Source: an uncultured Pelagibacteraceae bacterium (GTDB lineage Bacteria > Pseudomonadota > Alphaproteobacteria > Pelagibacterales > Pelagibacteraceae). Taken from it: a stretch of 64,000 nucleotides of DNA. The notes under the pieces were generated by a model, which saw only the letters and a program-made list of their open reading frames with translations, had not been told where the DNA came from and ran no database searches. Positions 1 through 64,000 of the stretch are shown here, one piece after another; within the stretch, counting starts at the first letter, position 1; the number at the start of each line of letters is the position of its first letter. The position numbers and the translations under genes were made by a program. The stretch is taken from contig CACNAR010000005.1 of the NCBI GenBank assembly GCA_902618485.1, positions 1 to 64,000 on the forward strand. Direction: 5' to 3'.

Positions 1-670
1 CTTCGTGATTAAGTGTTATTATCTCTTTACCGCTCGAAAATTTTACCTCGTGCTCACCGATTATTTCACCTTTTCTCATTGAATTAAAATTAATTTTCTC
101 CCCGTATGGAAAGTTTTTTTTATTTAGATATTTTTTTCCAATTAAGTTATAAAAGTTTTTATTCTTTCCAGTTGCTATACCCTTGCCAAGCATTAAAGCG
201 GTGCCAGAAGGATAATCTTTTTTATATTTGTGGTGGACCTCTGATATTTTACTTAAGAACGAATTGTTTAGAGACTTTGAGGCTATTTCTGTTAAGCACA
301 TTAGCAAATTGATACCTAAACTCATATTTCCTGCTTTTAAAATTGGAATTTTTTTTGAGTATTTTTTTATTAAATTTTCTTCTTTTTTTGTAAAACCAGT
401 TGTTCCAATTACTACTTTTTTTTTTAACTTTACTGCAATTTTTAATATGTCCATCGTGCATTTTGGAATTGTAAAATCTATAATAAGATTAGCTTTTTTA
501 AATACCTCTAAGTTATTCTTTGCAACCCTTAAACCATATATCTTTTTATTGGTTTTTTTGTTTTCAGTTACCGTAACTAGTTTAAATTTTTTATCTGATT
601 TTACAGATTTAATTATTTGGTGCCCCATTCTACCTAAACACCCAGTAACAGCTAAGTTAATTTTTCTCAT
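1..670 (-). CDS. dapB: 4-hydroxy-tetrahydrodipicolinate reductase (partial, 3' end outside window)
   Basis: Cytosolic NAD(P)H-dependent reductase of the diaminopimelate/lysine pathway. Reading the minus strand from the ATG at 670 gives about 223 residues with no stop before the window edge. The N-terminus has a Rossmann glycine-rich loop (VTGCLGRMG). The family signature follows near residue 140-155 (EVHHKYKKDYPSGTA), carrying the catalytic His/Lys. The usual length is about 240-270 aa, so only the C-terminal end is missing. The start codon overlaps the stop of the small membrane-protein gene upstream (ATGA), implying translational coupling. Identification is confident from the motif. Confidence 0.95.
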   Translation of the reverse strand, partial: MRKINLAVTGCLGRMGHQIIKSVKSDKKFKLVTVTENKKTNKKIYGLRVAKNNLEVFKKANLIIDFTIPKCTMDILKIAVKLKKKVVIGTTGFTKKEENLIKKYSKKIPILKAGNMSLGINLLMCLTEIASKSLNNSFLSKISEVHHKYKKDYPSGTALMLGKGIATGKNKNFYNLIGKKYLNKKNFPYGEKINFNSMRKGEIIGEHEVKFSSGKEIITLNHE

Positions 671-837
671 TTGAAGATAAAATATAGAACTATCATAAGT
701 AACAAAACAATAATACCCCAAATAAATAGATTTTTAAAAAACAGATTCTTTTTTATATTAGTGCTTATAAATTCTGGTAGAACTAGTATTAGTATAGCGA
801 ATAAAGCAATTGCTGGAATGATTTCTTCTAGACCCAT
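667..837 (-). CDS. small two-helix membrane protein upstream of dapB
   Basis: A 56-codon ORF read from the ATG at 837, sharing ATGA with the dapB start. The product begins MGLEEIIPAIALFAILILV and has two hydrophobic segments (about residues 5-24 and 38-55) split by a short basic loop (NIKKN). I do not recognise the family. The 4-bp overlap with dapB, the clean reading frame and the membrane-like composition argue that it is real. Function unknown; inferred to be inner-membrane and co-transcribed with dapB. Confidence 0.6.
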   Translation of the reverse strand: MGLEEIIPAIALFAILILVLPEFISTNIKKNLFFKNLFIWGIIVLLLMIVLYFIFK

Positions 838-896
838 TTTTTTTCAATTTTTTTTGTTACTTTAAAGATATTTATCAATCTTGATTAAGCATAACA

Positions 897-1697
897 TTAA
901 TAATAATTTTTCATATTTTCCATTAATCTTATGAAATTTGCGTTATTATTTATTTTATTTTTATCTTCTTTTTTTATTAAAGTTGAGGCAGTATCATTAT
1001 TAATTTTAATATCAATTGAAGCTATAGCTTTATCATCACCTGTTAATTTTATATTCTTTAGATTATCTTTAAAGTTATTATTAAAATTAATTTTTAAAAT
1101 TTTACACATATTTTTCAGGTTATCTTCAGGATTATTATTAAAATCCTCATATTTGAAAATTTTATCTTTTAAGGTATGTAAAAAAAATTTTTCATACCCT
1201 TTTACAAAAAAATTAAATTTGTAATTATCTCTAAAAAAAGGAAAAATTTTAAAATTACTTATATAAAGTTCTAAAGGATGCCGTAAAATATAAAGATTTA
1301 AAATGTTAAATTTTTTGCTCAGTGTATCTAAAATTGAGTTTTTATAAGTTGGTTCTGTAAAAGGAATTCCAAAATAATCAACAAAGCACCAGTCACGAAT
1401 TATTAATATTTTATTTTTCATTTCAACCTCTTCGAAAATTAAGTGAATTTTTTCCTCAAAACTATAATTAAAACTTCTAATTTTTTCATACTCTTCCTTT
1501 TCAAATAAGCCATTCCACTCGTGAGCTTGAAATATTGGGTCATATAAATCACAATTAAGGTTCATTTTTCTTGCAATTTCTACTCCATTTGGATGGATTT
1601 CACTTAATAAAACAATATTTTCTTGAGCGCCTAAACATTTCGATATTATTGTTCCGCCACTCCTTGGAAGGTTATGGATTAACCTTATATCTTTCAT
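897..1697 (-). CDS. sulfotransferase-like protein
   Basis: A 266-aa protein. The N-terminus LIHNLPRSGGTIISKCLG resembles the 5'-phosphosulfate (PAPS) binding loop of sulfotransferase-fold enzymes, in which an R-S-G-[GS]-T segment binds the 5'-phosphosulfate. A later segment (LNLYILRHPLELYISN, about residues 135-150) resembles the 3'-phosphate motif (RxPxxxxxS). No signal peptide. It lies 12 bp downstream of dnaJ on the same strand, which is not a usual chaperone partner, so it may be an accessory insertion. The substrate cannot be deduced: carbohydrate, peptide or lipid sulfation are all possible. The fold call is moderately confident; activity is inferred. Confidence 0.7.
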   Translation of the reverse strand: MKDIRLIHNLPRSGGTIISKCLGAQENIVLLSEIHPNGVEIARKMNLNCDLYDPIFQAHEWNGLFEKEEYEKIRSFNYSFEEKIHLIFEEVEMKNKILIIRDWCFVDYFGIPFTEPTYKNSILDTLSKKFNILNLYILRHPLELYISNFKIFPFFRDNYKFNFFVKGYEKFFLHTLKDKIFKYEDFNNNPEDNLKNMCKILKINFNNNFKDNLKNIKLTGDDKAIASIDIKINNDTASTLIKKEDKNKINNNANFIRLMENMKNYY

Positions 1698-1709
1698 TTA
1701 AATAATCTT

Positions 1710-2843
1710 TTAGTTGTTCCAAAAGCTTTTTGCTTTTTGAAAAAATTTTTTGATACTTGGGTTTGATTTTTCATTTTCAATTTTTCTGAATTTTTCTAAT
1801 AATTCTTTTTGTTCTCTGTTGAGTGAAACAGGAACTTCTGTTTTAACTTGTACGTAAAGATCACCAAAATCTCCTCTGCGCATGAAAGGCATTCCTTTAC
1901 CTTTTAACCTAAATTGTTTACCGCTTTGTGTTCCATCAGGTATTTTAATTTTAGCTTTTTTCCCATCAATCGTTGGGATCTCAATCGTTGTACCCAGGGC
2001 AGCATCTGCAATAGAAATTGGAAATTCAAAAAATAAATTAACTTCAGACCTTTTGAAAAGTTCGTGAGATTTAACATTAACAAATATGTATAAGTCACCA
2101 GCTGTTCCACCTCTTGTACCCGCCTCACCTTTGCCAGCAAGTCTTATTCTTGTGCCATCATCAACACCTTTAGGAATTGTTACTGATAATTTTTTTGAGG
2201 TTTGTTTATTTCCCTGCCCATTACAATCATTGCATGGGTTAGTTATTTCCTCACCACTGCCTGCACATTGAGGGCAAGTTTGTTGAACAGTAAAAAATCC
2301 TTGGTTTGTTCTAACACGACCATTTCCTCCACAATAAGTACATCTATCAGGACTGTATCCTGCTTTAGACCCACTACCCTTACACGAAGTACATTTTTCT
2401 GATGATGAAAATTGAATATTTTGTTTTTTACCAGTGTAAGCCTCCTCAAGAGTTATGGATAAATCATATCTTAAATCTGAGCCTCTATTATTTGAGCTTT
2501 TTCTTGAGCTTCGTCTTCCACCTCCAAAATCACCAAAGAAATCTTCGAATATATCTGAAAAGTCAGCGCCACTAAAACCTCCAAAGCCGCCAAAGCCACC
2601 TTTCCCTCCACCACCATTTTCAAAAGCAGCGTGACCGAAGTTGTCATAATTTTCTTTTTTTGATTTATCAGACAAAACACCATAAGCCTCACTAGCCTCC
2701 TTAAATTTATCTTCTGCGTTCTTGTCCCCAGGGTTTTTGTCAGGATGATATTTTACAGCGAGTTTTCTATAAGCAGATTTTAATTCTTCAGGTGAAGCAC
2801 TTTTGTTAACGCCCAGGACATCATAATAATCTCTTTTAGCCAT
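1710..2843 (-). CDS. dnaJ: chaperone protein DnaJ (Hsp40)
   Basis: Co-chaperone that delivers unfolded clients to DnaK and stimulates its ATPase. At 377 aa it has the full class I architecture: J domain (residues 1-70, HPD at 33-35), Gly/Phe-rich linker (about 75-115, GGFGGFGGF), four CxxCxGxG zinc repeats ([32 protein letters not shown], about 145-205) and the C-terminal client-binding region. It sits 27 bp downstream of dnaK in the grpE-dnaK-dnaJ run and is probably co-transcribed from the heat-shock promoter ahead of dnaK. Confidence 0.98.
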
Positions 2844-2870
2844 TTATTAACTTGGACAAATAGATGTCAG

Positions 2871-4799
2871 TTAAGCGCTTTTTTCTTTGTTCTCGTCTTT
2901 TACTTCTTCAAAATCCGCATCAACAACATTATCGTCTTTTTTTCCTTTATCATCGTCTTTACCATCATCATTATTAGAATCTGGTTTAGCATTTTGTTGT
3001 GACTTATAGATAGCTTCTCCAAGCTTCATAGAGGCTTGCACTAAAGCTTCAGTTTTTTTCTTAATTTCTTCTGTATTTTCACTTTTTAAAGTTTCTTTTA
3101 AAGCTGCTGAAGAATCCTCGATAGCTTTTTTATCAGCATCAGATATTTTTGAGCCATGTTCTTTTAAATTTTTCTCAGTCGAGTGAATTAAAGTATCTGC
3201 CTGATTTCTTACATCTACTGACTCTCTTTTCTTTTTGTCAGCTTCTTTATTTGCTTCAGCTTCTTTAACCATTTTTTCTATTTCTGCTTCGCTTAATCCT
3301 CCAGAAGCTTGAATTTGGATTTTTTGTTCTTTACCAGTTCCTTTGTCTTTTGCAGAAACATTTACAATTCCATTAGCATCAATATCAAATGTTACTTCAA
3401 TTTGGGGCACACCTCTTGGTGCAGGAGCGATACCTACTAATTCAAAATTACCAAGCAGTTTGTTATCTGTAGCCATTTCTCTTTCACCTTGAAGAACTCT
3501 GATAGAAACAGCAGGCTGGTTATCTTCAGCTGTTGAAAAAACCTGACTTTTCTTGGTTGGAATTGTAGTATTTTTATCTATTAGTCTTGTTGAAACTCCA
3601 CCCAATGTTTCAATACCTAATGATAGAGGTGTTACGTCTAATAAAAGAACATCTTTAACATCTCCTTGTAATACGCCAGCTTGTATAGCGGCACCCATAG
3701 CCACTACTTCATCAGGATTAACACTTTTATTTGGATCTTTACCAAAGAAGTTTTTAACTTCCTCAATTACTTTCGGCATCCTTGTCATACCACCAACCAT
3801 AACAACTTCATCAATCTCATTGGCTGATATACCCGCATCTTTTAATGCTGTTTTACATGGAGGCATTGTTTTAGAAATTAAATCTTCAACTAAAGCCTCT
3901 AGCTTTGCCCTTGTCATCTTAAGGTTAATATGTTTTGGTCCAGTTTTATCTGCTGTTATAAAAGGTAAGTTAATGTCTGTTTGTTCTGCAGAAGAAAGCT
4001 CAATTTTTGCTTTCTCAGCAGCTTCCTTAAGTCTTTGTAACGCAAGTTTATCTGACTTAAGATTAATACCATTATCTTTTTTAAATTCATTAATTAAATA
4101 TTCTACAATTGTATTATCAAAATCTTCTCCACCTAAAAAAGTATCACCGTTTGTAGATTTTACCTCAAATACACCATCACCTAGTTCAAGTATAGAAACG
4201 TCGAATGTTCCTCCACCAAGATCATAAACCGCAATTTTTTTATTTTGTTTTTTGTCTAAACCATAAGCCAGTGATGCTGCAGTTGGTTCGTTAATAATTC
4301 TTAAAACTTCTAATCCAGCAATTTTACCCGCATCTTTTGTTGCTTGTCTTTGTGCATCATTAAAGTAAGCAGGAACTGTAATTACAGCTTTGGTAACTGC
4401 TTGACCTAAATATTTTTCAGCAGTTTCTTTCATTTTTTGCAAAATAAATGCAGAAATTTGAGATGGTGAATACTTTTGTCCCTTTGCCTCGATCCATGCA
4501 TCGCCTTTATCAGAATTAATGATCTTAAATGGTGCAGACTCCACATCCTTTTTTACAGTTGGGTCTTCAAAATTTCTTCCAATAAGTCTTTTAACAGCAA
4601 AAATTGTATTCTCAGGATTAGTTACTGCCTGTCTTTTTGCTGGTTGACCAATTAATTTTTCGTTTTCATCAGTGAAAGCTACAACAGATGGTGTTGTTCT
4701 TGCTCCCTCTGCATTTTCTAAAACTTTAGCTTGGCTACCTTCCATGATCGCAACACATGAATTGGTTGTACCAAGGTCAATTCCTATAATTTTACTCAT
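2871..4799 (-). CDS. dnaK: molecular chaperone DnaK (Hsp70)
   Basis: ATP-dependent chaperone of 642 aa, the normal length. The nucleotide-binding domain starts with [13 protein letters not shown] (phosphate 1) and contains [12 protein letters not shown] (phosphate 2, near residue 193). The substrate-binding domain follows, ending in an acidic Lys/Asp-rich tail that finishes EKSA rather than the classic EEVKDKK. The ATG at 4799 follows a GGAG ribosome-binding site. A spacer of 60 bp separates it from grpE and holds a close match to the alphaproteobacterial RpoH promoter. Confidence 0.99.
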
Positions 4800-4819
4800 A
4801 ATTAAATTCTCCGAGTTTC

Positions 4820-4847
4820 ATATAAGCGTTAATTTTAAATCTACAAG
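4820..4847 (-). promoter_or_regulatory. RpoH (sigma-32) type heat-shock promoter before dnaK
   Basis: On the minus strand the grpE-dnaK spacer reads CTTG (4847-4844), 17 bases, then CTTATAT (4826-4820). This matches the alphaproteobacterial RpoH consensus as I know it (CTTG, 17-18 bp, CYTATNT). It ends about 20 bases before the dnaK ATG. The match is seen directly; promoter activity is inferred. No CIRCE inverted repeat is visible here. Confidence 0.65.
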
Positions 4848-4859
4848 TTGTGCAAAACA

Positions 4860-5492
4860 TTATTTATCCTTTAAATTTTGTTTATTTTCTTCTGTTTTTT
4901 CGTCTTTTGGGGTCCTTTTCTTAGCAACACCAACCAAAGAAGGTCTTAGGAGACGATCTTTTAACATAAATCCTTTTTGTATTTCTTGAATGATTGTTCC
5001 CGGCTCTTTATTATCATCCTCTATTTCCATCATTGCTTGATGAAGATTTGGATCAAGTTTTTTATTTATACTTTCTATAGGTGTAATACTGTTTTTATTA
5101 AAAATAGAGATTACATCTTTGTATATTATGTCAAAGTGATCCAAAGTTTTTCTTAAAGCCTCTGTATTTTTAAGTTTTTCGTCATTTTCTAAAATATTTT
5201 TTGATCTTTCTAAATTATCGATTAAGTTCAAAGCTTCTTTCGCAAAAGCATAACCTCCATACTCAAATGCATCTATTTTTTCTTTTTCAAACCTTCGTCT
5301 TTGGTTTTCCATCTCTGCAAAGGTTCTTGCTAGTTTATCTTCTAGTTCAGTAATTTTTTCTTCTAAAGATTTTTCCTCTTTTTTGTTATCATTCTCTGTG
5401 TCATCATTTGGTGATTGATCGGGCTTATCGTCTTCTGAATTTTTTTTAAGCTCCTCGTTATCTTTAGAAGACATGTTTTGTTCTTTTTCCAT
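4860..5492 (-). CDS. grpE: nucleotide exchange factor GrpE
   Basis: Exchanges ADP for ATP on DnaK. The 210-aa product has an acidic, disordered N-terminus (residues 1-50, Asp/Glu/Lys-rich), a long coiled-coil helix (about 50-105, KITELEDKLARTFAEMENQRRR) and the C-terminal beta domain with the conserved end (IQKGFMLKDRLLRPSLVGVAK). ATG at 5492 is used; a second in-frame ATG at 5474, preceded by a purine-rich stretch, is an alternative. It is divergent from rdgB with only 38 bp between, so both promoters must share that gap or reach into the coding regions. Confidence 0.96.
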   Translation of the reverse strand: MEKEQNMSSKDNEELKKNSEDDKPDQSPNDDTENDNKKEEKSLEEKITELEDKLARTFAEMENQRRRFEKEKIDAFEYGGYAFAKEALNLIDNLERSKNILENDEKLKNTEALRKTLDHFDIIYKDVISIFNKNSITPIESINKKLDPNLHQAMMEIEDDNKEPGTIIQEIQKGFMLKDRLLRPSLVGVAKKRTPKDEKTEENKQNLKDK

Positions 5493-5530
5493 AAAAGGAT
5501 ATATGGTAAGAAAATTTAAAATTTCTAGAT

Positions 5531-6130
5531 GTGAAAAAAAAAATTAAGAAACTGTTAATTGGCACAAATAATATAGGAAAATTGAGGGAAATTAGGAGTC
5601 TAATTCCTAAAAAGATACAAACTTTTTCTACTTTAGATTTTAACCTCAAAAGCCCAAAGGAAAATGGTAAAACTTTTAAACAAAATTCGATTATAAAATC
5701 AAAATATTTTTCAAAAAAAACTAACCTAATTTGTTTAGCGGATGATTCTGGGCTTGAAATTGATATTTTAAATAAAAAACCAGGAATTTATTCTGCTAGG
5801 TGGGCCGGAAAAAATAAAGATTTTAAAATCGCAATTAAAAAAGTTTTTAGGAAATTAAGTGATAAAGATAAAAACTGGAAAAAAAAAACTATTAAAGCGA
5901 GATTTATGTGTGCTCTATCAATAAGTTACCAAAATAAAAATTTAGTGAGTGTTTTAGGTAAAGTTGAGGGTAAAATATCAAATAAAGCTAAAGGAAAAAA
6001 TGGTTTTGGTTATGATCCAATATTTATTCCAAATAATCAAAAGAAAACTTTTGGTCAAATGTCTTCTTCAAAAAAATACAGAATGGATCATCGATTCAAA
6101 GCCTTCAAAAAAATTAAAAAATTTCTTTAA
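5531..6130 (+). CDS. rdgB: RdgB/HAM1 non-canonical purine NTP pyrophosphatase
   Basis: Hydrolyses dITP, XTP and ITP to monophosphates, keeping deaminated purines out of nucleic acids. 199 aa from a GTG start. Family motifs: the N-terminal substrate loop LLIGTNNIGKLREI, LADDSGLEID (catalytic Asp/metal site), YSARWAG and the C-terminal GFGYDPIF. Unusually rich in lysine. The GTG gives the expected N-terminus and no better ATG is available. The 3' end overlaps the convergent LppC-like gene by 17 bp. Confidence 0.95.
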   Translation: MKKKIKKLLIGTNNIGKLREIRSLIPKKIQTFSTLDFNLKSPKENGKTFKQNSIIKSKYFSKKTNLICLADDSGLEIDILNKKPGIYSARWAGKNKDFKIAIKKVFRKLSDKDKNWKKKTIKARFMCALSISYQNKNLVSVLGKVEGKISNKAKGKNGFGYDPIFIPNNQKKTFGQMSSSKKYRMDHRFKAFKKIKKFL

Positions 6131-7274
6131 AAGATCCATTTTGAATTTGATAAAAATTTAATCTATGATTTATTTTATTATCCTTAATATCAAATACTCC
6201 AATTTTACCTTTAAAAGAATTTTGTTTTTTAAATAATGATTTAGTATCAGATAAATCATTATTTAAAGATAGATAGTAAATCAGTCCAATAAGATCATAA
6301 CTAAGTAGTGACAAATGATTTGGTTTTTCATCATAAGATTTTGAAAATTTTTTTGAAAAGCTATCTAGATTTTTTTTATTAATAGAAGGATAATATAACG
6401 GCTGAATACTGTTTTCAGAAAGCATACTTTCATCAAACCACTGATTTAAAGTTATAAAATATTTATCTTCTGGAGATACGTCGGTATATAAAAACGATGT
6501 GATAACACTTTTTAAACTTTCATCAAAATCAGAGATTATCAGAGAATCGAAATTAACATTTCCAATCGTATATCTTTTATCCAATTTCTCTATTCTCTTT
6601 TTTTTTATCTCTTCATCTGTATCCGATAACTCGATTCTTTTTATTTCATCAGCTAAATTTTGTTTTCTAATTTTATAATTTGTTATTTTCTCGATTTGTT
6701 GTGTAAGTTTTGTTGGCTCAATATCATAAATGTAGTGTTTTGAAATTTTTAATTTCGATTTTTTAATTGCTTTCTCAATTTCATTTTTGTAATTGAGATC
6801 TGGGGTTAACAGGATTGTTCTTTTTAGTTCATTTAGTTCTGTAAATTTTTTTATTGCATTTAGCTGTGAAACAGAATTTACACCACTGCTAATAACATTA
6901 CTTGGCAAACTGTCTATTTTGTTTGTAAGTGATAAGAATACGATATCATCTACTTCATTTAAATATTCAACATTTTCATAAAAAACTGGACCGATTATAA
7001 TTTTTACACCTAATTTTTTTAACTCAAAAGCTGACTGCAGTGTTTTATTGGGATCTAAACCTGTATCTTTTGGATATATTTCTAGCTTATCAGTGCCTAT
7101 ATCTTTAAGAGCCAATCTTGTTGATTTAATAATTGATTGGCCTAGTTTGTTTTTTTCACCTGACATTGGAACCAACAAACCAATCTTGATTTTTTCTTCG
7201 TTAGTTTGTCCAAATTTCGAAATAAACAAAACGATAATTGCACTAACAAAAATTATTTTAAAAATTTTAAACAT
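6114..7274 (-). CDS. LppC/LpoA-like penicillin-binding protein activator
   Basis: 386-aa exported protein. An N-terminal hydrophobic segment (residues 3-19) acts as signal or anchor, followed by a periplasmic-binding-protein type 1 fold opening with IKIGLLVPMSGEKNKLG. There is no lipobox cysteine, unlike E. coli LpoA. The location supports the family: in many proteobacteria this gene lies beside rsmI and a BON-domain lipoprotein gene, and both are directly adjacent here. Likely role: a periplasmic partner of peptidoglycan synthases. A divergent branched-chain amino acid binding protein is possible but less likely given the neighbours. It is divergent from rsmI with 30 bp between. Confidence 0.75.
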   Translation of the reverse strand: MFKIFKIIFVSAIIVLFISKFGQTNEEKIKIGLLVPMSGEKNKLGQSIIKSTRLALKDIGTDKLEIYPKDTGLDPNKTLQSAFELKKLGVKIIIGPVFYENVEYLNEVDDIVFLSLTNKIDSLPSNVISSGVNSVSQLNAIKKFTELNELKRTILLTPDLNYKNEIEKAIKKSKLKISKHYIYDIEPTKLTQQIEKITNYKIRKQNLADEIKRIELSDTDEEIKKKRIEKLDKRYTIGNVNFDSLIISDFDESLKSVITSFLYTDVSPEDKYFITLNQWFDESMLSENSIQPLYYPSINKKNLDSFSKKFSKSYDEKPNHLSLLSYDLIGLIYYLSLNNDLSDTKSLFKKQNSFKGKIGVFDIKDNKINHRLNFYQIQNGSFKEIF

Positions 7275-7304
7275 TTAATGATATTATATTACTTATACAT
7301 AAAT

Positions 7305-8165
7305 ATGATTGTTAATTCTAAAACATCAAATAAAGATTTAAAAAAAGGCTTATATTTAGTCCCAACCCCAATAGGTAACCTAAAAGATATAACTTTTAGG
7401 GCACTAGAAACGTTAAGAAATTCTGATTTCATATTATGTGAGGATACAAGAGTCTCTAAGAATTTATTAAATAAGTATAAGATAAATACAAAATTAGTCT
7501 CAAATCATAAATTTAATGAAAAAAAGAATTTATCAAAAATTATTGACATACTAAAAAGAGGTTTAATAGTTTCAATGATCTCAGATGCTGGAACACCAAA
7601 TATTTCTGACCCAGGAAATTTATTGGTGAACGAGTGTTTGAAAAATGACATTGAAATTATTCCATTACCAGGGCCATCAGCAGTTACAACAGCATTGATG
7701 GCAAGTGGGTTTTCAGACAAATTTTTTTTCTACGGCTTCTTTCCTGAAAAAAATAATGAAATATTGAAAATCTTAGAAACTGCAAAAAAATTAGATAGCT
7801 CCATCATTTTTTTCATTTCAGCAAAAAAGATTAACAAAATAATACCTTATTTAAAAAAGGAATTTTCAGGGAGGAAAATTTTGATTTGTAGAGAAATGTC
7901 AAAGTTATATGAGGAATTCATTAGATTAGATATTGATGAATTAAAACTCTTTGAAAAAAAACTAAAGGGTGAATTAACAATAGTAATTTCAGAGAAATTA
8001 AATAAAAAAAATTCGCTTGAATTAAGTGAATCAGATAAAAGAACTATTAAACAGATGATTAACAAACTAAGTATAAAAGAAATTACAAACCTTATCTATC
8101 AAAATAACCCAGTTTCAAAAAAAATAATTTATAAATATTGTGTTGATATTAAAAATGAAAATTAA
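7305..8165 (+). CDS. rsmI: 16S rRNA (cytidine(1402)-2'-O)-methyltransferase
   Basis: SAM-dependent methyltransferase of the tetrapyrrole-methylase fold that acts on C1402 in the ribosomal decoding centre. Motifs: GLYLVPTPIGNLKDITFRAL near the start, CEDTRVSKNLL, SDAGTPNISDPG and PLPGPSAVTTALMASG. I chose the ATG at 7305 (286 aa); the longer frame from 7206 would run inside the divergent LppC-like gene and has no family homology. The last 11 bases overlap the BON-lipoprotein gene. A yraN-type nuclease gene, often next in this cluster, is not here. Confidence 0.95.
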   Translation: MIVNSKTSNKDLKKGLYLVPTPIGNLKDITFRALETLRNSDFILCEDTRVSKNLLNKYKINTKLVSNHKFNEKKNLSKIIDILKRGLIVSMISDAGTPNISDPGNLLVNECLKNDIEIIPLPGPSAVTTALMASGFSDKFFFYGFFPEKNNEILKILETAKKLDSSIIFFISAKKINKIIPYLKKEFSGRKILICREMSKLYEEFIRLDIDELKLFEKKLKGELTIVISEKLNKKNSLELSESDKRTIKQMINKLSIKEITNLIYQNNPVSKKIIYKYCVDIKNEN

Positions 8166-8748
8166 AATTGCATTAATTTTTTGCATTGGTCTGATTTTAA
8201 GTGGATGTGTTGGGGTATCATCGACAGGAATATTTGGGACTGGGGTTAGTGTGGCAATAGATCCAAGATCTCTTGGAACGCAAATAGATGACTCAATTAT
8301 GCAAAAAAATTTAAGCACAAGGATTTTATTGGTAAATAAAAATTATTTTTTATCAGTAAAAACAAAAGTTATAGATGGAAGAATATTTATAACTGGTAAA
8401 GTTGATGATCCAGAAGAAAAACTTAAATTAACAAAACTTGCATGGGAAACTCAGGGAGTAAGGTCTGTAAAAAATGATTTAAAAATTAAAGAAGATTTTA
8501 ATTTTAAACAATCTGCAAAAGATTTACTTATTACTTCACAATTAAGAACAGCATTGATATTTAACAACACAATAAAAGCAACTAATTATCAAATAGATAC
8601 ATATAAGAAAAAAATTTATATTTATGGTATAGCGACAACAAATGAGGAAAAGGATACAGTTATTGAAGAAGCTAATAAAATTTTAGACGTAGAAAACGTG
8701 ATCGCAAGTATATTATTAGTCGATAATTTAAGAATTCAAAAAAACTAG
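8155..8748 (+). CDS. BON-domain outer-membrane lipoprotein (DolP/YraP-like)
   Basis: 197-aa secreted lipoprotein. The start at 8155 gives a textbook type II signal peptide, MKIKIALIFCIGLILSGC, with the lipobox cysteine at residue 18. Two BON modules follow (about 55-115 and 125-190), the second ending VENVIASILLVDNLRI. BON proteins of this type help maintain the outer-membrane barrier. The longer frame from 8140 only adds residues before the signal. It overlaps rsmI by 11 bp and converges on the malic enzyme gene with a 1-base gap. Confidence 0.85.
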   Translation: MKIKIALIFCIGLILSGCVGVSSTGIFGTGVSVAIDPRSLGTQIDDSIMQKNLSTRILLVNKNYFLSVKTKVIDGRIFITGKVDDPEEKLKLTKLAWETQGVRSVKNDLKIKEDFNFKQSAKDLLITSQLRTALIFNNTIKATNYQIDTYKKKIYIYGIATTNEEKDTVIEEANKILDVENVIASILLVDNLRIQKN

Positions 8749-8749
8749 A

Positions 8750-11032
8750 TTATTTTTCATACTTAATTACATCTGAAGAATATGCAGCTATTGACGCTAA
8801 ATTTAAAATTTCAGACGTGGAAGATCTCAATGGCGCTATTTCAATTGGCAGACCTAAACCAATTAGCAGCGGTCCAATTACTTTTGCTCTACTCATAGAT
8901 TTAATCATTTTGTATGAAATAGCTGCACTGTGCTGACTAGGCATTACCAAGACATTTGAGTTTCCAACAATTTCAGAGAACGGATATAATTCTTTATAAA
9001 TCTCATCTAAAGCCACATCTGGTTGCATCTCACCATCAAATTTAAAATCGACTTTATCTTTTTTAAGAATTTCAACTGCATCACTTAATCTCTTTGTTCT
9101 ATCAGTAGCTGGTTCACCAAAAGTAGAGTGTGATAAAAAAGCAACTTTAGGGTCAAATCCGAAAAGTCTCACAACTCTTGCTGCAGATTTTGCCATTTCA
9201 GCTAATTGTTTTGCATCAGGATATTCAATAACTGATGTATCACAAATAAAAATTGTTTTACCTCTATTAACAACTAAATTTAATCCAAACATGATTTCCC
9301 CAGGCCTTGGATCTACAACCTGGATTACTTTTTCAAGTGATGAGGAATATCGTCTTGTATTACCTGTAACCATTGCATCTGCATCATTGCAAGCAACCAT
9401 ACAAGATGCCCAAATTACCCTATCATTTCTTATTAGTCTATCGCAGTCCCTTTCCAGCATTCCTTTTTCTCTTTGGAGTCTCCTAAAAAGATATTTTACA
9501 TACCTCTCTCTTTTCTCCTTGTCTTTAGAGTTCACAATTTCAATATCAAAATTTTCATTATAACCAATTTTTTTTATCTGTTTCTTAATTAGCTCCTCTT
9601 TTCCTACTAAAATTGGAATTCCTAATTTGGAATTTTTAAATGCAATTGCAGCCTTTAACATATTTTCATCCTCACCGTCTGCAAATACAACTTTTTTTTG
9701 TTTTTTCTTAATATAATTATTTACCCCTTGTAAAATTGTAACAGTTGGATCTAGCCTTTGTTTTAGTTGATCTTTGTAAACATCAAAATCTTTAATATTA
9801 ATTCTAGCAACTTTAGTTTCCATCGCAGCTCTAGCTACAGCTGCCGGGATAACACTAATTAGTCTCGGGTCAAATGTTGATGGTATTATATAATCTTTTC
9901 CATAATGAGGTCTTTCACCCCCCATAGCTGCAACAACTTCATCAGGTACATCTTCCTTTGCTAAATTCGCGATTGCAAGCGCAGCGGCAACTTTCATTTC
10001 TTCATTTATTGTTTTTGCCCTTACATCTAATGCTCCTCTAAATATATAGGGAAAACCTATCAGATTATTCACCTGGTTGGCATAATCCGATCTTCCCGTA
10101 GCTATTATTGCATCATTCCTAACCTCTTCAACTTCTTCAGGTGTAATTTCAGGGTCAGGATTTGCACAGGCAAATATTATTGGATTTTTTGCCATCTTTT
10201 TAACCATCTCTTTTGTTAATGTTCCTTTTGCAGATAATCCTAAAAAAACATCAGCATTATTGATCGCATCACTTAAAGTTCTGTGCTCTGTCTCAATTGC
10301 ATGACTTGATTTCCATTGGTTTAAATTTTCTCTACCTTTATAAATAACCCCCTTTCTATCCACCATCGTGATGTTTTCATTTGGTACGCCAGATTTTTTA
10401 AATAAATTTGCACAAGCCATTGCTGATGCACCAGCACCATTTACAACTATTTTTACTTTATCAATTTTTTTTTTACTGATATCTAATGCATTGATTAATG
10501 CTGCAGTCGTAATAATTGCTGTACCGTGTTGATCATCGTGAAATACAGGTATATCTAGAATTTCTTTGAGCTTATCCTCTATGATAAAACAATCAGGTGC
10601 AGCAATATCTTCAAGATTTATACCACCAAAACTTGGACCAAAATTTTTTATGCTATTTATTATTTCTTCTGTGTCATCTGAATCTATCTCTAAATCAATA
10701 GAGTCAATATCGGCAAACCTTTTAAATAAAACAGCCTTTCCTTCCATAACAGGTTTAGATGCTAATGCACCTAAATTTCCCATACCTAAAATTGCAGAGC
10801 CGTTACTAATAACTGCAACAAGATTTCCTTTACTAGTATAATCAAATGCTGCTTCAGGATTGTCACTTATTGCCCTTACAGGAGCTGCTACTCCAGGAGA
10901 ATATGCTAAAGCCAAATCTCTTTTTGTGGTCATATTTTTTGAGGAAGATATCTCAATCTTGCCTGGCTTTTTTTCTTTATGAAAATCTAAAGCTTCTTTA
11001 TCAGTGTAATGATCAATTTTTGTTTTTTTCAT
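8750..11032 (-). CDS. maeB: NADP-dependent malic enzyme with C-terminal phosphotransacetylase-like domain
   Basis: 760-aa fusion typical of MaeB. The N-terminal malic enzyme half (residues 1 to about 430; TKRDLALAYSPGVAAPV, FHDDQHGTAIITTAAL, VVNGAGASAMACANLF) decarboxylates malate to pyruvate with NADP+. The C-terminal half (about 430-760; VFADGEDENMLKAA) is a phosphate acetyltransferase-like domain, usually regulatory. It links C4 intermediates to pyruvate and NADPH. Single gene, convergent with the BON lipoprotein and divergent from murJ (50 bp). Confidence 0.95.
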   Translation of the reverse strand: MKKTKIDHYTDKEALDFHKEKKPGKIEISSSKNMTTKRDLALAYSPGVAAPVRAISDNPEAAFDYTSKGNLVAVISNGSAILGMGNLGALASKPVMEGKAVLFKRFADIDSIDLEIDSDDTEEIINSIKNFGPSFGGINLEDIAAPDCFIIEDKLKEILDIPVFHDDQHGTAIITTAALINALDISKKKIDKVKIVVNGAGASAMACANLFKKSGVPNENITMVDRKGVIYKGRENLNQWKSSHAIETEHRTLSDAINNADVFLGLSAKGTLTKEMVKKMAKNPIIFACANPDPEITPEEVEEVRNDAIIATGRSDYANQVNNLIGFPYIFRGALDVRAKTINEEMKVAAALAIANLAKEDVPDEVVAAMGGERPHYGKDYIIPSTFDPRLISVIPAAVARAAMETKVARINIKDFDVYKDQLKQRLDPTVTILQGVNNYIKKKQKKVVFADGEDENMLKAAIAFKNSKLGIPILVGKEELIKKQIKKIGYNENFDIEIVNSKDKEKRERYVKYLFRRLQREKGMLERDCDRLIRNDRVIWASCMVACNDADAMVTGNTRRYSSSLEKVIQVVDPRPGEIMFGLNLVVNRGKTIFICDTSVIEYPDAKQLAEMAKSAARVVRLFGFDPKVAFLSHSTFGEPATDRTKRLSDAVEILKKDKVDFKFDGEMQPDVALDEIYKELYPFSEIVGNSNVLVMPSQHSAAISYKMIKSMSRAKVIGPLLIGLGLPIEIAPLRSSTSEILNLASIAAYSSDVIKYEK

Positions 11033-11082
11033 TTATGTTAATTAGGTGTACAAATGGGGTAAAATTAAGACTAATATGATTT

Positions 11083-12612
11083 ATGAATTTAGTTAAGTCA
11101 ACAGGGACTTTTGGTTTTTATACTATTATCAGTAGATTACTTGGTTATTTAAGAGATGTTTTGATAGCAATTTTTCTTGGAACGAGTTTTTTAGCAGATG
11201 TTTTTTTTGTAGCATTCAGAATACCTAATACTTTTAGAAGATTATTTGCAGAGGGAACTTTTAATGCTGCTTTTATACCAAGTTACACTTCAGAATTAGT
11301 AAAAAAAAAATCTGGATCACAAAAATTTGCGAACGAGATATTTAACTTATTATTTTTAGGTCTATTGTTTTTAGTTTTAATTATTGAAGTTTTTATGCCA
11401 GCTTTTGTGAGATTAATTGCACCAGGTTTTGTAGATAATTCAGAAAAAATTCAGTTAGCTATAAATTTAACCAGGATAACTCTTCCATTTTTAATGTTTG
11501 TAAGCTTATCCTCCTTTTTTGCAGCAATTTTAAATTCACACAATAAATTTGCTGCTGCCTCTGCAGCTCCCATAATTCTTAATATTGTTTTAATATCTAT
11601 TTTATTTTTTGGTAAATTTCTTAATGATGAACTAGTTTACTATTTATCATATGGAGTTTCAATTGCAGGAATATTACAGCTTATTTTTCTATACCAATTT
11701 ACAAAAAAATTTTATTCTATTAAGCTTAATTTAAATTTTAAAATTAATAGTAAGGTTAGATTTTTTTTTAAAAAACTTTTACCTAGCATCTTTTCATCTG
11801 GTGTTACGCAAATTAATATTCTAGTTGGTACTATAATTGCATCTTTTCAAGCCAGTGCTGTATCTTATCTATATTATGCTGATAGAATTTATCAAATAAA
11901 CCTTGCAATAGCAGGAATTGCAATTGGAGTTGTAGTTTTGCCACAACTTTCTAAACATGTTTTTTTAAAAAAAAAAAATAAAATACTTTTACTACAAAAT
12001 AAGGCACTTGAGCTAAGTATGTTTTTAAGTTTGCCTGCATCAGTTGCTCTAATTGTAGGATCAGAACAGATTATTTCGGCATTGTTTGGTTATGGTTCTT
12101 TTGATGAACTTTCAGTATCTAACTCAGCAAATGCCCTTTATTACTTTGGTCTAGGATTACCAGCATTTGCATTGATTAAGGTATTTTCGACATTCTTTTT
12201 CGCAAATCAAGATACTAAAACACCTTTTTATATTTCATTAATTTCTGTAATTTTAAATATATTGATAAGTATTTATTTTTTTAGAGATATTGGTTTCATA
12301 ATAATTCCTATAGCTACGACAATTTCATCTTGGTGTAATGCAATTGTATTATTTGTTTATTTAAAAAATAATGATTTATTTAATTTCAATGATTTATTCT
12401 TTAATAAATTTTTAAAGATACTTTTAGCTTCTATACTTATGGGTATATTTTTTAATTATTTAATTTTGTTTTTTGAAAATAAATTGATTTATGAATATAA
12501 TTTAAAATCTCTTTATTTAATATTGTCATCTTTTTTAAGTCTTGTATTTTATTTGAGTTTTTCGTTATTTATCAAAGCTTTTAAATATGGCGATATTAAA
12601 CTAAAGTATTAG
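11083..12612 (+). CDS. murJ: lipid II flippase MurJ
   Basis: Integral membrane flippase of the MOP/MATE-like superfamily that moves lipid II across the inner membrane for peptidoglycan synthesis. 509 aa with about 14 hydrophobic segments. Family landmarks are the N-terminus [20 protein letters not shown], the loop [20 protein letters not shown] and the later [20 protein letters not shown]. It starts a co-directional run with trpS (2 bp gap). Confidence 0.96.
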
Positions 12613-12614
12613 CT

Positions 12615-13616
12615 ATGGGAAAAAAAATTTTTTCAGGTGTCCAGCCTACCGGAAATCTCCATCTTGGAAATTATTTGGGTGCTATTAAAAATTTTGTTAA
12701 ACTAAATAACGAAGACCAAAATGACTGTATATTTTGTATTGTCGATCTTCATGCTATCACAGTTGCTCAAGATCCAAAAAAATTGAAAGATAACATCTAT
12801 GAAACTGCTGCAACTTTTATTGCAAGTGGTATAGATCCCAAAAAAAGTATTATATTTAATCAATCAAGCGTGAGCGCTCATTCAGAGGCTGCTTGGATAC
12901 TAAGCTGTGTTGCTAGGATGGGATGGCTTAATAGAATGACACAATTTAAGGAGAAAGCTGGCAAAGATAAGGAAAAAGCAAGTATTGGTCTCTACTCATA
13001 TCCTGTTTTAATGGCAGCGGATATCTTATTATATGACACTTCTCACGTGCCTGTTGGAGATGATCAAAAGCAACATTTGGAACTTTGTCGAGATATCGCA
13101 CAAAAATTTAATAATGATTTTGGCGTTGATGATTTTTTTAAAATACCAGAGCCATTAATTCAAAGAAAGTTTTCCAGAATTATGAGTTTAAGAGATGGAA
13201 CAAAAAAAATGAGTAAATCTGAATTATCAGATCTGAGTAGAATAAATTTAACTGATGATAAAGATCAAATAATTAATAAGATAAAAAAAGCAAAAACTGA
13301 TACTTTGCCATTACCAGCTACAAGTGCAGATTTAGAAAAAAGACCTGAGGCTAAAAATTTGATGAGTATTTACTCTAGTATAATTGATGTGAATTTAGAT
13401 GATACAATTAATAAATTTTCTGAAAAAAATTTTTCAGAATTCAAAGAAAATTTGTCAGAAGTCTTAATTGATAAAATTATCCCTATATCAAATGAAATTA
13501 AAAAACTTTTAAAAGAAAAAAGTTTTTTAGACCAAATATTAGATAGTGGACGTAAAAAAGCTGATAAGATTGCATCAGAAAAGCTCAAAAAAATTCAAGA
13601 AATTATGGGTTTTTGA
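12615..13616 (+). CDS. trpS: tryptophan-tRNA ligase
   Basis: Class I aminoacyl-tRNA synthetase charging tRNA-Trp. 333 aa, normal length. The HIGH-type motif is [13 protein letters not shown] (about residues 9-21), the KMSKS loop is [11 protein letters not shown], and [15 protein letters not shown] forms the Trp/ATP pocket region. It lies 2 bp after murJ, so translation is probably coupled. Confidence 0.97.
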
Positions 13617-13668
13617 ATATAAAATACAAACAAGTTTCATTTTAAAAATTATTGTTTATATATAAATT

Positions 13669-14208
13669 ATGTTTGTACAGTCAGAATTAACACCCAATCC
13701 GAACTCGATCAAGTTTTTGCCAGGCAAAACTGTTTCTAAAAGTGGTTCTTTCGAGGTAACAAAAAAAGATGAAACTAACAATGAGTTAATTAAAAATTTA
13801 TTTTCAGTTATTGGTGTAGAAAGTATTTTTTTAGGAAAAGACTTTATTTCAGTAAATAAACAGGATGAAGTTGAGTGGGAGGAAATAAAACACATTATTA
13901 TATCATTAATAAATGATTTTTATTCGGCAGGTAAAGAATATGTCGTGGAAAAAGACTTAAATGAGAACTCTGAAAATTTAGAGGAAATAGAATTGAAAAT
14001 TATTAAAATTCTAGACCAAAAAATTAGACCTGCTGTTGCAAGAGATGGAGGAGATATTAGATTTAAAGAGTTTAAAGATGGTATAGTGAAAGTTCAATTA
14101 CAAGGAAGCTGCTCAGGATGCCCAAGTTCTACGATGACATTAAAACAAGGTGTGCAAAATCTTCTATGTCACTATATACCCGAAGTAAAACAAGTTGAGG
14201 CAATATAA
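13669..14208 (+). CDS. nfu: NifU-like Fe-S scaffold protein (Nfu)
   Basis: Carrier of Fe-S clusters to client proteins. 179 aa: an N-terminal Nfu_N domain (residues 1-85, TPNPNSIKFLPGKTV) and a C-terminal NifU domain whose CxxC (GSCSGCPSS, about 145-153) binds a bridging cluster. The ATG at 13669 matches the conserved N-terminus. There is a 52-bp gap after trpS and 3 bp before the glucosaminidase gene. Two-domain Nfu is standard in alphaproteobacteria and mitochondria. Confidence 0.94.
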   Translation: MFVQSELTPNPNSIKFLPGKTVSKSGSFEVTKKDETNNELIKNLFSVIGVESIFLGKDFISVNKQDEVEWEEIKHIIISLINDFYSAGKEYVVEKDLNENSENLEEIELKIIKILDQKIRPAVARDGGDIRFKEFKDGIVKVQLQGSCSGCPSSTMTLKQGVQNLLCHYIPEVKQVEAI

Positions 14209-14211
14209 ATT

Positions 14212-15291
14212 ATGTATAAAAGAAATTTTACTAAAAAAGTAAAATCAATAAATTTTTTTAACAGAAAAAAAAATATTGGTTCATTACCAAGAATTTTTAT
14301 ATCATCCATATTGTTAATCACTTTTTTTTATGCAATGCCAATAGTGTTAAACTTTGCCAATAATAAGAATATGGCTTTTCAAAATAAATCAAAAGCGGTT
14401 TTAGCTTATACTCTTAAGAATGGTGCCAGTGGAAATGAAATTGATGGTAAGATTCTAAATGAACAAGATTTATTAGTTGATATTTTTAGCTTAAATGATT
14501 TGGAAACCGATACAGTAAGGTTAAACGCCTCAACTATAAAACAATTATTTGAAGATACAAATTACACTCTTAAAGACGTTAGAAAAACTAAATTGGTAAA
14601 ACCAGTTGCTTTGACATTATTACCAAACGAAATAAAGATGATTGAAAGTACGTCTAAAAGAAAAGAATTTTTTATTCAGATTGTTCTTCCCTTAATACTT
14701 AAAGAAAATAGTAATATAAAAATAGATAGAAAAAGACTTTTTAGCATTATAAATAAAAGTAATAACACTAGTTTAGAAAAGAAATGGCTTGAAAAAAAAT
14801 ATAAACAATATGGAGTTCCTTCGAAAGATTTATCAACGCTTAAAATAAGAATGGATGAAATTCCAGTTTCATTAGCACTTGCACAAGCAGCAAAAGAAAC
14901 TGGTTGGGGAACATCAAGATTTGCACAAGAAGGTAATGCACTATTCGGGCAATGGACTTGGTCAGGTGAGGGTTTGAAGCCAAAAGATGCAGATAAGAAT
15001 GAGGGACACAAGGTTATGAGGTTTAACGTTCTTCAAGCATCTGTGAGAGCTTATCAAAGAAATCTTAATACCCATTCAACTTATAAAGGATTCAGAGAAG
15101 AAAGAGCCAAACTGAGAGATGAAGGTAAACCTTTGGATAGTGTGAGACTTTCTAAATTTTTGAACAAATATGCAGAAACTGGCAATCAGTATGTTGAAGT
15201 TCTTCAAAAAATTATAAAGCAAAATAATCTTCAAGATTTTGATGATGCTAAATTGCTCCCTTCAAGTATAGAATTAGAAAGCTTAATCTAG
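14212..15291 (+). CDS. Bax-like glucosaminidase (peptidoglycan hydrolase)
   Basis: 359 aa. An N-terminal basic stretch is followed by one membrane segment (about residues 25-45, FISSILLITFFYAMPIVLN), then a periplasmic domain. The C-terminal half (about 210-345) carries the glucosaminidase signature PVSLALAQAAKETGWGTSRF and GNALFGQWTW, with the catalytic Glu in AKETGWG, as in E. coli Bax. Likely an anchored N-acetylglucosaminidase acting on peptidoglycan. It is 3 bp behind nfu and converges with the polysaccharide deacetylase gene, overlapping by 4 bp. Confidence 0.85.
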   Translation: MYKRNFTKKVKSINFFNRKKNIGSLPRIFISSILLITFFYAMPIVLNFANNKNMAFQNKSKAVLAYTLKNGASGNEIDGKILNEQDLLVDIFSLNDLETDTVRLNASTIKQLFEDTNYTLKDVRKTKLVKPVALTLLPNEIKMIESTSKRKEFFIQIVLPLILKENSNIKIDRKRLFSIINKSNNTSLEKKWLEKKYKQYGVPSKDLSTLKIRMDEIPVSLALAQAAKETGWGTSRFAQEGNALFGQWTWSGEGLKPKDADKNEGHKVMRFNVLQASVRAYQRNLNTHSTYKGFREERAKLRDEGKPLDSVRLSKFLNKYAETGNQYVEVLQKIIKQNNLQDFDDAKLLPSSIELESLI

Positions 15292-16343
15292 TTCTCGCTT
15301 ACAATAAATTGAGTTCCAAACCATCGCCACTTACCATTATCCATTAAAGAACAATTAATTCTTCCTCTTCTTGGTAGAAATGGATCTTCAAAATTTATGA
15401 TAAGTTTATTGATATCAAATTTTAAATTTGGTTTTTTCCATTTACCACCATCATTAGAATAACAATTAATATTCTTTATATTTTTTTGTTCATTAAAAAA
15501 TTCAACTACCATTCGTGGGGGATTGTTCTTTTTATTTATTTTTTTTTCCTCTGGCTCTAGAGATCTATACTCAAGTGGTAAATAATTGATTATAGAATTA
15601 AACCTTTTTAATTCACCATATTTTTCATTTATTGGAAACCTTGGTAATTCAAATTTATCTTTATTCACATCAATAATTCCAGAATGTTGCCCAAAAGCTA
15701 TTTCAAAATTTTTAGCTATGTATTGTTTCATAAAAAGAGAATATTCGCCAAATGGATATGAAAATATTTCAGGAACATATCCTAATTTATTTTTGAAAAT
15801 TTTTGATGCGAGCTCTATATCATTAATAAATTCTTCCTCGCTTTTATCAATTAGGTAGTCATGTGAATGAGAATGATGACCAATATAACCAAATTCAGAC
15901 TTGTCAATCTCAATTATTTCATCCCAAGTCATATAACCATTTTTACCGACCGGTTCAGTAGATACGAATAAAATAAATGGAATTTTATTTTCCTTTAAAT
16001 ATGGCCAAGCATTATTGTAGAAAGACTCGAAACCATCATCTATTGTTATCAAAATTTTCTTCTTATTTTTTGGTTTTTTAAATTCTTTTATAAAAAATTT
16101 TGGATTATAAAATTCATAATCAAGTTCCTTAATTATTTTTATGTGTTTTTGAAAAATATCCATTTTGATATTTGTTGAAGGATACTTATTTTCGTTAAAT
16201 CTATGGTACATTATCGATAAAATACCATTATCTTTTGCATAATATTTGGTATTGTTTTCCTCTGAATTAGAATTAGTAAAAATAAATAATTGAATTATGA
16301 CAAAGCTAATAATAGATGCGGCTAGTGATAAAGTTTTTTTCAT
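15288..16343 (-). CDS. polysaccharide deacetylase family protein
   Basis: 351 aa with a signal peptide (MKKTLSLAASIISFVIIQLF). The NodB-homology domain has motif 1 ITIDDGFESFYNN (catalytic and metal Asp), motif 2 GHHSHSHDYL (metal His) and SYPFGEYS. The C-terminal 90 residues form an additional domain with two Cys in INCYSN and RINCSL. Probably exported and removing acetyl groups from a surface or cell-wall glycan. Start choice: the ATG at 16343 begins directly at the signal peptide; 16364 would add seven residues. Either start overlaps the divergent tsaB (47 bp for the start chosen). Confidence 0.85.
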   Translation of the reverse strand: MKKTLSLAASIISFVIIQLFIFTNSNSEENNTKYYAKDNGILSIMYHRFNENKYPSTNIKMDIFQKHIKIIKELDYEFYNPKFFIKEFKKPKNKKKILITIDDGFESFYNNAWPYLKENKIPFILFVSTEPVGKNGYMTWDEIIEIDKSEFGYIGHHSHSHDYLIDKSEEEFINDIELASKIFKNKLGYVPEIFSYPFGEYSLFMKQYIAKNFEIAFGQHSGIIDVNKDKFELPRFPINEKYGELKRFNSIINYLPLEYRSLEPEEKKINKKNNPPRMVVEFFNEQKNIKNINCYSNDGGKWKKPNLKFDINKLIINFEDPFLPRRGRINCSLMDNGKWRWFGTQFIVSEN

Positions 16344-16683
16344 GATCATTGTAAACGGTAACAATTATAATGTTAGCCATGAAAATAGCAAAAAAAATTA
16401 TGAGAGATTAATAATACTTTTAAACGATTTTTTAATGTCAAAAAATTTAGATTTAAAAAAAATTTCAAATATATATATAAATAGAGGACCTGGTAGTTTT
16501 GCAGGCATCAGAAATTCATTATCAGTCGTTAAAGCTATTCATTTAGTTAATAAAATTGATTATTATTGTTTTAGTTTCAGAGATTTCAATGGAGAAAAAC
16601 TCATAAAATATGAATTTATCCCAGATTTATGTAAGAAATTTAAAGTTGAAAAAAATTTGATTAATCCTATCTATTCGGGTTAA
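16297..16683 (+). CDS. tsaB: TsaB-like tRNA t6A synthesis protein, shortened
   Basis: TsaB partners TsaD/TsaE in making threonylcarbamoyl-adenosine at position 37 of ANN-decoding tRNAs. This copy is only 128 aa, against about 200-230 usually. It keeps the N-lobe: LIIDAASDKVFFMIIVNG (ASKHA strand 1) and NRGPGSFAGIRNSLSVVKAI, the family signature. The C-terminus ends INPIYSG, resembling the normal family end (P-x-Y), so the middle/C-lobe seems deleted rather than the end truncated. It is followed after 8 bp by fur; the usual rimI neighbour is absent. The 5' end overlaps the divergent deacetylase gene. Confidence 0.85.
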   Translation: MTKLIIDAASDKVFFMIIVNGNNYNVSHENSKKNYERLIILLNDFLMSKNLDLKKISNIYINRGPGSFAGIRNSLSVVKAIHLVNKIDYYCFSFRDFNGEKLIKYEFIPDLCKKFKVEKNLINPIYSG

Positions 16684-16691
16684 AAATACTT

Positions 16692-17123
16692 ATGTCAGAA
16701 ACAATTGAACAAAAATGTCAATCTCAAGGAGTAAAACTCACTGATCAAAGACGAATTATTGCTAAGGTTATTTCTGAATCAAAAAAAGCCTATGGTGAGT
16801 CTGATCATCCGGATGTTGATGAGTTGTATAATAGAGTTTCAAAGATTGATCCTAAAATTAGCATCGCAACAGTATATAGAACTGTAAAACTTTTTGAAGA
16901 AGCTGGGATTCTGACAAAACACGATTTTAAGGGTGGTAAAGCAAGATATGAAATAAATGATGATCATAATCATTTAATTGATATTAAAACTGGTGATATT
17001 ATAGAGTTTGTTGATGAAGAGATAGAAGAACTTCAAAAAAAAATTGCAAACAAATACGGATATAAATTAGTTGACCACAAGCTGGAACTTTATGGTGTCA
17101 AAGTAGATAAAAAAAATGAATAA
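16692..17123 (+). CDS. fur: Fur-family ferric/manganese uptake regulator
   Basis: Metal-sensing transcriptional repressor, 143 aa. The winged-helix DNA-binding domain (about 10-90) contains PKISIATVYRTVKLFEEAGI. The dimer/metal domain follows with DDHNHLIDIKTGDIIEF. The CxxC zinc site that E. coli Fur has right after the HDHLIC motif is absent, as in many alphaproteobacterial Fur/Mur proteins, so I cannot tell Fur from Mur. It overlaps miaB by 8 bp; the tsaB-(rimI)-fur-miaB order is a known alphaproteobacterial arrangement. A likely target site pair lies at 37.77 kb. Confidence 0.93.
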   Translation: MSETIEQKCQSQGVKLTDQRRIIAKVISESKKAYGESDHPDVDELYNRVSKIDPKISIATVYRTVKLFEEAGILTKHDFKGGKARYEINDDHNHLIDIKTGDIIEFVDEEIEELQKKIANKYGYKLVDHKLELYGVKVDKKNE

Positions 17124-18444
17124 AAAAATATTCGCCAAAACATTTGGTTGCCAAATGAACGAGTATGATACTAATCGAATAATTGATACTGTAAAAAAGA
17201 TAGGATTTACAAAAACTGAAAATCTCGACGATACGAATTGTTTTTTACTAAACACTTGTCACATAAGAGATAAGGCAAAAGAAAAAGTTTACCATGAGAT
17301 AGGTAGAGTAAAAAAAAGATTTAGATTTAAAAAAAAACCTTTTGTCATAGTTGCTGGATGCGTTGCCCAAGCGGAAAACGAGGAGATGCTAAAAAGAGAA
17401 CCTTTTATTGATCTAGTTATTGGTCCTCAAGCATACCATAAAATTAATGACAAGATTGAGGAATACCTAGATAATCAGAGGAGATTGGATGAAACTGATT
17501 TCGATGCTGTTTCAAAGTTTAATTATTTGGATAAAATAAAAAATTCATCCACAAAAATATCCTCTTTTTTAACCATACAAGAAGGCTGTGATAAGTTTTG
17601 TCACTTTTGTGTTGTTCCCTATACAAGAGGTCCTGAATATTCCAGAGCATTAAATGAAATAGTTAATGAGGCCAAAATCCTTGCAGGAAATGGAGTTAGA
17701 GAGATTACTTTATTAGGACAGAATGTTAACGCTTATAATAATCAAAATTATAAGTTATCTAATTTGATTTTAGAAATAGAAAAAATTCCTGAAATTTTAA
17801 GAATTAGATACACAACCTCACATCCAATTGACATGAGTGATGATTTAATTGACTTGTACGGGACCTCGAAAAAATTAATGCCTCTTGTTCATTTACCAGT
17901 CCAAAGCGGTTCAAATAAAATTTTAAAGTCGATGAATAGAAATCACAATATTGAATATTATCATCAAATTTACGAAAAAATAATTAAAAAAAATTCCTCT
18001 GCTAAATTTTCTAGTGATTTTATAATTGGTTATCCTGGTGAGGAAGAGAGTGATTTTAATGCAACACTTGATCTTATAAAAAAGATAAAATTTATAAATT
18101 CTTTTTCTTTTGTATTTAGTCCAAGACCAGGTACAAAAGCCTCTCATCTACCATTAATTGATCGAAAGTTAAGTAATGAAAGACTAAAAGTTGTTCAAAA
18201 AGAGTTATTTAATTTTCAAAAAAAAATGAATAGATCTTTGGAGGGTAACGTAATAGAGGTGTTAGTAGAAAATAGAGTTTCTGAAAGTACAAAGTATTTT
18301 GGCAGAACTGGTTATATGACTTCAGTAATATTTGATGGTAAAGATGAGGATGTAGGAAAGCTTGTGAAAGTTAAAATTAATAGTAGTAATCAAAATACAC
18401 TTTTTGGTGAAACTTTAGAAATTTCAAAATTGAGAGTCGCATAA
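17116..18444 (+). CDS. miaB: tRNA-2-methylthio-N6-dimethylallyladenosine synthase
   Basis: Radical-SAM methylthiotransferase converting i6A37 to ms2i6A37 in tRNA. 442 aa. The N-terminal UPF0004 domain has the auxiliary-cluster cysteines (KTFGCQMNEYD, LNTCHIRDKAKEK, VAGCVAQ). The radical SAM core has CxxxCxxC in QEGCDKFCHFCVVPYTRG, and a C-terminal TRAM domain begins near residue 375. It starts inside the last codons of fur (8-bp overlap) and is 2 bp from phoH. Confidence 0.97.
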   Translation: MNKKIFAKTFGCQMNEYDTNRIIDTVKKIGFTKTENLDDTNCFLLNTCHIRDKAKEKVYHEIGRVKKRFRFKKKPFVIVAGCVAQAENEEMLKREPFIDLVIGPQAYHKINDKIEEYLDNQRRLDETDFDAVSKFNYLDKIKNSSTKISSFLTIQEGCDKFCHFCVVPYTRGPEYSRALNEIVNEAKILAGNGVREITLLGQNVNAYNNQNYKLSNLILEIEKIPEILRIRYTTSHPIDMSDDLIDLYGTSKKLMPLVHLPVQSGSNKILKSMNRNHNIEYYHQIYEKIIKKNSSAKFSSDFIIGYPGEEESDFNATLDLIKKIKFINSFSFVFSPRPGTKASHLPLIDRKLSNERLKVVQKELFNFQKKMNRSLEGNVIEVLVENRVSESTKYFGRTGYMTSVIFDGKDEDVGKLVKVKINSSNQNTLFGETLEISKLRVA

Positions 18445-18446
18445 AT

Positions 18447-19451
18447 TTGAATAATTCAATTAAAAAAGACATCCAGGCACTTTTAAAATTTGTTTACTCA
18501 GACAATAACTCATTAAGCGTGATATTTAGTGATAACAACTTACTAATGGGCATTGTAGGTGAATTTAATAAAAATTTAAAGGAACTAGAAAAAATTACTG
18601 GGGCAAGCTTGTATTCCAGAGGAAATTCAATACTTATTAAGTCTACTGAGGAAAAAAATGAGATTGTTAAAAATGCTATACAATTTTTAGTAAACCAATT
18701 TTTAAATAATGGAAATATTGAAAACAAAGATATCTTATCATCCGTAGATAAATTTATGATTAATGAAAAAGTTAAAAACTCAAATGTCACTGATATTATT
18801 AAAACACCTAAAAAATCTATTATTCCAAGATCTGAAAAACAAAAAAAATATGTTAGAGCTTTAAGAGAAAGTGAAATAGTCATTTCTGCTGGTCCGGCAG
18901 GAACAGGAAAAACTTTTCTTGCTGTCGCTGTTGGCCTTACTATGCTTTTAGAAAAAAAGATAGAGAGAATAATTCTATCAAGACCAGCTGTTGAGGCGGG
19001 TGAAAGATTGGGCTTTTTACCTGGGGATATGAAAGAAAAAGTGGATCCCTATCTAAGACCTCTGTACGATTCACTTTATGATTTATTTCATTTTGAAAAA
19101 ATTCAAAGGATGATTGAAATAGGAGATATTGAAATTGCTCCTTTGGCATTTATGAGAGGTAGAACTCTTAAAAATTCTTTTGCAATCCTTGATGAAGCTC
19201 AGAATGCAACAGACACTCAAATTAAAATGTTCTTAACAAGAATTGGTGAAAACTCAAAAATAGTAGTTAATGGTGATCCTTCACAGATAGATCTTCCAAA
19301 TAAACATATGTCAGGTTTGGACAGAGCTAAAAAATTATTATCTCATGTAGATGAAATTAAAGTTATAGATTTTGATCATTCAGATGTTGTAAGACATCCT
19401 TTAGTATCAAAAATTGTAAAAGCATATTCTAGTAACAATGATCAAAGTTAA
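18447..19451 (+). CDS. phoH: PhoH-like ATPase (YbeZ)
   Basis: 334-aa P-loop protein of the PhoH family. Walker A is SAGPAGTGKTFLAVAVG (about residues 147-163), Walker B is FAILDEAQNATD. The N-terminal 110 residues form a KH-like domain. It is thought to work with YbeY in ribosome or RNA quality control, and the two genes overlap here by 14 bp. The only start giving the full N-terminus is a TTG at 18447, immediately after the miaB stop. Confidence 0.94.
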   Translation: MNNSIKKDIQALLKFVYSDNNSLSVIFSDNNLLMGIVGEFNKNLKELEKITGASLYSRGNSILIKSTEEKNEIVKNAIQFLVNQFLNNGNIENKDILSSVDKFMINEKVKNSNVTDIIKTPKKSIIPRSEKQKKYVRALRESEIVISAGPAGTGKTFLAVAVGLTMLLEKKIERIILSRPAVEAGERLGFLPGDMKEKVDPYLRPLYDSLYDLFHFEKIQRMIEIGDIEIAPLAFMRGRTLKNSFAILDEAQNATDTQIKMFLTRIGENSKIVVNGDPSQIDLPNKHMSGLDRAKKLLSHVDEIKVIDFDHSDVVRHPLVSKIVKAYSSNNDQS

Positions 19452-19899
19452 TGTCCTCACTGAGGAAAAATCTTGGTCAAAAAAAATTAAAAAAAAAGAA
19501 ATTTTTTTTAATCAATTATGCAAACATTTTCCAAAGAAATTTAAATTTATAAATAAAAAAGTTTATTTAACGTTACTACTTTCTAACAACAGTAATATTA
19601 AAAGATTAAATAAAAAATTTAGGAAAAAAGATAAACATACTGATGTATTATCTTTTCCATCACAAAAAAAATTAAAAAATTTCAAAGAAGTTTATTTAGG
19701 AGATGTTATTATAAGTTTTAATTATATGAACAAACCAAAAAATATAAATAATTATGAATTTAAAGAAAAAGTTACAAAAATCTTTATTCATGGTTTTTTA
19801 CATTTATTAAATTTTAATCATATAAAAGAAAAGGAATATCAGATTATGTTTCGTGAAGAGCAAAAAATATTTAGATCAGTCAAAAAGATTTTAATTTAA
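19438..19899 (+). CDS. ybeY: endoribonuclease YbeY (rRNA maturation)
   Basis: Metal-dependent RNase needed for 16S rRNA 3' maturation and ribosome quality control. 153 aa. The zinc-binding signature is HGFLHLLNFNH (HxxxHxxxxxH) at about residues 121-131, and the conserved DVLSFP motif precedes it. Very lysine-rich. The ATG overlaps the phoH 3' end by 14 bp; lnt follows after one base, reproducing the common phoH-ybeY-lnt order (without the usual corC between). Confidence 0.95.
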   Translation: MIKVNVLTEEKSWSKKIKKKEIFFNQLCKHFPKKFKFINKKVYLTLLLSNNSNIKRLNKKFRKKDKHTDVLSFPSQKKLKNFKEVYLGDVIISFNYMNKPKNINNYEFKEKVTKIFIHGFLHLLNFNHIKEKEYQIMFREEQKIFRSVKKILI

Positions 19900-19900
19900 G

Positions 19901-21445
19901 TTGAAAAAAAAATTTATAATAGAAATATTACTTTTATTAATTTTAGGAGGACTTACGTCTTTAAGCCTTCCACCTTTTAATTATTTTTTTGTAAATTTCT
20001 TCACATTGAGTATTTTGTTTATTTTTTTATTTAAGAAACTTAATGATCAAAGGAGTGGAAATTTTTTTTTTCTTTATGGTTGGCTATTTGGTTTCAGTTA
20101 TTTTTTAAGCAATTTATATTGGATAACTATATCACTTACCTTCGATCCAAATTTTAAATTTTTAATACCAGTTGCTCTAATTCTTATTCCATCTTTTTTA
20201 GGTCTATTCTATGGGTTAGTAACATTTATTTTTTATAAATTTAAATTAAAAACATTATTAAGCTCTTTTTTTCTATTCTCTCTTCTTTTTGGGTTAGTTG
20301 AATTTTTAAGAGGAAATGTCCTTACGGGTTTTCCTTGGAACTTATTCATTTACAGTCTTTCAGAGAACCTGAGTTTTATAAGTTTTGTATCTATTATCGG
20401 AACATATGCACTAAATCTTTTAATAATTAGTTTTTTCTCTGCCCCTGCAATTTATATTTTAAGAAAATCAAAAGTTGAAAGTTCTATTTCTATTTTAATT
20501 TTATTAATTCCAATATTATTTTTATTTTATGGAAAATCATATAAGCAAAGTTTTTTAAATGAAAAAATTGTAAAAAATCCTTATTTGATAAGAATAATTG
20601 GATCAAATATAAGTTTAGATAGATTTTACAGTGACAATCAAACAGAAAACATTATTAACGAGTTGATAAATTTAAGCTCACCTGATCCTTATAAAAAAAC
20701 TTTTTTTTTATGGCCAGAAGGAATCATACCAAATATGTATTTAGATGAATTAAAAATATATGAGAGTTTATTTAGGGAAAATTTTAATGAAAATCATTTA
20801 ATAGGACTCGGTATAACTAGTAGATCATTAATAAACAAAAATTATAAATATTATAATTCACTCTCATTCATAGATAATAAATTAAACTTAGTTCAAAATT
20901 ACAATAAAATAAATTTAGTTCCTTTTGGTGAATTTCTTCCATTTGAAAATTTGCTTAATAAAATTGGTTTAAAAACAATTACAAATAACATTGGATCTTA
21001 TAGTAAGGGGGGTGAAAGAAAAACTATCCATATAAAAAATAAATTTCAAGAGTTAAAATTTTTACCATTAATTTGTTATGAGATAATTTATAGCGGCAAT
21101 CTAACAAAAAATAATGATTACGATTTTATAATAAATATATCAGAAGATGGATGGTTTGGTAATTCCGTTGGACCAAAGCAACATTTCTCTCACAGTATAT
21201 TCAGAGCTATTGAAACTGGAAAATATGTCTTAAGGTCAGCAAATAATGGTATGACAGCAATAATTAATCCTTTAGGGGAGATCGAAAAAAAAATTGATTA
21301 TAATAAAGATGGTTTTATTGATTTTGAAAAAAGAAGAGACTTTAATCCAACTATATTTTCTTTATATGGAAACAAAATATTTATCTTATTAATTTTGTTG
21401 TATATTTTATTAATTTTTTCATTTAATAGGATCAAAGATGAGTAA
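19901..21445 (+). CDS. lnt: apolipoprotein N-acyltransferase
   Basis: Inner-membrane enzyme adding the third acyl chain to lipoproteins. 514 aa: about six to seven N-terminal membrane segments (residues 1-215) and a periplasmic nitrilase domain with the Glu-Lys-Cys triad visible in [20 protein letters not shown] and [11 protein letters not shown]-terminal membrane helix at 490-510. A TTG at 19901 is the first usable start and sits one base after ybeY. The 3' end overlaps metK by 8 bp. The BON lipoprotein and LptM in this window are potential substrates. Confidence 0.95.
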
Positions 21446-22607
21446 TTTAAAAAATTTCCTTTTTACTAGTGAGTCGGTTTCTGAGGGACATCCAGACAAA
21501 GTGTCCGATAGAATATCTGATATGGTTGTAGATACTTATTTATCTAAAGATCCTTATGCAAGAGTTGCTTGTGAAACTCTTACTACTACTAATAAAGTTA
21601 TTTTAGCTGGAGAGGTGAGAGGACCAGAGATTAGTAAAGAAGACCTTATTAAAAATGTTAGGGATTGCATTAAAGATATTGGTTATGATCAAGAAGGTTT
21701 CACCTGGAAAGAAGCTACAAGAATAGAGACTTATCTACACTCACAATCTTCAGATATTGCGATGGGTGTAGATTCTAAGGGAAATAAAGATGAGGGAGCT
21801 GGAGATCAAGGAATAATGTTTGGGTATGCCTGTGATGAAACTGATGTTTTAATGCCAGCACCAATTCATTATTCACATAAAATTTTGAGATTAATGGCAG
21901 AAGACAGGAAATCTGGAAAATTGAAAAATATTGAGCCTGACTCTAAAAGCCAAGTTACATTTCAATATTTAAATGGAAAACCTTCAAAGGTTAAGTCGGT
22001 GGTTATTTCTTCTCAACACTCAGCTGATGTGAATCAAGAACAAGTTAGAGAAATACTAAGACCGTATATGCTAAAAACAATTCCAAAAGAATTTATGACA
22101 GATTTTGAAGATGATGATTTTTATGTAAATCCAACTGGTAATTTTGTTATTGGAGGTCCTGACGGCGATTGTGGATTAACTGGAAGAAAAATTATTGTAG
22201 ATACATACGGTGGAGCTGCACCTCATGGTGGAGGAGCATTTTCTGGAAAAGACCCAACAAAGGTTGATAGATCAGCTGCTTACGCAGCAAGATATATTGC
22301 AAAAAATATCGTTGCCTCAAAAATTGCTGAAAAATGTTTAATCCAGTTAGCGTATGCGATTGGAGTTTCAAAACCTTTATCAATTTATGTAAATCTTTTT
22401 GATGATGACTTAGATAAAAATAAGTTTGTAACAGAACGTATCAAAGAAAATTTTGATTTGAGCCCCAGGGGTATTAGGGAGATGTTAGGTTTGAACAAAG
22501 CCATTTATGAAAAAACATCTGCCTACGGTCATTTTGGAAGAACTCCCGAAAGAGATGGTGCTTTTTCTTGGGAAAACACTGATAAAACTGCTGTTTTTTC
22601 TAAATAG
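21438..22607 (+). CDS. metK: S-adenosylmethionine synthase
   Basis: Makes SAM from methionine and ATP. 389 aa, three-domain family length. Signatures: [35 protein letters not shown] and the glycine-rich [19 protein letters not shown]. The start overlaps lnt by 8 bp, so there is no room for a SAM riboswitch. It ends the fur-miaB-phoH-ybeY-lnt-metK run; a hairpin with a T-tract follows. Confidence 0.98.
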
Positions 22608-22662
22608 TTTTTATTGAATAATTAAAAAACTTTTATATATTTCGCTTACATTCTCGATTTCT

Positions 22663-22689
22663 AAAATGGGCCTTGGCCCATTTTTTTTT
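22663..22689 (+). terminator. GC-rich hairpin with T-tract between metK and nusA
   Basis: AAAATGGGCC at 22663-22672 and GGCCCATTTT at 22675-22684 form a perfect inverted repeat with a minimal TT centre (CTTG loop if the last pairs open), followed by nine Ts in total up to 22689. Structurally a rho-independent terminator for metK. It stands 25 bases before the nusA ATG with GGAG just after the Ts, so it could also be an attenuator of the nusA operon. Confidence 0.75.
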
Positions 22690-22713
22690 GGAGATTACAA
22701 AATTTTTAATTAA

Positions 22714-24267
22714 ATGTTAAATAAAAGAGCTGATAAACTAGAATTGTTGAGAATAGCTGAAGCGGTGGCTTTGGAAAAGGCTATCGATAAAGAACTAATT
22801 ATCAATTCAATGGAAACTGGAATAGCAAAGGCTGCTAAGTCTAAGTTTGGTCAAGATAATGAAATTAAGGTTTCTATTAATAGAGAAAATGGAGATATAG
22901 AGATTTTTAGAAAATTAATAATTTCTGAAAATCCTGAAAATTCAAATACAGAAATAAAACTGAAAGATGCCATTGTTTTAAATCAACAAAATAAAGATAA
23001 AAAAATTGGTGATGAAATTCTACAACCACTTCCTGCATTTGATTTTGGAAGAATTGCCGCTCAAACTGCTAAACAAGTTATCAGTTTTAATGTTCGAGAA
23101 GCAGAAAGAGAGAGACAATTTAACGATTTTAAGGATAAACAAGACTCAATTTTAAGTGGGATAGTAAAAAGACTAGAATTTGGAAATGTTATAGTTGACC
23201 TTGGAAGAACAGAGGCAATAATTCAAAAAAATGAACTTATTCCCAGAGAAAATATAAAAGCCGGTGATAGAATTAAAGCATATTGTTATGATGTTAGAAG
23301 AGAAAACAAGGGTCAACAAATTTTCTTATCTAGAGCCCATCCAAAGTTTATGGAAAAGCTTTTTGTACAGGAAGTGCCTGAAATTTATGATGGATTGATA
23401 GAAATTAAATCATCTTCTAGAGATCCTGGAAGTAGAGCAAAGATTTGTGTTAAAGCAATAGATACCTCGCTGGACCCTGTAGGGGCTTGTGTTGGAATGA
23501 GAGGTTCAAGAGTTCAGGCAGTTGTTAATGAATTACAAGGAGAGAAAATTGATATAGTTAATTGGTCAGATGATCCTGCAATTTTAGTCTCTAATGCACT
23601 ATCTCCTGCTGAAGTCCAACGAGTCAATGTTGATATTGAAAGAAAAAAGTTGGATGTAATTTTAACCGAGGAAAATCTTAGTAAAGCGATAGGTCGTAGA
23701 GGGCAAAATGTCAGACTTGCCACAAAATTATTAAATTATGAAATTAATATAATGACAGATCAAGAGGACTCTGAGAGAAGACAACAAGAATTTAAAGAAA
23801 AAACAGAAAACTTTGTCAAAAATTTAGAGTTGGATGAAACTCTGGGTCAATTACTTGTTGCAGAAGGTTTTTCAACTATTGATGATATTAAAGACAGCTC
23901 TTTGGATAATTTTAAAAATATAGAGGGGATTGAAGAAGATACAGCTAAAGCTTTGATTGAAAGAGCAAAAGAATTTTATGAGAAAGACCAAGAGGATATT
24001 TCACAAAGAATTAAAGATTTGGGAATATCAGATGATTTGATTAACTTGAAGGGCTTAACACCCGGTATGTTGTTAACTTTGGGTGAGCAAAAAATTTTAA
24101 AACTTGAGGATTTTGCTGATCTAGCTTCGGATGAATTAACTGGAGGCTTCGATGTTGTAAAAGGTGAAAAAATAAAGATACAAGGATATTTAGAGGACTT
24201 TGCATTGTCAAAAGTTGAAGCTGATGAACTAATTATGTCAGCAAGAAACATAGTTTATAAAGATTGA
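22714..24267 (+). CDS. nusA: transcription termination/antitermination factor NusA
   Basis: RNA polymerase-binding elongation factor. 517 aa: N-terminal domain (1-130), S1 domain (about 140-205, SGIVKRLEFGNVIVDLG), two KH modules (GACVGMRGSRVQAVVNEL; SKAIGRRGQNVRLATKLL) and C-terminal helix-hairpin acidic repeats (about 355-515). The gene normally just upstream, rimP, is not present. infB follows after 10 bp, without the usual ylxR between. Confidence 0.97.
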   Translation: MLNKRADKLELLRIAEAVALEKAIDKELIINSMETGIAKAAKSKFGQDNEIKVSINRENGDIEIFRKLIISENPENSNTEIKLKDAIVLNQQNKDKKIGDEILQPLPAFDFGRIAAQTAKQVISFNVREAERERQFNDFKDKQDSILSGIVKRLEFGNVIVDLGRTEAIIQKNELIPRENIKAGDRIKAYCYDVRRENKGQQIFLSRAHPKFMEKLFVQEVPEIYDGLIEIKSSSRDPGSRAKICVKAIDTSLDPVGACVGMRGSRVQAVVNELQGEKIDIVNWSDDPAILVSNALSPAEVQRVNVDIERKKLDVILTEENLSKAIGRRGQNVRLATKLLNYEINIMTDQEDSERRQQEFKEKTENFVKNLELDETLGQLLVAEGFSTIDDIKDSSLDNFKNIEGIEEDTAKALIERAKEFYEKDQEDISQRIKDLGISDDLINLKGLTPGMLLTLGEQKILKLEDFADLASDELTGGFDVVKGEKIKIQGYLEDFALSKVEADELIMSARNIVYKD

Positions 24268-24277
24268 GAGATGAGTA

Positions 24278-26497
24278 ATGGAAAACAAAAAAACAAAATT
24301 AACAATTTCTGGTGGTCCTAAAAAGTCATTTAAAAATATTGATAGTGTAAATAATCAGGGAAAAAAAACTGTTATAATTAATAGACAGTCACCTAAATTT
24401 CAGGGGAAAGGGAAGTTTTCTAAAGGAAGTGGGTATAAATCCACTTTAACGAACTATAAAAAAGCTGACAACTATAAAACAAATTTCAAAATAAATAATC
24501 CTAATTCAGGAATAAGTGATTTTGAAAAACGTAAACTGGCAGAGCAAAGGGCAACAAAAAGATTTAAAGGAGAAGATGATAAAGACAAAAAATCTAAGAC
24601 AAGTAGTTTAAAAAAAAGAGATGTAAAATTAACAGTTTCTAGGGCGTTAAGCGATGAAATAGAAACAAGAGAAAGAAGTTTAGCTTCTGTAAAAAGAGCA
24701 AGACAAAAAGAACTTAAAAATATTAATAAAGAAGATAGTAAAGAAAATCAAAAACCCATTAAAAGGAATGTAAATATTCCAGAAGCTATAACCGTAAGAG
24801 AGTTAGCCAATAGAATGGCTGAACAGTCTAGTAATGTAATTAAACATTTGTTTGGAATGGGGGTTACCGTAACAATAAATCAAACATTAGCTGCTGATAC
24901 CGCTGAGTATTTAGTAAAAGAATTTGGACATAATCCTATTCGGGAAGAAAAAGCAGAGGAGATAATAAAGAAAATAAAAGACTCTCGAACTGAAAATTTA
25001 AAAAATAGAGCACCGATAATAACTGTAATGGGTCATGTTGATCACGGAAAAACATCTGTTTTGGATGTTCTAAGAAGTGCCAATGTGGTGTCAGGAGAAT
25101 TTGGTGGAATTACACAACATATTGGAGCTTATCAAATTAAAAGTGGTGATAATAATTTAACTTTCATTGATACGCCTGGACATGCTGCTTTTACTGAAAT
25201 GCGCGCAAGAGGATCAAAATTAACTGATATTGTTGTTTTAGTAGTTGCAGCAGATGATGGAGTTAAACCTCAAACAGTAGAATCAATAAGACATGCAAAA
25301 GCTGCAAAGGTTCCTATAGTTGTGGCTATAAACAAATGTGATTTACCAGATGCTGATCCTCAAAAAATAAAAAATCAATTATTAGAACATGAGTTGATCG
25401 CTGAAGATTTGTCAGGAGATACACTAATGGTTGAAATCTCTGCTAAAACAAAAATGAATTTAGACAAATTGCTTGAAGCAATAACTCTGCAAGCAGAAAT
25501 TTTAGATTTAAAAACTGATTTTGACTCAAAAGCTACTGGAGTAGTTCTAGAATCGAAAATTGATATTGGTAGAGGTCCTGTCGCAAATATAATTGTAACT
25601 AGTGGTACTTTAAGAAAAGGAGACTTTTTTGTAAGTGGAATAAAATGGGGCAAAATAAGAGCTATCATAAATGATAAAGGTGAAAATATTGCAGAGGCAA
25701 TTCCGTCAACCCCAGTGGAAATTTTGGGTATAAACGGTGCTGCTAAATCGGGAGATGATTTTATTGTTCTTGATAGTGAAAAAGAAGCAAAAACTCTTAG
25801 TGAGAATAGAACAGAGGAAAATAAAGATATTAAAAATCCTTTATCTTTTGCAACACAAGAATCAGCATTTTCAAACAAATCATCTCAGGATTTAAATTTA
25901 ATTATTAAATCAGACGTCCACGGTTCCTCAGAAGCTATCAAAAATGCAATCAATCAAATTAAACATGATGAGGTGAAACCAAAAATTATTTTAGCAGATA
26001 TAGGAATGATTACAGAGACTGACGTTACTTTAGCTAAAGCATCACAAGCTGTTTTAATAGCTTTTAATGTTAAACCAAGTAAAGAGGCAAAAAAATTGGC
26101 GGAAGATGAAAATATAAAGATATCAACATATAATATAATTTATGAGGTATTGGATTTTGTTAAAAAAAGTATGTCAGGATTATTGGCACCAGAAGTACAA
26201 GAAAGTATAACGGGCACAGCTCAAATTTTAGAAATATTTAAAGTATCTGGTGCAGGTAAAGTTGCGGGTTCTAAAGTAACTGAGGGTGAAATTCTTGCTA
26301 ATTCTAGCGTAAGGATTATTAGAGATGGTACAATTGTTTATACTGGTAAAATAGCGACCATATTTAGAGAGAAAAACCAAGTAAAACAGGTAGATATTGG
26401 TCAGGAGTGTGGTATCGCTCTCAAAGATTACATGGATTTTCAAAAAAATGATACAATTGAAGCTTTTAATGTTACATCTACTGAAAGGTCAATATAA
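24278..26497 (+). CDS. infB: translation initiation factor IF-2
   Basis: GTPase that places initiator tRNA on the 30S subunit. 739 aa, shorter than E. coli IF-2 (890) because the N-terminal linker is reduced to a Lys-rich region of about 160 residues. The IF2_N domain starts near 165 ([17 protein letters not shown]). The G domain has G1 [11 protein letters not shown]3 DTPGHAAF and G4 NKCD, followed by the C-terminal beta-barrel and fMet-tRNA binding domains. Its stop shares one base with the rbfA start. Confidence 0.98.
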
Positions 26498-26865
26498 TGG
26501 CTGATAGAATAGGAAAACAATTTACTCAAAGGCAACTTAGAGTTGGAGAAATGATAAAACAGTCTTTGAGTATGATCTTTATAAGGAATGAGGCAAAAAT
26601 TCCTAATTTAGAAACAAATAATATAACAGTAACAGAAGTTAGAATGAGTCAAGATTTGAAAATAGCCAAAGCATACGTATTACCATTAGGTGGTAAAGAT
26701 GCGGATAAAACGATTGAAAAATTAAAAGAATATTCTTTTTTAATAAGAAAAATTTTGTCTCAAAAAATTATTGCAAAGTTTTTACCAAAAATACTTTTTC
26801 GTAAAGATGAGTCTTTTGAATATGCAGAAAAAATTGAAAATTTAATTAAACAAACAAATAAGTAG
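26497..26865 (+). CDS. rbfA: 30S ribosome-binding factor RbfA
   Basis: Late 30S assembly factor, 122 aa, KH-like fold. Typical start (TQRQLRVGEMIKQSLSMIF) and end (LPKILFRKDESFEYAEKIENL). Overlaps the infB stop by one base. truB, which usually follows in this cluster, is absent; rpsO comes next after 10 bp. Confidence 0.95.
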   Translation: MADRIGKQFTQRQLRVGEMIKQSLSMIFIRNEAKIPNLETNNITVTEVRMSQDLKIAKAYVLPLGGKDADKTIEKLKEYSFLIRKILSQKIIAKFLPKILFRKDESFEYAEKIENLIKQTNK

Positions 26866-26875
26866 GAAAATAAAT

Positions 26876-27124
26876 ATGAGCAGAAAATCAGCAGAATTAG
26901 CTATTCATGATAAGGATACAGGATCATCCGAGATTCAAATAGCTTTATTAACAGAAAAAATTGAGAATTTATCTAAACATATTAAGCAGTTTAAAAAAGA
27001 TAAACATTCCTCAGTTGGCCTGCTAAAAGCAGTTAATAAGAGAAAAAAATTGTTAGATTACCTTAAAAAAAATAAGGTTGATTCTTACAAAAATGTACTG
27101 TCGAAATTGAAATTGAGAAAGTAA
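26876..27124 (+). CDS. rpsO: 30S ribosomal protein S15
   Basis: Primary 16S rRNA-binding protein, 82 aa against 88-89 normally. The shortening is at the extreme N-terminus. The RNA-binding elements are kept: DTGSSEIQIALLTEKIENL, KKDKHSSVGLLKAVNKRKKLLDYL. Followed by pnp, the ancestral rpsO-pnp pair. Confidence 0.96.
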   Translation: MSRKSAELAIHDKDTGSSEIQIALLTEKIENLSKHIKQFKKDKHSSVGLLKAVNKRKKLLDYLKKNKVDSYKNVLSKLKLRK

Positions 27125-27181
27125 AAATCAAAATAGATAGAACGGAATGAAAAGAAACGAACGAAATGAAATGGAAATGAA

Positions 27182-29248
27182 ATGTTTAAAGTATATAAGA
27201 AGGAAATTGAAGTAGCAGGAAAGAAGATAAGTTTAGAAACAGGAAAAGTAGCAAGACAAGCAGATGGCGCTATAATCGCAACATGTGGAGAGACAGTTGT
27301 TTTAGCAACAGCAGTGGGAGCAAAAAAAGTAAATCCAGATATGGATTATTTTCCATTATCTGTAAATTATCAAGAAAAGTATTATGCAGCGGGAAAAATT
27401 CCAGGTGGGTATTTTAAAAGAGAGGCAAGGCCAACTGAAAGTGAAACGTTAATTTCAAGATTAATTGACAGACCTATTAGACCATTATTTCCAGATGAAT
27501 TTAAAAATGAAGTTCAGTTGTTACCAACTGTAATTTCTTATGATAAAGAAAACGAAGCTGATATTTTATCTATTACAGCATCGTCAGCAGCATTAGCAAT
27601 TTCAGGCATGCCATTTATGGGGCCGGTAGGAGCTTCTAGAGTTGGTTATATTGATGGTAAATATGTTTTAAACCCATCAAAGACTGATTTGGAAAAATCA
27701 AAATTAGATTTAGTTGTAGCAGGCACAAAAGATGCTGTGTTAATGGTTGAATCTGAAGCAAGCGGTTTAACAGAGGAAGAAATGTTAAATGCAGTTAAAT
27801 TTGGTCATGAAGGTTTTGTTCCTGTGATTGAAATGATTGAGGAACTCGCAAAAGAATGCAGAAAACCTGAATGGACTGTTGAAAAGAAAGATTTATCAGA
27901 GGTTAAGAAAAAACTTGAGGAAACATTTACTGAAGATCTTAAAAAAGCTTTTGCGACCAGAGATAAACAAGATAGATCAAATCAAATTTCAGAAATCACT
28001 GATAAAGCTAAAAAACTTTATGAGGAAGATGAAAACTATACAGATCTTGATATTAATTCTGAGCTTAAAAAAATAGAAAAATCAATTGTTAGAACAGACA
28101 TTTTAAAAAATAAGAATAGAATTGATGGTAGAGGATTATCCGATGTAAGGCCTATATCTTGTGAAGTTGGTGTTCTGCCAAGAACCCATGGTTCTGCTTT
28201 ATTTACCAGAGGTGAAACACAGGCAATTGTGACAGCTACTTTAGGTACATCGGATGATGAGCAAAGAATTGAAAGTTTAGATGGATTACAAAGAGAAAGG
28301 TTTATGCTTCACTATAATTTTCCACCGTTCTCAGTTGGTGAAACAGGTAGAATAGGAACTGGTAGAAGAGAAATAGGACATGGTAAATTAGCTTGGAGAG
28401 CTATTCATTCTTCATTACCATCAAGTGAGTCATTTCCTTATACATTTAGAGTTGTCTCAGAAATTACAGAATCTAACGGCTCTTCATCAATGGCTACAGT
28501 TTGTGGAACATCACTTGCATTAATGGATGCGGGTGTGCCTATCAAAGAACCTGTTGCAGGTATCGCAATGGGATTGATTAAAGAAGGAGATGAATTTAGC
28601 GTCTTATCAGATATTTTAGGTGATGAAGATCATCTTGGGGATATGGATTTTAAAGTAGCTGGAACTAAGAATGGAATTACTTCACTTCAAATGGATATTA
28701 AAATCACTGGAATTACATTTGAGATTATGGAACAGGCATTAAATCAAGCAAAAGATGGAAGAATTCATATTTTAGGTGAAATGAATAAAGCATTATCAGC
28801 TTCAAGATCAGATGTTGGAAAACACACTCCAAAAATGGAAAAAATTAATGTTGATAAAAAAGACATTGCTGCCGTAATTGGAAAAGGTGGAGCTACAATA
28901 AGAGAGATTGTAGAAAAATCAGGTGCGAAAGTTGATGTTAATGATGAGGGCGTAGTGACAGTTGCTGCACCAGATGAAGAAGCTAGAAATATTGCTATGC
29001 AAATGATTAAAGACATCACTGCTAAAGCTGAATTGAATAAAATTTATTCAGGTAAAGTAATGAAAATTATGGAATTTGGAGCATTTGTAAACTTTTTAGG
29101 CAAACAAGATGGGCTTGTTCATATTTCTGAACTTGCTGATAAAAGAGTTGCTAAAGTTACTGATGTTGTCAAAGAAGGTGATGAGGTAAAAGTAAAAGTG
29201 ATTGGATTTGATAGAGGAAAGGTAAAACTTTCTATCAAACAAGCTTAG
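27182..29248 (+). CDS. pnp: polyribonucleotide nucleotidyltransferase (PNPase)
   Basis: 3'-5' phosphorolytic exoribonuclease and degradosome component. 688 aa: two RNase PH domains (first about 5-210, second about 300-535, with [12 protein letters not shown] and [18 protein letters not shown]), a KH domain ([15 protein letters not shown]) and an S1 domain ([15 protein letters not shown]). The ATG at 27182 follows a purine-rich leader with repeated GAAATG. It ends the nusA-infB-rbfA-rpsO-pnp run. Confidence 0.98.
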
Positions 29249-29295
29249 GTTTAAAATGTAAATCAAGAAATAAGTAGAATAATTAAAATTATTTT

Positions 29296-31530
29296 ATGAG
29301 AGTTGCTGTTTTAAGTTTGATTATTTTATTATTTTTCTTTAACAATAATAAAGTTTATTCAGGCACAGTTACTATGCCTTCAACTTTAACAACTGATACA
29401 ACTGATTTCGTTTTACTATCAAGCTCAGGAACAACACCTAGTATTAGTGGTTACACAGGAACCCTTCTTGTTTCAGCTGTAGCATCGGATGGAAATATAA
29501 AGGTAACGTCTGTTACTAATTTAATGCAGGCAGCGGGCTATTGTAATTATCCAAGTGATAATTCAAGTGTACCTTCTCAGTGTACAGGTAATTCTCTTAC
29601 AGAAATAGGTTTTAGAGGAACACAAGATGATATTAATAATGCACTTGCAACATTATCATTCAAAGGCGATGGTGCTGCTGGATCTCCTACTATTACTGTT
29701 GCTGTAACTCCTGCAGGTACTAATTATTTTTCAGGAAATGGTCATTACTATGAACTTGTAACTGGAACTATTAATTGGGAAGATGCAAAAACTGCTGCAG
29801 AAGCTTCAACTTACTTAGGTCTTACAGGTTATCTTGTAACAATTACAAGTGAAGCTGAGAATAATTTTATTAAAAATAAAATTGGTACCAATACTTGGAT
29901 TGGTGGATCTGATGATGCAACACATACATCTAATACCCATCCAGCTATAAGTCTTGATTTAGGACAAGGTACTGCTCTAGCAGGAGAAGGTACATGGGAA
30001 TGGGTTTCAGGACCTGAAAACGGAAAGACTTTTTTTTGTCAAGTAGCAATTGAGAGTACAACACCAGGAGTTAATAAGGCAGATCCTGCACATGAGGATT
30101 GCACAGTTGCATCAGGTTATTCTTATGCAAATTGGTTAACTGATGAACCTAACGATCACCCATCTGCAGAAGACGGGGATGAAAATTGTGCTCATATGTA
30201 CGGTTCTCCATCAGGCAGAAAAGGTAAATGGAATGACTTACATTGCACAAGAGATACAACTGGAGCGTATGTAATTGAATATGGTGGAACAGCTGGTGAA
30301 AGTGCAACCGTAAGTGGTCAAACTACATTAACAATTAGATCAACAGAAGTTAGCGGTTTCAATGCGTTCGATGACAAACAAGTAAGTGGAATGGCAAACG
30401 CACAAACAGAACATGCTAAAAGATTTATGTTCAATACTACCAATCAAGTTATGCGTAGAATGGAACAGTTTAGAAGAGTTGGAATTAATAAATCAACTCG
30501 AATTAAAGATATGAAATTGTCTCTTTCTAATCAAAATAATTACAAAGAACAAATACCCCCAGAATTATTTGATTATTACATTGATAAATATAAAAATTTA
30601 TCCTCAAAAAATATTGATGATTTAATTAGTGAACTACCATTAACAAAATATTTAAAAGAAAATTATAATATGACACCAAAAGATTGGGCATTTTGGACAG
30701 CTGGCTCAATTAATAAAGGAAGACTTAATCTTAGCTCAGGTGGCGATTTAGGAATAATAAATAGAACTGAGAGTTTTTTATTAGGTGCAGATGTTAATTA
30801 TAATAAAGGTTCTTTATTTGGACTTGTTTTTAGGCGCGAAGATGATCAATCTAATATAGGCACTAAAGATAGCACTGGATTTTTAGCAAGATCAAATAAT
30901 TTTTCCCTATATAATACCTGGCAAGGATCTGAAAAAAATTATATCGATTCTTTTTTAGGGTTTGGAAAAACTACTTATGCCACAACACGTATTACTGATA
31001 CCTCAAACCCTTCCAATGTTGTAAAAGGTAAATTTAAAGCAAATCAAATTTTTGGTTCAGTTAAATATAATTTAAAGAATGTCCGTAAAAATTATAAATT
31101 TCACAATTATTCCAAATTTGATCTCGGTTTTGTAAATTTTGATGGATATTCTGAGACGGGTAGCAGTAGTTCAAAGCTAAAATTTGACAAAAGAGAACTT
31201 GAAACATCATCAATTTCTTTAGGATCTGCCGTTGAGAAAGAAATTTACCTTACCGACTCATTATTTATTCCTTATTTTAAGATAGATTTTAATAAGGATC
31301 TTACAGATGGATCAGATATACAAGCTAACTTTGTTGGAGAAACAACCAAATATAATACTACTATTGAAAAAAAATATAACTCAATGATTATTTTGGAAAC
31401 TGGATTTGATTGGTTTTTAGATAATGGGTGGAATATTAAATCTGTATTTAGCAGAATTGATAAAGATGGTGTTGGACACGAAAACTTAATAGAGCTAAGA
31501 GCTGTTAAATCAAGACAAAACTTATATTAA
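29296..31530 (+). CDS. surface protein: C-type-lectin-like domain plus predicted outer-membrane barrel
   Basis: 744 aa. Signal peptide (1 to about 22). A beta-rich, Ser/Thr/Gly-rich segment (23-140) contains two Cys. A C-type-lectin-like domain (about 150-330) has WEDAKTAAEA, LVTITSEAENNF, WIGGSDD, WEWVSGP, the Ca2+/sugar-type EPN (284-286), WND (312-314) and several Cys. The C-terminal part (about 465-744) alternates polar and hydrophobic strands rich in Asn/Lys/aromatics and ends near a Tyr, like an autotransporter barrel. I infer a cell-surface adhesin or carbohydrate-binding protein. It is flanked by pnp (47 bp) and convergent fabI (2 bp). Composition (Thr, Gly, Ser) differs from its lysine-rich neighbours. 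Confidence 0.75.
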   Translation: MRVAVLSLIILLFFFNNNKVYSGTVTMPSTLTTDTTDFVLLSSSGTTPSISGYTGTLLVSAVASDGNIKVTSVTNLMQAAGYCNYPSDNSSVPSQCTGNSLTEIGFRGTQDDINNALATLSFKGDGAAGSPTITVAVTPAGTNYFSGNGHYYELVTGTINWEDAKTAAEASTYLGLTGYLVTITSEAENNFIKNKIGTNTWIGGSDDATHTSNTHPAISLDLGQGTALAGEGTWEWVSGPENGKTFFCQVAIESTTPGVNKADPAHEDCTVASGYSYANWLTDEPNDHPSAEDGDENCAHMYGSPSGRKGKWNDLHCTRDTTGAYVIEYGGTAGESATVSGQTTLTIRSTEVSGFNAFDDKQVSGMANAQTEHAKRFMFNTTNQVMRRMEQFRRVGINKSTRIKDMKLSLSNQNNYKEQIPPELFDYYIDKYKNLSSKNIDDLISELPLTKYLKENYNMTPKDWAFWTAGSINKGRLNLSSGGDLGIINRTESFLLGADVNYNKGSLFGLVFRREDDQSNIGTKDSTGFLARSNNFSLYNTWQGSEKNYIDSFLGFGKTTYATTRITDTSNPSNVVKGKFKANQIFGSVKYNLKNVRKNYKFHNYSKFDLGFVNFDGYSETGSSSSKLKFDKRELETSSISLGSAVEKEIYLTDSLFIPYFKIDFNKDLTDGSDIQANFVGETTKYNTTIEKKYNSMIILETGFDWFLDNGWNIKSVFSRIDKDGVGHENLIELRAVKSRQNLY

Positions 31531-31532
31531 AA

Positions 31533-32318
31533 TTAAGTTATATTTTTTGGATCAGGCATTCCAACTTTATTGTATCCCGCATCTACATAGTGAATTTCAC
31601 CAGTAACACCATTTGCAAGATCGCTTAGAAGATATAATGCTGAGTTTCCAACATCATGAATATCAACATTTCTTTTTAGGAATGAGTGATCTTCATTCCA
31701 TTTATATAAAAATTTTGCATCCCCAATGGCAGAAGCTGCTAAGGTTTTAATAGGGCCAGCACTTATCGCATTAACTCTCATGCCTTTAACGCCCAAATCT
31801 CTAGCTAAGTATTTTACACTAGCCTCAAGTGCTGATTTACACACACCCATTACGTTATAATTTGGAATAGCTTTAGTAGACTCGTAAGTTAATGTTAGAA
31901 GACTTCCACCTTGTTTCATCACTTTCGATGCTTCTTTTGCTACTTCAGTAAATGAAAAACATGAAATTAACATACTTCTTAAAAAGTTTTCTCTAGTTGT
32001 ATTTAAATATTCGCCTGATAATTCTGATTTATCTGAAAATGCAACTGCATGAACTACAAAATCAATTTCTCCCCATTGAGATTTGATATCCTCAAATAAT
32101 TTTACTACCTCTTCTTTTTTTTCAACATCACAGCTAAAAGTTGATTTTGAATTTAATTTTTCTGCTAGAGGGACTACTCTTTTCTTAAGAGCATCACCTA
32201 AATACGTAAAAGCTAATTCAGCGCCAGCCTCTGAAAGTTTTTGAGAGATACCCCAAGCAATAGATCTTTCATTAGCAACTCCCATGATTAATCCCTTTTT
32301 ACCTTTCATTAAGCTCAT
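31533..32318 (-). CDS. fabI: enoyl-[acyl-carrier-protein] reductase (NADH)
   Basis: Last reductive step of fatty-acid elongation. 261-aa short-chain dehydrogenase of the FabI type: MGVANERSIAWGISQKL cofactor motif, Tyr-x6-Lys in YNVMGVCKSALEASVKYLA and the C-terminal GNSALYLLSDLANGVTGEIHYVDAGYN. It is 2 bp behind fabB on the minus strand and is the third gene of fabA-fabB-fabI. Confidence 0.97.
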   Translation of the reverse strand: MSLMKGKKGLIMGVANERSIAWGISQKLSEAGAELAFTYLGDALKKRVVPLAEKLNSKSTFSCDVEKKEEVVKLFEDIKSQWGEIDFVVHAVAFSDKSELSGEYLNTTRENFLRSMLISCFSFTEVAKEASKVMKQGGSLLTLTYESTKAIPNYNVMGVCKSALEASVKYLARDLGVKGMRVNAISAGPIKTLAASAIGDAKFLYKWNEDHSFLKRNVDIHDVGNSALYLLSDLANGVTGEIHYVDAGYNKVGMPDPKNIT

Positions 32319-32320
32319 GA

Positions 32321-33532
32321 TTAAACCTTTTCAAAAACTAGTGCAGCATTGGTTCCACCAAAGCCAAAACTGTTTGACATAACCGCATTTAAAGAAACAT
32401 TTTTCTCTGATTTTGCAACAATTGGAAATTTTTTAGCTTCCTCGTCCATTTCTTTGATATTAGCTGAACCAGCAATAAAATTATTTTTCATCATAATTAA
32501 ACAATATATCGCCTCGTGTACCGACGCTGCTCCTAAAGGATGACCTGATAAAGATTTTGTTGAGCTAATTTTAGGAATTTGTTCACCAAAAGTTTCTTTT
32601 ACAGCGTTTAATTCAGTTATGTCTCCAACAGGAGTAGATGTTCCATGGGTATTAATATAATCAATTTTATTTTTTGCTGTTGCCATTGCCATCTTCATAC
32701 ATCTTACAGCTCCCTCCCCAGATGGAGCTACCATATCATAACCATCTGAAGTTGCTCCATATCCAGTGAGTTCAGCATATATTTTGGCACCTCTTGCTTT
32801 AGCATGCTCATATTCTTCAAGCACCAATACTCCACCCCCACCAGCAATAACAAAACCATCTCTTGTTTTATCATAAGCTCTTGAAGCAGTTTCAGGTGTA
32901 TCATTATATTTTGAGGACAAAGCAGTCATTGCATCAAACATAGCTGTCATGGCCCAATGAATTTCCTCACTTCCACCAGCGAAGACAATATCTTGTTTCC
33001 CCATTTGAATTAACTCCATAGAGTTTCCTATACAATGCCCACTAGTTGCACATGCTGAGCTCATTGTATAATTAGTCCCTTTTATTTTAAAAGGTACGGC
33101 CAAAGTTGCAGAAGCAGTGCTTGCCATTGTTCTTGGAACAATAAATGGTCCCATTAATTTTGGAGTTTTAGCTCTAGTTTTATCTGCAGCTAAAATCACA
33201 TTTTCAATCGAGGGACCACCTGAGCCCATGACTATTCCAGTTTTAAAATTACTTACCTCTTTCTCTTCAAGACCAGAATCTGCGATAGCTTCTTTCATTG
33301 CAATATAATTGTATGCTGAGCCTGATCCCATAAACCTGATTGTTTTTCTGTCAATAAAATCCTCAAGTTTTATATTTGGTTTACCATGAATATGACTTTT
33401 AAGATTATGATCTTTATACTCTTGACTAAAAGATATTCCAGACTTTGAGTTTAAAAGAGAATGATATACTTCATCTTGGTTGTTTCCTAAACATGAAACA
33501 ACTCCTAAACCTGTAATTACGACTCTTTTCAT
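32321..33532 (-). CDS. fabB: 3-oxoacyl-[acyl-carrier-protein] synthase I
   Basis: Condensing enzyme that elongates cis-unsaturated acyl-ACP. 403 aa. The active-site Cys is in [11 protein letters not shown] (about residue 160); the two His are in [11 protein letters not shown] and [14 protein letters not shown]. FabB rather than FabF from the pairing with fabA. It shares one base with fabA. Confidence 0.95.
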
Positions 33533-34032
33533 TATTTGAACAATCCTACTTTTAAATTATCTGCTGAATAAATTTTTTTATCATCGGCTAAAACCATACC
33601 ATTAGCGAGACCTACTGTGGTACCTCCAGGAGACATGATTTTTTTCATATCAATTTCATATTTTACTAATTTTATATTTTGCAAAACTTCTCCAGTAAAT
33701 TTCACCGTACCTACACCCAAAGCTCTTCCTTTTCCAGGATTTCCAATCCAACCCAAGAAAAAACCTACTAACTGCCACATAGCATCAAGACCAAGGCAGC
33801 CAGGCATCACAGGATCTTCTTTGAAGTGACAATCAAAAAACCACAGGTTTTTTTTAATATCTAATTCAGCTTTTAAAGACCCTTTTTTGAATGCTCCTTT
33901 GTCATCATTAATTTCTGTAATTCTATCAAACATCAGCATTGGTGGAAGTGGTAGTTTAGCATTACCTGGGCCAAATAACTTTCCTTCTCCACAATTTATA
34001 AGTTCATCATACGAGTATGAGTTTTTTTTCAT
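33532..34032 (-). CDS. fabA: 3-hydroxydecanoyl-ACP dehydratase/isomerase
   Basis: Introduces the cis double bond of anaerobic unsaturated fatty-acid synthesis. 166 aa, a single hotdog domain. The catalytic His is in [15 protein letters not shown] and the Asp in [15 protein letters not shown]. First gene of fabA-fabB-fabI, divergent from irr; the fabA/irr adjacency is conserved in alphaproteobacteria. The 94-bp intergenic region holds an Irr-box-like palindrome. Confidence 0.97.
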
Positions 34033-34091
34033 AAAATTGAGTATCCTTATTTACTTGATTTTACCATTATATAATATAAATTTAATCTTAG

Positions 34092-34108
34092 TTTAGAATA
34101 ATTTTAAA
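34092..34108. promoter_or_regulatory. Irr/ICE-like operator between fabA and irr
   Basis: TTTAGAATAATTTTAAA is close to the rhizobial iron-control-element (Irr box) pattern TTTAGAA-N3-TTCTAAA, with one mismatch in the right arm. It lies 18 bases before the irr GTG and 59 bases before the fabA ATG, so it could serve autoregulation of irr or control of the fab operon. The palindrome is seen; regulator binding is inferred. Confidence 0.55.
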
Positions 34109-34126
34109 TAACAATACGGTTAAATA

Positions 34127-34525
34127 GTGAAATATATCGATAAATTAAGAAATTCTGGATTACGACCGACTAAACAAAGACTTCAAATATGTGAAGTTTT
34201 ATTTGATACAGAAAAGACATTTCATTTCACGATTAATGAGTTAGATCGGAAAATTAAGAAGCTTAAAAATAACAAAATTTCATTAGCAACAATTTATAAT
34301 ACTGTTCACGCTTTTGAAAAAAAAGGATACCTTAAACAGATCCCGATTAATTCAAACCAAACTTATTTTGATACAAATGTTACCGATCATCATCATTTTT
34401 ATGATTTAAAAGATGAAAAGTTGATTGATTTAGAAAATTCTGATGTTGGCCCAATAAACATCTTAAAAAAAATAAACGGTAAAAAGATTAAATCCGTCGA
34501 AGTTCTTGTTAAGCTAGAAGACTAA
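34127..34525 (+). CDS. irr: Irr-like Fur-family iron response regulator
   Basis: 132 aa from a GTG start. Winged-helix domain with KISLATIYNTVHAFEKKGYL, then a regulatory domain with TDHHHFYDLKDEKLIDL. The three-His run is the heme/metal motif typical of Irr, and the CxxC zinc sites of Fur are absent. Divergent from fabA-fabB-fabI, a neighbourhood typical for irr. In alphaproteobacteria Irr represses or activates iron-using genes under iron limitation. Irr-box-like sequences lie upstream of it and of the next gene, katG. No N-terminal heme regulatory motif is seen. Confidence 0.85.
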   Translation: MKYIDKLRNSGLRPTKQRLQICEVLFDTEKTFHFTINELDRKIKKLKNNKISLATIYNTVHAFEKKGYLKQIPINSNQTYFDTNVTDHHHFYDLKDEKLIDLENSDVGPINILKKINGKKIKSVEVLVKLED

Positions 34526-34560
34526 TTATTTGTTTCCGCTTTAGCGTCATTTTAAACCAA

Positions 34561-34589
34561 TTGACACCTTTTTAGAATCATTATAAACT
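34561..34589 (+). promoter_or_regulatory. katG promoter overlapped by an Irr-box-like palindrome
   Basis: TTGACA (34561-34566) is a perfect -35. TATAAA (34582-34587, 15-bp spacer) or TAAACT (34584-34589, 17-bp spacer) can serve as -10. Between and overlapping them is TTTAGAATCATTATAAA (34571-34587), an Irr/ICE-like palindrome resembling the fabA-irr site. Occupancy there would block RNA polymerase. Sites seen; regulation inferred. Confidence 0.55.
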
Positions 34590-34622
34590 ACAATATATAA
34601 CGAATTAATCTAAAGGAAAGTA

Positions 34623-36860
34623 ATGAGTACTGAAAATTTTAAAGATAAATCTTTTAAAGCAAATCAAATGAGCAAATGCCCTTTTACGGGGGCAGGAACA
34701 CCTGCAAAGTTTTCTGCAGGACGGGGACAAACGGTGAGAGATTTTTGGCCTAATAGCCTAAATCTTAAAATTCTTAGTCAGCACTCAAATTTATCTAACC
34801 CTATGGATAAAAAATTTAGTTACGCTAAAGAGTTTAAAAAACTTAATTATAAAGCTCTGAAAAAAGATTTAAAAAAATTAATGACTGACTCACAAGAGTG
34901 GTGGCCAGCTGATTATGGCCATTATGGGCCACTCTTTATTAGGCTTGCTTGGCATGCTGCAGGCACCTACAGAACTGGTGATGGTAGAGGTGGAGCTGGA
35001 ACAGGTAATCAGAGATTTGCTCCTCTTAATTCTTGGCCAGATAATGTCAATTTGGATAAAGCTAGATTACTTTTATGGCCAATTAAAAAGAAATACGGGA
35101 GAAAAATTTCATGGGCTGATTTATTTATACTCGTTGGAAACGTTGCTTTGGACTCAATGGGTTTTAAAACTTTTGGATTTGGAGCGGGTAGAACAGATAT
35201 TTGGGAACCAGAGGATGATATCTATTGGGGCTCAGAAAAAGAAATGTTAGGTGTTGAAAGATATAGTGGAAAAAGAGATTTAGAACAACCATTAGGTGCT
35301 TCACATATGGGTTTAATTTATGTTAATCCACAAGGGCCTGATGCTAATCCAGATCCTAAACTTGCAGCACATGATATTAGAGAGACATTTGGAAGAATGG
35401 CAATGAATGATTATGAGACAGCTGCTTTAGTTGCTGGAGGACATACATTTGGAAAATCTCATGGTGCAGCATCTGAGTCGTTCAAAGGTCCTGATCCTGA
35501 GGCTTCAAAACTTCAAGACCAGTCTACTGGATGGAATAGTGGTTACAAATCTGGAAAAGGTGTTGATACAATAAGCAGTGGTATTGAAGGTGCCTGGACT
35601 CAAAATCCTATTAGATGGGATATGGGCTATTTAGATTGTTTATATGGACATGAATGGGAGCTTACAAAAAGCCCTGCTGGTGCTCACCAATGGACGCCTA
35701 AGAAAAATGGTCAAGAAATTAAGATGGTTCCTGATGCACATAAGAAAGGTGTGCTACACCCACCAATGATGCAAACAACTGATATCTCAATGAAAGTTGA
35801 TCCAAGTTATGGCCCTATTACAAAACATTTTCATCAAAATCCAAAAGAGTTTCATGATGCTTTTGCTAGAGCTTGGTTTAAATTAACTCACAGGGATATG
35901 GGTCCTAGAGTTTGTTATCTTGGTAGTGAAGTTCCAAAAGAACAGCTAATTTGGCAAGATCCAATAGATAAACCAAAATATAAACTTAAATCAAAAGATA
36001 TTAAAGATCTAAAAAATAAAATTTCTAAATCAAAAATATCAATTTCAGATTTAGTATCAACCGCTTGGGCATCAGCGTCAACTTTTAGAGGATCAGACAA
36101 AAGAGGTGGTGCTAATGGTGCAAGGATAATGTTAGAGCCCCAAAAAAATTGGAAAGTTAATAATCCTAAGAAGTTATCGAATGTGATTAAAGCCTTGAGT
36201 AAAATCAAAAGTAAATTTGACAGTAATAAAAAAAGTGTTTCAATGGCCGATTTAATTGTACTAGCAGGTGGTGTTGGAGTAGAAATGGCCGCAAAAAAAG
36301 CTGGTTTTAAAGTTAAAGTTCCATTTTCGGCAGGAAGAGGAGATGCGAGACAAGACCAAACCGATATTAATTCATTTGGCCTTCTAGAGCCACAAGCAGA
36401 TGGTTTTAGAAACTACTTGAATGGTGGAGCTTCAAATGTTTCTGCAGAAGAAAAATTAGTAGATAAGGCTCAGTTAATGGGTTTAACAGCGCCTGAAATG
36501 ACGGCTCTAATAGGTGGAATGAGAGTTTTAGATACTAATTATGATAATTCAGAACATGGTGTTTTTACAAAAAGACCTGGTAGTCTGACAAATGATTATT
36601 TCATAAACTTACTAGATATGAATACAACTTGGAAAGAAGAAGATGAGTCAGAGCAAACGTTTTTGGGTAAAGACAGAAAGACACAAAAAATTAAATGGAA
36701 AGCGACAAGAGTTGATTTGATTTTTGGTTCAAATTCTCAATTAAGAGCCCTAGCAGAGGTTTATGCATGTGAAGATTCAGGGGATAAATTCATTAATGAT
36801 TTTATCGCAGCGTGGGTTAAAGTAATGAATTCGGACAGATTTGACTTGAAATTAAATTAA
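34623..36860 (+). CDS. katG: catalase-peroxidase
   Basis: Heme enzyme that removes H2O2 by catalase and peroxidase activity. 745 aa, the full two-domain length. Distal heme pocket [17 protein letters not shown] (Arg nearby in FIRLAWH), the Tyr of the Met-Tyr-Trp adduct in [12 protein letters not shown], and proximal His in [13 protein letters not shown]. The second, heme-less half starts near residue 455. Follows irr by 97 bp and carries its own promoter with an Irr-like site, so iron/heme-dependent control is plausible. Confidence 0.98.
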
Positions 36861-36881
36861 CAAAAACTAAATGATTATTTT

Positions 36882-37493
36882 ATGCCATCAGTAACTTTCG
36901 ATGATTTTTATGAGGTTCCAGATCTTAATTTTGATATCATAAGATTGAGGGAAGATTTAGATAAAATTTTAAAAGCTAAAAAATTTAACTCTCCTGGAGT
37001 AACACATTTTGGTGCAATATCGTTAAATCAAATTCCAAATGATAAAAGCTCTATTGAAGGAAATAATATTCGAGGTAAATACTGGACTATAGCAGATGAA
37101 ACTGGAAAAGAAGTTTGTAGAGATGTTGATATAGATGAGTCTAAATATACACAATTAATCCCTGAATTTGAAAATACTTATTTTAAAGAAGTTTATGACA
37201 CATTAAGTAAAAGATTTAAACTGGGCAGAGTAAGACTTTTGTTAAAAGAGCCAAGGTCAACGCTCAGCTGGCATAAAGACCCAGAGTGTAGGCTGCATGT
37301 ACCAATTATTACTAACAAGGGTTGCTCGATGGTAATCGAGAATGTTGCAAAACATCTCCCTGCTAATGGTAAAGTTTGGATAACCAACAACACAAAATAT
37401 CATAATTTCTTTAATGGTGGGGAACAGGCTAGAATTCACTTAGTAGCTTGCGTTCTAGAAAGCCCTTTTAAGGAACAAAATGGAAATAACTAG
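36882..37493 (+). CDS. aspartyl/asparaginyl beta-hydroxylase-like dioxygenase
   Basis: 203 aa, cupin-type Fe(II)/2-oxoglutarate oxygenase of the Asp_Arg_Hydrox family. Iron ligands are suggested by the HxD in STLSWHKDPECRLHVPI (about residue 130) and by a distal His/Arg in YHNFFNGGEQARIHLVAC (the Arg would bind 2-oxoglutarate). No signal peptide. 21 bp downstream of katG and overlapping the DUF2061 gene by 14 bp, so the three may be co-transcribed. Substrate unknown: protein side chain or free amino acid. Confidence 0.78.
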   Translation: MPSVTFDDFYEVPDLNFDIIRLREDLDKILKAKKFNSPGVTHFGAISLNQIPNDKSSIEGNNIRGKYWTIADETGKEVCRDVDIDESKYTQLIPEFENTYFKEVYDTLSKRFKLGRVRLLLKEPRSTLSWHKDPECRLHVPIITNKGCSMVIENVAKHLPANGKVWITNNTKYHNFFNGGEQARIHLVACVLESPFKEQNGNN

Positions 37494-37719
37494 CGGAATA
37501 TTTAAAGCAGCAGGTAATATCTACCAAAATAATAAAGGTTCTATCCTCAGGACAATAATCTACACAATCGGACACTTTGCAATAGCCATAACTGTTCTAA
37601 TGTTAGTTGCCGACGTTTCTTTCATGATTGCATTGACTGACGCGATTGTTGAACCAATCGCTAACTCCGTTTGGTATTTTATTTTAGACAAATGGTGGGC
37701 CAGTAAGTCGAAAAATTAA
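37480..37719 (+). CDS. DUF2061 family small membrane protein
   Basis: 79 aa with two membrane segments (about 25-43 and 45-70) and a basic N-terminal region. The pattern RTIIYTIGHFAIAITVLML plus EPIANSVWYFILDKWWA matches the DUF2061 type as I know it. Function unknown. It starts 14 bp inside the dioxygenase gene, implying coupled translation. Confidence 0.75.
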   Translation: MEITSGIFKAAGNIYQNNKGSILRTIIYTIGHFAIAITVLMLVADVSFMIALTDAIVEPIANSVWYFILDKWWASKSKN

Positions 37720-37765
37720 AAAAAATTTTTAATCAAACCATAATTCTTTTTTTTCGAGATAATTC

Positions 37766-37817
37766 TTGATAATAATTATCATTATCAAAAAAAATGTGCT
37801 AATGATAATTATTATCA
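37766..37817. promoter_or_regulatory. pair of Fur-box-like sites forming an 18-bp inverted repeat
   Basis: TGATAATAATTATCATTA (37767-37784) is followed after 15 bases by its exact reverse complement (37800-37817). Each arm closely matches the classical Fur box (GATAATGATAATCATTATC). A tentative promoter lies inside the pair: TTATCA (37782-37787), 16 bp, GATAAT (37804-37809). Binding would shut off the 59-aa Cys-rich gene starting at 37862. The pair could alternatively fold in RNA as a long hairpin closing the upstream unit, but no T-tract follows. Confidence 0.7.
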
Positions 37818-37861
37818 CAGATTTTTCTTGAAAGCGTTTTTCATAATATTATTTTAATTAT

Positions 37862-38041
37862 ATGCAAATTGAAAACTATAATTGTAAAAAATGCGGGCTT
37901 ACAATTTCTTCAACTTGTTCTAAATGTGATAAAGTAGTTGATGTTGAAGTTCTTGATGATGGTTGTATTGTGCAGAAAACAAAATGCGGTGATTGTGCAA
38001 ATACACCAGTAATCAGAGACGTTTGCGCGCAACAAAAATAA
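37862..38041 (+). CDS. small cysteine-rich putative metal-binding protein (59 aa)
   Basis: 59 codons from ATG to TAA. Eight cysteines at residues 8, 11, 19, 22, 35, 42, 45 and 55, arranged CxxC-x7-CxxC, a lone Cys, CxxC and a final Cys. The opening NCKKCG...CSKC looks like a zinc ribbon or rubredoxin-like knuckle. No signal peptide or membrane segment. I do not recognise a family. Directly downstream of the Fur-box pair, so probably iron-responsive. Convergent with the SH3 protein gene. Reality is supported by the cysteine pattern and the regulatory context. Confidence 0.72.
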   Translation: MQIENYNCKKCGLTISSTCSKCDKVVDVEVLDDGCIVQKTKCGDCANTPVIRDVCAQQK

Positions 38042-38055
38042 CTGGATATTAAAAG

Positions 38056-38502
38056 TTATTTAATTTTTCCCCAAATATTGGTGTTTTTAATCCATCCTTT
38101 AAATTTGGATGTTTTAATTTGACACCAATTTTCATTACATCTTTTAACAATTAATATTCTACCTTTTTTAATTTTTGCCAGGGGTTTTGAAAAATTAGAT
38201 GGTTTTTGAAATAAAATTTTATCCTTAAGTGGTATAATTGAATTTATCTGTTTTAATTGCGAAACATGTATCCAGCCGCTATTATTTTTTAAATCAATAA
38301 TCCTTCTAAAATTTTCATTTTTATCAATTTGTTTTATTGGGAGATTTATTTTCTTATATACATATTTTATAGGGGACTCTAAGCTGGGTCCATATCTGAC
38401 ATTAACCTTATCTTTTTTCAAAGATAGAAAAACTTCATTTGCAAAACAATTGGATAAATAAAAAAATATTAAAATAAGTGATAGTATTATTTTTTGATAC
38501 AT
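38056..38502 (-). CDS. exported SH3-like domain protein
   Basis: 148 aa with a signal peptide (residues 1-21, LSLILIFFYLSNCFA). Two bacterial SH3-like repeats follow: VNVRYGPSLESPIKYVY...GWIHVSQL and KPLAKIKKGRILIVKRC...KGWIKNTNIWG. Such periplasmic SH3 proteins are thought to bind cell-wall peptides; the specific role is unknown. The start shares one base with the MoeB/ThiF-like gene stop. Confidence 0.85.
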   Translation of the reverse strand: MYQKIILSLILIFFYLSNCFANEVFLSLKKDKVNVRYGPSLESPIKYVYKKINLPIKQIDKNENFRRIIDLKNNSGWIHVSQLKQINSIIPLKDKILFQKPSNFSKPLAKIKKGRILIVKRCNENWCQIKTSKFKGWIKNTNIWGKIK

Positions 38503-39251
38503 TATTTCGATATCTTTAATTTTTTTAATTTAACTTTCCTAAAACTTAGATTTAGCAAATCAAGTATAAGGATATATCCATTTAAATTTTTCCCGATGTT
38601 TAAAATTTTTTTTAATATCTCATTAGCCTGAATTGTACCTATGATACCAGCAACTGTTCCTAAAACACCTCCATATTCACAGTTTAAAATATCATCTGAG
38701 ATTTCTTTTTCTTGGAAAAAAGATCTTATGCATGGGGTGTTTTTATTTTTAAAATTAAAAGTAAAAATATGTCCATCAAATTTACTTATAGCTCCTACCA
38801 CTAAAAATTTTTTTGTTTTTTTACAATAATCATTTACTAAGAATTTAGTTTTGAAGTTATCTGATCCATCTATAATGTAATCATATTTACTTGTAATATT
38901 TTTGATATTACTTTCATTAAGTTTAACTTTGTAACAATTAACTTTTGTGTTTGAATTAATTTTACGCAATTTTTTTTTTGCCACTATAACTTTTGATTTG
39001 TTTATATCTTTTACATCATAAAGGCTTTGTCGATGAATATTAGTTATATCTACATTGTCGAAATCAATTATACCCAGACTACCTACACCTGCTCTGGTAA
39101 GAAATTCTGCAACAGAACAACCTAAACCACCCATTCCAATGATAAGAACTTTAGATTGTATTATTTTTTTTTGACCTAAAGCACCAATATTCTTTAAGAT
39201 TATTTGTCTTGAGAATCTCGCAACCTGGCTTTTATTCAAATTTTGACTCAT
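38502..39251 (-). CDS. MoeB/ThiF-family adenylyltransferase, without the zinc cysteines
   Basis: 249-aa E1-like enzyme that would adenylate the C-terminus of a ubiquitin-like sulfur carrier (MoaD or ThiS). ATP-binding loop VLIIGMGGLGCSVAEFL, the Arg finger region (ARFSRQI) and NIHRQSL are present. The zinc site normally made by two CxxC pairs is missing: the first reads PCIRS and the protein ends before the second pair. The remaining Cys is in NCEYGGVLGTVAGIIGT. Overlaps dut by 4 bp (ATGA). Whether it serves molybdopterin or thiamine cannot be told. Confidence 0.85.
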   Translation of the reverse strand: MSQNLNKSQVARFSRQIILKNIGALGQKKIIQSKVLIIGMGGLGCSVAEFLTRAGVGSLGIIDFDNVDITNIHRQSLYDVKDINKSKVIVAKKKLRKINSNTKVNCYKVKLNESNIKNITSKYDYIIDGSDNFKTKFLVNDYCKKTKKFLVVGAISKFDGHIFTFNFKNKNTPCIRSFFQEKEISDDILNCEYGGVLGTVAGIIGTIQANEILKKILNIGKNLNGYILILDLLNLSFRKVKLKKLKISK

Positions 39252-39685
39252 TTACCTGTTGAGCCAAATCCACCCTCTCCTCTTAAAGTTTTGGGTAATT
39301 CATTTGCTTCCTCTAATTCCATCTTTGCAATAGGGGTTAAAATCATTTGTGCGATTCTGTCATTATTATTAACAACAAAATCATGTTTACTATGATTAAA
39401 TATTATAATTTTTAATTCACCTCTGTAATCACTGTCAATGGTTCCAGGAGTATTTAAAACACTAATGTTATTTTTAGCCGCTAAGCCAGAACGTGGCCTT
39501 ATTTGTATCTCATAATCTTCAGAGAAAGCGACAGATAATCCTGTTGGAATTAAAGCTGAGGTTTGTGGTTTAATTACTATTTTTTCCTTCACGAAGGCCA
39601 TTAGGTCCATGCCCGAAGCTCCTTTGGTCTTATAAGATGGAATGGCAACTTTAGGATCAAGTTTTTTAATTAGTACTCTGACCAT
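39248..39685 (-). CDS. dut: dUTP diphosphatase
   Basis: Trimeric dUTPase that prevents uracil incorporation and supplies dUMP. 145 aa with the five motifs: GASGMDLMAF, RPRSGLAAK, NTPGTIDSDYRGELK, NDRIAQMIL and the P-loop-like C-terminus RGEGGFGSTGK. Shares bases with coaBC (1) and the MoeB-like gene (4). coaBC-dut is a common gene pair. Confidence 0.97.
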   Translation of the reverse strand: MVRVLIKKLDPKVAIPSYKTKGASGMDLMAFVKEKIVIKPQTSALIPTGLSVAFSEDYEIQIRPRSGLAAKNNISVLNTPGTIDSDYRGELKIIIFNHSKHDFVVNNNDRIAQMILTPIAKMELEEANELPKTLRGEGGFGSTGK

Positions 39686-40890
39686 TAATTCATCTGAGTA
39701 ACAATTCTGTCAACAATCTCTTCGGAGATTTCAGATTTTTTTTTGTATGAAAGTGTCTCTTTTTTCTTTTTAAAATCATTATAGTGAATTGTAACCTCAT
39801 TAAAATCACTATCAAAACCAATATTTTTTTTAGACACGTCATTTGCAACAATCCAATCACAGTTTTTGTTTTTGAGTTTATTTATAGCATTTAAGTCTAA
39901 ATTATTTGTTTCGGCCGCAAAACCAATAACTAGTTTCGGTCTCATTGAATTATGATTTGAAATATAATTTAAGATATCAATATTTTTTTCTAATTTGATA
40001 TTTAGGTTTTCCTCCTTTTTTATTTTGTCTTTACTTTTTATATTGATCTTAAAATCAGAAACCGCGGCAGAAAACACCGCAATATCTGTTGGCAAATTTT
40101 GTTGAGTGGCTTTAAACATTTCATCTGCCGTTTCAACTTTTATAAGTTTGATTTCTTGATCAATATCTAGATTAGTTGGACCTGATATTAAAGTTGTATC
40201 AAAACCTCTTTTATGTAAGGATTTTGCAATTTCATAACCTTGTTTACCACTTGATTTATTTGAAATAAATCTTACTGGATCTATGTATTCATTCGTTGGG
40301 CCTGCAGTAACTAAAGCTCTAATTTTTTTATTTTTTTTTATGGTTGTGAGAAAATTTTGGATTTCATTAAATATATCAATTGGATCAGACATTTTGCCAT
40401 CACCATATTCTCCACATGCCATATCGCCAGTAACAGGACCTATAAATTTATAACCATAACTTCTCAAATTTTTCAAATTATCTTTAGTAGATTTGTGTTC
40501 CCACATTCTAACATTCATTGCAGGAGCCAAGTAAACTTGTTTATTAGATGCTAGAATAACAGTCGAAGCTAAATCTTCGGCGTTTCCAGCGGCGAGTTTT
40601 GAAATAGTATTTGCAGTTACAGGAGCAACAACAATTACATCAGCCCATCTTGATAAAGAAATATGATCCATTTCTAACTCATTTTCTGTACTAAATAGGT
40701 CCTCGTAAACTTTCCCTTGTGATAATGAAACGATTGATAAGGGAGTTACAAATTTTTTAGCACTCTTTGTTAAAATTGTTCTTATAGTAGCTTTATTTTT
40801 TCTAAATAATCTGATCAATTCTAAACTTTTATATGCGGCTATTCCTCCACAAATTATAAATAAAATTTTTTTATCAGCTAAATTTTTCAT
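39685..40890 (-). CDS. coaBC: bifunctional phosphopantothenoylcysteine decarboxylase/synthetase
   Basis: Two steps of coenzyme A synthesis. 401 aa. The N-terminal FMN-dependent CoaC half (1 to about 185) has ICGGIAAYKSLELIR, LAPAMNVRMWEH and the active Cys in GDMACGEYGDGKM. The C-terminal CoaB half (about 190-401) has VTAGPTNEYIDPVRFISN and FSAAVSDF for CTP-dependent ligation. 8 bp from ubiB. Confidence 0.97.
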   Translation of the reverse strand: MKNLADKKILFIICGGIAAYKSLELIRLFRKNKATIRTILTKSAKKFVTPLSIVSLSQGKVYEDLFSTENELEMDHISLSRWADVIVVAPVTANTISKLAAGNAEDLASTVILASNKQVYLAPAMNVRMWEHKSTKDNLKNLRSYGYKFIGPVTGDMACGEYGDGKMSDPIDIFNEIQNFLTTIKKNKKIRALVTAGPTNEYIDPVRFISNKSSGKQGYEIAKSLHKRGFDTTLISGPTNLDIDQEIKLIKVETADEMFKATQQNLPTDIAVFSAAVSDFKINIKSKDKIKKEENLNIKLEKNIDILNYISNHNSMRPKLVIGFAAETNNLDLNAINKLKNKNCDWIVANDVSKKNIGFDSDFNEVTIHYNDFKKKKETLSYKKKSEISEEIVDRIVTQMN

Positions 40891-40898
40891 TTTATGAA

Positions 40899-42467
40899 TT
40901 AAAATACTAGTAGGCCAAGAATTACAAGCAATAAAAAACCTATTATAGATTGATTTCTGAAAGCTATCATTTCAGATTTTTTGTTGTTCAATGTATTATA
41001 TGAATTTGAGTTTTGAGGAATTTGTCCACTAGCTAAAAAGGTAAGAGCCTGATTAGCTTTATCCATTATTTCTGGAAATTCTGGTAATCTTTTTAACACT
41101 TCTGATGTGCTATTGATTGTTTCATTAATTGTTGTCATAGGGTTTTTTGTCTCTTTCAACCAGTTTTCAAGAATAGGTTTAGATGTAGTCCAAATGTTTG
41201 TTTCAGGATTTAATTTTCTTGCTACTCCTTCAACTACTACCATTGTTTTTTGTAACATTAATAATTGTGGTTGTGTTTGCATATTAAATTTTTCTGTGAC
41301 ATCAAAAAGTTGTTTTAATAATTTTCCACCAGATATATCTTTAACTGCTTGACCAAAAATTGGCTCACCAATAGATCTTAAAGCTTGAGCAAGATCATTT
41401 ATTGGGACATCTTTTGGCACTAAACCTGCAATTAAATGGACTTCTGCAACTTTCTTGTAGTCTCTTTGAATAAAACCAAAAAGTATTTCAGCTAAAAATC
41501 TTTTACTCATTTTATCGAGTCTGCCCATAATTCCAAAATCAATAGGAACAATATGGCCATTATTATCTATCAAAATATTTCCTTGGTGCATATCAGCATG
41601 AAAAAAACCATCTCTAACGGCATGCCTAAGAAAATTTTGGATAATATCTTCTGCCAATTTTTTTGTATTTACATCCCTTTTGCTTAACTCATCAGTTTCT
41701 CTAATTGAGATACCCTCAACCCAATCTAGTGTCATTACATTTTCACTAGTATAATTCCAGTAAATTTTCGGTACATTAAAACCAATATCATTTTTTGTGT
41801 TTTCCGCATATTCATTTGCAGCAGCTGCCTCAAATCTCAGGTCCATCTCAAGGTTAGTAATTTCTTTGAGTAAAAAAACTACCTCTACAAGTTTCAATCT
41901 TTTTGTTTTTTTTATTAAAGACTCAACTAAGAATGCAAATAACATAATAGCATCAATTTCATCATTGAAAATTTTTTTAATATCAGGTCGTAAAATTTTT
42001 ATTGCAACATCTTTTATTATTCCATTATCGTCTATTTTGGCTTTATGAACTTGAGCTATAGATGCAGCTGCAACAGGTTTGCTTAACTCAATAATTGAGT
42101 TGTAAGTTTCGAGTCCCAAATCATCTTTAATAATTTTTTTAGCTTTATCTTGTGGAAATGGGGGTAATCTATCTTGAAGATTTTCAAGTTCCTTTGATAA
42201 ACTTTCGCCAATAATGTCCGGTCTTGTTGCTAAGAATTGACCTAGTTTTATAAAAGTTGTACCCATTGACTCAAGGGATTTAGATAACCTTTCTCCCTCA
42301 TTATTGTTTAATTGTGTATTATTTTTGGATGAAAAAGAGAAAGATAAAATTTTAAATAAAATTTTAATAGATAAAGGTGGCTCTTGAAATTTTGCGGTTA
42401 TATCCAAAATATCTGATTTTGCGACTTTTCTTCCAAGTTTAAATAATGTTATTAATTTTTTTATCAT
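40899..42467 (-). CDS. ubiB: ubiquinone biosynthesis protein UbiB (ABC1/ADCK kinase-like)
   Basis: Atypical kinase-like ATPase that supports ubiquinone synthesis. 522 aa. The KxGQ motif is in FIKLGQFLATRPDIIGESL; the Ala-rich nucleotide loop is PVAAASIAQVHKAKI; ADMHQGNILIDN and PIDFGIMG supply the catalytic and metal residues. C-terminal transmembrane segment at about 500-520. Shares one base with ubiE; the ubiE-ubiB pair is typical. Confidence 0.95.
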   Translation of the reverse strand: MIKKLITLFKLGRKVAKSDILDITAKFQEPPLSIKILFKILSFSFSSKNNTQLNNNEGERLSKSLESMGTTFIKLGQFLATRPDIIGESLSKELENLQDRLPPFPQDKAKKIIKDDLGLETYNSIIELSKPVAAASIAQVHKAKIDDNGIIKDVAIKILRPDIKKIFNDEIDAIMLFAFLVESLIKKTKRLKLVEVVFLLKEITNLEMDLRFEAAAANEYAENTKNDIGFNVPKIYWNYTSENVMTLDWVEGISIRETDELSKRDVNTKKLAEDIIQNFLRHAVRDGFFHADMHQGNILIDNNGHIVPIDFGIMGRLDKMSKRFLAEILFGFIQRDYKKVAEVHLIAGLVPKDVPINDLAQALRSIGEPIFGQAVKDISGGKLLKQLFDVTEKFNMQTQPQLLMLQKTMVVVEGVARKLNPETNIWTTSKPILENWLKETKNPMTTINETINSTSEVLKRLPEFPEIMDKANQALTFLASGQIPQNSNSYNTLNNKKSEMIAFRNQSIIGFLLLVILGLLVF

Positions 42468-43171
42468 TATATCTTCCAGCCGCTATGAATTGAAACTATA
42501 CCACCAGACAAATTTGTATAATCACACTTATCAAATTTGCTTTCCTGCATTAAGTCTATGAGCTCTTGTTGATTAACAAAATTTTCGATACTTTTAATTA
42601 AATACTGGTAAGGTTCTTTTTTTCCAACAACGATTTTTCCAATTTCTGGAATTAGCTTTGAATATTTCTTATAAAGTTTATTTAAATTAGTGTTTTGAAT
42701 TTTTGAAAATTCAAGACATAAAAATCGACCTCCTGGTTTTAAAACTCTGTATGCTTCTTTCAAAGATTTTTTTATATTTTTTGTATTTCTCAATCCAAAG
42801 CTAATTGTATAAAAATCAAAAGAATTATTTGAAACAGGCAAACTTTCAGCAGAAGATATGTACCATTTTAGATTTTCACATTTAGGTAATTTTTTTTTAG
42901 CAATATTTATCATTCCTTTATTTGGATCGACACAAGTTATCTCAGCATTTTTACTTACACTTTTTAAGTAAATTCTAGCTATATCCCCTGTTCCACAAGC
43001 AACATCTATTAATTTTTGGTTAGCAGAAGGGTTCATCATATTTAAAAGGTTTTTTTTCCATATTCTATGTACACCTAGTGACATTAAGTCATTCATTAGA
43101 TCGTATTGATCATAAACTTGATTAAAGACATTTTGTACTAGTCCTTTTTTATTTTGGAGATACTGTTGCAT
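42467..43171 (-). CDS. ubiE: demethylmenaquinone/2-polyprenyl benzoquinol methyltransferase
   Basis: SAM-dependent C-methyltransferase of ubiquinone synthesis. 234 aa. Motif I DVACGTGDIARIYL, the family signature FDFYTISFGLRNTKNIKKSL and LKPGGRFLCLEFSK. First gene of the ubiE-ubiB-coaBC-dut-moeB-like-SH3 minus-strand run. Divergent from mutM with 32 bp between, the usual alphaproteobacterial order near dnaA. Confidence 0.96.
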   Translation of the reverse strand: MQQYLQNKKGLVQNVFNQVYDQYDLMNDLMSLGVHRIWKKNLLNMMNPSANQKLIDVACGTGDIARIYLKSVSKNAEITCVDPNKGMINIAKKKLPKCENLKWYISSAESLPVSNNSFDFYTISFGLRNTKNIKKSLKEAYRVLKPGGRFLCLEFSKIQNTNLNKLYKKYSKLIPEIGKIVVGKKEPYQYLIKSIENFVNQQELIDLMQESKFDKCDYTNLSGGIVSIHSGWKI

Positions 43172-43203
43172 AAAATTTAATTATACAAATAATATAGTAG
43201 GAA

Positions 43204-44067
43204 ATGCCAGAATTACCAGAAGTAGAAATTGTAAGACAATCGCTTAATAAAAAAATAATAAGAAAAACTATAAAAAAGGTAATAGTAAGGAATAGAAATT
43301 TAAGGTTTAAGGTACCAGTTAATTTCAAAAAATTTTTAGAAAACCATAAAATTTTAAAAGTCGATAGATTTTCAAAATACTTAATCCTTTTTTTATCTGG
43401 AAGAAATAAGTTGTTAATTCATCTTGGTATGAGTGGCACAATACATCTTTTGGAACGAAATAAAAAAAATATTTTGACAAATACGAGTTTTTATAATTCT
43501 CCAAAATTACCTAGTAAACATAATCATATTGAAATTTTTTTTGATCAATTTAAATTAGTATATAACGACCCAAGAAGATTTGGTTTTTTTGAGATTATTA
43601 AAGACAATAAGTCTCTCAAAAAAAGATTTGAAAAACTAGGTCCTGAACCCTTTAACTCAAGGTTTACCGCATATTATATTTACAATAATTTAAAAGATAA
43701 AAAAAAAGATATAAAAAATTTTCTACTTGATCAAAATTTTATATCCGGAATCGGAAATATTTATGCTAGTGAAATTCTTTATCTAAGCAAGATAAATCCT
43801 TCTAAAAAGGGAAAATCTATCAATAAAGCAGAGTGTGAAAAAATTTTTAATAACTCCAAATTGGTACTGCTAAATGCTATAAAAAGAGGAGGGTCCTCAA
43901 TAAGAAATTTTAAAGACCTCTCAGGAAAAAAAGGATCTTTTCAAAATGATTTTAAGGTTTACCAAAGAGAGGGATTACAATGTAAAAGAACAAATTGTAA
44001 AGGTATTATTCAAAAAAAAAATATTTCAAATAGATCAACATTCTTTTGTCAATTATGCCAAAAATAA
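43204..44067 (+). CDS. mutM: formamidopyrimidine-DNA glycosylase
   Basis: Base-excision repair glycosylase/AP lyase for oxidised purines. 287 aa. The start MPELPEVEIVRQSL provides the catalytic Pro2/Glu3. The H2TH region follows (FISGIGNIYASEILY), then the C-terminal zinc finger with CKRTNC and CQLC (Cx4C rather than Cx2C at the first pair, as seen in other alphaproteobacteria). The start is fixed by the requirement for N-terminal proline. Confidence 0.97.
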   Translation: MPELPEVEIVRQSLNKKIIRKTIKKVIVRNRNLRFKVPVNFKKFLENHKILKVDRFSKYLILFLSGRNKLLIHLGMSGTIHLLERNKKNILTNTSFYNSPKLPSKHNHIEIFFDQFKLVYNDPRRFGFFEIIKDNKSLKKRFEKLGPEPFNSRFTAYYIYNNLKDKKKDIKNFLLDQNFISGIGNIYASEILYLSKINPSKKGKSINKAECEKIFNNSKLVLLNAIKRGGSSIRNFKDLSGKKGSFQNDFKVYQREGLQCKRTNCKGIIQKKNISNRSTFFCQLCQK

Positions 44068-44080
44068 AAGAATTATTTGA

Positions 44081-44109
44081 TTGACCGATAGTATTTATCA
44101 AGTTATACC
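44081..44109 (+). promoter_or_regulatory. sigma-70-type promoter for rpsT
   Basis: TTGACC (44081-44086), a 17-bp spacer, then TATACC (44104-44109). Transcription would begin at about 44116, only a few bases before the rpsT ATG at 44119, giving a nearly leaderless mRNA. No Shine-Dalgarno-like sequence lies before the ATG. Sequence match seen; activity inferred. Confidence 0.5.
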
Positions 44110-44118
44110 CCTGCGCAA

Positions 44119-44379
44119 ATGGCTAATACAAAATCAGCAATCAAAAGAATTAGAAGAATATCTAAACAAACATCTGTTAACAAAATCAGAAAAAGTAGAT
44201 ATAAAAATGCAATAAAAAAAATGAACATTTTGTTAGAAAAAAAGGATAAGTCAGAGGCTCTAAAATTCTTACCTAAGTTGAATTCTGAATTGATGAAGAT
44301 TGCTAAGACTGGGGTAATAAAAAAACAAAACGCCTCTAGAAATATTTCCAGGATAACGAAAAAAATATCATCTATTTAG
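44119..44379 (+). CDS. rpsT: 30S ribosomal protein S20
   Basis: 16S rRNA-binding protein of 86 aa, normal length. Typical start MANTKSAIKRIRRISKQTS and end KKQNASRNISRITKKI. Very basic. The rpsT-dnaA neighbourhood is conserved in alphaproteobacteria around the replication origin. A 361-bp noncoding region follows. Confidence 0.97.
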   Translation: MANTKSAIKRIRRISKQTSVNKIRKSRYKNAIKKMNILLEKKDKSEALKFLPKLNSELMKIAKTGVIKKQNASRNISRITKKISSI

Positions 44380-44740
44380 TTTAAATCTTTAAAGTGTCCA
44401 GGAGATACAACCTCAGGATCTACAAAATCTGTAATTAAGACAAATTATTATACAACATTTAGATTTAGTAAATAACCCGAACTCTTTGGATTCAATTATA
44501 AATTTTATTAACAAATTTAAATATAAAAAAACAATACGAAAAATTTTTATATAAAAAATTTTACTCAATCATAGATTTTAATTTTTCAAATTTTTTTTTA
44601 TATTACACAATCCTAGATTTTAATTTTTTTTTTTATCTTTTTTGTAATACACAATCCTAGATTTTATTTTTTTTTGAATTTACAAAATATTTTGTTGCAA
44701 TAATTTTTAATATAGATCTTACTAAACTTTCTTCATAAAT
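44380..44740. other. candidate chromosomal replication origin (oriC) region upstream of dnaA
   Basis: This is the longest gene-free stretch in the window. The first 95 bases are mixed composition and stay open in the rpsT frame for 31 codons after its TAG. The rest is extremely AT-rich with long T-runs and three 18-bp repeats. TAATACACA (44646-44654) differs from the DnaA box TTATNCACA at one base, and TATTACACA (44601-44609) at two. Position between rpsT and dnaA-dnaN, AT-richness and repeats suit an origin. Not proven: no skew computation was possible here. Confidence 0.55.
44563..44666. repeat. three direct 18-bp repeats with T-tracts before dnaA
   Basis: ACACAATCCTAGATTTTA occurs exactly at 44605-44622 and 44649-44666; a 16/18 copy (ACTCAATCATAGATTTTA) is at 44563-44580. 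Start-to-start spacing is 42 and 44 bp, close to four helical turns. Each copy is followed by a run of mostly Ts. Likely binding sites for DnaA or another origin/dnaA-control protein. Confidence 0.85.
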
Positions 44741-46159
44741 ATGAAAAATATCTACAAAAATCCTGAATTAAATAAATCTAGCTCAAATAAATTAGATTGG
44801 CAATTAATTCAAAACGAGATGAAGGAAAAAATGGGTTCCGAAGTTTATGAAAGTTGGTTAAAAAAAATTAATTTTATTGAAGAATTCAATAACTATATAT
44901 TGATATCAGTACCAACTAGATTTATTAGAGATTGGATAACATCAAGATATTTGGACCAAATCTTACAGATTGTTAAAATTTTTAAAAAAGATCTAATTAG
45001 GATAGAATTTAAAATTGTTGAAAATAATATCAATTCAGAAAATCAATATAATGGTGTTATTTCATCGAAAAAAAATGAAAATATCTCGTTTTTAAAGGAC
45101 TCTTTTTTACAATATAATCGTGTTGATCATAATAAGAGATTTGAAAATTTTGTGACTGGTAGCAGTAATAAGCTTGCTTATGAAGCTTCATTGAAAGTTA
45201 CCGAAAATCTTTCTCAATATAATCCTTTGTATATTTATGGTGGTGTTGGGATGGGTAAAACACATCTTTTAAATTCTATAGGTTTTGAATTAAAAAAAAG
45301 AAAAAAAGTAATGTTTATTCCAGCAGAACGTTTTATGTATCAATTTATCAAATCAATAAAAGCAAACGATATGGTAAGATTTAAAGAATATTTTCGAAAC
45401 ACTGATATATTATTGATAGACGATATTCAATTTATGAACGGAAAAGAAGCTATGCAGGAAGAATTTTTTCATACCTTTAATGCTTTACTTGATAAAGGAA
45501 GTCAAATTATAGTATCTGCAGATAGATCTCCAAACAAATTGTCTAGAATTCAAGAAAGAATTAAATCCAGATTCTCTGGAGGATTAGTTGTAGATATACA
45601 AAAACCTGATCTTGAATTAAGAAGAAATATAATTGAAAAAAAAATTGAGGAATTAAATAAGCTTTATGCAGATAAGATTGAAATTTCAAAGGAAATTAAA
45701 GATTTTATAAGCCTTGAAATTTCTAATAGCATAAGAGAATTAGTTGGTGCTATTAATCGCTTAATATCTTTTTCAAGAATTTATAATAAATTACCTAATT
45801 TGGCTGAAACTAAGGTTGTTCTAAAAGACTTACTAAATATTAATGAAAATAAAGTTACCATTGATTTAATACAGACTTTAGTGTGCAAATTTTTCAAAAT
45901 TAGTAAGAATGAGATGTTGTCTTCAAGAAGATCAAGGTATTTGGTTAGACCAAGACAAACTGCTATATATCTTACAAAAATTCTTACACCAAAATCTTTA
46001 CCAGAAATAGGTCGAGAATTTTCAAATAGAGATCATACAACTATAATACATTCAGTTAAAACTATAGAAAGATTAAAAGAGAATGATAAGGACATGGCAG
46101 AAAATATAAATAATTTAAAGAACCAAATATTATATAATACAAAAGAAAATGAAGTTTAG
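44741..46159 (+). CDS. dnaA: chromosomal replication initiator DnaA
   Basis: AAA+ initiator that melts oriC. 472 aa. Domain I (1-100, WQLIQNEMKEKMGSEVYESW), a short linker, then the AAA+ core with Walker A YGGVGMGKTHLLNSIG and Walker B ILLIDDIQF. The C-terminal DNA-binding domain has the signature GREFSNRDHTTIIHSVKTI. dnaN starts 11 bp inside its 3' end. Confidence 0.99.
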   Translation: MKNIYKNPELNKSSSNKLDWQLIQNEMKEKMGSEVYESWLKKINFIEEFNNYILISVPTRFIRDWITSRYLDQILQIVKIFKKDLIRIEFKIVENNINSENQYNGVISSKKNENISFLKDSFLQYNRVDHNKRFENFVTGSSNKLAYEASLKVTENLSQYNPLYIYGGVGMGKTHLLNSIGFELKKRKKVMFIPAERFMYQFIKSIKANDMVRFKEYFRNTDILLIDDIQFMNGKEAMQEEFFHTFNALLDKGSQIIVSADRSPNKLSRIQERIKSRFSGGLVVDIQKPDLELRRNIIEKKIEELNKLYADKIEISKEIKDFISLEISNSIRELVGAINRLISFSRIYNKLPNLAETKVVLKDLLNINENKVTIDLIQTLVCKFFKISKNEMLSSRRSRYLVRPRQTAIYLTKILTPKSLPEIGREFSNRDHTTIIHSVKTIERLKENDKDMAENINNLKNQILYNTKENEV

Positions 46160-47261
46160 TGTAAACCAACAGGATTTACAGCAAGCATTAAATTATTGTC
46201 AAGGGGTTATAGAAAAAAGAGGAACATTACCAATTTTATCTAATATCCTTTTGAATGCTAATAATTCAAAACTAATTTTAACCGCAACCGATCTAGATAT
46301 TATTTTTATTCATCAAATTAATAATGTTGAAGTGTTTGAGGAGGGTAAAACTACTACAACGTCGTCTATAATGTACGATATAGTAAGAAAAATTTCCTCT
46401 GGGAAAAAAATTAATTTAACTTTAAATGATAAGAATAAGTTACATCTTGAGTCAGACAAATCCACTTTTAATCTTAATTGTATAAGTCATTCGGAGTTTC
46501 CTGTAACAGATGAAAATTTTAGTCAAAATGAATTTTCGATTAAATCTAAGAGATTTTTAAAATTATTAAATAAGTGTAAGTTTTCAATTTCAAATGATGA
46601 GACAAGGCATTATTTGAGCGGCATATATTTACACCAAACAGAAGTTGATGAAAAAAAATATTTGACCGCTGTAGCAACTGATAGCCATAGAATGTCAATT
46701 TCCAAAATAAGACTAGAAAAACAAATTGATTTTGAACCTATAATTTTACCAAAAAAAACAATTTTTCAATTATGTTCTATTTTAGATAACTATGATGGTG
46801 AAGTAAAAATTTCAAATATGAAGTCAAAAATTAAGTTTGAATTGAGTAATAGCATTCTTATTTCAAAACTTATCGATGGAAAATTCCCCAATTATATTCA
46901 AGTGATACCCAAAAATAATCAAAAAAAATTAGAGATCGATTTGAAATTATTTTTAAATTCAGTAGACAGAGTTGCATCAGTTTCATTAGATAAAAAGGAC
47001 GGTGTAAAATTTAATCTAAAAAAAGATACCTTAAATCTGTCTGTCAACAATACAAACAGCGGAGATGGTAATGAGACTATAGCAACGAAATTTGAACATG
47101 ATCTAGAAATTAGTTTTAACTCAAGGTATCTGATTGATGTCGCTTCTCAGCTAGATGGTGAGAAAATTGAATTGCACTTTAATGACACTGGTTCACCTGT
47201 ATTAATTAAAGATCCAAGTGATTTTGATAGTATTTTTATTGTAATGCCAATGAAAGGTTAG
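46149..47261 (+). CDS. dnaN: DNA polymerase III beta subunit (sliding clamp)
   Basis: Processivity clamp, 370 aa, three repeated clamp domains. Typical start (FSVNQQDLQQALNYCQGVIEKRGTLPILSN begins the family pattern) and end FIVMPMKG. Overlaps dnaA by 11 bp and the convergent acyltransferase gene by 4 bp. recF, often next in other bacteria, is not here. Confidence 0.98.
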   Translation: MKFSVNQQDLQQALNYCQGVIEKRGTLPILSNILLNANNSKLILTATDLDIIFIHQINNVEVFEEGKTTTTSSIMYDIVRKISSGKKINLTLNDKNKLHLESDKSTFNLNCISHSEFPVTDENFSQNEFSIKSKRFLKLLNKCKFSISNDETRHYLSGIYLHQTEVDEKKYLTAVATDSHRMSISKIRLEKQIDFEPIILPKKTIFQLCSILDNYDGEVKISNMKSKIKFELSNSILISKLIDGKFPNYIQVIPKNNQKKLEIDLKLFLNSVDRVASVSLDKKDGVKFNLKKDTLNLSVNNTNSGDGNETIATKFEHDLEISFNSRYLIDVASQLDGEKIELHFNDTGSPVLIKDPSDFDSIFIVMPMKG

Positions 47262-47959
47262 CAAATTAAGTCTAATTCGTCGTAAATTTTTTTTTGAAGT
47301 ACTTGTAAAAATTCTTCTTTTTGTAATCCAGGTCTAATTGGCTTAAGTATTGATATAGTAATTACTTTATTAGTTTTTTTTATACCCTCTTTAGGCCATA
47401 CATAACCTGAATTGATTGCAACTGGTTGACAGAAAATGCTTAATTTTTCGTAAATTCGTGATGCTCCTTTTTTAAAGGGTGGTCGATCTTCTGGTAATAC
47501 TCTTGTGGCCTGTGGAAAAATAATTATTGGTCTTTTAGAATTTTCAATTGTTTCTGAGATATCTTCAAAAAAATTAAGATTATCTTTTGTTATCTTATCT
47601 CGTTTTATTGAAATACAGCCTATCTTTTTTAAATACCATCCAAAAACAGGAATTCTCATAAGTTCATTTTTCAAAATAAACACTGGTGAATTAAAAATGG
47701 TTTGAAGAAAAAAAGTTTCAAACATTGATTGATGTGAAGAAGCGATGAAAAATTTTTCGTTATTTATCATATTATCTTTTCCTTTGATGATTATCTTAGT
47801 TGATAGAATGATTTTCAAACAATATTGAGACCAATAACCCATAAGTTTTCCACCAAATAAAGTTATTTTTTGTGGCAACAAAAGTGAGGGTAAAAAAATT
47901 ATTGATATAAAAACAATTCCTAAAAAAAATAAAAATGAAAATAAAAAGTTTCTTATCAT
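47258..47959 (-). CDS. plsC: 1-acyl-sn-glycerol-3-phosphate acyltransferase (PlsC family)
   Basis: Membrane acyltransferase making phosphatidic acid. 233 aa with an N-terminal hydrophobic segment (residues 4-30). Motif I is SSHQSMFETFF (HxxxxE instead of the usual HxxxxD, as in related alphaproteobacterial proteins). The later IFPQATRVLPEDRPPFKKG corresponds to motif III. 12 bp downstream of lysA on the minus strand. Confidence 0.88.
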   Translation of the reverse strand: MIRNFLFSFLFFLGIVFISIIFLPSLLLPQKITLFGGKLMGYWSQYCLKIILSTKIIIKGKDNMINNEKFFIASSHQSMFETFFLQTIFNSPVFILKNELMRIPVFGWYLKKIGCISIKRDKITKDNLNFFEDISETIENSKRPIIIFPQATRVLPEDRPPFKKGASRIYEKLSIFCQPVAINSGYVWPKEGIKKTNKVITISILKPIRPGLQKEEFLQVLQKKIYDELDLIC

Positions 47960-47971
47960 ATTCAGATAACT

Positions 47972-49186
47972 TTATATTATTTCAATAAGTTTTTGTCTTT
48001 TTGAGATCACACTAGCTTTTGATTTTTTAATTAATATTTCCGCTGGCTTAGGTCTTAAATTATAATTTGAGCTTAATGATATTCCATAAGCTCCAACATC
48101 ACAAATTATGATTAAATCACCCTCTTTTAATTTTTGAAATTTTTTGTATGATCCAAATTTATCAGTACTCTCACAAATTGGACCAACAAACTCATAAACT
48201 TTATTTGCATAACCATTATTTTTTATAACTGGTTTAATCTGATGTTTTGCATTATACAAGGCTGGCCGCATAAGATCATTCATAGCTGCGTCTAATATTA
48301 TAAAATTTTTTTTGTATCCTTCTTTATTGTAAATTACTTTTGAAATTAAAACACCTGTATTACCAATTATTGATCTACCTGGTTCTAGTATAATTTTAGA
48401 TTTATTTTTTTTTAAAAATTCTTTTATACTATTAGAATATTTGTTTAGATTTAAAGTTTTCTTGTCATCATTGTAACTAATTCCCATTCCGCCGCCTAAA
48501 TCAATATATTCAAAATTGAACTTGGTTTTTTTTATAATTTTATTAAGCATCTTCAGCATTTTCTCATACGGTTTAGAGTCTAAGATTTGACTTCCTATAT
48601 GAACACTTAAGCATTTCAAATTTAAATATTTTGATTTTTTCACATATTTAACAAGTGTCAGGAATACTTTGTCGGAAACGCCAAATTTATTTTCTTTTTT
48701 TCCTGTTGATATTTGACTCAAAGTCTTTGCGTCAGTATTTGGATTTAATCTAATTCCTACATTAACTTTGGTTTTGTGCTTTCTAGCAATATTTTCTATT
48801 TGTAAAATTTCATTTTTAGACTCTGCATTTATAAGTAAAATTTTTTTTTTAATGGCATATTCAATTTCAACTTTAGTTTTACCGATTCCTGAAAAAACAA
48901 TATTTTTTGGCTTTATTCCTGCTTTAAGGGCTTTCATTAGTTCACCAATTGAAACAACATCAGCACCCAGACCTTGTTTGTTAATTTCGCGTAACAGATT
49001 TGTATTAGGATTTGATTTTACAGAAAAGCATATAATAGGGTCAATTTTTTTAAAATTATTTTTTAAATTCCTTATATTATTCTTTAGTTTATTTAATGAA
49101 TAACAATAAAGCGGAGTTCCAAATTTTTTGGCTAAATAAGATGCTTTGATACCTTCAACAAAAAAATTTTTATTTAAATATTTCAT
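47972..49186 (-). CDS. lysA: diaminopimelate decarboxylase
   Basis: PLP enzyme for the last step of lysine synthesis. 404 aa. PLP lysine in CFSVKSNPNTNLLREI, HIGSQI, EPGRSIIGNTG, and the substrate-binding Cys/Glu in GPICESTDKF. Shares ATGA with the lptM stop. Together with dapB in this window it covers two lysine-pathway steps. Confidence 0.97.
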   Translation of the reverse strand: MKYLNKNFFVEGIKASYLAKKFGTPLYCYSLNKLKNNIRNLKNNFKKIDPIICFSVKSNPNTNLLREINKQGLGADVVSIGELMKALKAGIKPKNIVFSGIGKTKVEIEYAIKKKILLINAESKNEILQIENIARKHKTKVNVGIRLNPNTDAKTLSQISTGKKENKFGVSDKVFLTLVKYVKKSKYLNLKCLSVHIGSQILDSKPYEKMLKMLNKIIKKTKFNFEYIDLGGGMGISYNDDKKTLNLNKYSNSIKEFLKKNKSKIILEPGRSIIGNTGVLISKVIYNKEGYKKNFIILDAAMNDLMRPALYNAKHQIKPVIKNNGYANKVYEFVGPICESTDKFGSYKKFQKLKEGDLIIICDVGAYGISLSSNYNLRPKPAEILIKKSKASVISKRQKLIEII

Positions 49187-49308
49187 GAATATTTTGTGAA
49201 ATAATAAGGTATTTTGGAAGTTAGTTCTTTATAGGTAGGATCTCCCCGTTTTCCACAAGACATTACTAGTAAGCAAATTATTACTAAAAAATAAAATTTT
49301 TTTATCAT
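49183..49308 (-). CDS. lptM: LptM-like small lipoprotein (YifL family)
   Basis: 41-aa lipoprotein read from the ATG at 49308. Signal sequence MIKKFYFLVIICLLVMSC with the lipobox Cys at 18, then GKRGDPTYKEL, the short hallmark of the YifL/LptM family (CGxKGx-P). LptM is reported to assist assembly of the LptD-LptE lipopolysaccharide translocon. Coupled by ATGA overlaps to argH on one side and lysA on the other; argH-lptM-lysA is the known alphaproteobacterial order. Confidence 0.85.
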   Translation of the reverse strand: MIKKFYFLVIICLLVMSCGKRGDPTYKELTSKIPYYFTKYS

Positions 49309-50696
49309 AATTGTTTCTTATATTTTATTATCATTTTTTTAACATTACCAAAAGCAGTTCCTCCGTAAGATTTCTTTGAATCTATAGAATTTTTCAAATC
49401 GAATATTTTTAAAACATCCTCTGTCAAATTTGGTTCAACTTTTCTTAAATCATATAATGTTAATTCATCTAATTTTTTTTTTCTTTTCTCCGCCATATTT
49501 ATGATAGTAGCTGTTTTTTGATAAGCTTCTCTAAAAGATTTAGAATGATTTTTAACAATATAATCAGCTAAATCGGTTGCAGTAATATAGCCACTTCTGG
49601 CCAATTCTATCATTCTTTTTTTATTTGGACTAAAATTATTTAAAATTTCGTCAAGAATTTTTAAACAGTTGATTAAAGTATCATTAGTTTTAAAGATTAT
49701 CTCTTTATCCTCCTGAAGATCTTTATAATAAGATAGAGGCAAACCTTTAAGCACAGTTAACATCGAAAATAAATTACCGTACATTCCTCCTGTCTTTCCT
49801 CTCAAAAATTCTAGCATATCTGGATTTTTTTTTTGCGGCATTATTGAAGATCCAGTCACAACTTTGTCTGATAAATCTATTAAATTAAAACCATCAGAAT
49901 TCCAAATTATTAATTCCTCAGCTATTCTTGATATATGCATTGCACACACAGAACAACTATATAAAAAGTCTATAACAAAATCTCTGTCTGATATTGTATC
50001 TACTGAATTTTTTGTAGGGTTTTTAAAACCTAATTTTTTTGTTGTAAAATTTCTATCTATATTAAAAGAAGTTCCTGTTAATGCGCATACACCAAGAGGA
50101 TTTTCATTAAGACTTTCCAAATTATTCATAAATCTTTTTCGATCTCTAGTAAACATTTCAACATAAGACATTAAGTAATGACCTAAAGATAAAGCTTGAG
50201 CATTTTTTAAATGAGTAAAACCAGGCATAATAGTTTTAATATTTTTTTCAGCAATCCTGAGATTGGTTTTAATCAATTTTTTTAAAGTTAGATCTATATT
50301 TTGTGTAGCTGATTTCATCCATATCTTTAAATCTGTAATAACTTGGTCATTTCTTGATCTAGCTGTATGAATGTAGCCAGCATCGTCACCTATTAATTGT
50401 GTGAGTCTTTTTTCTATGTTCATGTGGATATCTTCAAATTCTTGATTAAATTCAAATTTATTTTTTAATATTTCTTTTTCAATTTTATTAAGTCCGTAAA
50501 TAATTTTATTTTTAATTTTAAAAGAAATAATTTTTTGTTTAAAAAGCATTTCTACATGAGCGATAGATCCCATTATATCTTCTTTAAAAAGTTTTTTATC
50601 AATATTAATTGAGCTCCCATATCTTTTATAGAGTGCAGATGTCTTTGTTTTTATTCGACTATTCCAAATTGCCTTATTGTTTTTATTTTTTACCAT
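49305..50696 (-). CDS. argH: argininosuccinate lyase
   Basis: Last step of arginine synthesis: argininosuccinate to arginine and fumarate. 463 aa, fumarase/aspartase superfamily. The signature GSSIMPQKKNPDMLEFLRG carries the catalytic Ser loop; HTARSRNDQ is the upstream substrate motif. Divergent from tlpA with 24 bp between, and overlapping lptM by 4 bp. Confidence 0.98.
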   Translation of the reverse strand: MVKNKNNKAIWNSRIKTKTSALYKRYGSSINIDKKLFKEDIMGSIAHVEMLFKQKIISFKIKNKIIYGLNKIEKEILKNKFEFNQEFEDIHMNIEKRLTQLIGDDAGYIHTARSRNDQVITDLKIWMKSATQNIDLTLKKLIKTNLRIAEKNIKTIMPGFTHLKNAQALSLGHYLMSYVEMFTRDRKRFMNNLESLNENPLGVCALTGTSFNIDRNFTTKKLGFKNPTKNSVDTISDRDFVIDFLYSCSVCAMHISRIAEELIIWNSDGFNLIDLSDKVVTGSSIMPQKKNPDMLEFLRGKTGGMYGNLFSMLTVLKGLPLSYYKDLQEDKEIIFKTNDTLINCLKILDEILNNFSPNKKRMIELARSGYITATDLADYIVKNHSKSFREAYQKTATIINMAEKRKKKLDELTLYDLRKVEPNLTEDVLKIFDLKNSIDSKKSYGGTAFGNVKKMIIKYKKQL

Positions 50697-50720
50697 GTTA
50701 ATTATTTATACCTTTTTAAT

Positions 50721-51230
50721 ATGAGATTTTTAGTAATATTTATATTTTTAATTTCAAATACGTTTGCAAATGAAACCCCAAATATTAAAAACCTTATAAT
50801 TAATAAAGAATTAAAAGAATATACAAATTTAACCATTTTAAATGATCAAAATAACCAACTAGATTTAAGTAATTATAAAGGAAAAATTTTATTACTAAAT
50901 TTTTGGGCAACTTGGTGCGCTCCATGTAAAGAGGAGATGCCATCGTTAGATTTACTGAAATTAAATAAAGATTTAAATAACCTTAAAATTTTCCCTGTAA
51001 ATGTCGGACAGGATAATGTTAAAAAAGCTAAAAAATTTTTTGATGATTTGAATATTAAAAATTTAGATTTATATTTTGATGAAAATATAAATTTAACAAA
51101 AAAGTTTGCTTTAAGAGGAATTCCAACTACAATTTTACTAAATAAAGATGGAAAAGAATTTGGTAGAGTTATTGGTTCAATAGATTTTAATGGGGAAAAT
51201 TTTATTGAGTGGCTTAAACTTTACAATTAG
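50721..51230 (+). CDS. tlpA: TlpA/ResA-like periplasmic thiol:disulfide oxidoreductase
   Basis: 169 aa with a signal peptide (residues 1-15, FLVIFIFLISNTFA). Thioredoxin fold with the active site FWATWCAPCKEEMPSL and cis-Pro in LRGIPTTILL. Such proteins keep cysteines of cytochromes or copper sites reduced in the periplasm. Divergent from argH, a conserved tlpA-argH pairing. Converges with the HIG1 gene (4-bp overlap). Confidence 0.93.
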   Translation: MRFLVIFIFLISNTFANETPNIKNLIINKELKEYTNLTILNDQNNQLDLSNYKGKILLLNFWATWCAPCKEEMPSLDLLKLNKDLNNLKIFPVNVGQDNVKKAKKFFDDLNIKNLDLYFDENINLTKKFALRGIPTTILLNKDGKEFGRVIGSIDFNGENFIEWLKLYN

Positions 51231-51430
51231 TTTTTAAAAAAATACGCAAAGCCTACTAACACAATAATAGCAATAAATTGTAATATTACTCTCAACTGCA
51301 TTAATTTATTCGAATATTTTTTACTTGTCTCTCCACCTTTGAATAAAGTTCCAATTCCAAGTATTAAGACTACCCCTACGACTATTAATAGCGCTATTGA
51401 TAGCACTTTTAAAATTATTCCAGAAATCAT
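51227..51430 (-). CDS. HIG1-domain twin-transmembrane protein
   Basis: 67 aa from the ATG at 51430; a TTG at 51454 would add eight residues. Two membrane helices (about 5-27 and 47-64) joined by a loop with the HIG1 pattern LGIGTLFKGGETSKKYSNKL, then MQLRVILQ. HIG1 proteins are associated with assembly or stability of respiratory complexes; role here inferred. Confidence 0.82.
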   Translation of the reverse strand: MISGIILKVLSIALLIVVGVVLILGIGTLFKGGETSKKYSNKLMQLRVILQFIAIIVLVGFAYFFKN

Positions 51431-51479
51431 TTGTTTATTGTAGGGTGTTTTCAAAATAAAAAAACACTAATTACAAACT

Positions 51480-52139
51480 ATGACATTTTGTCTTGATTCA
51501 ATAATATTGAAACCCGAGAATGGTTTAGAAATTGAGAATGCAATAATTTTACTTCATGGATATGGGGGTGATGGTCAAGACATTAGCATGCTATCTTTAA
51601 GCTGGAAACGTCATTTGCCTAATACAATTTTTATTTGTCCAAATGGTCATGAAAAGTGTAAAATAAATCCTTCAGGTTATCAGTGGTTTGATTTGTCAAA
51701 GGATGACCCAGAATATATTTTAAATGAATCTAGAAAAGCAGAGACCAAACTAAATAAATTTATTAATGAAATAAAGAATGAGTTTAACTTACAGAATAAT
51801 AAAATTTGCTTATCTGGTTTCAGCCAAGGGTGTATGATGTCATTAAACTTAGGTTTGATCTCCGATCAAAGATATAGCTGTATAGTAGGTTTTTCAGGAA
51901 AAATAATTAGTCAAGAATATTTAATCAAAAAAAAAAATGTTGATGCAGATATAATGATGATTCACGGTGACGCAGATGAAATAGTTTCACCTCACTTTTT
52001 ACTTGAAGCTAAGGATTTTCTTATTAGAAATAGTATTAATGTTGAAACACGGCTCATAAAAAATTGCGGACATCATATCCCAGTAGAAGCTTCTAGCGTA
52101 GGATTAAATTATATTTTAGAAAAATTTAATAATCACTAA
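51480..52139 (+). CDS. alpha/beta-hydrolase, carboxylesterase/phospholipase type
   Basis: 219 aa, one esterase domain. The oxyanion region is IILLHGYGGDGQD. Catalytic Ser in GFSQGCMMSLNLG, Asp in HGDADEIVSPHF, His in NCGHHIP. Resembles the phospholipase/carboxylesterase family (YpfH/EstB-like). Substrate unknown; no signal peptide, so cytosolic. Confidence 0.88.
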   Translation: MTFCLDSIILKPENGLEIENAIILLHGYGGDGQDISMLSLSWKRHLPNTIFICPNGHEKCKINPSGYQWFDLSKDDPEYILNESRKAETKLNKFINEIKNEFNLQNNKICLSGFSQGCMMSLNLGLISDQRYSCIVGFSGKIISQEYLIKKKNVDADIMMIHGDADEIVSPHFLLEAKDFLIRNSINVETRLIKNCGHHIPVEASSVGLNYILEKFNNH

Positions 52140-52177
52140 TTATTGAAATAATTTTTTAATTAAGCTACTATTACTTG

Positions 52178-52747
52178 ATGAATAATTTTACTGAACAAAT
52201 TGTTTCTTTAGAAAAATGTCCTGCATTAGTTTTAAATGCAGATTATAGACCGCTAAGCTACTATCCTTTATCGTTATGGTCTTGGCAAGATACTGTTAAA
52301 TCGGTCTTCTTAGATAGAGTTATTATAGTAAGTAGTTATGACAGAATAATTAGAAGTCCATCTTTCAATATGCAGCTACCAAGTGTTATTGCATTAAAAA
52401 ATTATATTGTGCCTCAAACTAAACCAAGTTTTACAAGATTTAATGTTTTTTTAAGAGATAAATTCTCTTGTCAATATTGTGGCAGTGGTGAAGAACTAAC
52501 TTTTGATCACTTGTTGCCGAGATCTAAAGGGGGAGAAACAAACTGGGATAATGTTGTAACAGCTTGTTCTGAATGTAATGTTAAAAAGGGTGGTAAACTT
52601 TTAAAAACATCAGGAATGAAATTAAGTCAGTACCCTTATCAACCTTCTACAGAGGATCTACATCGTAACGGGAAAAATTTTCCTCCAAATTATCTCCACA
52701 AAAGTTGGATGGATTATTTGTATTGGGATGTTGAGCTTGAGGCTTAA
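52178..52747 (+). CDS. HNH endonuclease family protein
   Basis: 189 aa from the ATG at 52178; the TTG one codon earlier is unnecessary. The HNH domain (about 90-140) has zinc pairs CQYC and CSEC and the core DHLLPRSKGGETNWDNVV. N-terminal part (ALVLNADYRPLSYYPLSLW) matches the widespread chromosomal HNH family of alphaproteobacteria, probably a housekeeping nuclease rather than a mobile one. DNA target unknown. Confidence 0.88.
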   Translation: MNNFTEQIVSLEKCPALVLNADYRPLSYYPLSLWSWQDTVKSVFLDRVIIVSSYDRIIRSPSFNMQLPSVIALKNYIVPQTKPSFTRFNVFLRDKFSCQYCGSGEELTFDHLLPRSKGGETNWDNVVTACSECNVKKGGKLLKTSGMKLSQYPYQPSTEDLHRNGKNFPPNYLHKSWMDYLYWDVELEA

Positions 52748-52750
52748 TTT

Positions 52751-53281
52751 CTAAACTTTTTCTGAAATACGAATAGCTATTTTTGAACCTGTTTTAATTA
52801 TCTTATCCATAATCGCGAAAAAACCCTTTTTCGAAGCACCCTCTTCATAAGCTATATCTTTATGATCTAGCTCATCTTGTCTAAATTTAGTTATCTTTTT
52901 TTTCAACTCTTTTTCTTCTGGACCTAACTGATTAATTTGATCTAAATAATGCTTGTCTATTACTTCTTCAACTGATGCAGTACACAACATCGCTGCTTTT
53001 TTTCCTAATAACGTTGATCCAAATCCCAAACCTATACCCATTAAGTCCCATAAAGGTAAAAATTTTGTAGGTTTAATATTTCTTTTCTTTATTTCATTTT
53101 CAAAAAATTGACAATGCTCTATCTCATGCTCTTTCATGTCTTCAATTGTCTTTTTTAGACTCTCATTCTTTACAATTGTATTTAGAGCCAACAGCTGGCC
53201 TTCATAAATTTTGACAGCCCCTCTTTCACCTGCATGATCAACTCTAATAAATTCTTCGACTTTATTACTTGTTTTTTTCAT
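52751..53281 (-). CDS. coq7: demethoxyubiquinone hydroxylase (Coq7)
   Basis: Di-iron monooxygenase for the C6 hydroxylation of ubiquinone synthesis. 176 aa. Iron-binding Glu/His motifs: VDHAGERGAVKIYEGQ, MKEHEIEHCQFFE, TASVEEVIDKHY, RQDELDHKDIA. Complements ubiE and ubiB in the same window. Overlaps dsbB by 17 bp. Confidence 0.95.
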   Translation of the reverse strand: MKKTSNKVEEFIRVDHAGERGAVKIYEGQLLALNTIVKNESLKKTIEDMKEHEIEHCQFFENEIKKRNIKPTKFLPLWDLMGIGLGFGSTLLGKKAAMLCTASVEEVIDKHYLDQINQLGPEEKELKKKITKFRQDELDHKDIAYEEGASKKGFFAIMDKIIKTGSKIAIRISEKV

Positions 53282-53750
53282 ATTTAATAAAAATTTTTAT
53301 AAAAGTTATAATAAATAATAAACTTATTACAATATTAATACTTGTAAGTGATAATCCTAAAATCTTAAATGTCACATCTTTACAGCTTATGGTTTTTTTA
53401 CTCAACTCTTTAAGTAAATCTTCTTTAGTCATATTTTCTGTTAAATTTCTCGCATTACATACAGTTGATTCTTGAAAAAAACCTTGCTCAATTCCATAAT
53501 GGTAAACAGAAATTGTAAACGAAAAGACAAAGGTAAGAATTAGCAACAAAGTTAAAAATTTTTGATTTTTCTTTATAATAAAAATCATTGTGATTAAGAT
53601 TATACTTATCCCATAAGGAATTCTCTCAATAATACATAAATTACACGGTTGATGACCTAAAATATGTTCTACGAAATACGCAAAAATTAACGCAGTAAGG
53701 CTAATAATTAAAATAATTTTTAGATAGTATTCATTTTTTAAATCAAACAT
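53265..53750 (-). CDS. dsbB: DsbB family disulfide bond formation protein
   Basis: Inner-membrane quinone-linked oxidase of the DsbA/DsbB pathway. 161 aa, four membrane helices. First periplasmic Cys pair in PCNLCIIERIPYG, second pair flanking the loop (TVCNARNL and TISCKD). Overlaps coq7 by 17 bp and the YqaA gene by 8 bp. No dsbA in this window. Confidence 0.9.
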   Translation of the reverse strand: MFDLKNEYYLKIILIISLTALIFAYFVEHILGHQPCNLCIIERIPYGISIILITMIFIIKKNQKFLTLLLILTFVFSFTISVYHYGIEQGFFQESTVCNARNLTENMTKEDLLKELSKKTISCKDVTFKILGLSLTSINIVISLLFIITFIKIFIKYEKNK

Positions 53751-54348
53751 AAAATTTTATAATTAGGTAAATCAATAAGCCAATTATAACAATTATTAAT
53801 CCAATTATTGTAAACCATTTTGACCCGTGCCTTTCCATAAATTCAGTAAATAAATTCCCAAATTTATAAGAGAGGTATGAGACTATAAAAAATCTCAACC
53901 CTCTTGAAACCAAACTAATAACGATAAATATAAAAAAATTAAAACTTATTAGGCCACTTGCAATAGTAAAAACTTTATAGGGAAGAGGTGTAAATCCTGC
54001 TAAAAAAAGTATACCTAGCCAGGCATAAAAACCATCACTATTAACTAAATTTTCTTTGATATTAGATAATTTATTTTCATATCCATAAAAATTCATAATT
54101 TGTGATCCAAAATCAAAAAAGAAAGCTCCAATTAAATAACCTAACATACCACCCAAAACAGAAAAAAACGTTGTTATAAGAAAGATTTTGATAAAATCAT
54201 TCTTTTTGGAGATCACCATTGGTATAATCATAACGTCTGGAGGAATAGGAAAAAAAGAACTTTCAACAAAAGATACAATTGCTAAGTAGTACTTTGAACT
54301 TTTGTGTGCTGCTAAATTTAAACACTTTTTATAAAGATCATTAAACAT
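53743..54348 (-). CDS. YqaA/DedA-like membrane protein (SNARE-associated/VTT domain)
   Basis: 201 aa, about four to five membrane segments. Contains FVESSFFPIPPDVMIIPM near residue 30 and LAGFTPLPYKVFTIASGLISF, the re-entrant motifs of the YqaA/DedA group. Possibly a lipid-handling (flippase-like) membrane protein; exact role unknown. First gene of the yqaA-dsbB-coq7 minus-strand run. Confidence 0.85.
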   Translation of the reverse strand: MFNDLYKKCLNLAAHKSSKYYLAIVSFVESSFFPIPPDVMIIPMVISKKNDFIKIFLITTFFSVLGGMLGYLIGAFFFDFGSQIMNFYGYENKLSNIKENLVNSDGFYAWLGILFLAGFTPLPYKVFTIASGLISFNFFIFIVISLVSRGLRFFIVSYLSYKFGNLFTEFMERHGSKWFTIIGLIIVIIGLLIYLIIKFYV

Positions 54349-54407
54349 TTTTTGGTTTTAATATAATTTTAGTTCTTATACTATTTAATAAATTATTAAA
54401 CAATTAT

Positions 54408-54492
54408 GGGCGAATGGCGGAACTGGTAGACGCGCACGACTCAAAATCGTGTTTCGCAAGAAGTGAGAGTTCGATTCTCTCTTCGCCCACCA
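54408..54492 (+). tRNA. tRNA-Leu (anticodon CAA)
   Basis: 85 nt with encoded CCA. The acceptor stem pairs GGGCGAA with TTCGCCC. The anticodon stem-loop is CACGA-CTCAAAA-TCGTG, giving anticodon CAA (decodes UUG). A long class II variable arm (TTTCGCAAGAAG region) precedes the T arm AGAGTTCGATTCTCT. The acyl-CoA ligase gene starts 6 bases after it. Confidence 0.97.
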
Positions 54493-54498
54493 TTTTTT

Positions 54499-56244
54499 AT
54501 GGAATTAAAAAATATCAATAGTCTTGTAGAACTTTTTTTTAGACAATCTAAAAAAAATATACCAAAAAAAATAAGTATGAATGAGTCTACGTTTTTGACA
54601 AATTTAAAACCAAAAGAACATGAGTTATCAGAATTAAGACAACCTAATAATTATTCATGGAGAGTAGTTGATGGACACGTTAGGATATTATCTTCCTATT
54701 TAAAAAAGATAATATCTAGAGGAGATAGGTGTTTGTTACTTTCAGAAAATCGACCAGAGTGGCTAATCTCTGATTTATCAATTATGAATGCTGGTGGAGT
54801 GACTGTACCTTTATTTACAACTTATTCTGATAAGGATTATGAATATATAATTAAAGACTGTATGCCAAAAGCTTGTATTGTCTCTACCCAAGAACAATTT
54901 GATAAAATTAAAAAATATTTAGCAAAAGACATTAAAGTTATTTCTATGGATAGCTTTGATGAAGAATTGGTTTTTTTTCAAAAAATTTTTACTGATTGGC
55001 ATACTATAATGATTGATCAGAACTTTAAAATTCAACACTCTATAAATACCAATCTAAAAAGAAATGATCTTGCGTGTATTATTTATACCTCTGGAACAAC
55101 TGGAAACCCAAAAGGAGTGATGTTGAGTCATGGAGGAATTTTATCCAATTGTGAGGGAGCATTAGATATTTTAGTACCTTTATTTAAAAATGAAAAACCA
55201 GTCTTTCTAACGTGGTTACCATTATCTCATTCATATGAACATGCAGTTCAATTTGTTCAAATATCACTTGGAGCTAAAGTTTATTACGCTGAGAGTCTGG
55301 AAAAATTATTATCCAATATGTCGGTTGCAAAACCAACAATAATGACAGCAGTGCCTAGATTTTATCAAAATTTATACAGTAAAATTTATATGAATTTCTC
55401 AAAACAAAAGGGTTTTAAGAAGAAGTTGATTTCATCTACCATCTCACTCGGGATTAAAAAACTAAATAAAGGTAAATTAAGTTTGAAAGAAAATTTAATT
55501 AATATTTTCTGTGAAAAATTGGTAAGAAGAAAAATTAAAAATCAATTTGGTGGCAAATTAAAGGCCTTTGTTTCCGGAGGTGGTGCTTTAGATCAAAAAA
55601 TTGGTGAATTTTTGAATTCTATAGGATTACCAACTTTACAAGGATATGGATTAACTGAGGCCTCTCCTGTTGTTAGTTGTAATATTCCCGGAAAAATTAA
55701 GATTGAAACAGTAGGCCCTCCTTTCAAAACTAATAAAGTAAAAATTGCTGAAGATGGTGAGATCCTAGTTAAAGGTGAAAATATTATGTTAGGTTACTGG
55801 AATAAAAAGAAAGAAACAGATGAAGTAATTAAAGATGGCTGGTTACATACTGGAGACATAGGTGAAATTACAAAAGAGGGAAATTTAAAAATAACGGATA
55901 GAAAAAAAGAAATAATTGTCAATCTTGGTGGAGATAACATTTCACCTTCCAAAATTGAAAATTTATTATGTTTAAGTGAAAAAATTAAACAAAGTCTAGT
56001 TTATGGAGATAAAAAAACTTATTTAGTAGCATTAATTGTAACTGAAAGCGAAGAAAATAAAAAAGAAATTCAACTTTATATTGAAAACGTAAATAAAAAC
56101 TTGTCAATTACAGAAAAAATTAAAAAATTCAAATTGATTAAAGAAGAATTCACAATTGAAAATGGAATGTTAACACCAACATTAAAACTAAAAAGAAAAA
56201 AAATTTTAGAAAATTATAAACAAGATTTAGAAAAACTTTATTAA
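54499..56244 (+). CDS. AMP-dependent long-chain fatty-acid-CoA ligase-like protein
   Basis: 581 aa, ANL superfamily. The phosphate loop is YTSGTTGNPKGVMLSH, then GYGLTEASPVVS (A5), GWLHTGDIGEI (A7) and DRKKEIIVNLGGDNISP (A8). Resembles FAA1/FadD15-type long-chain acyl-CoA synthetases. Start set at the ATG at 54499 just after tRNA-Leu, because the earlier in-frame ATG at 54463 lies inside the tRNA. Confidence 0.93.
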   Translation: MELKNINSLVELFFRQSKKNIPKKISMNESTFLTNLKPKEHELSELRQPNNYSWRVVDGHVRILSSYLKKIISRGDRCLLLSENRPEWLISDLSIMNAGGVTVPLFTTYSDKDYEYIIKDCMPKACIVSTQEQFDKIKKYLAKDIKVISMDSFDEELVFFQKIFTDWHTIMIDQNFKIQHSINTNLKRNDLACIIYTSGTTGNPKGVMLSHGGILSNCEGALDILVPLFKNEKPVFLTWLPLSHSYEHAVQFVQISLGAKVYYAESLEKLLSNMSVAKPTIMTAVPRFYQNLYSKIYMNFSKQKGFKKKLISSTISLGIKKLNKGKLSLKENLINIFCEKLVRRKIKNQFGGKLKAFVSGGGALDQKIGEFLNSIGLPTLQGYGLTEASPVVSCNIPGKIKIETVGPPFKTNKVKIAEDGEILVKGENIMLGYWNKKKETDEVIKDGWLHTGDIGEITKEGNLKITDRKKEIIVNLGGDNISPSKIENLLCLSEKIKQSLVYGDKKTYLVALIVTESEENKKEIQLYIENVNKNLSITEKIKKFKLIKEEFTIENGMLTPTLKLKRKKILENYKQDLEKLY

Positions 56245-56362
56245 TTTAAGTTAAATATTTGATTATAAAGCGCATAAACATTAACTTTTTTACTCATTAA
56301 AATTATATTAAATTTTTTGAATTTAAAAAATTTTAATAAAAATTTTAACTTCAATTAAAGAA

Positions 56363-56391
56363 TTGACATAACGTATATAAAAAAATAAAAA
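56363..56391 (+). promoter_or_regulatory. putative promoter of the 25-aa basic peptide gene
   Basis: TTGACA (56363-56368) is a consensus -35. TAAAAA at 56386-56391 after a 17-bp spacer is the best -10. The leader then holds a palindrome and a GGGAG ribosome-binding site before the ATG at 56443. The -35 is clear, the -10 weak. Confidence 0.5.
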
Positions 56392-56400
56392 TAAGTAATT

Positions 56401-56420
56401 ACGAATCAATTTTGATTCGT
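56401..56420 (+). promoter_or_regulatory. palindrome/hairpin in the leader of the basic peptide gene
   Basis: ACGAATCAA and TTGATTCGT form a perfect 9-bp inverted repeat around TT. It could be an operator dyad or a 5' mRNA hairpin 22 bases before the start codon, ahead of AAAAGGGAG. Confidence 0.55.
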
Positions 56421-56442
56421 CTAACTAAAAAGGGAGCTAAAG

Positions 56443-56520
56443 ATGGCTAAAAGAAGAAAAAAAGCAAAGAAGGCTAAGAAAAAAGCTAAGAAAAAAGCTA
56501 AAAAAAGAAGAAGAAGATAA
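56443..56520 (+). CDS. 25-residue Lys/Arg/Ala-rich basic peptide
   Basis: ATG at 56443 to TAA at 56520. Composition: 13 Lys, 6 Arg, 5 Ala and the initiator Met. The peptide begins MAKRRKKAKK, continues with repeated AKKK units and ends in four Arg. It has a consensus -35, a leader palindrome, a GGGAG ribosome-binding site 8-12 bases upstream and a strong terminator 20 bases after its stop, so it looks like a dedicated monocistronic gene. The product resembles the C-terminal tail of histone H1 or a protamine; binding to DNA, RNA or ribosome is inference. Next to it lies carD, whose product has a similar lysine-rich tail. Confidence 0.72.
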   Translation: MAKRRKKAKKAKKKAKKKAKKRRRR

Positions 56521-56540
56521 TAACTTAGTATTCTTTATTA

Positions 56541-56582
56541 AAAACGCTTCTCATTACGTTATGTGTGAGAGGCGTTTTTTTT
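56541..56582. terminator. strong bidirectional rho-independent terminator
   Basis: A 13-bp stem: AAAACGCTTCTCA (56541-56553) pairs with TGAGAGGCGTTTT (56666 minus 100 to 56578, i.e. 56566-56578), one G-T wobble, 12-base loop, then Ts to 56582. On the other strand it ends in TTTTTAAT after the stem, so it can also stop carD transcription coming from the minus strand. Confidence 0.9.
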
Positions 56583-57450
56583 AGTTATCATCCGGTTCGT
56601 CATTATCGTGTTCTGAAATTGGTTCCTCATCTTGTATTTCAGGTGCTGAACTTTTGATTGCAGTAGTTTCTTGTTTATTTTGGCTATCTAAGTTTCTTTT
56701 AAGCGCTTTATCTAATTTTTTCTGGGTATCTTCAAAAGATAAATTTAAAATTATTTTAAATTCAGATAAAATTCTTTCATAAGCTTTTTCAAAAAGTTGC
56801 CTTTCGCTATAGGATTGGTCGACCATTAAATCATCTCCTTTATTTAAATCTCTTACTACTTCTGCTAATTCATAAATTTTACCTGAGGAAATTTTTGCCT
56901 CATATTCTTGTGCTCTCCTACTCCACATTGATCTTTTAATTTTTGGTTTACTTTTTAAAATCGAAATAGACTTGTTAACTTGATTGATTGTAGCTAATGG
57001 ACGAAGGTGAGATTGTTTATTGACTGGAACCATACCATTAGCTTTGTCTTTCTCAAATTTTATTACATACGTTTCGACATCGATTCCTCCAATACTAATT
57101 TTTTTAAATTCAGATATCTGTCCTACTCCATGTTTAGGATAAACAACATAATCCTTTACTTTATACTCTCTTTTTTCAGTCGCTTGTTTGTTCACCTTTT
57201 TTATCTCAGGTTTAATCTCAGTCCCTTTAGAAATCCTAAGGTTTTCAGATTTTAATTCTGTCTTTTTGGGAATATTTTTATTTTGTTTTTTTTGAGTAAC
57301 TCTTTTTAATTTTGGTTTTACTGTTTTTTTAATTTTTTTAGGTGTTTTTTTTACACTTTTAGAAACTTTTATTTTTGTAACTTTTTTTGTTTTTTTTGAT
57401 TTGTTTTTAAATGTTCTCTTTAAAATATTTTTCAAACTTATCTTGCTCAT
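56581..57450 (-). CDS. carD: CarD-family transcriptional regulator with Lys-rich N-terminal tail
   Basis: 289 aa. CarD/CdnL proteins bind the RNA polymerase beta subunit and stabilise open complexes, notably at rRNA promoters. The CarD core starts near residue 94 ([17 protein letters not shown]) and runs to about 255 ([25 protein letters not shown]). Before it is a tail with 24 Lys and 2 Arg in the first 60 residues; after it is an acidic tail ([15 protein letters not shown]). The ATG overlaps the fdxA end by 44 bp; a GTG at the codon for Val-86 (VNKQATEK) is a shorter alternative. fdxA-carD adjacency is typical of alphaproteobacteria. Confidence 0.9.
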
Positions 57451-57733
57451 CTTTATATTCTTCGTGATCCGAAGGTGGATCTTTTTTTTCGCTTATGTTT
57501 GGCCAGATTTCAGAATATTTTTTGTTGATCTCTAACCATTTGTCGCTCCCTGGCTCTGTGTCTGCTTGAATTGCATCCACTGGACATTCAGGTTCACAAA
57601 CGCCACAATCTATACACTCATCGGGTTTAATTACAAGCATATTTTTACCTTCATAAAAGCAATCAACTGGGCAAACATCAACACAATCGGTTAGCTTACA
57701 TTTAATACATTTATCATTAACTAAATATGTCAT
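57407..57733 (-). CDS. fdxA: ferredoxin FdxA (7Fe-8S type)
   Basis: Electron carrier of 108 aa with [3Fe-4S] and [4Fe-4S] cluster motifs [17 protein letters not shown] and [15 protein letters not shown], and the FdxA-type C-terminal extension ([13 protein letters not shown]). Shares one base with the terB-like stop upstream and overlaps carD by 44 bp downstream. Confidence 0.95.
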
Positions 57734-58146
57734 TATAAATTCTCACTTTTTATCTTTTCTTTAATGTCTCCCATTACTTTATTGTCAACATACAATAATC
57801 CTCCAAGCCTTCTCATTAAACTTGTCTCATAGATGTCTGCCTCTTTGTTAGAGTAAATAATTCTCCACAAAGCTTCAATAATTTGAATTTTATTTTCTTC
57901 ATTCATATTTTTGACCTCTTTTGTGAAATTAAGAATTTGATTAGAATTATCTTCAATTTTTATTGCTTCGTTAAATAATTCGTCTAAATGATCTTTTTTT
58001 ACTCCAATTTTTAGCATTGTTTGTTTAATAATTTTTTCCTCTTTTTCAGAGAAGTGTTCATCAATTTTTGCTGCATGAATTAAAAGAGCACATATTTCAA
58101 TTAAATTACTATTAATGTCTACTTTTTCTTTTTTTTTAAAAAACAT
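57733..58146 (-). CDS. TerB-like domain protein
   Basis: 137 aa, all-helical. Pattern [23 protein letters not shown] and [23 protein letters not shown] match the TerB domain of alphaproteobacteria, with acidic metal-binding-like helices. Function of the stand-alone form unknown. It lies 3 bp after the helicase gene and overlaps fdxA by one base. Confidence 0.82.
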
Positions 58147-58149
58147 CTA

Positions 58150-60633
58150 TCAGTTTAAATTAAGATTCTTAAGAACCATAAAAGGGCTTTCTTTATTAGG
58201 TTTTTTTAAAAAAATCTTTTTGTTTTTTTTAGGGGGATTATATTTGAAAAAAAGTTCGCTATTTTTTTCAAAAATTTTATAGTTCATCATACTAATTAAC
58301 CTTTTAAAATTTTCTTTACTACAACCTAGTAGATTAATCATCTCTGGGACCATTTTGATCATCTTTTTTTTCTCTTTATTATCTGAATTTAATATTTGTA
58401 TAAACAATCTCTCAAGAATATCAATTCTAACAAAAAAGGTGTCAAATTTTTCAAATCCACATAACAGCATGAAATTTTTATTTTTAAAATCCTTATCATT
58501 TAAAAAATTCAAACCAAATGTCGGAGGGCGTAAATTGAAATATTTTTGATGATAATTTTTCCATAATAACGTTCTTAATGAAACAGCATCAGGTTTTATT
58601 AATTTATACAAAAACACGTGATATCTTCCAAATTTCACTCCTATATTGCGTAAAGTTTTCCTTTCATCTTGATCTAACTTTTCTAAATATTCCGAAACTT
58701 GTTCTCTTTTAATCACACCGTTATTTTCATAAAGTTGATACGCTAAAGCTTTTGTTGATGGATTTTTTTCTTTTATATTTTTTAAATCAATCAAACTTTT
58801 CAAAACTGTACCAATTTTGTTTTTTAACCATTTATTAATGAAATCTGATAATATTTGCTTTTGATTCTGTTCTAGAATATCATCAACTATTAATTCTAAA
58901 TTAGGATTTAAATAATCTTTACCAGCAGTCAACCTTCCAATCGCAGAGTTATTCCAATAAATTTTAGAATCATTCCTAAGCTCAACAAGACCAGTATCAA
59001 TTATAATTTTTATTCTTTTCTCGAGCTCAGGTCCTACAGATTGTCTAGCAGCTTTTTTTAAAGATTTAATGTCGGTTTCTAAGGCTCCTTTTTTTAAATC
59101 CAATTCTAGTTTGAGACCATTTATTTTACCGATAAACTGGTTGTCGATTATTACATCATTATTTTCTAAAATTTTTGTGTCAAACTCCATATCCTGCTTT
59201 AAACCTCTTGCCAAAATACTTGCACGTTTATCAATAAAAGTTTTTGTAAGTTCCTCATGTAATCTATCTGAGAGTCTGTCCTCTAATAACTTAGTTTTTT
59301 CTATCCAATAGTTATGATCTTCTACCCAATTATTTTTATTTGAAACATATGACCAAGTTCTTACATTTGCAATTCTATTTGACAAAGAATCTACATTTCC
59401 ATCTAATTTATCAAGTTTCATCAGCTGTAATCGCAAATAATCGTTAGAAATTTTGCCTTTTTTACTGTTTAAATATTTGAATACGTTTCTAATTACCTCA
59501 TAATGATTACCGTATGTTTTTTTAACAAAATCTGGTATTTGACAACATTCCCACAAAAGTCTTAATTTTTCTTGATTGGACTCGATATTTTCAAAACTTT
59601 TGTCTTTTAAAAAAAACTTTAAGGCTTTTTCATCTTCACATTCGTATATTTTTCTCAACCATTCTTTGTGAGGTTTTTCATCTAGTGATTTTATTAATGA
59701 AGTGGAGTTATTAAAATTTAAATTTGAATTTCTCCAAAATAAACAGCTAATCTCCTCAAATTTATGGTTTTCGAGTAATTCAACATTCTCAGGGCTAATC
59801 ATTCCACATTGGCCGGTTATACCAAAACTTCCGTCATTCATATATCTTCCTGCTCTACCAGCAATTTGACCAATTTCGGATAAGTTTAATCGTCTTAATT
59901 TTTTTCCATCAAATTTTTTTAAATTTGAAAAATACACGTGATTGAGATCCATATTTATACCCATCCCAATTGCATCTGTTGCAACTAAAAAATCAACATC
60001 GCCAGATTGATATAATTCAACTTGAGCATTTCTAGTCTTTGGACTGAGAGACCCCATAACTATTGAGGCTCCCCCTTTCTGTCTTCTTATAAGTTCAGCA
60101 ATTGCGTATACTTCTTCCGCAGAAAATGCAATTATAGCTGTTTTTCGATCTATTCTTGAAATTTTTTTATGGCCAGAATAAGAAAGTTTTGACAAACGAT
60201 TTCTATTAATAAATTCTACATCGTCGTCTAATTTGGCAATAATATTCCTAATTGTATTTGAACCCATAAACATTGTTAATTTTTCACCTCTCATATTTAA
60301 AAGTCTATCCGTAAAAATATGACCTCGTTCATGATCTGAACACATTTGAATTTCATCAACAGCAACAAAGTCCAATTGTTTATCAATTGGCATAGACTCA
60401 ACAGTGCATAAAAAGTATTTAGCGTTTGATGGAATAATTTTTTCTTCACCAGTTATTAATGCTACCTTGTCAGTGTTTACCTTTTTTATTACTTTGTCGT
60501 AGACCTCACGTGCCAACAGTCTTAACGGAAAACCAATCATACCACTTTCAAAAGACAACATTGTCTCTATTGCAAGATGGGTTTTTCCAGTATTGGTTGG
60601 ACCTAGAATTGCAGATATTTTATTTTTAGACAT
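58150..60633 (-). CDS. SUV3-like DEAD/DEAH-box RNA helicase
   Basis: 827-aa superfamily 2 helicase. Motif I LGPTNTGKTHLAIETM, motif II FVAVDEIQMCSDHERGH, then SLSPKTRNAQVELYQSG, VATDAIGMGINMDL (motif V) and QIAGRAGRY (motif VI). A long C-terminal region (about 300-827) is of the mitochondrial SUV3/alphaproteobacterial type. Probably RNA turnover. First gene of helicase-terB-fdxA-carD. The 208 bp upstream of its start (60634-60841) show no gene. Confidence 0.92.
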   Translation of the reverse strand: MSKNKISAILGPTNTGKTHLAIETMLSFESGMIGFPLRLLAREVYDKVIKKVNTDKVALITGEEKIIPSNAKYFLCTVESMPIDKQLDFVAVDEIQMCSDHERGHIFTDRLLNMRGEKLTMFMGSNTIRNIIAKLDDDVEFINRNRLSKLSYSGHKKISRIDRKTAIIAFSAEEVYAIAELIRRQKGGASIVMGSLSPKTRNAQVELYQSGDVDFLVATDAIGMGINMDLNHVYFSNLKKFDGKKLRRLNLSEIGQIAGRAGRYMNDGSFGITGQCGMISPENVELLENHKFEEISCLFWRNSNLNFNNSTSLIKSLDEKPHKEWLRKIYECEDEKALKFFLKDKSFENIESNQEKLRLLWECCQIPDFVKKTYGNHYEVIRNVFKYLNSKKGKISNDYLRLQLMKLDKLDGNVDSLSNRIANVRTWSYVSNKNNWVEDHNYWIEKTKLLEDRLSDRLHEELTKTFIDKRASILARGLKQDMEFDTKILENNDVIIDNQFIGKINGLKLELDLKKGALETDIKSLKKAARQSVGPELEKRIKIIIDTGLVELRNDSKIYWNNSAIGRLTAGKDYLNPNLELIVDDILEQNQKQILSDFINKWLKNKIGTVLKSLIDLKNIKEKNPSTKALAYQLYENNGVIKREQVSEYLEKLDQDERKTLRNIGVKFGRYHVFLYKLIKPDAVSLRTLLWKNYHQKYFNLRPPTFGLNFLNDKDFKNKNFMLLCGFEKFDTFFVRIDILERLFIQILNSDNKEKKKMIKMVPEMINLLGCSKENFKRLISMMNYKIFEKNSELFFKYNPPKKNKKIFLKKPNKESPFMVLKNLNLN

Positions 60634-60841
60634 TCTATGTTTAGTATACTTTTTTTTTCACCTACCAGATATTGTTAGCACTAAAGAACAAAAATAGACT
60701 AAAACAAGACCGAATCGGAAGTTAAAAAGTTCTCATTTCAAAAATAAGCAGTTTTATTTTAGCACATATATAAAATTTATATAACAATTAATATTTATTC
60801 TTTAGGTATATTTCATCTTTAACTAATTAGTCAAATACACA

Positions 60842-61255
60842 CTAGATATTAATGGGTTTATTTTTTAAGATTTTCCAAATACCGTTTGCGGCAGTAATTA
60901 TTTCGTCGTTACACTTAAGCTCACAAAATAAAAACACAAGTGTTTTGGTTTTTTTTAAAATTCTAACATGACCTATAATTTCATCTCCAACTTTAGATGT
61001 ACCAATAAATTTTAAATCCAATGAAATTGTTACACATGGTGAAGGTTTAGCTGATCTGTGAGCAGCTGAACCAGCACCAGCATCAATTAAAGCCGCAAGG
61101 TAACCACCGTGAGTGATACCAGCTGAATTTAGATGGTTTTTTGTTATTGTAGATTTAAACTCATAATGATTTTCAGAAATTTGTCTAAATAAAACTCCAC
61201 CATTGTGTTTCATAAATCCTGTTTTTAGACTAATTTGCTCAAATTTATTTGTCAT
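60842..61255 (-). CDS. PaaI-family hotdog thioesterase
   Basis: 137-aa acyl-CoA thioesterase. Core motif NSAGITHGGYLAALIDAGAGSAAH (HGG with the following Asp) and VTISLDLKFIGTSKVGDEIIG. Substrate not determinable. Lies downstream of a small membrane ORF and tRNA-Arg on the same strand. Confidence 0.9.
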   Translation of the reverse strand: MTNKFEQISLKTGFMKHNGGVLFRQISENHYEFKSTITKNHLNSAGITHGGYLAALIDAGAGSAAHRSAKPSPCVTISLDLKFIGTSKVGDEIIGHVRILKKTKTLVFLFCELKCNDEIITAANGIWKILKNKPINI

Positions 61256-61262
61256 AGAATTT

Positions 61263-61361
61263 TTATAATATAAAAGTTAAAATTAATAAAATAATAAAGA
61301 TTATTATGAAAAAATAAATTACAGACATTTGCAGGGAAGATTTAAGGAGCCAATCAAACAT
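61263..61361 (-). CDS. 32-residue single-helix membrane peptide (candidate)
   Basis: ATG at 61361 to TAA at 61263. A short amphipathic head (MFDWLLKSSLQMS) followed by about 19 hydrophobic residues rich in Ile, Leu and Phe. Starts 10 bases after the 3' end of tRNA-Arg and ends 7 bases before the thioesterase ATG. Too short for homology; supported only by composition and by filling the gap exactly. Confidence 0.4.
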   Translation of the reverse strand: MFDWLLKSSLQMSVIYFFIIIFIILLILTFIL

Positions 61362-61371
61362 TTATATTTTT

Positions 61372-61448
61372 TGGTGCGCCTGCTAGGAGTCGAACCCAGA
61401 ACCTCCTGGTCCGTAGCCAAGCGCTCTATCCAGTTGAGCTACAGGCGC
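61372..61448 (-). tRNA. tRNA-Arg (anticodon ACG)
   Basis: 77 nt on the minus strand with encoded CCA. The acceptor stem pairs GCGCCTG with CAGGCGC. The anticodon arm is CTTGG-CTACGGA-CCAGG, giving ACG, which is normally deaminated to ICG to read CGU/CGC/CGA. The T arm is CTGGGTTCGACTCCTAG. Confidence 0.97.
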
Positions 61449-61520
61449 ATTTATAATTTTATTTAAATACATTATATTAATTTTTAGTATATTTTAATTA
61501 TAAGATAAATTTAAAAATTA

Positions 61521-62696
61521 ATGACAGATAAATCAAAAGAAGTAGTGATTGTTAGTGCTGTTAGGACACCTATAGGATCTTATAGAGGTTCATTAAAAAA
61601 AATGAGATCTGATCAGCTTGGATCTTTAGTGATCAAAGAAGCTTTAAAACGAACTAAATTTAGTTCAGATGAGGTAGATGAAGTAATAATGGGCCAAGTA
61701 TTGACTGCTGGCGCTGGACAGAACCCTGCTAGACAAGCTGCAATAAATGCTGGAATACCAATTTCAAAACCAGCACATATAATTAATCAAGTTTGTGGGT
61801 CTGGATTAAGAGCAGTAATATCGGGATATCAATCTATCAAATTGGGCGAGGCATTAAATGTTATTTCTGGGGGACAAGAGAATATGTCAATAGCACCACA
61901 TTCAATTTTTTTTAGAGATGAAAGAAAAATTTTAGAAGATAAACTAACAGATACAATGATTAATGATGGATTGATGGATGCTTTTAATAATTATCACATG
62001 GGCGTTACAGCAGAAAATATTGCAAAAAAATTTGACATATCTAAAAAGGAACAAGATGAGTTTGCTCTAAATTCTCAAAAAAAAACAGAAGAGGCAATCA
62101 AAAATAGCAAATTTGATGATGAGTTAGTTAAGATTAACCAAGGTAATAACCTGCTAAACTTAGATGAGCATCCACGAATAGGTCTAAAAATTTCTGATCT
62201 AGAAAAACTTAAAACAGTTTTTAAGGAAAATGGAACAGTCACACCCGGAAATTCTTCTGGGATAAATGATGGTGCTGCGGCTTTATTTTTAACCACCATT
62301 GAAGAAGCAGAAAAAAAATCTATCAATCCGCTTGTAAAAATAGTGTCATGGGCATCAGTTGGAGTAGATCCAACTTTAATGGGTCTAGGGCCAATAGAAG
62401 CTGTTCGCAAGGCAATTAATATAGCTGGATGGAATTTAGATGAGGTTGATTTATTTGAAATTAATGAAGCTTTTGCAGCTCAAAGCATAGCTGTAATTCG
62501 TGAGTTGAGTGTTGACCCAAACAAAGTTAATGTAAATGGTGGTGCAATCGCGTTAGGTCATCCTATTGGTGCATCAGGAGCAAGAATACTTGTAACTTTA
62601 GTACATGAAATGAAGAGACAAAAAAAAAGTAAGGGTTGTGCAACTCTCTGTATTGGAGGTGGAATGGGTATAGCTTTATGTGTTGAAAGAATTTAG
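61521..62696 (+). CDS. acetyl-CoA C-acetyltransferase (thiolase)
   Basis: 391 aa. Joins two acetyl-CoA to acetoacetyl-CoA or runs in reverse. Nucleophilic Cys in NQVCGSGLRAV, NEAFAAQ, catalytic His in GGAIALGHPIGASGARI and second Cys in LCIGGGMGIA. Biosynthetic (PhaA/AtoB) type by motif. Whether it serves polyhydroxybutyrate, ketone or branched-chain metabolism is not shown by neighbours. Start is the ATG at 61521. Confidence 0.95.
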   Translation: MTDKSKEVVIVSAVRTPIGSYRGSLKKMRSDQLGSLVIKEALKRTKFSSDEVDEVIMGQVLTAGAGQNPARQAAINAGIPISKPAHIINQVCGSGLRAVISGYQSIKLGEALNVISGGQENMSIAPHSIFFRDERKILEDKLTDTMINDGLMDAFNNYHMGVTAENIAKKFDISKKEQDEFALNSQKKTEEAIKNSKFDDELVKINQGNNLLNLDEHPRIGLKISDLEKLKTVFKENGTVTPGNSSGINDGAAALFLTTIEEAEKKSINPLVKIVSWASVGVDPTLMGLGPIEAVRKAINIAGWNLDEVDLFEINEAFAAQSIAVIRELSVDPNKVNVNGGAIALGHPIGASGARILVTLVHEMKRQKKSKGCATLCIGGGMGIALCVERI

Positions 62697-62809
62697 GAAT
62701 TTATCTTTCCGTATTTCCCCTCTAGTAATATTTTTTGTATCCACATTTTAGCGTCCACGTGTGTATTATCATTTGAATGAATAAGTAATTTTAGTATCTT
62801 TTTAAACAT
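62693..62809 (-). CDS. small basic ORF (38 aa), candidate
   Basis: Reads MFKKILKLLIHSNDN and ends ILLEGKYGKINS. Its stop overlaps the thiolase stop on the opposite strand. The frame stays open upstream to about 62869 (TTG), which would give 58 aa. The mix of hydrophobic helix and charged end looks protein-like, but there is no recognised family or clear ribosome-binding site. The rest of the 62697-62904 gap holds only AT-rich sequence and presumably the aceE promoter. Confidence 0.3.
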   Translation of the reverse strand: MFKKILKLLIHSNDNTHVDAKMWIQKILLEGKYGKINS

Positions 62810-62904
62810 TTTTGCATTTAAGAGTAAAAGAGTGTCAAAAAATAGGACAGAATGTGTTAAAATTTTCAATTCACTAAATTTTTATAGTGTATAAAACATA
62901 AAAA

Positions 62905-64000
62905 ATGACTGAAAAATTACTAGTTCCTGACATTGGCGATTTTGAAAATGTTGAGGTAATTGAATTACTTGTCGAAGAGGGTCAAGAAATTAAAAAAAAT
63001 GATCCAGTGGTCACTATTGAAAGTGATAAATCTAGTGTTGAAATTCCATCAACTTTTTCAGGCAAAGTTGAAAACATAGAAGTAAAAGTTGGTGATAAAG
63101 TTTCAAAAGGGGACTTGCTTCTCAGTATATCAGGCCCTGATGAAAAATTGTCTAAATCAGAAGAGGTTCCAAAAAATACTGAAAATTTAATTATAGAGGC
63201 AGAAAATTCTTTAAAAAAAAATAAAGAACAAGAAAAGCAAATTCCAAAATTTGAGAAAGAAAAACCTAGCAAAATTGAAGTTGTAAATGAAGGTGATATT
63301 GATCCTTTAGAGACGCGTGAATGGTTAGAGTCTCTCTCAGATGTTATTGAAAAAGATGGTAATCATAGAGCTCACTATTTGATTAAGGAATTGATCAATA
63401 AAGCTTATATGGAGGGAGCCAATATCCCATACACACAAAATACTCCCTATATAAATACAATTCCTGTAAGTGAAGAAAAGAAATCGAGTGGTGATCAGAA
63501 TATAGAAAGAAGAATTAGATCATTAATTAGATGGAATGCTGCTGCAATGGTAGTAAGGGCAAATAAAAAATTTCCTGAACTTGGAGGTCATATTGGAACC
63601 TTTGCATCTGCTGCAACTTTATATGATGTTGGAATGAATCATTTTTGGAGGGCAAAAAATAATAAATTCGGAGGAGATCTTGTTTATTTTCAAGGCCACA
63701 GTGCACCTGGTATGTACGCTAGAGCATTTCTTGAGGGAAGACTTAATGAAAAACAATTGGATAGTTTTAGACAGGAAGTTAAACCTGGTGGTTTATCTTC
63801 ATATCCACATCCTTGGTTAATGCCAAACTTTTGGCAATTTCCAACAGTCTCTATGGGTTTAGGACCAATGTTAGCGATTTATCAAGCAAGATATATGAAA
63901 TATTTGATTAATAGAGGACTAATTAAGGATGAAGGTAGAAAAGTTTGGGCATTTTTAGGTGATGGCGAAATGGACGAGCCAGAGTCTCTAGGAGCAATTG
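62905..64000 (+). CDS. aceE: pyruvate dehydrogenase E1 (homodimeric, AceE) with N-terminal lipoyl domain; partial
   Basis: First 365 codons of a longer gene. Residues 1-80 form a lipoyl domain (VPDIGDFENVEVIELLVEEG; lipoyl-Lys at 42 in ESDKSSVEIPS). Residues 81-130 are a charged Lys/Glu linker. From about 131 the sequence follows canonical AceE: DIDPLETREWLESL, NYINTIPV-type segment, RRIRSLIRWNA, GGHIGTFASAATLYDV, FQGHSAPGMYARAFLEGRL, GLSSYPHPWLMP, FLGDGEMDEPES (thiamine diphosphate motif start). The frame is continuous with no stop across the junction. E1 oxidatively decarboxylates pyruvate; a lipoyl domain normally sits on E2. Confidence 0.95.
   Translation, partial: MTEKLLVPDIGDFENVEVIELLVEEGQEIKKNDPVVTIESDKSSVEIPSTFSGKVENIEVKVGDKVSKGDLLLSISGPDEKLSKSEEVPKNTENLIIEAENSLKKNKEQEKQIPKFEKEKPSKIEVVNEGDIDPLETREWLESLSDVIEKDGNHRAHYLIKELINKAYMEGANIPYTQNTPYINTIPVSEEKKSSGDQNIERRIRSLIRWNAAAMVVRANKKFPELGGHIGTFASAATLYDVGMNHFWRAKNNKFGGDLVYFQGHSAPGMYARAFLEGRLNEKQLDSFRQEVKPGGLSSYPHPWLMPNFWQFPTVSMGLGPMLAIYQARYMKYLINRGLIKDEGRKVWAFLGDGEMDEPESLGAI

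Follow-up and report, generated by a model that had tools for sequence, protein, structure and literature searches.

A putative swinging arm on the E1 component of pyruvate dehydrogenase in SAR11 bacteria, and E2 components without an arm in relatives

Introduction

What could a lipoyl domain be doing at the N-terminus of the E1 component of pyruvate dehydrogenase (PDH)? In standard accounts of this complex the swinging arm sits on E2 and radiates from the core. The question is raised by an open reading frame from an uncultured Pelagibacteraceae bacterium (GenBank assembly GCA_902618485.1) belonging to SAR11, a group whose cells are among the most abundant in the ocean. The window, that is, the whole stretch of DNA that was analysed, comprises positions 1 to 64,000 of contig CACNAR010000005.1 (64,000 nucleotides), and the frame runs off its right-hand end. 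A first-pass annotation, made from the letters alone, had read the frame as a lipoyl domain fused to a homodimeric E1 (AceE), with the arm either supplementing or replacing that of E2.

Results and discussion

On the forward strand the frame (aceE) starts with the ATG at 62905 and is still open where the window ends (62905..63999). When the reading was continued past the window edge on the same contig, 1012 amino acids without a stop were obtained, the end being at contig position 65940. Pfam assigned a Biotin_lipoyl domain to residues 5-75 (66.8 bits by hmmscan, cut-off 22.1), followed by Transketolase_N, PDH_E1_M and Transketolase_C_1, and the NCBIfam equivalog model for AceE, TIGR00759, matched residues 129-1010 with 1422.8 bits (cut-off 859.9). 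The length of the frame and these matches confirmed that a lipoyl domain, a charged linker and AceE lie in one uninterrupted frame, as had been proposed. According to both Pfam and TIGR00759 the AceE part is a single chain, so there are no separate α and β E1 chains.

The lipoyl domain occupies 62917..63129 (+) and scored 72.2 bits with PF00364 in the genome search. Its predicted lipoylation site, Lys42, lies in the motif ESDKSSVEIPS and is encoded by 63028..63030 (+), in agreement with the first-pass annotation. This lysine is kept in all 176 SAR11 E1 lipoyl domains read (123 distinct domain sequences, some loci having been counted more than once), as against 118 of 122 domains on the neighbouring SAR11 E2. 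The surrounding ESDKSS is invariant in 25/25 aligned E1 sequences, and SDKSS is present in all 176 E1 domains. Chance similarity to a lipoyl domain was ruled out by the scores of 66.8-72.2 bits and the conserved lysine. In the AlphaFold model of E1 from a relative (locus L174), which is poor overall (mean pLDDT 42.7) with block means of 67-84 in the lipoyl part (residues 1-80), Lys42 falls after the strand at 34-39 and before that at 44-48, where confidence is moderate.

The linker that follows (residues 76-130; 63130..63294, +) is charged and variable, with a dN/dS of 0.327 compared with 0.084 for the lipoyl domain; its length is 47-71 residues, with a median of 55, over 157 E1 frames that are not all distinct. 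Next comes the N-terminal segment of AceE (residues 130-173; 63292..63423, +), the presumed E2-docking segment, which matches a 49-residue AceE chain of PDB entry 9h1n (9h1n_C). The thiamine-diphosphate decarboxylase begins at 63295 and takes up the remainder of the window (residues 131-365; 63295..63999, +). Over query residues 130-1009 the protein is like E. coli AceE (PDB 1l8a; 1114.6 bits), with the catalytic residues and the docking segment kept. The catalytic residues of the E. coli enzyme, His106, His142, His407, Glu571 and His640, are all retained in this alignment (positions counted by hand). A role for His407 is given in PMC6270654. E. coli AceE (886 amino acids) aligns from its residue 6, which leaves no room for a lipoyl domain, unlike in the SAR11 E1.

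Upstream on the same strand lies a thiolase gene (61521-62696), separated from aceE by a 208-base gap, and an Rfam search of 61400-64000 gave no match. The right flank and the number of lipoyl domains on E2 had been named as a check on the annotation. It was found that aceF begins one base past the stop codon of aceE and encodes 420 amino acids, in which Pfam recognised one lipoyl domain, an E3/E1-binding domain (PSBD) and an acetyltransferase domain. No lpd follows aceF, the next frames being transporter-like, undecaprenyl-diphosphatase-like and glutamate-synthase-like (by eye); the one E3 match of the window genome is on contig C1, adjoining SucA- and SucB-position frames.

The search for AceE homologues with the same N-terminal domain, also suggested with the annotation, found it in 143 distinct SAR11 AceE sequences. 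In a tree of 159 distinct AceE sequences these fall into a single clade (local support 100), and they carry one or two lipoyl domains each; the other 16, which have no lipoyl domain, comprise 12 non-SAR11 sequences and a second SAR11 AceE in four copies. All of the best 80 of 587 confirmed matches bear the name Pelagibacter or Pelagibacteraceae, which places the window genome in SAR11; among them is the cultured strain 'Candidatus Pelagibacter ubique' HTCC9565 (L165), with a lipoyl domain on both E1 and E2. An E1 lipoyl domain was present in 80/80 of these loci, and their E2 had one lipoyl domain in 53 cases and none in 20, was off the locus in 6 and was split into two frames in 1. In a first sample of 41 genomes, including that of the window, the AceE match reached the lipoyl part in 18, all of one genus, one of these matches starting at residue 28, at a contig end. 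A sample of the order gave an AceE match in 227/297 genomes and, among the matches listed, the start was at query residue 1-4 except in G177, where the contig ends inside the gene. An AceE match was also obtained from 30/30 selected genomes, which included six further genera of the family; in one of them (G283) the contig ends before the lipoyl part is reached. The E1 genes read from genera g5 and g7 carry two lipoyl domains, and in genus g6 there is one on E1 and two on E2.

Beyond SAR11, a search of the class gave matches in 12 of 385 genomes: 5 were SAR11, 6 had an AceE that is not fused, and the last had nothing but a lipoyl match. In a search of the phylum (398 genomes, 162 matching) none of the non-SAR11 matches listed starts before query residue 71, and the one starting there reads through four stops. 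Twelve non-SAR11 AceE loci, including all eight listed with a frame >1000 amino acids, have an AceE frame without a lipoyl domain. The idea that the fusion is a general feature of AceE was discarded, as it was not found outside SAR11 among the matches listed and the loci read within the phylum.

A second AceE, without a lipoyl domain, occurs in some SAR11 (L024, L026, L027 and L028; also G041, G051, G119 and G179) as frames of 884-902 amino acids with 51-54% identity to the fused AceE. In all seven genomes with a second AceE in which the E2 next to the fused copy was read as well (G011, G013, G018, G041, G051, G119 and G179), that E2 keeps its lipoyl domain. The second AceE of L028 scores above the AceE cut-off and slightly higher on the exception model 'AKGDH_not_PDH', but below the cut-off of the latter. 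Neither AceE nor this E2 was found, at the thresholds used, in some SAR11 genomes that are >90% complete (G063, G098, G127, G009, G175, G186 and others), and AceE was absent in 16/16 genomes of the other family of the order (f2). An E1-alpha-like frame of 327-352 amino acids was seen in G009 and G063, and there was none among the matches listed for G098, G127 and G186.

In many species the E2 gene that follows the fused aceE has only 299-329 codons and begins at the PSBD. Pfam recognised the PSBD and the catalytic domain only in the E2 of loci L174 and L147, and an AlphaFold model of such an armless E2 had a mean pLDDT of 56.6. In the order sample of 297 genomes, at least 41 of the 220 with an E2 match encode an E2 that lacks a lipoyl domain, a count made up of 38 listed matches with frames ≤329 amino acids together with G112, G281 and G302. 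Thirty-one of these 38 E2 loci were read with their flanks, and no lipoyl match was found in any frame over 2-3 kb at E values up to 1; all 31 short E2 frames follow an AceE frame. The remaining seven of the 38 were read separately, and the truncated E2 in G233 (L319) begins in the same way as the armless E2. Wherever both genes were read and E2 was armless, E1 carried a lipoyl domain (31/31 distinct loci). The canonical make-up of E2, with one to three lipoyl domains, a PSBD and a catalytic domain, is thus found in the window organism and not in the armless-E2 relatives. Of the two roles offered by the first-pass annotation, an extra arm describes the window genome, with its one lipoyl domain on E2, and an arm replacing that of E2 apparently describes these relatives.

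The E1:E2 lipoyl counts seen were 2:2, 2:1, 1:2, 1:1 and 1:0, where 1:2 and 2:2 include a second E2 domain without the lysine. In this second domain of genera g6 and g7 (L116, L117, L118 and L123) the lysine is replaced by Glu in 4/4 copies read, and we read it as a decaying domain.

An AceE tree built from 57 SAR11 representatives requires at least six changes in the state of E2, a count that alone cannot separate loss from gain. All six changes are forced by branches with SH-aLRT ≥95, in a quick tree search with no bootstrap, and a 159-row FastTree AceE tree gave six changes as well. Loss rather than regain is indicated because the non-SAR11 E2 genes read (e.g. L271 and L272) have lipoyl domains. 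One of the losses looks recent, since L147, in which the E2 start codon comes immediately after the E1 stop, is armless while a normal lipoyl domain is present on the E2 of L009 and L146, which are closely related to it.

Other possible arms were sought in the armless-E2 genomes. In 10/10 of these (86-98% complete) the inventory of PF00364 matches consisted of AceE, a SucB-position frame (about 440 amino acids) and a biotin-carrier-like frame (119-172 amino acids), with one further, borderline match of 22 bits in G079. The inventory is one of PF00364 matches, GcvH belonging to another Pfam family; missing parts of single incomplete genomes may hide matches, and the ten inventories agree. The E3 frame (465-479 amino acids) had no PF00364 match in 16/16 genomes. 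In each of these 16 there was a single strong E3 match, near the SucB-position frame, and E3 therefore looks shared.

PF03099 matched in 15/16 genomes, mostly in frames of 174-232 amino acids. The one of these frames that was read (L279) adjoins a pantothenate-kinase-like frame and looks, by eye, like the biotin ligase BirA rather than LipB. A motif scan for lipoylation enzymes gave none in the DNA scanned, which is a small part of any genome. In G079 an E1-alpha-like frame of 322 amino acids was noted (C2:24474-25364); the lipoyl inventory leaves no domain for a separate complex, and this protein may use the arm of AceE or SucB.

Selection on the E1 arm was estimated from pairs of loci. Pooled over 53 non-overlapping pairs, the dN/dS of the E1 lipoyl domain (0.084) lay between those of AceE (0.032) and the linker (0.327). 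In the armless-E2 pairs (n = 9) the lipoyl domain gave 0.032, compared with 0.033 for AceE in the same pairs, and in the armed-E2 pairs (n = 39) it gave 0.091, with 0.113 for E2's own lipoyl domain. When the loci were paired at random 20 times, giving 10 armless and about 43 armed pairs each time, the nonsynonymous rate of the lipoyl domain relative to AceE was 1.42 for armless and 2.99 for armed E2. Permutation of the labels, which ignores descent, gave p = 0.002 (median, equal to the floor of 500 shuffles; range 0.002-0.010), the armless-E2 group consisting of 9-10 pairs that represent few clades. In this group the linker, too, evolves more slowly than in the armed-E2 pairs (5.5 vs 8.6 relative to AceE), so the lipoyl domain alone does not account for the whole rate effect. 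Judged by these rates, the E1 arm is under purifying selection, which is stronger where E2 is armless.

It is very likely, on this comparison of genes, that E1 of SAR11 PDH bears a working swinging arm, which would be the second in the window organism, next to E2's own, and the sole one where E2 is armless. The pattern is best read as a PDH arm relocating from E2 to E1, where it would be tethered beside E1's E2-docking segment. E1 would dock on the PSBD of E2 through the N-terminal segment of AceE, as in E. coli, for which the available sections of PMC6270654 describe AceE residues 1-55 as contacting mainly the PSBD. In general the PSBD binds E1 or E3, and E2 usually has one to three lipoyl domains (PMC8421416, in part). 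In PDB entry 9h1n the AceE chain (9h1n_C) matches the window E1 at residues 130-173, and an E2 chain with the PSBD (9h1n_A) matches the armless E2 of L174 at residues 7-52. We infer from their presence in one entry that these two chains are bound to each other, and the docking pair appears to be kept, since both have matches in the SAR11 E1 and armless E2.

The lipoyl domain would then hang on a flexible linker of about 55 residues that directly precedes the docking segment. Lys42 of AceE would be lipoylated and then reductively acetylated in the E1 active site; the arm would reach the adjacent E2 catalytic trimer, where the acetyl group would pass to CoA, and would be re-oxidised by E3. In the armless-E2 relatives the E1 arm would perform the whole job. 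PDH of these relatives is likely to be inverted, with the only arm on E1 and with E2 as a bare scaffold and acetyltransferase, the two-arm state being a stage in a relocation that was completed several times.

Several alternatives to a relocated working arm were weighed. The E1 domain might be accessory only, adding capacity or helping E1 to stay in the complex while the work itself falls to E2 or to some other lipoyl protein. An E2 lipoyl domain with its lysine is kept in the window genome and in most loci read, and the E1 lipoyl domain evolves faster where E2 is armed; in the window genome the E1 arm could indeed be accessory, since E2 is armed there. As an account of the whole group this is unlikely: at least 41 of the 220 genomes have an armless E2, yet no E1 lipoyl domain read is without the lysine, and every E1 read beside an armless E2 (31/31) carries the domain.

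It is a good deal less probable that the lipoyl domain of SucB serves PDH in trans where the PDH E2 (E2p) is armless, in a hybrid complex, and that the E1 domain is otherwise employed. The apparently shared E3, with its one strong match near the SucB-position frame in 16/16 genomes, would fit such a complex, and an actinobacterial precedent exists in Corynebacterium, where AceF serves OdhA (PMC10415282, in part). Against this, the E1 lipoyl domain is most constrained just where E2p is armless, the E1 arm is tethered to the very enzyme that loads it, and all 48 SAR11 E1 and E2p lipoyl domains in the tree described below group together, apart from SucB. A folded but unlipoylated domain with a structural or regulatory role is very improbable, given the invariant ESDKSS (25/25) and SDKSS (176/176) of E1 and the loss of the lysine from the second E2 domain of g6 and g7 (4/4), which implies that such loss occurs when the site is not needed.

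There is next to no chance of an artefact, whether an AceE start near 63290 instead of the ATG at 62905 or a sequencing or assembly error that merged a separate lipoyl gene with aceE, both of which had been raised as ways in which the annotation might fail: an in-frame ATG or GTG does lie within the linker in 44 of 149 distinct E1 sequences, but these belong to clades other than that of the window, whose frame has none from residue 36 to residue 168 (the sole candidates there being TTG codons at 71, 82, 159 and 163), the identical arrangement recurs in 143 distinct sequences from many assemblies, and the lipoyl codons are under purifying selection. From the reading frames and their homologues, then, the lipoyl domain on AceE is judged a real fusion, neither a start-site nor an assembly error.

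In L012, L099, L151, L153 and others an in-frame ATG is found in the linker, about 30 codons upstream of AceE. In those clades it is a possible internal start, which would give an arm-free E1; it is absent from the window.

In a tree of 64 lipoyl domains (75 columns), all 48 SAR11 PDH domains, from E1 and E2 alike, form one clade (96/97) that excludes SucB and the domains from five loci of other bacteria. Since they group together, the probable source of the E1 domain is the E2 of the same complex, from which it would have been copied inside the SAR11 lineage. The tree does not resolve one single transfer, and its finer order is unsafe with 75 columns. In g5 an E1 domain clusters with the E2 domain of the same genomes, suggesting an exchange of lipoyl domains across the two chains. 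Copying of the PDH lipoyl domain within SAR11 would have made the E2 copy dispensable, and this copy would then have been lost repeatedly.

Zymomonas mobilis PDH too has a lipoyl domain on an E1 chain, and its E2 keeps a lipoyl domain as well. Its E1 is a heterotetramer (α2β2), whereas that of SAR11 is a single-chain AceE; the lipoyl-bearing chain is the α chain in the text of PMC7873978 and E1-β in a title cited there. The same source, in the sections available, places the arm of Mycoplasma hyopneumoniae PDH off E2 and on E3 (PdhD), lipoylated at K42, in contrast to the SAR11 arm on E1, and gives Alcaligenes eutrophus and Neisseria meningitidis a lipoyl domain on E3, whereas the SAR11 E3 frames had no lipoyl match. 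The premise of the first-pass annotation that lipoyl domains belong to E2 was thus too strong, as they are also known on E3 and on Zymomonas E1 (PMC7873978, in part). In the alphaproteobacterial AceE operon of L272, E2 has one lipoyl domain and the next frame, of 699 amino acids (E3 by size), has two. E. coli E2 has three lipoyl domains (PMC8421416, in part) and the E2 of the window genome has one. The actinobacterial OdhA/KGD, an E2o-E1o fusion, likewise has rearranged domains but depends on the lipoyl group of E2p, whereas the SAR11 E1 brings its own (PMC10415282, in part).

For SAR11 itself, PMC10030771 reports aceEF and extra aceE copies, and the word 'lipoyl' is absent from its main text in the form available. 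In the open-licence literature no report was found of a lipoyl domain on a homodimeric E1, or of one together with an armless E2, nor any on the lipoyl architecture of SAR11 PDH. With lipoyl domains off E2 already known, what appears to be new is the E1 arm on an otherwise standard AceE-type PDH, with an E2 without an arm in relatives. In SAR11 the E2 arm appears to have been removed repeatedly while the E1 arm was retained. This makes an old question about active-site coupling testable: must the arm start from the core, or need it just be tethered where it can reach all three active sites? The natural series of E1:E2 lipoyl counts likewise provides material for asking how many arms are needed.

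Three further frames of the window, with families assigned by eye, were noted in passing. At 56581-57450 (-) lies a gene for a CarD-like regulator whose N-terminus is extended by a long stretch rich in lysine. A 744-amino-acid frame at 29296-31530 (+) opens with a signal-like sequence, contains a stretch resembling a C-type lectin and ends like an autotransporter. At 34127-36860 (+) a catalase-peroxidase (KatG-like) frame immediately follows a Fur/PerR-like regulator; catalases are reportedly uncommon in SAR11.
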